Below are positions 1 through 40,057 of a DNA stretch of 40,057 bases, piece by piece. The notes beneath the pieces are model-generated. The model searched no databases. It had not been told where the DNA came from and worked only from the letters and a program-made list of their open reading frames with translations. The number at the start of each line of letters is the position of its first letter. Position 1 is the stretch's first letter. Where the stretch lies: NCBI GenBank assembly GCA_012837325.1, contig DURK01000068.1:1-40057 (forward strand). Direction: 5' to 3'. This stretch comes from Clostridiales bacterium (GTDB lineage Bacteria > Bacillota > Clostridia > Caldicoprobacterales > DTU083). The position numbers were made by a program, and so were the translations under genes.

Positions 1-131
1 AATAAATGAAGAGTATAGGGCAGATTAAGTCTATATAATGGTGTAAAAAGAAGTTGAGCCAAGCTCATACCTCGGTTAAAATATAGGTGCTAACAAATAC
101 CAAACCGAGGAGGATGAACCATGGCTCAGTT

Positions 132-139
132 TAATATTA
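132..139. repeat. Target site duplication of the IS4-family element, left copy
   Basis: TAATATTA here is repeated exactly at 1733-1740 on the other side of the element. Collapsing the two copies restores the reading frame of the IS256-type transposase. Confidence 0.9.
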
Positions 140-220
140 CTTAAACTTCGCACATAAATAGTCCCTATGTACCTTGAAAATTCAATATTTGGCTTTAACT
201 AAGTACCCGAATTTTTGCTT

Positions 221-1594
221 TTATGCACATAGCAGCAACTTACCTTTAAGTTCTCTCGGAAGTGCAGCCATGAAAGCCTCAAACAGTAGATCCAATTGCT
301 CCGTTGTCATGGAAAGCTTATCAGTAATGGTATCTATAAACACCTGCATGAGCAAATGAAGCGACTGAACCAATGTAATATCAGATAACTCATCTGATAC
401 AAGGAAAAAGATTTCACCCAGAGTTCTCAAATCGGAGGTATGTCGGTTTTCTACTGCCAGCATCATGTATCTGGTAAATACGATTGCTGTATGCGCGGTC
501 ATAGCATCATAAGACAACGAATTACATTCTTTGCTCAGTTTTAGGTAGGATTTGCATACCTTGAAGAAAACTTCAATATCCCAGCGCTTTCCGTAATTGC
601 GTATAATCTCATCTTCGTTGATGTTCATGTCTGTCGTGATAAGCGCTAGATAATCTTTACGCTTGTTTTTGTTACGGACATATACAATTCGAGCAGGAAT
701 GGATTTACCATCCTTTATGAGAGCAACTTCTACAGACAGTAGGTATCTGGATCTGCCCCGACGCTTTTTGTTTTGCTTGTATATCTCTGTTAACGGCTGC
801 ATAGTCCCTTTATAGAGGTAATGCATCTTAGGTGTTTTCTTTGCCATTGCAATAACGTCGTATCCTATTTCTTTTATAGCTATCAAAGAGGATGGAGAAC
901 AGAACCAAGTATCAAACAGCACATGAGATGCAGGAATGAATGCTTTTTTAGCAGCCTTTATTAGCTCAAGAACTACGGTTGTGGCCTTTGTCTGGGCCAA
1001 TATCCGCCTGGCATGCCCGACGGATCGTTTGTCAACAGCAGCAGCCTCATTAATACGATTTTTCTTGTTTTCAGTAGATAGCAGACAACCGTTTACTGGG
1101 AGAAAAGTATTCCCATCTGACCATCCGAGTGTAAGGAGGCGAAAACCATTCTTGTATGCCTTTTTCGCATGGTCATACACTTTTGCCAGTAATTCTACTT
1201 TTTTAGAACTTGAACGATCGAATAAGGTATCATCTACGATAAGAACATTTACCCGTTCATCATCAGTCAGCTTCGTAATCGTCTCATTTATGATCTGTGC
1301 GCTGAGCCAAGTAGTAAACCGAATCCAGTTTATGTGAATAGAGTTAGTGAATCTGTAAACTGTATCTTTCCCAAACCCGGATTGATTTGTGCTCATAAGC
1401 ATGTTCATATACATTGATCGATTGGTAAAAATTAAGCTGAACAAGTACTGGAATATTTCTATCACAGGGATGCCCTTACTCTTGTAGGCGTTAGATGCTC
1501 TCAATGCAGTTGAAATCCGATATTTCTTGAAAAAACTTTTAATTGATGTAGAAACCTTCTTATCAGTTTGGTAGTCTTGTGTTATACTTTTCAT
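221..1594 (-). CDS. IS4-family DDE transposase
   Basis: The 457-residue product catalyses movement of the surrounding element. Catalytic residues are visible: D in VLIVDDTLFD (near residue 121), D in HVLFDTWFCSP (near 228) and E in YGKRWDIEVFFK (near 341). The last segment is the Y-(2)-R-(3)-E-(6)-K-type signature of IS4-like transposases. I place the start at ATG 1594, because GGAGAG lies ten bases upstream. The frame stays open to a TTG at 1633, and an ATG at 1612 has no good ribosome site. A TATAAT -10 box (1638-1643, minus strand) lies just upstream with no good -35. The gene looks intact, so the element may be active. The finer IS4 subgroup is not assigned. Confidence 0.88.
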   Translation of the reverse strand: MKSITQDYQTDKKVSTSIKSFFKKYRISTALRASNAYKSKGIPVIEIFQYLFSLIFTNRSMYMNMLMSTNQSGFGKDTVYRFTNSIHINWIRFTTWLSAQIINETITKLTDDERVNVLIVDDTLFDRSSSKKVELLAKVYDHAKKAYKNGFRLLTLGWSDGNTFLPVNGCLLSTENKKNRINEAAAVDKRSVGHARRILAQTKATTVVLELIKAAKKAFIPASHVLFDTWFCSPSSLIAIKEIGYDVIAMAKKTPKMHYLYKGTMQPLTEIYKQNKKRRGRSRYLLSVEVALIKDGKSIPARIVYVRNKNKRKDYLALITTDMNINEDEIIRNYGKRWDIEVFFKVCKSYLKLSKECNSLSYDAMTAHTAIVFTRYMMLAVENRHTSDLRTLGEIFFLVSDELSDITLVQSLHLLMQVFIDTITDKLSMTTEQLDLLFEAFMAALPRELKGKLLLCA

Positions 1595-1637
1595 AGCATG
1601 AGTTCTCTCCATTCTGGTTATTGTTTTTAGCAACTCA

Positions 1638-1643
1638 ATTATA
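1638..1643 (-). promoter_or_regulatory. -10 box of the IS4-family transposase promoter
   Basis: TATAAT on the minus strand, 44 bases before the chosen start codon. A transcript starting here would begin near 1631, inside the 10-bp inverted repeat pair 1593-1602/1658-1667, so it would lack the upstream arm. The -35 is weak. Confidence 0.5.
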
Positions 1644-1732
1644 CCAAGAATGCAGGGCTCATGCTATTTTATTAGCCAAATATTATTGAATTTTCAAGGT
1701 GCAGAGGCACTTATACAAGTGCGAAGTTTTAG

Positions 1733-1740
1733 TAATATTA
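1733..1740. repeat. Target site duplication of the IS4-family element, right copy
   Basis: TAATATTA, identical to 132-139. The following bases continue the interrupted transposase gene. Confidence 0.9.
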
Positions 1741-3196
1741 CAATAACCGAGGAATTATTGCACGGACTTTTTTTATCAAACGGCAGGGATGAAGCATTTT
1801 CAAAGCTATTAGAGGAAATCTTCAACCAAGTACTTTTAGCCCAATCTTCAGAACAAATAGGAGCTGAACCCTATGAGAGAGCTGAAGAAAGAACCGCCTA
1901 CCGCAATGGATTTCGAGATAGACAGATGACTACTCGAGTTGGTACGCTTACTCTGAGAGTTCCCAGGCATCGTAATGGACAGTTCTCTACAGAGCTGTTT
2001 GCCCGATATCAGCGTAGTGAACAAGCGCTGGTACTAGCAATGATGGAGATGGTGATTAACGGCGTTTCAACTCGTAAAGTTGAAACTATCACTCAGGAAC
2101 TTTGTGGTAAGACGTTCTCCAAATCCACTGTTTCAGCCCTTTGCAAGAAACTTGATCCCATAGTCCATGCTTTTAGAACAAGGCCCCTTGAAAGTCATTA
2201 TCCCTTTTTAATAGTGGATGCGCTTTACCTTAAGGTCCGTGAAGATCATCGAGTTCAGTCAAGGGGACTACTCATTGCAGTAGGTGTCAATGAAGAAGGT
2301 TACCGCGAAATTATTGGTTTTCAGGTAGCTAACACAGAGACTGAAAGCAGTTGGGGGGAACTCTTCGAATCCCTTAAGGAGAGGGGATTAAAAGACGTTC
2401 ACCTAATTACCTCCGACAATCACAGGGGGCTTGTCAATGCAGCTAGGAGACATTTTCAAGGAGCAACTTGGCAGCGGTGTCAAACTCATTTCTCAAGAAA
2501 CATGCTGGATCACACACCGAAAGCACTGCAGCCTGAAATCAAAGAAGACCTTCGCCAGCTGTATGAGGCAATTGACTTGGACAGTGCCCGTAGGGTGAGA
2601 GAACAGTTGGTTGATAAGTATGAGACAAAGGCACCAAAAGCCGCTACCCTACTAGATGAAGCCTTTGATGACGTTACAGCAGTTCTGGCAATTCCCCTGA
2701 AATACCGGAAGCGACTACGTACTACAAACGGGGTGGAACGGCTCAATCAGGAAGTCAGGCGACGAGAGCGGGTAATACGCATTTTCCCTAACGAGGCATC
2801 CGTAATCCGTTTAATGGGCGCACTGCTTATGGAACAAGATGAAAAATGGCAAGCAGGTCGTAAATACTTTGATATGGATTTATACTATCGAAGTATGGAT
2901 AACAAGGAAGCTAAGGATAGTAACTCTGCTGCCTAGGGGGGCACCTACTACTATCATCGCATTTATTCCACGGTCTGTTGACAACGAGCCTCTCATGGCA
3001 TGTTTATATGCATCAAGGCCATCCCCTTGTTTTTATGAGTATGTCTTACGCTGGAGTGGTGATGCCTGGCAATCAGCCTAACATGCCATGTACTCATTAT
3101 CAACAGCTTTCGCGGCATAAAAGCTTTTCTCCGGTTTACCCCTACAACATGCCGCTAACGGCCGAGGGAATTTACACACTTATTTGGACTTGACTC

Positions 3197-3783
3197 TGCC
3201 GGGCTATTTCCCAAAAGAAGACCTTTGGAACCTCCGTCAAATTGACTCTCATTTACAAGGTCACCCCGACATGAGGAAGACCCCAGGTATTGATGCCAGC
3301 ACCGGAAGTCTTGGTCAAGGAGTTGCGATAGCAGGTGGTATGGCAATGGCAGCCAAGTATAAAAGAGCCAGTTATCGAGTGTTCGCAATAGTTGGTGACG
3401 GTGAATTGCAGGAAGGCCTGGTATGGGAATCTGCCATGAGTGCTGCCCACTACAAACTCGATAATCTAATTATTCTGTTGGATCATAACAGCCTGCAAAT
3501 TGATGGTTCCAATGACCAAGTGATGAGCCTTGGCGATGTGACTGCAAAATTTAAAGCATTCGGATTTGATTGCCAGCAGGTGGACGGCCATAATATAGAG
3601 GCTATTACGACAGCCATCAGGTCTGTCCAGGCAAATGGAAGACCAAAGTTTATTGATTGTATCACCCGAAAGGGTTGCGGTGTATCATTTATGGAAGACC
3701 ACTTTGAATGGCACGGTAAGGCACCAAATGATAAAGAACTTGCCCGTGCAATAAGCGAGCTGGGAGGTGCATGTAATGGGTGA
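3197..3783 (+). pseudogene. Transketolase, N-terminal (thiamine diphosphate-binding) subunit, 5'-truncated by the IS256-type element
   Basis: The remaining ~196 residues begin at GYFPKEDLW and match the split, two-gene transketolase N subunit, normally about 275-280 residues. The diphosphate-binding part is present (GDGELQEGLVWESAM, then a LDHNSLQIDG segment) and the tail FMEDHFEWHGKAPND is typical. Missing are about the first 85 residues, including the GSGHPGG region and the SKGHAAP segment that help form the active site. The right end of the IS256-type element directly precedes the remnant. The frame runs into the element to a TTG at 3184, and an internal ATG at 3271 could start a shorter product; neither would be an active enzyme. 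It overlaps the C-subunit gene by 8 bases. Confidence 0.85.
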
Positions 3784-4732
3784 ACCTAAATCTTTGCGTG
3801 TAGCATATGGTGAAGCTCTGGTAAAAGTAGGTGAGCACAATGACAAAGTAGTGGTACTGGATGCTGACCTGTCTCATGCCACCATGACTTGCCTGTTTGC
3901 TGAAAAATATCCTGAGCGGTTCTTTAACATGGGTATAGCAGAGCAAAATTTGATTTGCGCTGCTGCTGGTATGGCATATTCGGGTTTAACGCCTTTTATC
4001 AGCACCTTCGCATTATTTGGTGCAGGCCGCGCTTATGAGCAAATTCGAAATTCCATAAGCTATACCAATGCTGATGTAAAATTAGGACTATCCCATTCAG
4101 GTTTGAGTGTAGGTGAAGACGGCGGCAGTCATCAAGCTGTAGAAGATATCGCATTAATGCGTGTTTTGCCGGGAATGACCATTCTGGTACCTTGCGACCC
4201 CATTGAGATGGAAAAGGCAGTTTTTGCGTCTCTGGATATTAAAGGACCGGTGTATATTCGTGTAGCACGGCCGGTATGCAGTTGTATCACCAAAGATAAT
4301 GATCCTTTTATACCTGGAAAGCCGAATGTGATGCGTGAAGGTACAGACATTGCTATTTTTGCCACTGGTCTAATGGTATCTGAAGCATTGGAAGCTGCAG
4401 ATATTCTAAAAGCAAATGGTATTTCTGCAGCTGTCCTCAACTTCCATACAATTAAGCCTTTCGATTCCGAAGCCGCTCTCAACTGGGCTAAGAAAACTGG
4501 TGCGATTATAACAGTAGAAGAACATTCCATTATTGGCGGGCTTGGATCTGCAGCAGCTGAGGCAATAGCAGAAATCAGCAATCTCCGTTTTGACCGAATA
4601 GGTATCCAAGATCGGTTTGGCCAAAGTGGTAAGCCCGCCGATCTGTTTCAGCGTTATGGCTTAACAGCTAAGGATATTGCACAAAGATGCACAATGTTGC
4701 TGAGTAAAGGTTATTCCCAAAGCTGGCTGTAA
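3776..4732 (+). CDS. Transketolase, C-terminal (pyrimidine-binding) subunit
   Basis: The 318-residue product is the second half of a two-subunit transketolase. It carries the pyrimidine-binding domain (ERFFNMGIAEQNLICAAAGM, with the conserved E that activates thiamine) and the C-terminal transketolase domain (VEEHSIIGGLGSAAAEA). The start is ATG 3776, eight bases after GGGAGG; a GTG at 3767 overlaps that site and is less likely. It overlaps the stop of the N-subunit gene, so the pair was translationally coupled. The partner is now truncated, so this subunit is probably orphaned unless another N subunit exists. The next genes degrade hexuronates, whose products pass through the pentose phosphate steps, so it probably served that pathway. 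Confidence 0.9.
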   Translation: MGEPKSLRVAYGEALVKVGEHNDKVVVLDADLSHATMTCLFAEKYPERFFNMGIAEQNLICAAAGMAYSGLTPFISTFALFGAGRAYEQIRNSISYTNADVKLGLSHSGLSVGEDGGSHQAVEDIALMRVLPGMTILVPCDPIEMEKAVFASLDIKGPVYIRVARPVCSCITKDNDPFIPGKPNVMREGTDIAIFATGLMVSEALEAADILKANGISAAVLNFHTIKPFDSEAALNWAKKTGAIITVEEHSIIGGLGSAAAEAIAEISNLRFDRIGIQDRFGQSGKPADLFQRYGLTAKDIAQRCTMLLSKGYSQSWL

Positions 4733-4759
4733 AAAGATAGAATGGAAGGTGAGTTGCAC

Positions 4760-6172
4760 TTGAAGTATTTTATGGATCAGGATTTTTTGCTCGAAAATGA
4801 TACAGCTGTAACCTTATATCACGAATATGCTGCGAAGATGCCGATAGTGGATTACCACTGCCATATTGATCCGGCTGAAATTGCCGAGGATCGCCGATTT
4901 GACAACATTGCTCAGGTATGGCTGGAGGGTGATCATTACAAATGGCGGCTGATGCGGGCATGCGGTGTTGATGAATGCTATATAACTGGAGAGGCTGCAG
5001 ATAAAGAAAAGTTTATGGAGTTTGCCCGAATACTGCCCAGAGCAATTGGCAACCCGGTATACCACTGGGCTCATTTGGAACTGCAACGCTACTTTAACTG
5101 CAGAATACCAATTTGTGAATCCACTGCTGGTGAGATATGGAGCTTGTGCAATGCAAAACTGCATGCACAAGAGATGTCGGTGAGGGGTATCATACGACAA
5201 TCCGGTGTTACCACCATCGTCACAACTGACGACCCTGCATGTGATCTCTCGCATCATCGGAAGATAGCTAATGACCCTGCTTTCGATGTAGTGGTATACC
5301 CAGGCTGGCGCCCTGATAAAATTCTTAATATTGAACGAGGTGAGTTCGTAAGCTATCTATCGCAGTTGGCCATAGCAGTCGGAGAAACCATGCTTAATAA
5401 TTTGGATGCTCTGCGCAATGCTTTAATAACGCGCTTGGATTTTTTTCATAAAATGGGCTGCCGCGCAAGCGATCATGGTATTGATGATATAATTTACGCC
5501 CCTGCAAGTGAGTCAGAGGTAGATAATATCCTCAAAAAACGTCTATCTGGTGCTTGTCTTACCAAAGAAGAGGCAAATGCATTTCGTTGGGCCATGCTTT
5601 TATTCTTAGGTAATGAGTATCATAAACGGGGCTGGGTAATGGAGATTCACTTTGGAGCTGCACGTAACATCAATACAAGTGCCTTCAAAGTTCTCGGCCC
5701 AGATACTGGGTTTGATGCGATTAATAACGGAAATTGCATGCCTGGTCTCAGCATGCTCTTGGATTCTCTGAACTCAGGCGGCTGTCTGCCTAAGACCATG
5801 GTATTCTCATTGAACCCAAATGACAATGCGGCAATCGTTACAACCCTTGGGTGTTTTCATGAAAAAGGCATCCCAGGCAAAATGCAGCATGGGACTGCAT
5901 GGTGGTTCAATGACAATATTTCAGGCATGGCAGCTCAGATCACCAATCTAGCCAATATGTCTGTATTGGGTAATTTCACAGGCATGCTTACCGATTCCCG
6001 TAGCTTCTTATCCTATACCCGGCATGAGTACTTCCGTCGTATTCTGTGTAACCTGCTGGGTCGATGGGTGGAAAATGGAGAATACCCATCGGATATAAAT
6101 GCTTTGGGTTCTTTAGTTCAAGACATTTCTTATAATAACGCCATGGATTATTTCGGATTCTCTGATCGATAA
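4760..6172 (+). CDS. uxaC: Glucuronate (uronate) isomerase
   Basis: UxaC isomerises D-glucuronate to D-fructuronate and D-galacturonate to D-tagaturonate in the cytoplasm, the first step of hexuronate use. The N-terminus (KYFMDQDFLLENDTA, then PIVDYHCHIDPAEIAEDRRF) is characteristic; the HCH pair begins the metal-binding site of this amidohydrolase-like barrel. Length is about 470 residues, as usual. I choose TTG 4760, six bases after AAGGTGAG, because it gives the family start MKYFMDQDF. ATG 4742 in the same frame would add six residues but lacks a good ribosome site. It lies 27 bases after the transketolase gene and 24 bases before uxaE, in one apparent operon. Confidence 0.93.
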   Translation: MKYFMDQDFLLENDTAVTLYHEYAAKMPIVDYHCHIDPAEIAEDRRFDNIAQVWLEGDHYKWRLMRACGVDECYITGEAADKEKFMEFARILPRAIGNPVYHWAHLELQRYFNCRIPICESTAGEIWSLCNAKLHAQEMSVRGIIRQSGVTTIVTTDDPACDLSHHRKIANDPAFDVVVYPGWRPDKILNIERGEFVSYLSQLAIAVGETMLNNLDALRNALITRLDFFHKMGCRASDHGIDDIIYAPASESEVDNILKKRLSGACLTKEEANAFRWAMLLFLGNEYHKRGWVMEIHFGAARNINTSAFKVLGPDTGFDAINNGNCMPGLSMLLDSLNSGGCLPKTMVFSLNPNDNAAIVTTLGCFHEKGIPGKMQHGTAWWFNDNISGMAAQITNLANMSVLGNFTGMLTDSRSFLSYTRHEYFRRILCNLLGRWVENGEYPSDINALGSLVQDISYNNAMDYFGFSDR

Positions 6173-6196
6173 ACAGCCACAAAAAGGAGAATGTTA

Positions 6197-7669
6197 ATGA
6201 ATAACAACTTAAATGGCCTTCCTTTCAACTTTTCAAAATACCCTTGTCGGGTTTATCCTGCATCGGTTAATAAGCTAAATGGGGATGGATGGGCTTTTAT
6301 AGCCGAAAAAAATGGGGAAGATATGTTGATCGTAATGGGTTCTAAAGCAGTGGAGTATCAGGGAAAGCATTTCCAAAATGCAGGATTTAGCTGCATTGAA
6401 GCACCTCTCAATTCTGCCAATGCTCAAATACTGCGTCAACACTTCACCTTTACAGCTCCAGTACCTGTGTTGCGTAAAGATCGCTCATTTGGCTTGGGAG
6501 ACCGTTTAGGTATAGCTGGCGAGGGCCATTTGCAGGCTATGGTTGAATATGATGCATACCCAGTATTAGCCCAACAGTCCAGCAGAGAGCTGAATCTGAC
6601 ACAACGTAGTTATGTGGATGTTCTGGATGCAGCCAGCTGGGCGGTATTTCGGCATGGTTATCGGAGAGGCTTTGGGGCAGATGGCGATCATCTGAAAAAG
6701 CCGGAAGAGGTGGAATATGTTCTAAGTTTGGGTTTCACAATGATTACATTGGATTGCAGTGAGTATATCCGAAATGATGTAGATGATATGAGCATGGAGC
6801 AGGTTGCAAAGGAATGCGTTCTTACAGATGAAATGAGGCAACGTTATTTGGGACAATCATTTAATGTAGGAGATGAGATCGCCATTACTTTTTGCGAAGA
6901 TTCTCTACGCCGTTGCATTCTGATCTATAAAAAAGCTATTGAGTTCGCTGCTGAAATTTTCAAAGTTCATATTTCTGATAAGACCGATCAGGTGGATTTT
7001 GAAGTTTCCATTGATGAGACTGCCACCCCAACGCTTCCGAAGCAACATTACTTCGTGGCAAATGAGCTGGTGCATCGAGGTGTAAAGATTGCTACCGTAG
7101 CTCCTCGCTTTTGCGGTGAGTTCCAGAAAGGTGTGGACTATATTGGCGATGTGAAACAGTTTGATGCTGAGATGAAGGTACATGCTGCCATTGCCAGGCA
7201 CTTTGGTTATAAACTCAGTATTCATTCAGGATCGGATAAATTTTCAGTATTTCCCTCTATCGGTAAAAATGCAAAAGGTCGTTTCCATGTAAAGACCGCG
7301 GGTACGAGTTGGCTGGTGGCTATGCAAGTGGTAGCAGAAGCAGATCCTGTACTCTATCGCCAGGTACATAAACATGCTTTGGAAAGATTTAGGGATGCAA
7401 CCAAATACTATCGAGTCACGACTGATATCGCAAATCTTCCTGATGTGGATACATTGGAGGACAAATCTTTACCTGAATTATTCATGCTCAATGATGTCCG
7501 TCAGCTTATTCATATAACATATGGTTTTATCCTCACAGATAAGGATGATAAGGGCAATTTTCTGTTCCGTGATCAGCTGTATGTTCTGTGGAACAAAAAT
7601 AGAGAACTCTATGCCCAGCGCTTGAAGGAGCACATAGGCAGACATTTGAAATTGTTGTACAATCAATGA
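6197..7669 (+). CDS. uxaE: Tagaturonate/fructuronate epimerase (UxaE family)
   Basis: The product of about 490 residues matches the UxaE family, which interconverts D-tagaturonate and D-fructuronate, first assigned in Thermotoga maritima. Segments I recognise are RKDRSFGLGDRLGIAGEGHL near residue 95, the FGADGDHLK region near 160, ELVHRGVKIATVAPRFCGEF near 290 and LSIHSGSDKFSVFPSIG near 340, with conserved His and Asp residues likely to bind a metal. ATG 6197 is the better start, six bases after AAGGAGA; ATG 6191 is too close. Directly after uxaC it lets one isomerase serve both glucuronate and galacturonate. No terminator is obvious after it. Family recognition is from memory of its motifs. 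Confidence 0.85.
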   Translation: MNNNLNGLPFNFSKYPCRVYPASVNKLNGDGWAFIAEKNGEDMLIVMGSKAVEYQGKHFQNAGFSCIEAPLNSANAQILRQHFTFTAPVPVLRKDRSFGLGDRLGIAGEGHLQAMVEYDAYPVLAQQSSRELNLTQRSYVDVLDAASWAVFRHGYRRGFGADGDHLKKPEEVEYVLSLGFTMITLDCSEYIRNDVDDMSMEQVAKECVLTDEMRQRYLGQSFNVGDEIAITFCEDSLRRCILIYKKAIEFAAEIFKVHISDKTDQVDFEVSIDETATPTLPKQHYFVANELVHRGVKIATVAPRFCGEFQKGVDYIGDVKQFDAEMKVHAAIARHFGYKLSIHSGSDKFSVFPSIGKNAKGRFHVKTAGTSWLVAMQVVAEADPVLYRQVHKHALERFRDATKYYRVTTDIANLPDVDTLEDKSLPELFMLNDVRQLIHITYGFILTDKDDKGNFLFRDQLYVLWNKNRELYAQRLKEHIGRHLKLLYNQ

Positions 7670-7694
7670 GAAGCTGTCATGGAATTGCGCTAAT

Positions 7695-7723
7695 TTGCTT
7701 AAAACTTTTCTGTATGATAAGAT
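7695..7723 (+). promoter_or_regulatory. Possible promoter of rplY
   Basis: TTGCTT (7695-7700), 17 bases, TAAGAT (7718-7723), just before the ribosome site of the L25 gene. The hexamers are imperfect. Confidence 0.4.
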
Positions 7724-7754
7724 AATTATATATTCTTACAGGAGGGAACAGCAG

Positions 7755-8399
7755 ATGAAGTATGAGTTGCAAGTTCAAAATAGAAACGAAACAGGTACCA
7801 ACCGAGCAAAAAAAATACGGGCAGAAAACATGATCCCGGGTGTAATATACTCAAAAGGGGAAGAAACCAAACATATCAGCATGAATCCGGCTGATTTCTT
7901 TAAGGTATATAAGGAAGCGGGCAGTTCAGCGGTAATCCATCTGGATCTCGATGGAGAGGATATTCCGGTATTGATTCGAGAAGTGCAGACCGATCCGATT
8001 AAAGACATGGTTTTTCTTCATGTAGACTTTTTAAAACTGGATCTGAAAGAGAAGATCAAGGTTAACGTACCCATCGTATTGCTTAATAAAGAAAGTATTC
8101 GGCTTCAGCCGTCCATTTTAATGCAGCTGACAGACGAGATCGAAGTAGAATGTCTTCCGACGGATATCCCGCAAACAGCTGAAATAGACGTAATCGATAT
8201 GGATTTTGATACACCAATGCTGGTTCGAGATACCGATGTGGCAAAAATGGAAAATGTAGAAATACTGACTGAATTGGATAAGGTAGTATGTACCCTGTCC
8301 ATGCCTTCCAAACAGGATGAGGGCGACGCAGACGGAGAAACAGATGAGGCTGGGTCCGCTGAAGTACCTGTTATTGGAGATGAAGAAAAGCAGGAATAA
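7755..8399 (+). CDS. rplY: 50S ribosomal protein L25 (long, general stress protein Ctc form)
   Basis: L25 binds 5S rRNA in the large ribosomal subunit. The N-terminal domain (MKYELQVQNRNETGTNRAKK, then a PGVIYSKGEE segment) and the C-terminal TL5/Ctc domain (LKEKIKVNVPIVLLNKE to KMENVEILTELDKVVCTL) are both present, giving 214 residues with an acidic tail, as in Ctc of Gram-positive bacteria. ATG 7755 follows GGAGGGAACAGCAG. The frame is open upstream to 7695, but that stretch is promoter-like. It appears to be a single-gene unit between the hexuronate cluster and the purine operon. Confidence 0.95.
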   Translation: MKYELQVQNRNETGTNRAKKIRAENMIPGVIYSKGEETKHISMNPADFFKVYKEAGSSAVIHLDLDGEDIPVLIREVQTDPIKDMVFLHVDFLKLDLKEKIKVNVPIVLLNKESIRLQPSILMQLTDEIEVECLPTDIPQTAEIDVIDMDFDTPMLVRDTDVAKMENVEILTELDKVVCTLSMPSKQDEGDADGETDEAGSAEVPVIGDEEKQE

Positions 8400-8421
8400 A
8401 GCTCCGAAGCGGCTGGTTAAA

Positions 8422-8465
8422 ATAACCGAACATTAATATTGTATTAAGGTAAAACGTTCGTAAAA
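8422..8465. promoter_or_regulatory. Pair of facing PurR boxes
   Basis: ATAACCGAACATT (8422-8434) fits the Bacillus-type PurBox AWWWCCGAACWWT at every position. A second, inverted copy (8453-8465, reverse complement TTTTACGAACGTT) fits 10 of 13. The gap is 18 bases, near the spacing known in Bacillus subtilis. They end just before the -35 box. In that system PurR binding here represses unless PRPP is high. Whether this genome encodes PurR is not visible. Confidence 0.75.
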
Positions 8466-8468
8466 ATA

Positions 8469-8497
8469 TTGACAATGTTTGGTTGCTTTGATATATT
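8469..8497 (+). promoter_or_regulatory. Promoter of the purine operon
   Basis: Consensus TTGACA (8469-8474), 17 bases, TATATT (8492-8497). It lies just downstream of the PurR boxes and just upstream of the guanine aptamer; transcription should begin near 8504. Confidence 0.88.
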
Positions 8498-8517
8498 GAT
8501 AGTATAAAAACATCATG

Positions 8518-8583
8518 CTCATATAATCCTGATAATTGGTTCGGGGAGTTTCTACCAGGCAGCCGTAACTGCCTGACTATGAG
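8518..8583 (+). ncRNA. Purine riboswitch, guanine/hypoxanthine class
   Basis: The core is intact. P1 is CTCATA/TATGAG. P2 is CCTGA/TCGGG around a TAATTGGT loop. The junction AGTTTCTACC is followed by P3 CAGGCAG/CTGCCTG around CCGTAA, ending GACTATG. The C in GACTATG is the specificity base for guanine; the adenine class has GATTATG. Ligand binding would stabilise P1 and permit the downstream terminator at 8676-8723. Bases 8581-8588 of the 3' P1 strand can otherwise pair with 8688-8695 of the terminator arm. Confidence 0.93.
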
Positions 8584-8675
8584 TGAATTTTAGCTGCTTG
8601 CCGGTTTGGACTGACTTTTCTATTTTGAAGGGATTTGGGAAAAGATGGGTTTTAGCCGGTCTGTTTCCTATTAAG

Positions 8676-8723
8676 ATTAAGCGCATGATTCACTTTTCTT
8701 GAATCATGCGCTTAATTTATTTT
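8676..8723 (+). terminator. Riboswitch-controlled intrinsic terminator before purE
   Basis: A perfect 17-bp stem (8676-8692 with 8700-8716, loop CTTTTCT) is followed by TTATTTT. It sits between the guanine aptamer and the purE ribosome site, so it is the expression platform. Confidence 0.92.
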
Positions 8724-8736
8724 GGAGGTTGAGAAC

Positions 8737-9252
8737 ATGCCTGAAAAATTGAAGGTTGCCGTAGTCATGGGCAGTGATTCGGATTTTCCTGTTTTAAAAA
8801 AATGCATACAAACCTTGAAGCAATTTCAAATTATGACCGAGGTTCATGTGATTTCTGCCCATCGAACTCCATACCTGGCGGAGGAACTGGCAAGGAATGC
8901 AGAACTGGAAGGCACTGGTGTAATTATCGCTGCTGCAGGAAAGGCAGCCCATCTTGCAGGTGTTCTTGCAGCTTATACTGTAGTTCCGGTAATTGGTCTG
9001 CCTATCCAATCATCCACGATGGACGGTCTGGATTCACTGCTTTCCATGGTGCAGATGCCCAAGGGGGTCCCGGTGGCTACCGTCGCGATCAACGGGGCAG
9101 AAAATGCCGCCTTATTGGCGGTGCAAATACTTTCACTTGCACATCCAGAATTAAAGCAGGCTCTGAAGGCACACAGAAAACAGATGACAGAAGATGTTAT
9201 GGAAAACGACAGGATGATTAAAAAGGAAGCAAGGCTGTTATTGGATATTTGA
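8737..9252 (+). CDS. purE: N5-carboxyaminoimidazole ribonucleotide mutase
   Basis: PurE converts N5-CAIR to CAIR in purine synthesis. The 171 residues contain the class I landmarks VVMGSDSDFPV, VISAHRTP (catalytic His), IIAAAGKAAHLAG and VPVIGLPIQSS. ATG 8737 lies eight bases after GGAGG; an earlier GTG-like reading would start inside the terminator tail. It is the first gene of the operon. The usual next gene in many Clostridia, purC, is not here; purF follows after about 57 bases. Confidence 0.96.
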   Translation: MPEKLKVAVVMGSDSDFPVLKKCIQTLKQFQIMTEVHVISAHRTPYLAEELARNAELEGTGVIIAAAGKAAHLAGVLAAYTVVPVIGLPIQSSTMDGLDSLLSMVQMPKGVPVATVAINGAENAALLAVQILSLAHPELKQALKAHRKQMTEDVMENDRMIKKEARLLLDI

Positions 9253-9309
9253 AAGCAGTTGAAATAGGCAGCATGGAATAAAGTGGAACCGGGAAACGAG
9301 GGATGAATT

Positions 9310-10653
9310 GTGATAGGTATCTACAATCAAAACGAACTGGAAGTACAGGAGATTATTTTTTACGGACTCTATGCTCTTCAGCACCGAGGACAGGAAAGTG
9401 CGGGCATGGCTGTCACAAAAGACACCGGTATCTCCTATCACAAAGGAATTGGTTTGGTTGCCGAGGTGTTTGATGAACAGGCATTAGCCGGTCTGGAGAA
9501 TGGAAAGGCAGCCATTGGTGATGTACGTTACACGACTGCCAGTGAGAGAATGTATACAAATGTCCAGCCTCTTGTTACCAAATATAAAAAAGGCACCATG
9601 GCTTTGGCTCACAATGGGAAACTGGTTAACGCCGAATGTCTCAGGAGGGAATTGGAGGATGACGGTGCGATTTTTCAAACCAATCTGGATATAGAAGTCA
9701 TTGCCAATCTGATTGCAAAAAGCATCGATACAGGGCTGGAGCAAGCCCTGAAGAAGCTGATGGGTATGATACAGGGAGCTTATGCCCTGCTGATTATGAC
9801 AGAGGATAAGCTGATTGCCATAAGGGATCCTCTTGGCATCCGGCCTCTGGCTTTGGGCAGACTGGGGGATTCCTATGTTGTTGCTTCAGAAACCTGCTCC
9901 TTCGATACCATAGGAGCGGAATATATCAGGGATGTCAAACCAGGGGAAATTCTGATCATAGAAGAGAGCGGGCTGACTTCCATTCAAACACCTGTACCGC
10001 TTCACTCTTCACTTTGCATATTTGAGTTCGTGTATTATGCTCGTACTGACAGTACAATCGACGGTATCAGCGTTTACATGGCAAGAAAGCAGGCTGGTGC
10101 AAGGCTGGCTGTGGAACACCCGGTTCAAGCTGACTTGGTCATCGGTGTGCCCGATTCCGGAACTACCGCTGCCATAGGCTATGCAGAAGCCTCCGGCATT
10201 CCTTTTGGAGAAGGGTTTATCAAGAACCGTTATGTGGGAAGGACTTTTATTCGCTCCAGCCAGCATATGAGAGAGCAAGGGGTCAGAATCAAGCTTAATG
10301 CACTCAGACGAATCGTAAAGGGAAAACGGATTGTGGTTATTGATGACTCCATTGTCCGGGGTACCACCAGTAAAAAGATTGTGGAGATGCTGCGTATAGC
10401 CGGTGCGAAAGAGGTGCATATGCGAATCAGTTCTCCCCCAGTCCGGTTTCCCTGCTACTACGGAATTGATATTGATACCTCCGACCAATTGATCGGTCAT
10501 GCCAATGACGTGGATGAGATATGCAAAATTATCGGTGCAGATTCCCTGGGTTATCTCAGTCAGGAAGGCTTGATGAAAACAGTGGAAGGAAGCGGAAGCG
10601 GATTTTGCAGAGGTTGCTTTAATGGGGAATACCCCATTGAACCAAAACAATAA
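9310..10653 (+). CDS. purF: Amidophosphoribosyltransferase, N-terminus lacking the catalytic Cys as written
   Basis: PurF makes 5-phosphoribosylamine from PRPP and glutamine. Visible are the glutaminase segments ([22 protein letters not shown]), the PRPP-binding motif [13 protein letters not shown], and four cysteines placed as in Fe-S type PurF ([23 protein letters not shown]). The readable frame begins MIGIYNQNE from GTG 9310, seven bases after GAGGG. Functional family members begin, after processing, with CGV followed by (I/F)GIY; here Cys-Gly-Val is absent. Met-Asn-Cys is encoded just upstream at 9303-9311 but in another frame; five extra bases would join it correctly. The gene may be a recent frameshift, a sequencing error, or an enzyme using only ammonia. 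Confidence 0.88.
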
Positions 10654-10679
10654 TTAAAGTTGACATTGGAGGAATAGAT

Positions 10680-11705
10680 ATGGGAATCAATTACAGGGAT
10701 GCAGGCGTAGATGTGGAAGCGGGTTATGAAGCCGTTCGACAAATGAAGCAGTATGTTGCAAAAACCCATACCCACAATGTCATTGGAGGATTGGGCGGGT
10801 TCGGAGGTCTGTTTTCTCTGGATACAAAGGGCATGGAGCAGCCGGTTTTGGTTGCCGGTACGGACGGGGTTGGAACCAAACTGAAAATTGCCTTTTCATT
10901 GAATCGTCATGATACCATTGGTATCGATTGTGTCGCCATGTGTGTCAACGACTTGGTATGCCAAGGTGCAAAACCGCTGTTCTTTTTGGATTATATTGCA
11001 GTTGGGAAGCTTTACCCTGAACAGGTTGCTCAAATCGTAAAAGGGATATCTCAAGGCTGTATTGATAGCGGTTGTGCACTGATTGGAGGAGAAACCGCAG
11101 AAATGCCGGGGTTTTATCTCACTGGGGAGTATGATGTAGCGGGCTTTGCCGTTGGTTTAGTGGATCGCAAAAACCTGATAGACGGTTCCAGCATCAAGCC
11201 GGGAGATGCCTTGATCGGCATTGCCTCCAGCGGAGTGCACAGCAACGGATTCTCTTTGGTTCGAAAGCTTTTGGTTGAAGGTAACAATCGACTGCAGGAA
11301 TATGATGCAGACTTGGGTATGAGCATAGGCCGGGAGCTTCTCAAGCCTACCCGTATCTATGTGAAGGGTATATTGGAGCTGATGCGGTATTTTAATGTTA
11401 AGGGGTTGTCCCACATAACAGGAGGCGGCTTTATTGAGAATATTCCTCGAATGCTTCCGGATGGTTTGTCAGCAGAGATCCTGAGAGGCAGCTGGCCGGT
11501 TCTTCCGGTTTTCTCACTGCTTCAACAGGCAGGGAATATCGATGAGGACAATATGTACAACACATTTAACATGGGCATCGGGATGGTGCTGGCATGCGAT
11601 TCAGAGCAGGTTCAGGAAATCCTTTCAAGCTTGAAGGAAACAGGTTATCCGGCTTATTATATCGGTGCCGTGATAGAGGGACAGGAAGGCGTGGTGCTGA
11701 GGTGA
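10680..11705 (+). CDS. purM: Phosphoribosylformylglycinamidine cyclo-ligase (AIR synthetase)
   Basis: PurM closes the imidazole ring, turning FGAM into AIR with ATP. The 341-residue sequence has the AIRS landmarks [13 protein letters not shown] at the N-terminus, [32 protein letters not shown] and [12 protein letters not shown], then the C-terminal domain with [21 protein letters not shown] 10680 follows GGAGG by six bases. It lies 26 bases after purF and its stop overlaps the purN start by four bases, so translation of the two is coupled. Confidence 0.97.
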
Positions 11706-12331
11706 AGGGCATCGGTGTATTGCTTTCCGGAGGAGGCTCCAATTTGCAGGCTGTCATGGATGCTGTGGAAAGGGGCAGCATTCCTGCCGATATCAAGCTG
11801 GTACTCTCAGACAGACCCAATGCATATGGTCTGGTCAGAGCAGAAAGCAAGGGAATCCCGTCATTTTGTATTGACCGAAAGCAATATAAAAGTTCGGAGT
11901 CCTTTAATCAGGCCATCTTAGAAAAGTTAACAGACCATCATGTGGAATATGTCGTGCTTGCCGGTTACCTTCGTATTTTGTCCCCGGAACTGGTGGAATG
12001 TTATCGAAATAAAATCATCAACATTCACCCCTCATTAATACCGTCCTTCTGCGGTATGGGCTTTTACGGACAAAAGGTGCATCAGGCTGTACTGGACTAT
12101 GGTGCAAAGGTAACTGGTGCCACTGTTCATTTTGTGGATGAAGGTACGGATACAGGTCCGATTATTTTGCAAAAGGCGGTGGATGTGCTGTGCGGTGATA
12201 CTGTTGAAACCTTGTCTCAGCGGGTTTTGGAGGTAGAACACGAGCTTTTGCCCAGGGCGGTTGCCTTATTGGTACAGGATAAAATAAAGGTATTAGGGCG
12301 CAAAGTAACATTGGAGGAGGGCGATGTATGA
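11702..12331 (+). CDS. purN: Phosphoribosylglycinamide formyltransferase
   Basis: PurN transfers a formyl group from 10-formyltetrahydrofolate to GAR. The 209-residue product begins with the binding loop [13 protein letters not shown] and carries the catalytic set in [10 protein letters not shown] (Asn, His) and [10 protein letters not shown] (Asp). GTG 11702 overlaps the purM stop as GTGA, and its 3' end overlaps the purH start as ATGA. The frame is open further upstream inside purM, but that part is not family-like. The segment [13 protein letters not shown] is a usual PurN variant. Confidence 0.95.
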
Positions 12332-13875
12332 AGAGGAAACGTGCATTAATCAGCGTATCAGACAAGATAGGAGTTGTTGAGCTGGCAAGAGAGCTTGAGC
12401 AATTATCCTTCGAGATTCTATCAACAGGTGGAACGGCAAAGACACTGAAGGATGCAGGAGTATCTGTTACCAATATCAGTGAAGTAACCGGCTTCCCCGA
12501 ATGTCTGGACGGCAGGGTAAAAACCCTGCACCCAAAGGTACATGGCGGTATTCTTGCGATCAGGGATAACCCGGAGCATATGCGTCAGCTGGAGGCGTTG
12601 GAAATCGACACCATTGACTTGGTGGTAATCAATTTGTATCCCTTCCGTCAAACCATCCTCAAGGAAAATGTTAAACTGGAGGAAGCAATAGAAAACATTG
12701 ATATAGGAGGTCCTGCCATGCTGCGTGCGGCTGCTAAGAACTACCTTCATGTGGCAGTAGTGGTGGATCCTGCTGATTATGCCATTGTTCTGGAAGAGCT
12801 GAAAAGCGGAGAAATCAGCAGTGAAACCAGGTTTGGTCTGGCAGCTAAGGTATTTGAACAGACAGCCCACTATGATGCGCTGATTGCCCAATACTTGAGA
12901 GAGCAAACGGGCTCATCAGAATTCCCTCAACTCCTTACCATGACATACGAAAAACAGCAGGATATGCGATATGGAGAAAACCCACATCAGCAGGCGGTAT
13001 TTTACAGAGAAATTCGGCCGGTTGCAGGCAGTCTGCCAACTGCCAGGCAGATTCATGGAAAAGAATTGTCTTTTAACAATATCAATGATACCAATGGAGC
13101 TTTGGATTTGCTGAGAGAATTTGATCAGCCTGCGGTGGCAGCGATCAAGCATGCCAACCCCTGCGGAGTGGGTGAGGATGACAGTATTTTGAAAGCCTAC
13201 CAAAAAGCATATGATGCAGACCCCGTATCCATTTTTGGCGGTATTGTTGCTGCCAATCGCGAAATAGACCTGGAAACAGCCTTGGAAATAAACAAAATCT
13301 TTATTGAAATCGTCATTGCACCCGGTTATACTCAGGAGGCTTTGGAAATATTGAAGCAGAAGAAAAACATCCGAATTTTAGTGCTGGACGATATACAAGC
13401 TTCCTTGCCGCTCAATACATGGGATATGAAAAAAGTAGCAGGAGGTTTGCTGGTACAGGATATGGATAACAGGCTGCTTAAGGAAACCCAGCCTTGGAAG
13501 GTGGTTACAAGCAGAGAGCCCTCGGAAAAAGAATTGGAGGATCTGCTTTTTGCATGGAAAGTTGTCAAGCATACAAAGTCCAATGGAATTGCCATTGCCA
13601 GGGACAAGCAATCTCTTGGAATCGGGCCGGGACAGGTAAATCGGATTTGGGCGGTTGAACATGCCGTCAAAAGAAGCGGGAATAAGGTAAAAGGTGCTGT
13701 GCTGGCCTCCGATGCATTCTTTCCCTTTGACGATTGTGTGGAAGCGGCAGCCAAGGCAGGCATAACCGCAATTATCCAGCCGGGGGGTTCAGTTAAGGAT
13801 CAACTGTCCATAGACGCCTGCAATCGGCATGGTATTACAATGTTATTTACTGGAATGAGGCATTTCAAACACTAA
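12328..13875 (+). CDS. purH: Bifunctional AICAR transformylase/IMP cyclohydrolase
   Basis: PurH performs the last two steps to IMP. The N-terminal cyclohydrolase domain (residues ~1-200) shows [15 protein letters not shown], the [13 protein letters not shown] stretch and [16 protein letters not shown]. The transformylase domain follows with [29 protein letters not shown] and [11 protein letters not shown] (catalytic Lys-His). Length is 515, as expected. ATG 12328 follows GGAGGAGGGCG and overlaps the purN stop. Confidence 0.97.
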
Positions 13876-13899
13876 TCAACAGAGCGAGGTAGGCTTTCT

Positions 13900-15147
13900 A
13901 TGAAGGTATTGGTGATTGGCAGCGGCGGCAGAGAACATGCTATCGTGTGGAAGTTAAGTCAGAGCCCCCGCATCACAAAGCTGTTTTGTGCACCTGGCAA
14001 TGGAGGGATTTCCTCTCTGGCAGAGTGCATCGATATTTCAGCAACGGATTTAGAAGGGATTTTGAATTTTGCAAAGCAGCAGCAGATTGACCTGACGGTG
14101 GTGGCACCGGATGACCCTCTGGCACTGGGTCTGGTGGACAAGCTGGAAGAAAACGGTTTGCGCGCATTCGGCCCCCGGCAGGCTGCTGCAATGATTGAAT
14201 CCAGTAAGGTATTCGCCAAGGAATTAATGAAAAAATATAGAATTCCTTCTGCTGAGTACATGTGCTTTGATCGGTATGATGCAGCTGCCAACTTTTTGAG
14301 TCAAGTCCCGTTTCCGGTTGTGATCAAAGCGGATGGCCTGGCACTGGGCAAGGGTGTTATCATTGCTTTCAGCAGGGAAGAGGCGGAAGATGCGATAAAA
14401 GCCATGCTGCTGAATAACGAGTTCGGGAAAGCAGGAGAGCGGATCCTGATCGAAGAGTTTTTAACCGGACCGGAGGTCTCCATACTGGCATTTACCGACG
14501 GTAAAACCATTGTACCGATGGTAAGCGCTCAGGATTACAAAAGAGCTTACGATAAGGATAGAGGACCGAATACAGGCGGAATGGGTGCTTTTTCGCCTAG
14601 CTTTCACTACACTCCTGAGGTTGCTGAATATGTCGAACAGCATATTATAATGCCCACCATTGTTGCGATGAGCCAAGAGGACAGGCCCTTTCAGGGAGTG
14701 TTGTATTTTGGTCTGATGTTAACACCATCCGGTCCAAAGGTATTGGAATACAATGCGAGGTTTGGGGATCCGGAAGCACAGGTAGTCCTGCCGAGATTAC
14801 AAACGGATTTGCTGGAAGTGATGGAGGCTGTAATTGACCGGCAGCTGCACAAGCTGGAAATCACCTGGGATGACAGAGCAGCAGCTTGTGTTGTGTTGGC
14901 TTCAGAAGGTTATCCCGGCAGCTATAGGAAGGGGCTGCCCATTAAAATAAAAGAGCAGCCCGAATGTCTTTTGTTTCATGCCGGAACAAAAAAAACCAAA
15001 CAAGGTCTGGTCACCAATGGCGGGCGTGTGCTTGGTGTGACTGCATTGGGAGACAATCTCAGCGAAGCTCTTCAAAAAGCATATCAGCAGGTTGGTGCCA
15101 TTGCCTTTGAAGGCATGCATTATCGTAAGGATATCGGTAAAAGGTAA
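13900..15147 (+). CDS. purD: Phosphoribosylamine-glycine ligase (GAR synthetase)
   Basis: PurD joins glycine to phosphoribosylamine with ATP. The 415-residue ATP-grasp protein has MKVLVIGSGGREHAIVWKL at the N-terminus, PVVIKADGLALGKGV in the ATP-binding part, DRGPNTGGMGAFSP, and LEYNARFGDPEAQVVLPRL with metal ligands. ATG 13900 is preceded by GAGCGAGGTAGG. It is the last gene of the operon. The palindrome GGGAGCAATTGCTCCC (15151-15166) right after the stop may act as a weak terminator. Confidence 0.97.
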   Translation: MKVLVIGSGGREHAIVWKLSQSPRITKLFCAPGNGGISSLAECIDISATDLEGILNFAKQQQIDLTVVAPDDPLALGLVDKLEENGLRAFGPRQAAAMIESSKVFAKELMKKYRIPSAEYMCFDRYDAAANFLSQVPFPVVIKADGLALGKGVIIAFSREEAEDAIKAMLLNNEFGKAGERILIEEFLTGPEVSILAFTDGKTIVPMVSAQDYKRAYDKDRGPNTGGMGAFSPSFHYTPEVAEYVEQHIIMPTIVAMSQEDRPFQGVLYFGLMLTPSGPKVLEYNARFGDPEAQVVLPRLQTDLLEVMEAVIDRQLHKLEITWDDRAAACVVLASEGYPGSYRKGLPIKIKEQPECLLFHAGTKKTKQGLVTNGGRVLGVTALGDNLSEALQKAYQQVGAIAFEGMHYRKDIGKR

Positions 15148-15150
15148 ACA

Positions 15151-15166
15151 GGGAGCAATTGCTCCC
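15151..15166. terminator. Short palindrome after purD, possible weak terminator
   Basis: GGGAGCAATTGCTCCC lies between the convergent ends of purD and the small minus-strand gene. There is no T-run on the plus side; the minus-strand side reads TGTTTA. Confidence 0.4.
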
Positions 15167-15170
15167 CGGA

Positions 15171-15356
15171 TTAAATATGGTTCCGGAATTCATCAAAATC
15201 AATTTCCGGATAGTCATCCAGTGCATTTATGGAAAAGCGATCGTATTCTCCTGGTGAAAGGACGTTCAGTCCATGAGAGATTCCAGGGGGAAAGATGGAA
15301 GGATCCAAAGCTCCGTCAATAACCAAAAAATCCTCTTCATAATGATCGGGTTTCAT
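15171..15356 (-). CDS. Small acidic protein of unknown function (61 residues)
   Basis: I do not recognise this protein. It is supported by a very good ribosome site, GGAGGTG, six bases before ATG 15356 on the minus strand, and by ending cleanly just before the convergent purD. The sequence begins MKPDHYEEDFLVIDGALDPS and is rich in Asp and Glu, with no membrane segment, signal or cysteines. A longer frame with a start near 15416 is possible but would bury the ribosome site. No clear promoter was found upstream. A plus-strand frame (15355-15555) overlaps its start and has no ribosome site, so I favour this one. Confidence 0.6.
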   Translation of the reverse strand: MKPDHYEEDFLVIDGALDPSIFPPGISHGLNVLSPGEYDRFSINALDDYPEIDFDEFRNHI

Positions 15357-15577
15357 GCTTTTCACCTCCGAATGGTTATCGATCATCTTGGGATTTGGTA
15401 CTAGTTTGACCACCATATTTGGATTTTATGCCATTATGAAATGGTTCAGCGGCAATAAACAGAATTGTTCAGGAGTCTGCGCTGCCATTCGCAGCAAGGC
15501 TTCAGCAGAAGAGTCTTTACACTGCAAAGTGGCTTTAGCTGGATCATATTTTTAACAAAACAAAAAGAGGCTGAAAA

Positions 15578-16108
15578 ATGGAAAAGGGTTATATACAAGT
15601 ATACACCGGCGACGGAAAAGGAAAAACCACAGCTGCCCTGGGGCTGGGTTTGCGTGCAGTGGGGCATGGCTTGAAGGTGATCATGATTCAATTTATGAAA
15701 GGTATGCACACCGGTGAGCTGGTATCCATACGAAAGCTGGAGCCTGATTTTGAAATCCGCCGCTTTGGAGAAACAAAAAAATTTGTGTTTTTAATGAATG
15801 ACCAGGAAAAAATGAATTTATCCCGCAAAATTCAAGAGGAAATAAAGCAAATCCACTGCATCATGGAGAACCACTCCTGTGACATCCTGATTCTAGATGA
15901 AATACTGGGCAGTATACAGGCAGGGTTGGTATCTTTGAAAGATGTATTGGATATCCTGGACGCCAAACCCGGAAACATGGAGTTGATTTTGACCGGCAGG
16001 ACTCTGCCTGAGGAGATTGAGCGAAGAGCCGATTTGATCACAGAAATGAGGGCTGTCCGGCATTATATGGATTCCGGTATACCAGCCAGGAACGGCATTG
16101 AAAAATAA
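15578..16108 (+). CDS. cobO: Corrinoid (cob(I)alamin) adenosyltransferase, CobO/BtuR type
   Basis: This family adds the adenosyl group of ATP to reduced corrinoids to make coenzyme B12 forms. The 176 residues begin IQVYTGDGKGKTTAALGLGL, a P-loop at residues 11-18 typical of the CobA/CobO/BtuR family, followed by VIMIQFMKG, the Walker B-like DILILDEILGSI, and LILTGRTLPEE. ATG 15578 follows AGAGGCTG. It is a single gene ending at a bidirectional terminator. No cobalamin riboswitch is visible in the roughly 160 bases upstream. The RNA signal and the rest of a B12 pathway are absent from this window. Confidence 0.93.
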   Translation: MEKGYIQVYTGDGKGKTTAALGLGLRAVGHGLKVIMIQFMKGMHTGELVSIRKLEPDFEIRRFGETKKFVFLMNDQEKMNLSRKIQEEIKQIHCIMENHSCDILILDEILGSIQAGLVSLKDVLDILDAKPGNMELILTGRTLPEEIERRADLITEMRAVRHYMDSGIPARNGIEK

Positions 16109-16153
16109 ATAGTATAGCTGATAATATGAGTCTGCAACGCAAGGAAATACGCG

Positions 16154-16200
16154 AAAAAAACGCCTTGATCGAATAAATCGGCTGTCAAGGCGCTTTTTTA
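16154..16200. terminator. Bidirectional terminator between cobO and dapB
   Basis: Stem CGCCTTGA (16161-16168) with TCAAGGCG (16185-16192), with an A-run before and a T-run after, so it can serve both the cobO and dapB transcripts. Confidence 0.88.
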
Positions 16201-16256
16201 TACCTCCATCCAAGGCATTTAAGTTTTACCAGGTTATGCAAAGCGATGAGGGTTTT

Positions 16257-17477
16257 CTATAAACGGAAGGCTGCTATAATTGCTTCCGAAGCTGCCTTCT
16301 CATCCCTGCGGGGGATGACCAGGGATATCTTTGTTTCCGAGGTGGTAATCAGCTTGATCCCTATACCTTGTTTGGCCAAAACTTCAAAAACCCGTGCGGC
16401 CACTCCTGATTGTCTCTCCATACCGGGACCTTCCACTGATAATTGCGTAATATTTTCAAATACGTCGGTTTGAATTTCCGGATTGCTCGTTTCAACCTCG
16501 GCAATTGTATCCACGGCTTGCTTTAAGTTCTGGCCAGGCAGGGTAAAGGAAAGATTGATGTGGTCGTCAACAGGAGCAGTCTGGCTGATCATATCAATAT
16601 TAATGCCCTGTTTTGCCAGGCTGCCGAAAAGTTCAGCTATGAGCACAGGCTTATAGGGAAGCCGGTTCACAGTAACCATGACTTGTTCATTATTGGTATA
16701 GATGTGGGTTACGGCATCCTTATCCAGGAGAACATCAGTCATATCGTACAAGCCGGTTTGCTTCCCTGCCATATATTTGGCTGCTGTTAAAGCACCAAGT
16801 GCAAAAACCTGTCTGGAGTGAGCAGAATGGGTAACCTCAAGAATTTCATCCTGCCCGGCAAACATTACGGTATGTTCCCCTGCAATAGTACCTCCGCGGA
16901 CAGCGTGAATTCCAATTTCATTTATAGAGCGCTTGTCGTTTTTAGAGTGCCTGCCGTAAGAATAATGCTTGGAGCGCAGAAACACCTGATTCACAGCATC
17001 TGCCAGGGCATAAGCGGTACCGCTGGGAGCATCGATTTTCTGATTGTGATGCTTTTCTACTATTTCAATATCAAATCTGTCACCCAATACCGCAGCGGCT
17101 CTCTGTATCAGTTCATACATCAGGTTGATTCCAACAGATAGATTGGCTGCTCGAAAAACAGCTGTCTTTTTGGATTGCTTTTCGATTTGCTCCAAATCAG
17201 AAGCTGACAAGCCGGTAGTAGCAATAACCAGGGGTATGGAGGCTTGATCAACAAACTCCAGCAGCCTGGGAAGAGCAGCGGAGACGGAAAAGTCCAATAT
17301 CACATCCGCCTTTTCTTTTACAAGTGAAAGATCCTGGTAAACCGGGAAGGGGCTTTTATGAGAACCCGGATACCGATCCACTCCTGCTACAATTTCAATT
17401 TCCTTATCTGCTGCAGCCGCAGATGCAATCACCCGGCCCATTTTACCATTACAGCCATGCAGAATCAGTTTTATCAT
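16257..17477 (-). CDS. dapB: 4-hydroxy-tetrahydrodipicolinate reductase fused to a tandem ACT regulatory region
   Basis: DapB reduces the dapA product on the way to diaminopimelate and lysine. Residues 1-251 are a complete DapB: nucleotide-binding LHGCNGKMGRVIAS, catalytic EKHHNQKIDAPSGTA and the usual end GLYDMTDVL. Normal DapB stops there at about 250 residues. Here about 155 more follow, matching the aspartokinase C-terminal pair of ACT domains: YKPVLIAELFGSLAKQGINI with INLSFTLPG, then SGVAARVFEVLAKQGI with TTSETKISLVI. Such domains bind lysine or threonine in aspartokinase, so feedback control of DapB is inferred, not shown. ATG 17477 has GGAGTGAG upstream. It is the last gene of the asd-dapA-dapB operon. 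Confidence 0.93.
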   Translation of the reverse strand: MIKLILHGCNGKMGRVIASAAAADKEIEIVAGVDRYPGSHKSPFPVYQDLSLVKEKADVILDFSVSAALPRLLEFVDQASIPLVIATTGLSASDLEQIEKQSKKTAVFRAANLSVGINLMYELIQRAAAVLGDRFDIEIVEKHHNQKIDAPSGTAYALADAVNQVFLRSKHYSYGRHSKNDKRSINEIGIHAVRGGTIAGEHTVMFAGQDEILEVTHSAHSRQVFALGALTAAKYMAGKQTGLYDMTDVLLDKDAVTHIYTNNEQVMVTVNRLPYKPVLIAELFGSLAKQGINIDMISQTAPVDDHINLSFTLPGQNLKQAVDTIAEVETSNPEIQTDVFENITQLSVEGPGMERQSGVAARVFEVLAKQGIGIKLITTSETKISLVIPRRDEKAASEAIIAAFRL

Positions 17478-17500
17478 CTGTAAGACTCACTCCATATCTT

Positions 17501-18379
17501 TTATAATAATCCATATTCCTTCATACGTTGTTTCAGGATCGTGAGGTTTGCATCCTCCATGTCAGTCAGAGGCAGACGCAGCGGTCCCATATCAAAGCCC
17601 ATCAGATTCATTGCGGTCTTTACCGGGATGGGATTGACTTCGCAGAACAGAGCATGAATGAGGGGAAGCAGCTTCAACTGAAGCGAAAGGGCTTCTTCTC
17701 TGTTTCCATTCAGAAACGTGCTAACCATCTCATGGGTATCTGCAGGAGCAATATTTGCTACGACGGATATGACGCCCTTTCCGCCGGCTGCAAGAAGCGG
17801 CACAACCATATCGTCGTTACCGGAATAAATATCGATTATATCTCCGCAGAGGCGAAACATTTCCAATACTTGAGCGATATCTCCGCTGGCTTCCTTTATC
17901 GCCTGGACATTTTTAATTTTGGATAGTTCGAGCATAGCCTGCGGTGAAATATTGTAACTGGTCCGGCTTGGTACATTATAAATGATGATAGGAATGGATA
18001 CCGCATCGGAAACACTGCGAAAATGTGCGATCAAACCTTTGGCATTGGTCTTATTATAATAGGGATTCACTGCCAGCAGCCCGTCTGCACCAAGCTCTTC
18101 TGCTTCGACGGAGGCCCGGATTACTTCTGCGGTGCAGTTGCCTCCCACACCTGCAAGCACCGGCAGTCTGCCCCCCGCTTTTTCTACAGTAAATCGAATG
18201 ACATCTCTTTTTTCCTGTTGTGTCATCGTAGTGGGCTCACCAGTTGTACCACAAGCCAGCAGGGCATCGGTACCCTGGTTGATTTGAAAATCAATTGCCT
18301 TACCCAGGGCATCAAAATTGACTCCGTTTTCTGTAAATGGAGTTACCATAGCAACACAGGAACCCGTAAATAAACTCAT
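17501..18379 (-). CDS. dapA: 4-hydroxy-tetrahydrodipicolinate synthase
   Basis: DapA condenses pyruvate with aspartate semialdehyde, the first step specific to lysine synthesis. The 292-residue TIM-barrel protein shows the threonine pair in ACGTTGEPTTM, the tyrosine of IIIYNVPSRTSYN and the Schiff-base lysine of VQAIKEASGDI. ATG 18379 lies seven bases after the asd stop, with GGAAGGTGA formed by the end of asd, so the two are translationally linked. Confidence 0.96.
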   Translation of the reverse strand: MSLFTGSCVAMVTPFTENGVNFDALGKAIDFQINQGTDALLACGTTGEPTTMTQQEKRDVIRFTVEKAGGRLPVLAGVGGNCTAEVIRASVEAEELGADGLLAVNPYYNKTNAKGLIAHFRSVSDAVSIPIIIYNVPSRTSYNISPQAMLELSKIKNVQAIKEASGDIAQVLEMFRLCGDIIDIYSGNDDMVVPLLAAGGKGVISVVANIAPADTHEMVSTFLNGNREEALSLQLKLLPLIHALFCEVNPIPVKTAMNLMGFDMGPLRLPLTDMEDANLTILKQRMKEYGLL

Positions 18380-18386
18380 TAAGCCG

Positions 18387-19406
18387 TCACCTTCCTTCCG
18401 CTTCTTTGCTTTCCCAATAGGAAATCAAGTGTTGTGCGATCTGTATGGTATTGGTAGCAGCTCCTTTACGGATATTATCCGCTACCACCCAGAGGTTTAC
18501 TCCGCTGTCTACGCTTTCGTCCCGGCGGACTCTGCCAACAAAGACATCGTCCTTATCCTGAGCTTGAATAGGCATAGGGTATTGATTCCTGGCAGGATCG
18601 TCTGCCAGAACCAATCCGGGGGCGTCCGATAAAATCTGTTTCAGCTCAGACAAATCAAATTCTCTTTCCAATTCCACATTGATGGATTCACTATGGCCGT
18701 GGAAAACCGGTACCCGAACGGTTGTTGCAGTGATGCGCAGGGATTGGTCACCCAGGATTTTTCTGGTTTCTTCGATCATTTTCATCTCTTCCTTGGTGTA
18801 TCCGTTGTCTAGAAAGACATCGATATGAGGCAGGCAGTTGCTGAAGATAGGATGCGGGAACTTTTTGGGAGCATGACCCTGAATGCCTTTCTCCAGATCA
18901 GAATAACCATCCATTCCTGCACCGGATACTGCCTGGTAGGTAGAATAGACAACCCTTTTGATTCCGTAATGATCATGCAGCGGCTTTAGGGCTACCACTG
19001 CCTGGATGGTAGAACAATTGGGATTGGCAATAATTCCTTTGTGTTTCAGGATATCCTGAGAATTGACTTCGGGCACAACCAGTGGAACCTGGGGGTCCAT
19101 TCTCCAAGCACTGCTGTTGTCGATAACTACGATACCTTTGGAAGCTGCAATGGGAGCAAACCTCCGGCTGGTTTCGCCGCCGGCAGAAAACAGGGCAATG
19201 TGGATATCCTTACCGTCAAAGCATGATTCGTTCAGTTCTTCCACTGTGTATTCACGACCCATAAAGGGAATCTTTTTCCCAGCGGAGCGTGCTGATGCAA
19301 AGAGATAATAGTTCGCTACCGGTAATTGTCTTTCCTCCAATACCTGCAGGAATTTTCGACCTACCATACCAGTGGCTCCAACCAGCGCTATATTATACTT
19401 TTTCAA
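18387..19406 (-). CDS. asd: Aspartate-semialdehyde dehydrogenase
   Basis: Asd reduces aspartyl phosphate to aspartate semialdehyde, feeding lysine and threonine synthesis. The product has the NADP-binding start KKYNIALVGATGMVGRKFL, the catalytic cysteine in ANPNCSTIQAVVAL and the substrate His in VPVFHGHSESINVE. I choose the start TTG 19406, seven bases after AGGAGG, giving 339 residues; the upstream frame to 19454 lies in the leader. It is the first gene of the operon, expressed from a lysine-riboswitch leader. No aspartokinase gene is adjacent. Confidence 0.95.
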   Translation of the reverse strand: MKKYNIALVGATGMVGRKFLQVLEERQLPVANYYLFASARSAGKKIPFMGREYTVEELNESCFDGKDIHIALFSAGGETSRRFAPIAASKGIVVIDNSSAWRMDPQVPLVVPEVNSQDILKHKGIIANPNCSTIQAVVALKPLHDHYGIKRVVYSTYQAVSGAGMDGYSDLEKGIQGHAPKKFPHPIFSNCLPHIDVFLDNGYTKEEMKMIEETRKILGDQSLRITATTVRVPVFHGHSESINVELEREFDLSELKQILSDAPGLVLADDPARNQYPMPIQAQDKDDVFVGRVRRDESVDSGVNLWVVADNIRKGAATNTIQIAQHLISYWESKEAEGR

Positions 19407-19490
19407 TGTAGTTCCTCCTGTCAAAAGATGTATGTCAGTAATCAGGATATGCAATGAATGGGCTGCAGTATTCTCCGTATAACTTGTATA

Positions 19491-19525
19491 TCAAAACAAA
19501 GCGGCTGATCTCCACCAGCCGCCCC
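19491..19525 (-). terminator. Terminator of the lysine riboswitch leader
   Basis: On the minus strand GCGGCTG and CAGCCGC form a 7-bp stem (19501-19507 with 19516-19522) around an eight-base loop, followed by TTTGTTTT. It lies about 85 bases before asd. Confidence 0.85.
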
Positions 19526-19621
19526 CGTAACTTATGGATCTGCTTTCAGCATTTCTTTTCTCTCGCAAGCAATATGAGCTTGCAGATAATATAAATGAAT
19601 CATGCTTTATTATCCATTGAC

Positions 19622-19790
19622 GAGGCAGTAAGCGCTCCACCAATTGCTTGATGACAGTCTGGAAGTTATTCACTTCCGGACCAGAAAACAGCGGGAGGGC
19701 CGCGGCTTTCTTCGGCAGCATTTCCTTTCTTCCATCTGTCATAGAATCCCTTCCTTCTCGGATGGATTACTGATAAATGCTGCAACCTCT
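19622..19790 (-). ncRNA. Lysine riboswitch (L-box)
   Basis: The minus-strand leader of asd carries the L-box pattern known from Bacillus subtilis lysC: AGAGGTTGCAGC at the start (P1 GAGG pairs with CCTC near 19623-19626), GGATTCTATGACAG, TGCTGCCGAAG, GTTTTCTGG, and AGTGAATAACTTCCAGACTG, then TCATC. Lysine binding would favour the terminator at 19491-19525. The assignment rests on motif order and spacing; no covariance search was possible. Confidence 0.82.
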
Positions 19791-19822
19791 AAACTACCAA
19801 CATATTATAAAACTTTTTTTCA

Positions 19823-19851
19823 ATCATACCATTGCAGGCATCAAATGTCAA
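19823..19851 (-). promoter_or_regulatory. Promoter of the asd-dapA-dapB operon
   Basis: Minus-strand TTGACA (19851-19846), 17 bases, TATGAT (19828-19823), about 33 bases before the lysine aptamer. Confidence 0.88.
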
Positions 19852-19924
19852 TTCCATGAATTTGCTGTTTTGTTCTTGTATGCTCCTGCTTGACCCTGAA
19901 AGAGCATGTCTTCATTGTTTCTTA

Positions 19925-19953
19925 TTGATGAAACAAAGAAAGCCTGCTACAAT
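19925..19953 (+). promoter_or_regulatory. Possible promoter of the YesL-family gene
   Basis: TTGATG (19925-19930), 17 bases, TACAAT (19948-19953), about 50 bases before the start codon. Together with the minus-strand promoter it makes this a divergent control region. Confidence 0.65.
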
Positions 19954-20001
19954 GGTAATAATGATTTGTCTCATTGAGATGAATAGGGAAGGATTGTTTG
20001 C

Positions 20002-20841
20002 ATGTTTGGCGGATTTTTTAATCGAATGTACTATGGTGACCCCCGGAAGCCAGAGTTAAAAAAGGAGGATGTGAAAGGCAGCCGATTTAAGCTGTTTACA
20101 ACGGTTCTCTCTGTTCGATTCTGGCAGCTGATGCAATTAAACCTGCTGTATTCCATATTTTGGATTCCTGCTTTTTTGTTAAATTTTGCCCATGCAGTGA
20201 TGATGCAGGAAACCGGCCAGGTCATCAGCATCCCGTTCTTTTTGTTGATGATTCCCTGTCTGATGCTTACAGGACCTGCAACAGCAGCGGTATCATACAT
20301 CATCCGTAACTGGGCCAGAGACGAACATGCATGGGTATGGAGCGATTTTAAGGATGCCTGGAAGGAAAACTGGAAACAGGGGCTTTTTGTCATGTTGATG
20401 AACGGCATTTTCTTCTTGCTGTCTAATATTGGTATTTACTTTTACGGTTACAGGTTTGAGGAATCCGGAAGCTTTCTGTTTCTATACATGAAATACTTTA
20501 TGTTCCTGTTTATTTTGATGATAGCCATGATGAATATGTTCATCTTTCCTATGATCGTAACCTATCGGCTGAAATTAAAGGATATTATACGTAATGCCTT
20601 TATTCTTACCATGGTAAAGCTGCCCTTTACCTTTCTTATTTTTCTGTTTTCTGCTGCATGGGTTGTTCTATCACTAGCTTTTCTTGCATCCCTGCCCTTC
20701 TTTGTTGTAGGGTTGACTTTTCCGGCTCTCATCATCTTGTCCTATGTAAATTGGATTTTTGATATATACATCAATAATCGGATTATGGAGCAAGAGCAGG
20801 AACAAGGCGATATATCAGCAGAGCAGGTGAAAGAGGTATAA
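20002..20841 (+). CDS. YesL-family (DUF624) membrane protein
   Basis: The 279-residue protein starts MFGGFFNRMYYGDPRKP, a typical opening of DUF624/YesL proteins, and continues with about five to six hydrophobic segments (near residues 45-65, 75-95, 125-150, 160-185, 205-235 and 240-260). A soluble Glu/Gln-rich tail follows. YesL-like proteins often sit beside carbohydrate transporters and their role is unknown; no such neighbour is present here. The start ATG 20002 follows GGAAGGA by about eight bases. Confidence 0.8.
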   Translation: MFGGFFNRMYYGDPRKPELKKEDVKGSRFKLFTTVLSVRFWQLMQLNLLYSIFWIPAFLLNFAHAVMMQETGQVISIPFFLLMIPCLMLTGPATAAVSYIIRNWARDEHAWVWSDFKDAWKENWKQGLFVMLMNGIFFLLSNIGIYFYGYRFEESGSFLFLYMKYFMFLFILMIAMMNMFIFPMIVTYRLKLKDIIRNAFILTMVKLPFTFLIFLFSAAWVVLSLAFLASLPFFVVGLTFPALIILSYVNWIFDIYINNRIMEQEQEQGDISAEQVKEV

Positions 20842-20884
20842 CCCGAGGTGCTTTTTCCCATACTATTCCATGAGGAGGGATCGT

Positions 20885-21100
20885 ATGACACAAAAGGCAA
20901 AACCTAGAAAGCTGGAAAAACCGGAAGACCCGGTGAAATTGGAAGTTGCAGCAGAGCTTGGCCTGCTGGAAAAGATCAGGGAGCATGGGTGGGGCAGCCT
21001 GTCGGCAAAGGAAACCGGACGCATCGGAGGAATGATTACCCGCCGCAAGCAGCAGGAAAAAATCAAAGCAGCAAAGCAAAACAGGAAACCTTCACACTGA
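20885..21100 (+). CDS. Small acid-soluble spore protein, alpha/beta type (divergent)
   Basis: Such proteins coat and protect spore DNA. The 71-residue product has the first family signature, KLEVAAELGL, and near the C-terminus KETGRIGGMITRR, which fits the second signature except for E and I at two positions. Basic tails flank the core. ATG 20885 follows GAGGAGGG by five bases; an in-frame ATG at 20870 contains that site and is rejected. The stop codon lies in the loop of the terminator hairpin. This is good evidence that the organism sporulates. Confidence 0.85.
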   Translation: MTQKAKPRKLEKPEDPVKLEVAAELGLLEKIREHGWGSLSAKETGRIGGMITRRKQQEKIKAAKQNRKPSH

Positions 21101-21113
21101 AGGTTTTCTTTTA
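21086..21113 (+). terminator. Terminator overlapping the end of the SASP gene
   Basis: AAACCTTC and GAAGGTTT pair around CACACT, followed by TCTTTT; the SASP stop codon is in the hairpin. Confidence 0.8.
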
Positions 21114-21132
21114 CGAATGTCAGGAGGCTTTT

Positions 21133-21879
21133 ATGTATCAGGATTTTGCCAATTACTACGATCGGTTTATGAAAAATGTGAACTATCGGAAGTGGACCAG
21201 TCAGGTCGAAAAAATTTTTCAAAAATATGAGAAACGCCCTAAGACCGTTGTGGATCTGGCTTGCGGAACCGGAGGAATAACCAATGTTTTGGCTGGGAGA
21301 GGGTATCAGGTAACCGGTATCGATCTTTCGGAGGAAATGCTGTTTGTAGCAAGAGAAAAGGCCAGAAAGGCTGGTTTACGGGTATCCTATGTATGCCAAG
21401 ATATGGCAGAGCTAACCCTCCATCGGCCTGTTGATGCAATTCTATGCATGTGCGACGGCTTTAACTACATCTTGGATAAGGGCAAATTAAAGCAAACCAT
21501 GCAAAGAATAAACCGATACTTGAATCCGGGGGGGATTCTGGTCTTTGATATCAGCACCTATTATAAACTGTCATCCATACTGGGCAATCGTACCATGGCG
21601 GATATAGATGAACAGGTCAGCTTAATATGGTTGAATCATTTTGATAAAGAAACCAGCCTGCTCGAAATGAATCTCACCTTTTTTGAGAAGCAGGGCAGCT
21701 TGTACAAAAGATCAGATGAAACCCATTGGCAGCGTGCATATCGAACAGAAGAGATGGTGGAGCTTCTCAAGAAATGCGGCTTTCTACACATTGCCGCTTA
21801 TTCAGCCAATGATCTGACCCCTCCCGGCAAAAGAAGTCAACGGATTCTTTTTTCGGCGATTACTAAAAAAACAGGATGA
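21133..21879 (+). CDS. Class I SAM-dependent methyltransferase (YqeM-like)
   Basis: The 248-residue product has the SAM-binding motif I TVVDLACGTGGITNVLA, motif II VTGIDLSEEML, then VSYVCQDMAEL and a FNYILDKGKL segment typical of the YqeM-like group. No substrate can be named. ATG 21133 lies close behind CAGGAGG; the frame extends back through the SASP gene, but that part is a shadow. It starts within 33 bases of the SASP stop, beyond its terminator. No promoter was identified. Confidence 0.88.
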   Translation: MYQDFANYYDRFMKNVNYRKWTSQVEKIFQKYEKRPKTVVDLACGTGGITNVLAGRGYQVTGIDLSEEMLFVAREKARKAGLRVSYVCQDMAELTLHRPVDAILCMCDGFNYILDKGKLKQTMQRINRYLNPGGILVFDISTYYKLSSILGNRTMADIDEQVSLIWLNHFDKETSLLEMNLTFFEKQGSLYKRSDETHWQRAYRTEEMVELLKKCGFLHIAAYSANDLTPPGKRSQRILFSAITKKTG

Positions 21880-21941
21880 TTTTGAATGAATGCACGTTAA
21901 GCAGTTTATAATAATAACAAGATTTGATGCAAAATATCGAA

Positions 21942-21970
21942 TTGACACGGTTGCTTCGATATGGTACACT
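21942..21970 (+). promoter_or_regulatory. Promoter of the cold-shock gene
   Basis: TTGACA (21942-21947), 17 bases, TACACT (21965-21970), with the start codon 35 bases further on. Confidence 0.85.
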
Positions 21971-22004
21971 AGTCAAGAATTATCTTTTAGGAGGATTGTT
22001 TTAA

Positions 22005-22205
22005 GTGGAAAAAGGCAGAGTCAAATGGTTTAATGCGACAAAAGGCTTCGGTTTCATTGAAAGAGAAGACGGCAGTGATATTTTTGTTCACTACTCCGCC
22101 ATCAGTGCAGAAGGCTTTCGTACATTAGCAGAAGGACAGGAAGTCAGCTTTGATGTGGTTGAAGGCGATAAAGGCCTGCAGGCTTCCAATGTTCAGTTGG
22201 TTTAA
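22005..22205 (+). CDS. Cold-shock protein, CspA/CspB family
   Basis: This 66-residue single-domain protein binds single-stranded RNA and DNA. RNP1 (KGFGFIER) and RNP2 (IFVHYSAI) are both visible after the start [14 protein letters not shown], and the length is normal. The start is GTG 22005, ten bases after AGGAGG. It is a single-gene unit with its own promoter and a strong terminator. Its leader is only about 30 bases, shorter than the long leaders of some cold-induced genes. Confidence 0.97.
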
Positions 22206-22227
22206 ATAGATAAGTTTGAGCCAAGAC

Positions 22228-22257
22228 TACCCCGGTGATTTCTCACCGGGGTATTTC
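22228..22257 (+). terminator. Terminator of the cold-shock gene
   Basis: TACCCCGGTGA pairs with TCACCGGGGTA around TTTC. The tail ATTTC is only partly T-rich. Confidence 0.8.
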
Positions 22258-22276
22258 AATAAGTGGAGGAATATAC

Positions 22277-23152
22277 ATGGATTATGTAGTAAGAGGAGTT
22301 GCGGGACAGGGGAGTATAAGGGCGTTTGCTGTGAGAACAACGCAGCTGGTTTCGCAGGCAGCAAAGATACATGGCTTGTATCCTGTTGCCGCTGCAGCTT
22401 TGGGACGGGTTTTAACTGCAGCAGGAATGATGGCGGTGGATATGAAAAACAGCAGCAATGTATTATCTATTGTAGTAAAAGGAACCGGCCCCCTAGGCAG
22501 CATAGTCAGCGTGGCGAAAGCAGATGGCACCTTAAAGGGATATGTGGATTATCCGCAGACTGATCTGCCGTTGAATGAGGCAGGTAAACTGGATGTGGGA
22601 AGTGCGGTAGGCAGAGAAGGAAAATTGACCGTAATCAAAGATCTGGGGCTGAAAGAACCTTATGTTGGCCAAATTGATCTGGTATCGGGAGAAATCGGTG
22701 AAGATATTGCCAATTATTTTTGGGCGTCAGAGCAACAACCTTCTGCTGTAGCGCTAGGTGTACTGATAAACCCGGATTTGTCGGTCAAAGCAGCCGGTGG
22801 ATATATCATCCAGCCGTTACCTGATGCCGACGAAGAAATCATTAACAGGATTGAAAAAAAAATAGCAGAGGTGCCTGCCATTTCTACCTTGGTGGAGCAA
22901 GGGCGTACCCCTGAGGAGATATTGGAAATACTGCTAGGAGAGTTTGAATTAAAGCTGCTGGGAAAAACATCGTTGAAATTTAAATGCGACTGCAACCGGG
23001 AAAGGCTGGAACGGGTGGTTTTGGGGCTGGGCAAAGAGGAACTGGAGGATATCATTCAGACTGAGGGAGAAGCCGAGCTGACCTGCCATTATTGCAACAC
23101 CAAATACCATTTCAGCAAGGAACAGTTGGAATCCTTGCTTGCACATGCATAG
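22277..23152 (+). CDS. hslO: Redox-regulated chaperone Hsp33
   Basis: Hsp33 is a cytoplasmic holdase activated by oxidation of zinc-bound cysteines. The 291-residue product starts MDYVVRGVAGQGSIRAFAV, carries the core features ALGRVLTAAGMMA and GYVDYP, and ends with the four-cysteine zinc site: Cys237 and Cys239 in FKCDCNRE, Cys270 and Cys273 in LTCHYCNTKYHF. The start ATG 22277 follows GTGGAGGA; the frame open to 22235 runs through the previous terminator and is not used. Confidence 0.96.
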   Translation: MDYVVRGVAGQGSIRAFAVRTTQLVSQAAKIHGLYPVAAAALGRVLTAAGMMAVDMKNSSNVLSIVVKGTGPLGSIVSVAKADGTLKGYVDYPQTDLPLNEAGKLDVGSAVGREGKLTVIKDLGLKEPYVGQIDLVSGEIGEDIANYFWASEQQPSAVALGVLINPDLSVKAAGGYIIQPLPDADEEIINRIEKKIAEVPAISTLVEQGRTPEEILEILLGEFELKLLGKTSLKFKCDCNRERLERVVLGLGKEELEDIIQTEGEAELTCHYCNTKYHFSKEQLESLLAHA

Positions 23153-23260
23153 TTGTTGAATTCTTCTTGTCAGCCTGAATCTTTATAAACTGCCAAAGGT
23201 ATTCTCCAAGAACAAAGGATTGGCATGTCATTTATCGCAGCGATCCAGATGATACCTTGG

Positions 23261-23290
23261 TTGCAGATGTAAGCCGTGATGTGGTATAAT
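23261..23290 (+). promoter_or_regulatory. Possible promoter of the TPR-protein gene
   Basis: TTGCAG (23261-23266), 18 bases, perfect TATAAT (23285-23290), 32 bases before the start codon. Confidence 0.65.
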
Positions 23291-23321
23291 ACGGCTATAC
23301 CATGGCAGCCTGGAGGGAAAA

Positions 23322-25052
23322 ATGGCTAAGGAATTATTTGCAGGCAGATTGAAGAAGGTAGTTCCTTTTGAACAGGACGGCTCCTTTTTTAATCGAAAGG
23401 CCAGAAAATACATCGAGAACAACAACTATATTCATGCGTTGAGTTATTACCGGAAGGCAGTTGAAAAGGACCCGGAAAATATGGAATATTCGCTTGATCT
23501 GGCAGAGGTCTTTTCAGAAATGGGTTATTTTCATGAATCCAATCTGATTCTTTTTTTTATTTTGCAGAAGGATCCATCCCGCACTGATTGTTATTTTGCC
23601 ATGGGTTGTAATTTTCTTGGTCTGCAGGAGTTTGGCAAAGCCGAGTCCAGTCTGGAAAAGTATCTGGAGCTGGATGAGTATGGTCTATTTTCCGAGGAAG
23701 CCCAAAACCTGCTTGAGGTGCTGCAAAGTCAGGAATTCTATCTTGAATTTATAAATGATATCAATCCGGATAAAGATGAAGGCATGGCATTTGCCAGCAG
23801 GGGCAAGGATTTCCTTGACAAAGGCGACTACAGGCGTGCGGTTCGCGAGCTGGAAAAGGCAGTCAGGATGGATCCCGCTTTGATTTTTGCCAGAAACAAT
23901 CTGGCATTGGCATATTTTTGTACAGGCAACCTGGATAAGGCGATAGAGGAAAGCAGGAAAATCCTTACAGATAATCCCTACAATGTGCATGCCAACTGCA
24001 ACATTGCACTCTTTCTTTGTGAAAAGGGTGATAGGAAAGCCAGCAATCAGCACATGGAAGCGGTTATGAATCAAAATGTAAAAGACCCGGAAGAAATGTA
24101 TAAAATTGCGGTGACTCTGTGCGAAATGGGTGAACACGGGAAAGCCAACCTGCTGCTAAAGAAGATGCTCCAATATAAACCTTATGACACCAGCGTTTTA
24201 CATTATATGGCGGTTTCCTGTTTTAACCTGAAGCGATTCAAAGATGCATTTACGTATTGGGACAAGGTGGAAAAGCTCAATCCCAACAATACCATAAGCA
24301 GCTATTATAAGCATTTTGTAAAAAGTGTTATGAAGAATGAGAGGGAATATTCTGAGCTGCCCTATCATTTTCAGGTGCCTTATGATGAAATTATCCGCAG
24401 GGTCAAAACCATTCACGATTTATTAAAGCTGCCCAGCTCTGATTTGAAAAGCAAATGGAAAGACGGAGATGGACTGGAATCCCTGTTGAAATGGGGATTG
24501 AATCTCAACGATCTGATGATAAAAAAAGCCATTCTGAATGTAGTGGCTTCCTTTCGTGATGACAAGGCTGAACAGTTCCTGCGTACTTTTGTACTTCAAA
24601 AATCCGAAGGAAAAGAACAGGTCGAGGAAGCGCTGTCCCTGTTAAAGGAAATGAATGCAAAAGAGCCGTATTTAGCATATATGGATGACAATTTTGTGGA
24701 AGTCAGTGTAAGGAATGGCAGCATAACCCCTTCAAACGATGATATCTTATTGGAAATTCCAAAACAGGCGATCAAACGATTAAAGAAATATTATCTTGTT
24801 GACTGTGAAGATGATATTCAGGATATTTGGAATTGTGTTGTCTCCCACTGGGAGATGAATGGGTTGCCTCAAATCCGGAAGCCGCAAGGCTGGTCGGCAG
24901 CATTGGAATTGTATTACCGCACCAGAGAGGATCTGCCTGTGAACAAGACCGAGATGGCAGCTTCCTGGCAGATATCGTATTCTACCATGATGAAGAATTT
25001 TCATTTTATCAACCAGCTGATTGACGAATTCTGGGATCAAATGAATTTGTAA
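23322..25052 (+). CDS. Tetratricopeptide-repeat protein of unknown function
   Basis: The 576-residue protein has repeated helix pairs of TPR type from about residue 25 to 345, for example YIHALSYYRKAVEKDPENME, then YRRAVRELEKAVRMDPALI and a repeat around AYFCTGNLDKAIEESRKIL. The remaining 230 residues are a separate region without a recognised domain; its end (MAASWQISYSTMMKNF) reads like a helix-turn-helix but I would not assign it. No signal peptide or membrane segment is present, so it is probably a cytoplasmic protein-binding factor. ATG 23322 follows GGAGGG. The 57-residue gene 25066-25239 follows after 13 bases and is probably co-transcribed. Confidence 0.85.
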   Translation: MAKELFAGRLKKVVPFEQDGSFFNRKARKYIENNNYIHALSYYRKAVEKDPENMEYSLDLAEVFSEMGYFHESNLILFFILQKDPSRTDCYFAMGCNFLGLQEFGKAESSLEKYLELDEYGLFSEEAQNLLEVLQSQEFYLEFINDINPDKDEGMAFASRGKDFLDKGDYRRAVRELEKAVRMDPALIFARNNLALAYFCTGNLDKAIEESRKILTDNPYNVHANCNIALFLCEKGDRKASNQHMEAVMNQNVKDPEEMYKIAVTLCEMGEHGKANLLLKKMLQYKPYDTSVLHYMAVSCFNLKRFKDAFTYWDKVEKLNPNNTISSYYKHFVKSVMKNEREYSELPYHFQVPYDEIIRRVKTIHDLLKLPSSDLKSKWKDGDGLESLLKWGLNLNDLMIKKAILNVVASFRDDKAEQFLRTFVLQKSEGKEQVEEALSLLKEMNAKEPYLAYMDDNFVEVSVRNGSITPSNDDILLEIPKQAIKRLKKYYLVDCEDDIQDIWNCVVSHWEMNGLPQIRKPQGWSAALELYYRTREDLPVNKTEMAASWQISYSTMMKNFHFINQLIDEFWDQMNL

Positions 25053-25065
25053 AGGAGCGGGGTAT

Positions 25066-25239
25066 ATGGAGTGTGTCGTGGAGGTTGTCAGTATTGAAGA
25101 GGAATATGCTGTGGTTGCCTTGGATCAGAAAACCTGGAACATGCCTCTAGCTATTTTGCCTGCACACAGCAGACCGGGGGATATTCTTCAGATTCAGGTA
25201 GGTTTTTGTCCCTTTCGCACGCTGGCACATATCAAGTAA
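25066..25239 (+). CDS. Small protein of 57 residues, DUF3006-like
   Basis: ATG 25066 follows AAAGGAGCGGGG, only 13 bases after the TPR gene stop. The product begins MECVVEVVSIEEEYAVVALD, then has an ILPAHSRPGDILQIQVGF stretch and ends AHIK. The pattern of a short beta-rich protein with acidic start, AVVALD, and a PGDIL turn resembles DUF3006-type proteins, but the match is by eye and weak. A good ribosome site, close spacing and a compact frame support it as a real gene, possibly co-transcribed with the TPR protein. Confidence 0.6.
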   Translation: MECVVEVVSIEEEYAVVALDQKTWNMPLAILPAHSRPGDILQIQVGFCPFRTLAHIK

Positions 25240-25328
25240 ATAAACAATCAATGGTTTCCAATCCTGCGTCATAAGCTGCCCCTTCCCCTAATAGACTGCT
25301 ATTAGATGAAGAATATCAGGGGGAAAGC

Positions 25329-26384
25329 ATGAGACGCAGCAAGCGCTTGTTATATGACGGATTCCGAATTGCCATGGCCTATATTGGCACGGTAGTTGGA
25401 GCGGGTTTTGCAACCGGACAGGAGATACTCCAATTCTTTACCCGGTATGGATTTCCCTCCTACTGGGCAATTCTGTGCTCTGTCATTTTGTTTATTGTAG
25501 TGGGAAGAAGCATTATGTTTTATGGAGGAAAGCTTGGAGCCAAATCCTATGGAAATGTAACCAACTACATATTTGGCAAAGCTGCTTCCTTTGTCAATCT
25601 TTATCTCGGGATTACCTTTGTATTCATATGCGGTGCCATGTTTGCCGGAGCGGGCGCTCTTTTTGAAGAACAATGGGGCATTCCCTATCTGATCGGTGCT
25701 TTTACAACAGCCTTGTTAACCCTTTTGATTACCCTTATCGGTATCAGAGGAATACTCGTCGTCAATTCCATAATCGTTCCCTGTTTGATTGTCTTTAATC
25801 TACTTGTTTTTATCCATACAGTTGATAAAGGATTTCAGCCTGTAGTAACAGCTCAACGGATTTCTCCGGGAGAAGTGTTTGCATTGCTTCGAACAGGTGC
25901 TGCCTATGCCTCATTTAATCTGGTTTTGTCCATTGGTGTACTTGCACCCATGGGTGGAGAAATCCGCGACAAAGCAGCCTTAACTCGGGGAAGCATTCTG
26001 GGAGGAGGCCTGCTGGGTTTGCTGCTGATGATAGGAAACTATGTTTTGCTTTGTTTTATTCCGGAGGTGTTTCACAGAGAAGTTCCCCAGATGATCGTGG
26101 TCAACCAAATGGGAGGCATTTTTACAGCAATCTATGGATTGGTTATATGGGCGGAAATTTTCACTACAGCTGTGGGAAATCTGTTCGCCATACACACTGT
26201 GGTAAGGGACAAATTCAGATCCGTATCCGCCCTTCCTGCTGTGGCTGCTTCCCTTATGGGGCTTATCCTTTGTCTGCTGGGCTTTTCCAATATTGTTTCA
26301 TGGTTTTATCCGATACTGGGTATGATAGGGTTTGGATTGTCTGCTGTCATTCTATTTCAAACATTTCGAGGGCTGTGTTTATAA
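25329..26384 (+). CDS. YkvI-family membrane protein, transporter-like
   Basis: The 351-residue protein is almost entirely hydrophobic, with about ten membrane segments. It starts FRIAMAYIGTVVGAGFATGQ followed by EILQFF, the hallmark opening of the YkvI family, related to amino-acid/sodium-coupled transporters of the LeuT fold. It lacks a signal peptide. The substrate is unknown. ATG 25329 follows CAGGGGG. There is no clear partner gene. Confidence 0.8.
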   Translation: MRRSKRLLYDGFRIAMAYIGTVVGAGFATGQEILQFFTRYGFPSYWAILCSVILFIVVGRSIMFYGGKLGAKSYGNVTNYIFGKAASFVNLYLGITFVFICGAMFAGAGALFEEQWGIPYLIGAFTTALLTLLITLIGIRGILVVNSIIVPCLIVFNLLVFIHTVDKGFQPVVTAQRISPGEVFALLRTGAAYASFNLVLSIGVLAPMGGEIRDKAALTRGSILGGGLLGLLLMIGNYVLLCFIPEVFHREVPQMIVVNQMGGIFTAIYGLVIWAEIFTTAVGNLFAIHTVVRDKFRSVSALPAVAASLMGLILCLLGFSNIVSWFYPILGMIGFGLSAVILFQTFRGLCL

Positions 26385-26453
26385 AAGGATAAATATCAGC
26401 CTGTTTCAATGTTCTTGGTAAGGTGTAATATGAGAAGCAAAGGAAGATTCAAT

Positions 26454-26960
26454 ATGGAAAGGAACGAGCAGCAAATGAAGGAAATCATTTTGGCCGGCGG
26501 TTGCTTTTGGGGCGTAGAAGAATACTTTTCCCGTATACAGGGAGTGACGGATACCAAAGTTGGATATGCAAACGGTCATGTGGAACACCCAACATACCGG
26601 CAGGTTTGCACAGGCAGTACCGGTCATGCCGAAGCCTGCCTGATAAGGTTCGATGAAGAGATCATCAGTCTGGAGGAGTTGCTGAAGCGTTATTGGCTAA
26701 TTGTTGAGCCTACCGTGAAGGATCGTCAGGGACCGGACATCGGCAGTCAGTATCGAACGGGCATTTATTATCTGAATGAAGCAGATTTACCGGTTATCCA
26801 AAAGTCCGTAGAAGAAGAACAGAAAAAACATGAGAAGTCCATCGTAACTGAGGTACAACCTTTGGATTGCTTTTATCCAGCCGAGGAGTACCACCAGAGG
26901 TATCTGAAAATGAACCCAGACGGATACTGTCATATCGACCTCAGTCAATTTGCTTGGTAA
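26454..26960 (+). CDS. msrA: Peptide-methionine (S)-S-oxide reductase
   Basis: MsrA repairs oxidised methionine residues. The 168-residue product has the catalytic motif [11 protein letters not shown] (Cys17), the family segments [17 protein letters not shown] and GHAEA, and the usual ending with [10 protein letters not shown] prefer ATG 26454, seven bases after AAGGAAG; ATG 26430, behind AAGGTG, is an alternative. No MsrB domain is fused. Confidence 0.95.
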
Positions 26961-26966
26961 ACAATC

Positions 26967-27005
26967 AGGCCTTCCAGCATAAAGACTCTTTGGAAGGCCT
27001 TTTCC
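26967..27005. terminator. Terminator between msrA and the DUF1189 gene
   Basis: AGGCCTTCCA (26967-26976) pairs perfectly with TGGAAGGCCT (26991-27000), followed by TTTCC. It serves msrA. Confidence 0.88.
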
Positions 27006-27034
27006 TGTATATGAAACTGCCTGCGTTGTAACCG

Positions 27035-27844
27035 CTACTCCAGCTTTGAGCCGGACTCCGTCTGCTCCATAGCTGGGAATGGTTCGATGCGTTCAGCGTG
27101 GGGCATATGATAAATGCCGAGGAAAACATAGGTAATGGCAGCACCCCAATAGATGATAAACATAAAACCGCGCAGAGGTCCACCCAGCAGAGAATTGGCC
27201 AGCTTGATCAGCATGGGGAGAGTAGAGGCATAGATGGCAACATTCCACTGGTTCAGGAAGGTCAGCCTTTGCCGGAATATGGAGGCTGCAATCATGGCTG
27301 TCAGGCTGAGCATCAGAATTCCGAAAAGCTTACCTGCAAAGGCGAACAAAAACCAGACAGCGCTTCCGATTACAATCAACAACTTCAAAGCGGGCAAGAA
27401 CCGGACAATCTGACTCTTGCTGATCTGCAGCGGTGCCAGCACGGAAAGGTCTGTAATTTCGGTTTTGCCCATTTGTACGATCACCAGTTTATCTTCGGTT
27501 ATCAGCATACCGTTGATGACACCACTGAAATCATCCATCGTGGTTTGACCGGTGGTATCAATCACCATTTGAAAACCTTCATCTTCGATACGAAAGGGCA
27601 TTTTTCCCGCGAAGGAGAACTTACCGTTGGACAGGCTGAAATCCGGTACATGATCCACTATTTCAGTCTGAAGAAAATCGATTGCACTGCTTAATTGTGC
27701 TCCGATATAGATGCTGCCTATCAAATAAACCAATAGAAACAACAAAAAGATATAAAGAAAGCTTCTGCCCCCCTTGGTGCGGGACAAAGAGTGATAGGAA
27801 CGGAAGTTCCATAGACTGTTGCCAAACTGTTCAATGAGATTCAT
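27035..27844 (-). CDS. DUF1189-family membrane protein
   Basis: The 269-residue product matches DUF1189: an N-terminal SLWNFRSYHSLSRTKGGRSF segment followed by a membrane helix near residues 30-50, then an extracytoplasmic stretch of about 100 residues with strands such as FSLSNGKFSFAGKMPF and MLITEDKLVIVQMG. Three to four C-terminal helices follow. Function is unknown. The start is ATG 27844 behind AGGGGGG; an in-frame TTG at 27850 overlaps the spacer. It has its own promoter and is the last of three minus-strand genes. Confidence 0.8.
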   Translation of the reverse strand: MNLIEQFGNSLWNFRSYHSLSRTKGGRSFLYIFLLFLLVYLIGSIYIGAQLSSAIDFLQTEIVDHVPDFSLSNGKFSFAGKMPFRIEDEGFQMVIDTTGQTTMDDFSGVINGMLITEDKLVIVQMGKTEITDLSVLAPLQISKSQIVRFLPALKLLIVIGSAVWFLFAFAGKLFGILMLSLTAMIAASIFRQRLTFLNQWNVAIYASTLPMLIKLANSLLGGPLRGFMFIIYWGAAITYVFLGIYHMPHAERIEPFPAMEQTESGSKLE

Positions 27845-27904
27845 GAACAACCCCCCTGTTTCATTTATTTATCTGCAATCAATTACCATTTGTTTCTATA
27901 ATTT

Positions 27905-27933
27905 AGTATATAGGGCTAAGTGGAAAATAACAA
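27905..27933 (-). promoter_or_regulatory. Promoter of the DUF1189 gene
   Basis: Minus-strand TTGTTA (27933-27928), 17 bases, TATACT (27910-27905). Confidence 0.65.
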
Positions 27934-29265
27934 TTACTTTTCCTCTCTAACCAAGGTTGACTGGATAAGAGAAGAGTAGTGCTTCTTAAGCATAGGAATT
28001 AAACAATCAGGCTGATTCCTTGATGGATGCTCCAACACCCATTCATAAGCCAGGTTTAGTGCTTCACCGACAATTTTTGGATCCTGCTGCCCAAGTCCGG
28101 CGTTAAGCACATCTTTGCCGTTGATGGACAATTGATAAAAAAAGACAGGGTCTTTTTGCCTTACAATATCACGAAATAATTCCAGTGCCTTTTCAGCTCT
28201 TCTGTTACCAGTCAAATCCTGCTTGATTTTGCTAATCTCTCTGTACCAGCTCAGGCAATGGTCAAAATCCTGCATACCCATTCCTCCGATCAGTTTTCGT
28301 ATGGAAAATGAAGTGATATCCATATGGGAGATTGCAAAATAGGCTTGTAACATTTTTGGTATGTGATTTATGGTCTTTCTGTCATATCTTAATTGGATCA
28401 TTATGTTTCTTATTCCATCCAGCCTGCCGGCATCTGCAAAATCTTCGGGATATAGCATAGAAAACAGGGTAGAGAGCCGATAAACCAGATTGGGAGTTAT
28501 ACGCTTAATCATTTGTGCGCTTTGCTTATTCAGAATCAGATGAGGCTTTAGTCCGTCTTTCGTCATCCTCTTTCTCACATACAAAAGGAAGGTGAGAGCT
28601 CCGGTTTCCTGTAACAGCAGCAGGCCTTTGTCTGGATGCGGCGCAAGCAGCAGGCTGTCCCATTCGGACCGCAGCCTCTCTGCAGAGACCTTTTGCAGCA
28701 GCGGACAACAAGCTTTCATCGCTTTTCTGGTCTCATTATGAATCTCAAAATTCAACTGAGCTGAAAAACGAATGCCTCTCATGATTCTCAGCGGATCCTC
28801 GGTAAAGCGCTCCACAGGGTTGCCCACTGCGCGTATCAAACGATTCTGCAGATCTTCTCTTCCCATAAAGGGATCAATTAGTCCAGAGGATTCGTAAGGG
28901 TTATAAGCCATGGCATTAATGGTAAAATCCCTCCGGGCAAGATCCTTATGGATATCGGAGACAAAGGCAACCTGATCCGGATGACGACTGTCAGAGTAAT
29001 CCGATTCTTTGCGAAAGGTGGTAATTTCAATTAGGACGTTGTCAATGTTAACTGTTACGGTACCAAAACGCTTACCCCCAAACCGGACAGACTCAGTGGA
29101 AAAAACTTCCTCAATTTGGTCAGGCAGAAGCGAGGATGCAATATCATAATCCGTTACTGATTTATTCAGCATCCAATCTCGGAGAGCCCCGCCTATCAAA
29201 TAGGCCTGCCCGTTTGCCTTCATTATTTTCCGTAATGCAATCTCAACAGCTTTGGGTAACCTCAT
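27934..29265 (-). CDS. cca: CCA tRNA nucleotidyltransferase
   Basis: The enzyme adds or repairs the CCA end of tRNA. The class II head is clear: YLIGGALRDWMLNKSVTDYD with the metal-binding DYD, then VRFGGKRFGTVTV, LARRDFTINAMAYNP and FTEDPLRIMRGIRFSAQL. I place the start at ATG 29265, eight bases after AAAGG, giving 443 residues and a normal distance to the GG motif. ATG 29313, just after the spoIID stop, would add 16 residues with a poorer ribosome site. It follows the SpoIID gene with a short gap and is probably co-transcribed. Confidence 0.92.
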   Translation of the reverse strand: MRLPKAVEIALRKIMKANGQAYLIGGALRDWMLNKSVTDYDIASSLLPDQIEEVFSTESVRFGGKRFGTVTVNIDNVLIEITTFRKESDYSDSRHPDQVAFVSDIHKDLARRDFTINAMAYNPYESSGLIDPFMGREDLQNRLIRAVGNPVERFTEDPLRIMRGIRFSAQLNFEIHNETRKAMKACCPLLQKVSAERLRSEWDSLLLAPHPDKGLLLLQETGALTFLLYVRKRMTKDGLKPHLILNKQSAQMIKRITPNLVYRLSTLFSMLYPEDFADAGRLDGIRNIMIQLRYDRKTINHIPKMLQAYFAISHMDITSFSIRKLIGGMGMQDFDHCLSWYREISKIKQDLTGNRRAEKALELFRDIVRQKDPVFFYQLSINGKDVLNAGLGQQDPKIVGEALNLAYEWVLEHPSRNQPDCLIPMLKKHYSSLIQSTLVREEK

Positions 29266-29321
29266 ATTTCCAGCCTTTAACCTCTTATTTTCGTTATCTC
29301 GGTTATCTGTCATAAGACAAA

Positions 29322-31508
29322 CTATCTTCCACGCCCGATTTGATGCAGACTGCTCAGCTCGCTGCCGGGGTAATAATGAAGAATAATATCCTGCCATGTT
29401 TTACCGAGCAGGGTTAATCCATAAGCCCCGTACTGGCTCATTCCTACTCCATGACCATAACCGCCCCCGTGAATCGAGATCTCCTTCACATTGCCCTCTG
29501 CATCACGACTGTAATCAATATAGGCAAAAGCGCTGGGCAGTATAGGAAAGTCCCTTCGTATTGATCCATCATGGCACAACAGCTCAATAGGACCTTCACT
29601 CAAGCGGTTTACAGGCTCCAAAGCCCGGCGGATATTATATTCCTTGGTAATTTTAAATATCCCATGGGTTGTGGAAATCTCCAATTCCATCATGTTTCCT
29701 CCTTCCCCTCTATGCAGCACTTCAATATTTAACAGCGTGCCGATATCAGGGGGGATTTCTTCGCTTTCATAGGATCCATCAGCTGTTTTGGTCAAAATGA
29801 ATACAGGCTGCTGCTCGTAAAGCACAGGCAGAGCATAAGACAGGATGGCTTCCATCTGCTGCCGGCTCATTTTCACTTCCCAACGGAAAAAGGGCGAAAA
29901 CTTATCATAACCGGACAAGGTGGTTTGATCCAGGAAAGCCCGGAAATTTTCTTCCCTGTCCAGATCAGGTACATTGCCCTCATATTGGGCCTTTGCTGTA
30001 AGATAGGGTATTTCTTCTGATGGAAATTCATTTTCAGCATTGCTCCATACCTCATGAAAGTTGGCTGTGTAACCACAGGATGTTGAAAAAAAACGTGTAT
30101 CCACAATGTGACCGGAGTATACCGGAACCATGCCGGCAGTTTCATTGACAGCATGGGTTGCCACATCCTGTTCACTGATATTGTTATAAACCTGACTGGC
30201 TACACTGTCATCCAGATGTGCACCATAAGCCCGATATCCGGGTGACTGCATAGCTCTGGCAGCATATGCTCTGGCAGCTACTGCCTGAACTTTCAAGGCT
30301 TCCAGTCCGAACTTGACCGGCATCTCACTTGGAACGACTGAATAGAGGTATTCCTCCAAATCAACCTCATTAACCAAGGTCAGAAAGCCATCCATCATGG
30401 CTGTTTCCAGATACCCTCGATAGGGTGTTCCCATCCTTGGAAGGGCTTGTTCTCTATAGATGGTTTTAACATAAAGCGGCTGGCCGGTCTTGCTGCGAAT
30501 ATGCCACCGAAACAAGGAAGCAGATAACAAATCACCGTTTTTCCAAACTTCGATTCCATGTTCGGAAGGTCGGAATTCCGCAGTTTGATTGCTTTCAAAA
30601 GGAATCTGAATGCCGCTTGGCAAGGAAAACACTTCAAAATCATACTGGCTGGTGATCTCCAGCTTGTTGTGGAGGCTGCTGGTGTAATCACTGTTTTTCA
30701 GCAACACCCGAATCGAATCATAGTTTTCAAAGGGATGGGTCAACACAGCCATTCTGCCGATCTGGTCGGCGGTTTGATAAAGCACTGCTTGTGTAACTCC
30801 GATGGGCAGGAAGAAGCAGCCTTTGAACTGTATGGAATGTCCATCTTCTACAAAGACAGGAAACTCTCCCTGAATATCAAAATAGCCCAGCTCTTTGTCT
30901 TCCAGGGTTGTATTGGAAAGTGATAAAATTTTGGTCAGCTTTACAGGCTGTAATGGCTGAAAGTCGATAAGAACGCCGTCCAAAGTGGTAAAGCTGATCG
31001 GCTGTCCAATATTGATATCGGCTGTCGATGGTGCAGATAGCTCCAGGCTGTCCTCACCTGTCTGGATGATGGAATGCATAAGACTTCCCTCGGATTTACT
31101 TGCTGAGGTCGGGATTCCATGGGTATGAAAGACCATTTCAGGAAGTCTGGATATTTTCCATTCTTGATTATATTTTATCATATCCAGATAAAACTGGACA
31201 TTACCTGTGTGGAAGGGAGCAGAAACCCATACTCTGCTCTCATTTTTTCCGCTTGATTCAACTCGCTCGATATCAAATTGGATGATTTCTTCCTGTATCA
31301 AATAGTCTGGAAAGGAGTGATTATTTAAATGGTTTAATAGATATTCATCGTAATTTCTTTGCGCGGATACAGCTTGAAAAAACTGATTTGCCAATCTCTT
31401 TTGAGGTGGATGAAATAAACGAATTAACAACGGAGCACCTGCCGCTGCTGTAACAAGTAAGGTCAGGAACGTAAATAAAATTTTTCTTTGCAGTGCTTTA
31501 TGTTTCAT
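29322..31508 (-). CDS. SpoIID/LytB-domain protein with long N-terminal region
   Basis: SpoIID proteins are lytic transglycosylases that remodel peptidoglycan during engulfment or, in LytB-like relatives, vegetative growth. The core is in the C-terminal half: PYRGYLETAMMDGFLTLVNE near residue 362, VVPSEMPVKFG with the catalytic-type Glu395, KVQAVAARAYAARA, and the closing GGGYGHGVGMSQYGAYGLTL. SpoIID itself is about 340 residues; this is 728. Roughly the first 280 residues comprise one membrane anchor (near 8-28) and a probable NTF2-like or otherwise unassigned extracytoplasmic region. ATG 31508 has GAGGTGA five bases upstream. It heads the cca-containing minus-strand group. Confidence 0.88.
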   Translation of the reverse strand: MKHKALQRKILFTFLTLLVTAAAGAPLLIRLFHPPQKRLANQFFQAVSAQRNYDEYLLNHLNNHSFPDYLIQEEIIQFDIERVESSGKNESRVWVSAPFHTGNVQFYLDMIKYNQEWKISRLPEMVFHTHGIPTSASKSEGSLMHSIIQTGEDSLELSAPSTADINIGQPISFTTLDGVLIDFQPLQPVKLTKILSLSNTTLEDKELGYFDIQGEFPVFVEDGHSIQFKGCFFLPIGVTQAVLYQTADQIGRMAVLTHPFENYDSIRVLLKNSDYTSSLHNKLEITSQYDFEVFSLPSGIQIPFESNQTAEFRPSEHGIEVWKNGDLLSASLFRWHIRSKTGQPLYVKTIYREQALPRMGTPYRGYLETAMMDGFLTLVNEVDLEEYLYSVVPSEMPVKFGLEALKVQAVAARAYAARAMQSPGYRAYGAHLDDSVASQVYNNISEQDVATHAVNETAGMVPVYSGHIVDTRFFSTSCGYTANFHEVWSNAENEFPSEEIPYLTAKAQYEGNVPDLDREENFRAFLDQTTLSGYDKFSPFFRWEVKMSRQQMEAILSYALPVLYEQQPVFILTKTADGSYESEEIPPDIGTLLNIEVLHRGEGGNMMELEISTTHGIFKITKEYNIRRALEPVNRLSEGPIELLCHDGSIRRDFPILPSAFAYIDYSRDAEGNVKEISIHGGGYGHGVGMSQYGAYGLTLLGKTWQDIILHYYPGSELSSLHQIGRGR

Positions 31509-31660
31509 GGATTCACCTCATCTATCATATCATTTATACCACATTGCAGGGTAAAATATAACCTGCTTTCCATCCTGATCACTTCGGAAAAAAATTAATC
31601 GTTTCATGTGGAGAAGCCAATGCAATCGTGCTACAATAATATTATACAAGGGGGGATAGC

Positions 31661-33394
31661 ATGCCATACAAAAGAGCAGCTAAATGGGTACTCGCATCAA
31701 TACTAATTCTGTTGAGCATTTTTTATAATCATACTCCTGCTTACGCGAAGCAGGAAGCATCCTATTCCATTTCGGAATATACCTCAGAGATCACTTTGAA
31801 TTCAGACGGCTCCGTCTATTTTGAAGATACGGCTACGTATCGTCTGCTAAGTGAATCGGTTGAATTCATTAAAGCCATTCCCATGGCATACAGCTCAAAG
31901 GCGGATGGAATAGAGGTTTTCAGATTGCAGAGTGCGGGGGATGCCGAAGCGAATCCGCAGCTGATACAGCTGCAACAGGCAGATCAGCCTGACAGTGCTG
32001 ACGGAGAAACCTATACCTACCAGCTCGCCAATGCAGAAGAGGACATTTATCATATTACCATACCCTTTAAGGGAAGGAAACGGGAGGAAGTCACTTTTGT
32101 TTATCGCTACAAGATGATGGATACCGTATTTTTGTATAACGATACGGCGGTTTTCTTTTGGCAATCCTTCATGCCCGATATGGAGATGAACGTAGAAAAT
32201 GTACAGATTCAAATTTCTCTGCCCGAAGCTGTTTCCCCTGAAAAATGGAGCGGATATGCCAGAGGTGCTGTCTATACACAAAAAGAAATACTTGAAGACG
32301 GCGTCTTTCGAATATCAGCTGACCGGGTTCGAAAGGGGGAATACCTGGAATCCATCCTGTTGCTTCCCAATTCCCTCTTTCCCGATGGAAGAAAGATTAT
32401 AGACAATTATGCAGAACAGGATATTGCGTCTGATATGGCTTCATGGGAGGATCAAGCCTCTCGTACCAGGAGAGAAGAGGAACTGAGGTTTTATGGCGGC
32501 TGGGCAACGGGGTTACTGGCGGTTTTGCTGTGCATTGGAACCGTATTGCTGCTTTATTTAAAAACCCGAACTGATCAGAATGACCTGGATCAGCAGGAAA
32601 ACAGGAATGGCATTCCGGATGCCGCTATTTCGCCAGCTGAGCTGGGTGTGCTGATAAAGGGAGGAAAGGCAGGAGCTCGGGAACTCTTTGCTACGGTTTT
32701 ATCACTGATTCGGTTTCGGTTTCTGGAATTGCAGCACAGGGAAGAGGGGGAAGGCTTTTTCATCTTACGGGAAGATATTCCCAGAGACAGACTGAAGCCC
32801 CATGAAGAATATGTATTGAATTGGGTTGCTTCTGATTTAAGCCATGGGCAGGAAGTTCCTTTGACTGATGTAAACCAGGTTCTAACTACTTATGGCAGAA
32901 GTCACAAGAATAAGATATCAACCTGGGAAAGCCTTGTATATCAAAGAACAAGAAGAATGGATTTTCATGAGAACATTTCTAAATTGAAAATATGGGCAAT
33001 GGGAACCGTGCTCGTCAGTCTGCTCGCAGCCATACTGGCCTGGGTTATTATGGATAACCAGTGGGCTGGTTTACTGGCAGGCTTATTTGCCTTGGCGCTT
33101 GCTGTCTATGTGATCCCGCTGAAAAAAACCAGCAGGAGTGGAAGGACTTTTCAGGCAAACTGGTTAAAATATAGAGACGAACTGTTGACAAAGCTGAGCG
33201 ATGAGCAGAATAAGCTTCCTTTGAATAAATGGGAAGAGGAGCTTATTTATGCTGTGCCACTCGGAACAGCTGAGGAAATTCTGAATGAACTGCCTCAAAT
33301 GTATAATGAGAGTGAATTTGAAGATGGTAACCTCACCATATTATACAAGGACAATGTCCCATGGTTGTCTCATATGTTAGAAAGTACGAAGTAA
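31661..33394 (+). CDS. DUF2207-family exported membrane protein
   Basis: The 577-residue protein has a cleavable-type signal (residues 1-29, ending AYA), an outer beta-rich domain with the DUF2207 look (YSISEYTSEITLNSDGSVYF near the start), and a membrane helix near 281-300. A cytoplasmic stretch with winged-helix-like pieces (ISPAELGVLIKGGKAGAREL) and two further helices near 430-470 follow. The function is unknown. ATG 31661 follows GGGGGGA. It lies divergently from the SpoIID gene, sharing a 150-base control region. Confidence 0.82.
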   Translation: MPYKRAAKWVLASILILLSIFYNHTPAYAKQEASYSISEYTSEITLNSDGSVYFEDTATYRLLSESVEFIKAIPMAYSSKADGIEVFRLQSAGDAEANPQLIQLQQADQPDSADGETYTYQLANAEEDIYHITIPFKGRKREEVTFVYRYKMMDTVFLYNDTAVFFWQSFMPDMEMNVENVQIQISLPEAVSPEKWSGYARGAVYTQKEILEDGVFRISADRVRKGEYLESILLLPNSLFPDGRKIIDNYAEQDIASDMASWEDQASRTRREEELRFYGGWATGLLAVLLCIGTVLLLYLKTRTDQNDLDQQENRNGIPDAAISPAELGVLIKGGKAGARELFATVLSLIRFRFLELQHREEGEGFFILREDIPRDRLKPHEEYVLNWVASDLSHGQEVPLTDVNQVLTTYGRSHKNKISTWESLVYQRTRRMDFHENISKLKIWAMGTVLVSLLAAILAWVIMDNQWAGLLAGLFALALAVYVIPLKKTSRSGRTFQANWLKYRDELLTKLSDEQNKLPLNKWEEELIYAVPLGTAEEILNELPQMYNESEFEDGNLTILYKDNVPWLSHMLESTK

Positions 33395-33415
33395 ACTAAA
33401 AGTCAGATATCTTCA

Positions 33416-33444
33416 TTTACATCATGGGAATTTCAATATATAAT
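33416..33444 (+). promoter_or_regulatory. Promoter of secDF
   Basis: TTTACA (33416-33421), 17 bases, TATAAT (33439-33444), about 105 bases before the secDF start codon. Confidence 0.8.
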
Positions 33445-33452
33445 AGAAAAAG

Positions 33453-33521
33453 TCGTACAAACTGTATGGATTGATTGGAGGTGAGCTCCTCCTGTACGAA
33501 TTTGTTTAATCACGAATTTGT
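33453..33521 (+). promoter_or_regulatory. Structured leader of secDF
   Basis: The transcript leader contains the pair TCGTACA (33453-33459) and TGTACGA (33493-33499). These enclose the palindrome GGAGGTGAGCTCCTCC (33477-33492). ACGAATTTGT is repeated at 33496-33505 and 33512-33521. No known riboswitch was recognised. Confidence 0.5.
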
Positions 33522-33548
33522 ATCAGGTATGAAAGGAGCTGTTAACAG

Positions 33549-35753
33549 ATGAAAAATCGTAAGTCTGTCTTTTTTATTGTATTGGCTGTTGCTGTTTTAA
33601 TGGCCTATGTTGCCATCAACGGATTGGTACTGCCCCTCGGACGTTCTTTAGAGCTTGTGGTTCCAGGAACGCCGGATATGCGTTACGGAATTGATATTCG
33701 AGGTGGTGTGGATGCAGCTTTTGAACCGGTGGATCTGGATCGAAACCCCAGCAAACAAGAACTGGAATCTGCTCGTTCCGTTATTGAAACCAGGTTGGAT
33801 AACCTGAATATCCTGGACCGTGACGTAACCATAGATGAGCAAAACGGTTATATAATTGTAAGGTTTCCCTGGCAATCCACCGAGACGGACTTTGATCCAG
33901 AAAGAGCGATTGCCGAATTGGGAGAAACAGCCATGCTGACCTTTCGCAACGAAGCGGGAGACGTATTGGTAACCGGCTCGAATGTGAAGAATGCCTCGGT
34001 AGGCACCAACCCCGAGACCGGTGGCTATATTGTACAGCTTGAATTTGATGATGAAGGTGCAAAGCTGTTCAGTGATGCAACAAAAGAGCTTATTCAAAAA
34101 CCAATTAACATCTATATGGATGATACCTTAATTCAATCTGCCATTGTTAAAAACCATATTCCCAATGGGGAGGCCTACATTGACGGTATGAGAGGGCTGG
34201 AGGAGGCTAAGGCCTTGTCTGACAAGATCAATGCCGGTGCACTTCCCTTTTCGCTGACATCCCGCAACCATTCCACCATCAGCCCTTCTTTGGGCAGTGG
34301 AGCATTAAAAACCATGGTGTTAGCCGGTGTGGTCGCTTTCCTGATAATTTGTATTTTATTGGTGATCTACTACCGCCTTCCAGGATTTGTAGCTTGTATT
34401 TCTCTGATTATTCAGATGTCAGGAGTGCTGCTGGCGCTTTCGGTGCCTCAAATCACCCTGACTCTCACGGGGATTGCCGGTATCATTTTATCCATCGGTA
34501 TGGGGGTTGACGCCAATATTATCATATCGGAGCGGATCAGTGAGGAAATCAAGTCTGGAAAAAGCTTAGGCTATGCCATTTCTCTGGGCTTTAAAAACTC
34601 TTTCAGCTCTGTATTTGATGGAAACATAACCATGCTCTTAATCGGTGTGATTATGATGGCTCTGGGTTCAGGCTCCCTGCTATCCTTTGCCTATACCTTG
34701 ATTACCGGTATTGTATTCAATTTTGTGGCTGGTGTAACAGCATCCAGACTGATGATCTATTCCCTTAGTCAGTTTGATTTTTTAAGAAAACCTCAGTACT
34801 ATACCTGCTTGACAAAGAGAGTCACCATTGAAAAGTTTATAAACTTTTTTTCCAAACGTCGAATCTTTGCCAGCATATCCTTGGCTGTTATCCTTATCGG
34901 AATTGTTATGAGCTTTGTAATAGGTGTGAACCTTGACATTCAATTCAAGGGAGGTTCTCTGGTAAAATACGATTATACCGGCGAAGTTGATTCGGACCGG
35001 GCAGCAAGTATCGCATCCGGTATCATCAATCGTGCTGTCAGTGCTCAAACCACCACCAGTCTCAATACAAATCAAAAGCAATTGGTGATAAACATCGCAG
35101 GTGATTTTGGGCTGGACGCAAAGGAGCAGGAGGAAATGGACCAGGCTTTGAAAGCAGAATTTCCAGACATGAATCTGAAGCTATCCGAATCCTCCATGGT
35201 TGAACCCTTTTTCGGGAAACGCTTCCTGACCAACGGAATCAAAGCCATTGCTTTAGGAGCGCTGGCCATTCTAATCTATGTATGGCTCCGTTTCCGAAGA
35301 ATAGGCGGCCTATCAGCAGGTTTTATGGCATTGGCTGCAATTTCTATTGACTTAATGGTGGTGTACACAGCTTATATTCTATTCAAGTTCCCGATAGGGG
35401 ATTCTTTTGTTGCTGTATTCCTGACAATAATCGGATACTCCATTAATGACACGATTGTTGTTTATGACCGAATTCGAGAAAACTCCAAAAAATATCCCAA
35501 GGATTCCATCGAAACCATTACCAATCTGTCTGTTACACAGGTCTTGGGGCGTACCATCAATACCAGTGTTGCTGTATTTATCAGTATAGGCCTGGTGTTT
35601 GTTCTGGCTGCCATAAATGGTATCGAATCCATACAAAGATTCGCACTTCCTATGGCAATCGGTGTCGTAAGCGGTTGCTATACATCGGTTTGTCTTGCAG
35701 GACCACTTTGGGTTGCGCTGAAAAAAAGCCGGGGCACCGAAAGCAGGATGTAA
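33549..35753 (+). CDS. secDF: Protein-export membrane protein SecDF (fused)
   Basis: SecDF uses the proton gradient to help the SecYEG translocon pull proteins across the membrane. The 734-residue protein contains the whole SecD half (P1 domain, then the six-helix block with GMGVDANIIISERI near residue 318) and the SecF half (IQFKGGSLVKYDY, then GYSINDTIVVYDRIRENSKK near residue 627), about twelve membrane helices in all. The one-chain form is common in Bacillus and some Clostridia. ATG 33549 has AAAGGAG ten bases upstream. A terminator follows. In many Clostridia recJ comes next; here the next region is an accessory segment. Confidence 0.95.
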   Translation: MKNRKSVFFIVLAVAVLMAYVAINGLVLPLGRSLELVVPGTPDMRYGIDIRGGVDAAFEPVDLDRNPSKQELESARSVIETRLDNLNILDRDVTIDEQNGYIIVRFPWQSTETDFDPERAIAELGETAMLTFRNEAGDVLVTGSNVKNASVGTNPETGGYIVQLEFDDEGAKLFSDATKELIQKPINIYMDDTLIQSAIVKNHIPNGEAYIDGMRGLEEAKALSDKINAGALPFSLTSRNHSTISPSLGSGALKTMVLAGVVAFLIICILLVIYYRLPGFVACISLIIQMSGVLLALSVPQITLTLTGIAGIILSIGMGVDANIIISERISEEIKSGKSLGYAISLGFKNSFSSVFDGNITMLLIGVIMMALGSGSLLSFAYTLITGIVFNFVAGVTASRLMIYSLSQFDFLRKPQYYTCLTKRVTIEKFINFFSKRRIFASISLAVILIGIVMSFVIGVNLDIQFKGGSLVKYDYTGEVDSDRAASIASGIINRAVSAQTTTSLNTNQKQLVINIAGDFGLDAKEQEEMDQALKAEFPDMNLKLSESSMVEPFFGKRFLTNGIKAIALGALAILIYVWLRFRRIGGLSAGFMALAAISIDLMVVYTAYILFKFPIGDSFVAVFLTIIGYSINDTIVVYDRIRENSKKYPKDSIETITNLSVTQVLGRTINTSVAVFISIGLVFVLAAINGIESIQRFALPMAIGVVSGCYTSVCLAGPLWVALKKSRGTESRM

Positions 35754-35763
35754 CAGGAAACAA

Positions 35764-35799
35764 GGAAAAAACAGCTTCAAAACGGAAGCTGTTTTTTTG
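35764..35799. terminator. Bidirectional terminator after secDF
   Basis: ACAGCTTC (35771-35778) pairs with GAAGCTGT (35785-35792), with an A-run before and a seven-base T-run after. Confidence 0.9.
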
Positions 35800-35828
35800 T
35801 TGCACCAACTGATTGTCTTTTGAGTCAA

Positions 35829-35870
35829 TAAAAGAACACTCTTTTCATAAAAAAGAGTGTTCTTTAATGG
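35829..35870. terminator. Terminator of the ASCH gene (minus strand)
   Basis: A perfect 15-bp stem (35831-35845 with 35851-35865, loop CATAA) ends in T-rich sequence on the minus strand (TTTTATT). Confidence 0.8.
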
Positions 35871-35874
35871 CTAA

Positions 35875-35909
35875 GGACGGAGCGGTTGATACAATATCAT
35901 CGCTCGTCC
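35875..35909 (-). repeat. Hairpin just after the ASCH gene stop
   Basis: GGACGGAGCG (35875-35884) pairs with CGCTCGTCC (35901-35909) with one bulged base. It begins directly after the stop codon and precedes the terminator hairpin at 35829-35870. Confidence 0.6.
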
Positions 35910-36278
35910 TCAGAGGTATACAAATGATTGTGGCGCACTTAACACCCCAAAATCATTTAGGCTCCTTGGACTTTCGTAAACAGTAATCTCGCCTAAAATA
36001 AGCGCATATGCCTTCATGGTACCTTCAAAATATTGTCTGAACTTACTTTGTGTTATTCCTGCATCTTTCTTTGTTCTCTCCCATATATAATCCGGACTAC
36101 CAGACAGAAATCCTTCTAATTTAACTTCTCCAATTACTTGTTTCACTGGATTTGTAGCGTAAATTACTAGTTTGCTGACTTCTTCTCTTGGTAATCTTTT
36201 GCGATATTCGTAGCGTTTAATACCAGCAAAAATTTGCTCCACATATTCTGGTTTTATGGACAATAGTATTGCTTGCAT
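35910..36278 (-). CDS. ASCH-domain (PUA-fold) protein
   Basis: The 122-residue product is a single ASCH/PUA-like domain. ILLSIKPEYVEQIFAGIKRY, then the YEYRKRLP stretch, then VIYATNPVKQVIGEV are the family landmarks; the Lys and Arg residues are those expected to contact RNA or nucleotide. Such domains are thought to bind RNA, and some ASCH proteins are nucleases or deaminase-like; the specific activity here is unknown. ATG 36278 is six bases after the stop of the PIN/GNAT/EVE-like gene, whose stop overlaps this ribosome site (GGAGGTGA). The two were translationally coupled before the upstream gene was broken. It is AT-rich like that gene. It ends in two hairpins. Confidence 0.85.
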   Translation of the reverse strand: MQAILLSIKPEYVEQIFAGIKRYEYRKRLPREEVSKLVIYATNPVKQVIGEVKLEGFLSGSPDYIWERTKKDAGITQSKFRQYFEGTMKAYALILGEITVYESPRSLNDFGVLSAPQSFVYL

Positions 36279-36284
36279 ATGTAG

Positions 36285-36534
36285 TCACCTCCAATATCTA
36301 CTTAAATTCGTTTCCGCTTCTTCAACTATAAAGTTAAACTCGTTATCAGTGATCTTTGTAAAAGGACGTGGTCCATCCGGAAAAGAAATAATTTGATTAT
36401 CCCAAAGTGTTTTTAAGATTGGTCTTTTATTAAAGCTTTTTACAAATATGAATTTCAAAATAATTTGATTTGCACCATATTTATGCCAAAACGATTCTAG
36501 CTCTTCTTTTGTAAAAATGCTCCTGTTTTGACAG
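36285..36534 (-). pseudogene. 3' part of the PIN/GNAT/EVE-like gene, cut off by the IS21-family element
   Basis: These 83 codons hold the end of the multidomain protein, starting CQNRSIFTKEELESFWHKYG and closing with ETNLSRYWR. It shares the frame of the piece at 39136-40057 once the element and one GACAG copy are removed. It continues the EVE/PUA-like domain with the IILKFIFVKSF strand and the segment FPDGPRPFTKIT. The apparent start upstream of 36534 is IS21 terminal sequence (the MALIPARGW stretch), not native protein. Confidence 0.85.
36530..36534. repeat. Target site duplication of the IS21-family element, left copy
   Basis: GACAG here is repeated at 39136-39140. The following TGG also occurs beyond the right copy, so up to eight bases look duplicated, but the element probably starts at TG. 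Confidence 0.85.
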
Positions 36535-36553
36535 TGGAAATCGCGCTCGCGGA

Positions 36554-36635
36554 GAGCCACCGCCGCGCACGAATAGAGCCACCCGCGCGCTGGGATTAGA
36601 GCCACCGCCGCGCACGAAAAGAGCCACTGACGCGC
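36554..36635 (+). repeat. Left terminal iterons of the IS21-family element
   Basis: Four direct copies of a 15-base unit like GAGCCACCGCCGCGC start at 36554, 36576, 36599 and 36621, a period of 22-23 bases (two helix turns). They are likely transposase binding sites. Confidence 0.8.
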
Positions 36636-36725
36636 TCAATCAATAATCTCTCCAAAAGCAAATCAAACTTCTGTAGAATTTAATTGCCGTTTGAGAGCGG
36701 CAAATTTAATTTTAGGAGGTTTGAG

Positions 36726-38273
36726 ATGGAATCAAACTATCAACAGATCGTGCGATCTGTCTTCAATGGCATCAGTCAAAGACAGGCCGCAAAGTTGCAC
36801 GGTATATCTCGAAATACCGTAGCCATTCTCGTGAGGTACGCTCACAGTCAGGGCTGGCACAATCCAAAAGATCTGGACGAGCTGACAGACTTAGACTTTG
36901 AGCCTGCCATGCAGCGCAAACCGGGTTTTGGAGAGAACAGAGACGAATCATACGAATTGCCCGACTACGAATACGTCCACAGCGAATTAGCCAAACAGCA
37001 TGTCACACTAAGACTCCTCTGGGAAGAGTATGTAGAAAACTGCATTCTAAACGGTAAACGCTACTACATGGAGACTCAGTTCCGCCGTTACTACCACAAG
37101 TATGCCAAGACACAAAAGGCCACCATCCGCCTGCAGCACAAACCCGGCATAACTATCCAGGTCGACTGGGCGGGTTCTAAGATTGCTTACTACGACGAAG
37201 ATGAGGGAGAGCTCTGTGAGGCGAGTCTTTTTGTAGCTGTTTTGCCCTGCAGTCAACTTATCTATGCAGAAGTGTTCCGAAACGAAAAGCTTTCTAGCTG
37301 GATCGCAGCGCATGTCAATTGCTTCCGATATTTCGATGGTGTGCCTAAGACTGTCGTTCCGGACAATCTCAAGAGTGGTGTTAGCAAGGCCGTATTCTAT
37401 GAGCCTGAACTTAATCGTACTTACCGGGAGATGGCAGAATATTACGGAACAGTAATCCTGCCTACAAGAGTTCGCAAGCCAAAAGACAAGGCAGCTGTAG
37501 AAAACTCAGTGAAGATCGCATCACACAGGATTCTGGCAAAGCTCAGAAACAAGACATTTCACAATTTCTTTGACCTGCATGAAGGCGTAGCCCATGCATT
37601 AGAAAAAATAAACTCAACTAAGCTAACAGGAAAAAGCGTAAGCCGTTGGAATGCCTTTAATAGCGAAGAAAAGGACTTCCTGCTTACGCTTCCTCCCCAA
37701 CCATTCGTCTTGTCAGAATGGTCAGAAGCCAAGGTACAGCCCAATTGTCATATTGCTTACCATGGCTGTTTCTATTCAGTTCCCTTCGAATATTTAGGTG
37801 AAACCATGGATATCAGGGCAACAGATAGAACTGTAGAAATATTCTACCACCATCAGCGAGTTAGTTCACATCAAAGATCATGGGGTAAGACCAGGTATGT
37901 CACGGTAAACGATCATATGCCACCCGGAAAGCTTTTCTTTGTTGACTGGGATGGTGAACGTTTCCTTAAGTGGGCAGGAAATATCGGCCGATCCTGCAAA
38001 AAGGTTATACAGCAGGTCCTGGACAAAGCGGTCATAGAGCAACAGGCCTACAGATCTTGCTTTGGCATCCTGGGACTTAAAGACAAGTACTCCGGCAAGC
38101 GTCTGGAGAATGCTTGTTCATACCTGCTTGAAGCAGGCAGCTCTCCCACCTACAGCCAAATCAAGAGAATACTGGAGCGAGATGAGGATCTTGTATCCAA
38201 AGATGAGGAAAATAATCACACAATAAAGCCTAAAGGCTTCAGCCGCGGTGCGGATTACTTTGGACAGGATTAG
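36726..38273 (+). CDS. istA: IS21-family transposase IstA
   Basis: IstA is the DDE recombinase of IS21 elements. The 515-residue product has an N-terminal helix-turn-helix (SQRQAAKLHGISRNTVAIL near residue 17), then the catalytic core with Asp in ITIQVDWAGSK, Asp in KTVVPDNLKSGV and Glu in KDKAAVENSVK. ATG 36726 follows AGGAGG by five bases; the frame open to 36684 is leader. It stops 13 bases before istB. It looks intact. Confidence 0.95.
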   Translation: MESNYQQIVRSVFNGISQRQAAKLHGISRNTVAILVRYAHSQGWHNPKDLDELTDLDFEPAMQRKPGFGENRDESYELPDYEYVHSELAKQHVTLRLLWEEYVENCILNGKRYYMETQFRRYYHKYAKTQKATIRLQHKPGITIQVDWAGSKIAYYDEDEGELCEASLFVAVLPCSQLIYAEVFRNEKLSSWIAAHVNCFRYFDGVPKTVVPDNLKSGVSKAVFYEPELNRTYREMAEYYGTVILPTRVRKPKDKAAVENSVKIASHRILAKLRNKTFHNFFDLHEGVAHALEKINSTKLTGKSVSRWNAFNSEEKDFLLTLPPQPFVLSEWSEAKVQPNCHIAYHGCFYSVPFEYLGETMDIRATDRTVEIFYHHQRVSSHQRSWGKTRYVTVNDHMPPGKLFFVDWDGERFLKWAGNIGRSCKKVIQQVLDKAVIEQQAYRSCFGILGLKDKYSGKRLENACSYLLEAGSSPTYSQIKRILERDEDLVSKDEENNHTIKPKGFSRGADYFGQD

Positions 38274-38286
38274 GGAGGATAAAAGC

Positions 38287-39027
38287 ATGTTAAGAAATGA
38301 AACCATAGAGAAACTTAAGACTTTGAGACTACCGGGCTTTGTTGAAGCTCTGGAAGAACAATATACATCGTCTACTTTTAAAGAAATGAGCTTTGAGGAA
38401 CGACTGGGACTTCTGGTTGACAGAGAGCAAAGTAAGAGAAAGAGCAATCGCATAAAACGTTTGTTGCGTCAGGCTAAGTTTCAAAACTCGGAAGCCTGTG
38501 TGGAAAATATCAATTACAGTATTGAGCGTAAACTAGACAGACAGGTCATTTTGGAACTTGCCAGCTGTCAATATCTTCGTCACGCAAGAAACATCAACAT
38601 CTTCGGAGCTACAGGTGCAGGAAAAAGCTATCTGGGACAGGCTCTGGGGCAAGCAGCTTGCAGGCTTGGTATTGCCACTCGTTACATTCAGTTACCTGAG
38701 CTGCTGGATGAGTTCAGAATAGCAGAAAGCAGAGGATTGGAATATTTAATGAAAGTTAGGAAGCAGTACACTAAAGCACCTTTGCTCATCATCGACGAGT
38801 GGCTTTTATTTAAGATTGATGAGCGTGACTGCAAACACTTGCTTGGACTCATCGACAGGAGACATTCAAAGAACTCCACCATGGTTATCTCGCAATTTAA
38901 TCCGGATGAATGGATCAAACAAATGCCAATACAGGTGGCAGCAGAAGCTATAACAGACAGGCTGACGTCTCAAGCCTACTCCATTGTGATTGAAAGCAAG
39001 GAATCTATGCGAAAAGCCGCTAAATAA
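38287..39027 (+). CDS. istB: IS21-family helper ATPase IstB
   Basis: IstB is the AAA+ partner that oligomerises on DNA and stimulates IstA. The 246-residue product carries Walker A (GATGAGKSYLG, near residue 115), Walker B (APLLIIDEWLL) and the sensor-like STMVISQFNPDEW. ATG 38287 is preceded by GGGAGGA. It looks intact, so the element may still move. Confidence 0.95.
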   Translation: MLRNETIEKLKTLRLPGFVEALEEQYTSSTFKEMSFEERLGLLVDREQSKRKSNRIKRLLRQAKFQNSEACVENINYSIERKLDRQVILELASCQYLRHARNINIFGATGAGKSYLGQALGQAACRLGIATRYIQLPELLDEFRIAESRGLEYLMKVRKQYTKAPLLIIDEWLLFKIDERDCKHLLGLIDRRHSKNSTMVISQFNPDEWIKQMPIQVAAEAITDRLTSQAYSIVIESKESMRKAAK

Positions 39028-39057
39028 CAGGATTACAGCCTAAATGGCTTTCTTGGC

Positions 39058-39116
39058 GCGCGCGGGTGGCTCTATTCATCCGCGCGAGTGGCTCTTAAAG
39101 AGCGCGGCGGTGGCTC
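39058..39116 (-). repeat. Right terminal iterons of the IS21-family element
   Basis: Three copies of the same unit in inverted orientation end at 39072, 39094 and 39116, at a period of 22 bases. Confidence 0.8.
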
Positions 39117-39135
39117 CCATCGAGCGTGGTTTCCA

Positions 39136-39140
39136 GACAG
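39136..39140. repeat. Target site duplication of the IS21-family element, right copy
   Basis: GACAG, identical to 36530-36534. Confidence 0.85.
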
Positions 39141-40057
39141 TGGCCTAAATATTCTTCTTTTGATTCGAAACCAGATAGAACTTCATCTACTATAGCAATA
39201 GATGATAATACTCCCGTATATCCGGCTCTTCCTCTATCGCCTGTTCTATAAAAGATAATGATATCGCCTGGGTAAATATTCCTCTCTCTTGAAAATGATA
39301 TGTAAACTTTTTGCAGTGCATACCTGTATGGCGTTTTCTCCAAAAAATCATCTTCATTTTCATTTTTTAAAATAGAATCAGGAATTAAGGAAGTGTGGTA
39401 TTTAGGATAAATAGGTAAAATAAATTTCTGTCTTTTATAATACAAATTAGGAAAGTTTTCTTTGACTGTTAGATTTGGATTATACACCTTCATCTGTTTA
39501 GTCATTACGGTTTCGCCGGTGCTTCTTTTTACTCCATGCTTTTGAAATCCCCATCTGTTAAGCAGTTCGGAAAGCATTTGGAGCTCGCCACGATTTTCGA
39601 ACAATGTAATATATATTTCATCAACATTTCGCTCAAGTGCATTATCAAATATTATTTTTACAAATCTTTCTCCAAGTCGAAATCCTGTCGCTTCTACCTT
39701 AAAAGTGCCTACCTTAAGCCGTTTCTTAGGACTGAATAATGGTTCAATATCTGAATAATTTTCATATTCATCTTCGGTTTTCATATATAGAAAACCTAAA
39801 ATATCCCCTTTATCATCCTGACAGATATATGCTTCTTCATTACATTTTTTTGCAAACCATTCGTTAAAATTTAGATAAGCATCACGAAGGCTGTTAAAGA
39901 ATTTATTGTTTATGTCTATATCACCAATGATAACCTTTTTGACGGCTAGCATTTTATATTCTATGAGGTTAGGATTTGCGTTTGTTGCATAGGAGATAAA
40001 GGCGTTAATCGACCAAACCTTATTTTCGAGATTTATTAATCTCGCTTTTTTACGTAA
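39136..40057 (-). pseudogene. 5' part of a multidomain gene: probable PIN end, GNAT acetyltransferase, EVE/PUA-like domain; broken by IS21
   Basis: The minus-strand frame is open from the window edge (40057) to the element. After the in-frame ATG at 39952 come a GNAT fold (AYICQDDKGDILGFLYMK, then VEATGFRLGERFVKIIF with the acetyl-CoA loop, then MLSELLNRWGFQKHG). The start of an EVE/PUA-like domain follows: NIYPGDIIIFYRTGDRG, then the SIAIVDEV strand. Upstream of that ATG the frame encodes RKKARLINLENKVWSINAF, which resembles the end of a PIN domain, so the true start probably lies outside the window. The reading continues 41 bases into the element and stops at 39095. Rejoined to 36285-36534 it gives 353 residues from 39952, in frame. 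The segment is AT-rich. Function is unknown; the PIN call is tentative. Confidence 0.75.

Follow-up and report, generated by a model that had tools for sequence, protein, structure and literature searches.

The window, by which we mean the whole analysed stretch of 40,057 nucleotides, carries on its reverse strand a lysine operon asd-dapA-dapB, the last gene of which is extended by a pair of ACT domains. A promoter-like site TTGACA-17-TATGAT (19823..19851), recognised by consensus match only, is followed by a lysine riboswitch aptamer RF00168 (19622..19799; 106.8 bits, E 1.1e-27), which forms the leader of asd-dapA-dapB-ACT, and by a hairpin resembling an intrinsic terminator (19498..19525) between the aptamer and asd. 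The gene of aspartate-semialdehyde dehydrogenase, asd (PF02774/PF01118), was delimited at 18387..19454; judged from the sequence of window positions 19404-19454, TTG at 19406 behind GGAGG is a likelier start than 19454. Next come dapA (DHDPS; 17501..18379; PF00701, 1.9e-89), with Lys at E. coli position 56, and the dapB-ACT fusion gene (16257..17477), all on the reverse strand. A further aptamer, that of a purine riboswitch (RF00167), was registered on the forward strand at 8499-8599, upstream of a purine biosynthesis operon. The original prediction, made from the letters of this DNA, had stated that the operon contains no aspartokinase (AK) gene, and this is indeed so: the two AKs of the genome lie elsewhere, one of LysC type on contig C185 and one of DapG type on contig C105, in a dpaA-dpaB-dapG cluster. 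Since this cluster is present, the genome has dipicolinate synthase; spoIVA is present as well.

The fusion gene is a single open frame of 406 codons. Residues 1-250 (16728..17477) correspond to DapB, the HTPA reductase: Pfam finds DapB_N at 2-112 (4.6e-25) and DapB_C at 116-250 (2.1e-46), while the NCBIfam model TIGR00036 scores 207.7 bits over residues 1-250, exceeding its curated cut-off of 122. Both the nucleotide-binding motif GxxGxMG (here GCNGKMG; G8, N10, G11, M13) and the active-site motif EKHHxxKxDxPSGTA (here EKHHNQKIDAPSGTA; E141, H143, H144, K147, D149, P151-A155) are present, and their residues are invariant in an alignment of 28 fusions. By domain and motif criteria the N-terminal part is a complete DapB, predicted to reduce HTPA/DHDP with NAD(P)H. 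Residues about 254-406, C-terminal to it, are a tandem ACT pair of the AK regulatory type; together with the stop codon they occupy the span 16257-16725. ACT1 (residues about 256-330; 16488..16712) bears INIDMISQTxP and has lost the DxPG loop of AKs, whereas ACT2 (residues about 340-406; 16260..16460) has the GPGMxxxxGVAA loop and the TTSETKIS strand. In the tail Pfam detects ACT_9 (346-404, 1.2e-27) as well as ACT_7 and ACT, the NCBIfam aspartate kinase model matches ORF residues 243-406 with its own residues 240-403 (E 2.6e-31), and in the PDB its sequence matches almost exclusively regulatory regions of AKs (3l76 with 9.9e-32, 2re1, 5yei, 2dtj), to which all significant matches belong. No AA_kinase catalytic domain was found by Pfam in the 406-residue ORF. 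Thus, the domain search upheld the proposal that DapB and an aspartokinase-like ACT pair share one gene, and no stop codon, named beforehand as a possible refutation, falls between the two parts of the frame. An assembly or frameshift artefact was ruled out, because the unbroken fusion recurs in many independent genomes, including those of the cultured Caldicoprobacter oshimai and C. algeriensis. The DapB-ACT architecture is real, and no description of it was found in the literature searched.

Structure prediction gave the same order of parts, DapB and then an AK-type ACT pair. The AlphaFold2 model has a mean pLDDT of 91.6, with most of the ACT part over 95, and a pTM of 0.71, the relative placement of DapB and ACT parts being uncertain. 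Residues 1-252 of the model match solved DapBs with Z up to 30.5 and the ACT pair matches AK regulatory regions with Z about 21; residues 254-406 superimpose on the C. glutamicum enzyme (CgAK, 3ab4_K) with rmsd 1.3 A over 150 residues and on the lysine/threonine-bound 3aaw_C with 1.4 A over 153 residues. Effector-site residues were mapped by alignment with 2dtj and the position of AKIII D340 by motif alignment, with site assignments taken from PMC10464499 and PMC8092979. The two AK effector sites have fared differently. At the first one CgAK D274, G277, A279 and N374 are replaced by Y275, V278, I280 and G373 of the window protein; D274, P276, G277, A279 and N374 are constant in 21-22 of 22 LysC-type AKs, and their equivalents are mostly changed in both fused and separate ACT pairs, the window protein keeping P276. 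The position of D340, which in E. coli AKIII binds lysine (PMC8092979), is occupied by K in the window and mostly by K or R in fused and separate forms. At the second site N293, D295 and Q299 of ACT1 and the loop residues G352, M353, G358 and A360 of ACT2 are kept, and the loop and strand motifs are conserved across both forms. DMISQTxP is a new signature, common to separate and fused forms and to AKs encoded within lysine operons. Because one site lost conserved residues and the other kept them, lysine should not be assumed as the ligand, and the site residues lend no support to either lysine or threonine. With the second site kept and the first changed, the module gives the impression of a functional sensor, though not of an unaltered LysC lysine/threonine sensor.

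The survey across Clostridia that had been suggested for this fusion revealed about 30 genomes with it, asd preceding it in every case and the order asd-dapA-dapB being usual; ACT_9/ACT_7 was detected in 28 of 28 fusions. It extends through families f1-f4 of the order to which the window genome belongs, with named Caldicoprobacter species among them, and to five more families of the class. In family f3 (L024-L028, L030) dapA lies outside the asd-dapB operon, and ACT2 of this family is the most altered, with TSE changed to TSN and G358 to R, so that it perhaps has another ligand or none. Many other Clostridia encode the ACT pair separately, immediately 3' of dapB and mostly behind a ribosome-binding site of its own, and such a gene after dapB was also registered in one genus of another class. 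An excess of in-frame adjacency among separate ACT genes (26/35) was set aside, since the search favoured in-frame cases. In three genomes (G048, G050, G058) the last gene of the same operon is a complete AK. In family f54 the operonic AK and a further stand-alone ACT-pair gene directly behind it (both within L236:2805-4517 and L237:2594-4321) look like separate alpha and beta genes; this family lacks dpaA. The attachment of the same ACT subfamily to dapB in two ways, fused or adjacent, permits a gene-fusion argument for a joint function.

The ACT pairs of the operonic AKs of G048, G050 and G058 are 40-45% identical to that of the window, while the window genome's own LysC reaches 33%. In the ACT-pair tree these AKs cluster with fused and stand-alone pairs, apart from ordinary LysC (99/99, and 100/100 in the second tree described below), and the LysC, DapG and 460-aa AK types fall outside the clade that unites operonic AKs with separate (99/96) and fused (87/81) pairs. 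With f54 added and long branches removed, support became 96/92 for the fused and 100/99 for the separate pairs, and the two together split from all AKs at 91/80. Copying of the ACT pair from the genome's own LysC was ruled out by the 33% identity and the different clade. The suggestion that the domain was captured from an AK that once stood in the operon gains support, as operonic AKs are the nearest AK relatives of the pair. Read most simply, the trees would tell of an AK in the lysine operon that lost its kinase domain once, of a single fusion to DapB and of several later losses; the DapB tree can be reconciled with this, the f50 fusions falling elsewhere in it. In near relatives of the window genome the ACT pair was lost at least 4 times. 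As to its remnants 3' of dapB, none were found in G001 and G003, and only chance-level matches in G015 and G009. Where the pair is present, dN/dS of the ACT part is 0.03-0.26, similar to that of the DapB part, which indicates purifying selection.

HTPA, the product of DapA, is a branch point from which DapB leads to lysine and DpaAB to dipicolinate, and lowering dapB raises dipicolinate (PMC9024752). Under sigma-K of B. subtilis dpaAB and dapA are expressed and dapB is not (PMC9024752). In the class survey, dpaA (threshold E <= 1e-30, with all matches scoring below the family's curated cut-off) was present in 81 of the 88 genomes whose ACT pair is linked to DapB versus 137 of the 303 others (Fisher odds ratio 14, a class-wide count that ignores phylogeny, with ACT-dapB adjacency inspected for part of the genomes). 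As dpaA occurs in 137 genomes devoid of the ACT pair, the pair is not needed for dipicolinate synthesis. Stronger than this count is what the window genome's own family shows, where dpaA was found in 7 of 7 fused genomes and in none of the 4 whose DapB ends at residue 250 (G001, G002, G003, G009). The dapG locus of G001, G002 and G003 (L231, L233 and L232, respectively) is otherwise conserved and only dpaA-dpaB is missing from it. That asporogeny led to the loss of the ACT pair in these near relatives finds no support, given that spoIVA is kept in all four of these genomes. On the asd-dapA-dapB tree joint losses of the ACT pair and dpaAB fall at three separate places, and by a simple branch count the co-loss near the window genome has a chance of about 6e-4. 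One counterexample is G015, where the ACT pair was lost and dpaA kept; host-associated lineages may also have lost both for other reasons. Among the seven ACT-positive genomes without detected dpaA (G209, G177, G382, G045, G096, G165, G365) the first three are further exceptions, while the last four have the most diverged ACT pairs, as if constraint on these sequences had been released. Four genomes (G016, G018, G053, G546) have dpaA and a single PF00701 protein, a DapA co-operonic with DapB, and because this lone dapA shares an operon with dapB the sigma-K solution of B. subtilis is closed to them.

Several explanations of the ACT pair can be weighed against these data. It may make DapB subject to plain end-product inhibition by lysine or meso-DAP, replacing a missing inhibition of DapA and having no tie to dipicolinate. 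His or Glu at E. coli position 56 of DapA marks lysine-sensitive enzymes and Lys or Arg insensitive ones (PMC5109050), so that the window DapA is predicted to be insensitive by its Lys56; none of the 25 DapAs encoded beside a fused DapB has His there (K16, R7, Q2), and the operon is under a lysine riboswitch. However, next to separate ACT genes it is His in 30 of 30 cases, which does not suit a simple substitute for DapA feedback, and Lys or Arg persists there in relatives from which the ACT pair has gone. Since the pattern follows clades, the contrast in residue 56 was not built upon, and DapA insensitivity was rejected as an explanation of the ACT pair. Plain feedback also leaves the co-loss with dpaAB unexplained, and we consider it rather unlikely.

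Another explanation is that the pair joins AK in trans in the manner of a beta subunit, linking the enzyme of flux entry to DapB instead of regulating DapB. AK regulatory pairs do exist as separate beta subunits of alpha2beta2 AKs (PDB 2dtj, 3aaw; PMC10464499), and the extra ACT-pair gene of f54 stands immediately 3' of the operonic AK. Nevertheless, the neighbour of the ACT pair is dapB and not AK in nearly all genomes, and LysC-type AK is absent from G007 and G011, which have the DapG type only, and from G053, G213, G151 and G049, which have the 460-aa type only; we regard such a partnership as improbable. A ligand-free role of the pair, as a passive leftover or as a structural extension for stability or oligomerisation, would agree with its repeated losses in near relatives, with its strong divergence in f3, f50 and f83 and with the missing DxPG loop. 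Against it speak purifying selection comparable to that on DapB, the loop and strand motifs that fused and separate forms alike conserve at one effector site, and persistence of the separate gene in many families, and we regard it as improbable.

The reading that we prefer, and to which we would give even chances, is that of the ACT pair as an allosteric module of DapB acting at the HTPA branch, where lysine and diaminopimelate synthesis parts from that of spore dipicolinate. Counted in its favour are the twofold linkage of the ACT subfamily to dapB, the lysine riboswitch of the operon, purifying selection, the confident model, one kept effector site, Lys56 of DapA, the association and co-loss with dpaA, and the genomes with a single DHDPS-family gene. 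The data themselves show the fusion, how it is conserved, where it came from, its predicted fold and its genomic ties to dapB and dpaAB. An AK of the lysine operon probably lost its kinase domain and its regulatory half remained, becoming either a separate gene beside dapB first or directly the C-terminal extension of DapB. We infer that the pair most likely dimerises through ACT-ACT contacts on the DapB tetramer, that a pathway small molecule, at first guess lysine or meso-diaminopimelate, would bind the pair, and that its binding would lower HTPA reductase activity. Control would then fall after DapA, where dipicolinate synthase shares HTPA, and this position would allow synthesis of lysine and diaminopimelate to be reduced while HTPA still reaches spore dipicolinate. 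Direct feedback on DapB would be consistent with the repeated ACT-dapB linkage and with the predicted lysine insensitivity of DapA. More tentatively, one can suppose that DapB, together with an ACT pair that is joined to it or supplied as its own subunit, partitions HTPA between lysine/diaminopimelate and spore dipicolinate across many Clostridia, unlike the sigma-K arrangement of B. subtilis, and that the altered pocket, with basic K/R at the position of AKIII D340, may sense a ligand other than lysine or threonine.

Aspartokinase and DapA are the known points of feedback on lysine synthesis; DapB, to our knowledge, is treated as unregulated, substrate effects aside. If the preferred reading is true, regulation of DapB would place control at the very branch where spore dipicolinate departs, would account for organisms in which one dapA co-transcribed with dapB supplies both products, and would make the enzyme a target for engineering lysine or dipicolinate production. 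The tie to dipicolinate, absent from the original prediction, would give a physiological reason for regulating DapB rather than DapA, and the separate-gene version brings the idea within reach of testing in culturable relatives.

Compared with known systems, the ACT pair of the fusion resembles AK regulatory regions (C. glutamicum LysC beta 2dtj/3aaw, Pseudomonas 5yei, Thermus 2dt9) in having two ACTs in the same order, with about 30% identity, rmsd of 1.3-1.7 A over about 150 residues and equivalents of their Q298, D294, S381 and E382. Unlike a monofunctional AK, the fusion has no kinase domain and is joined to a reductase; its equivalents of the DxPG loop, A279 and N374 are changed, and S298 and P302 of DMISQTxP stand instead of L/I and G. 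Like ordinary DapBs (E. coli 1arz, Vibrio 5us6, S. aureus 3qy9) it contains the whole catalytic enzyme, 38-39% identical and with intact motifs, but it runs on for 156 residues past the usual end, and the solved DapBs that were found carry no regulatory domain. The closest AK kin are the operonic AKs of G048, G050, G058 and f54 (dapB-dapD-AK), which share DMISQTxP and have likewise lost DxPG, yet, unlike the fusion, retain the kinase domain and remain separate from DapB.
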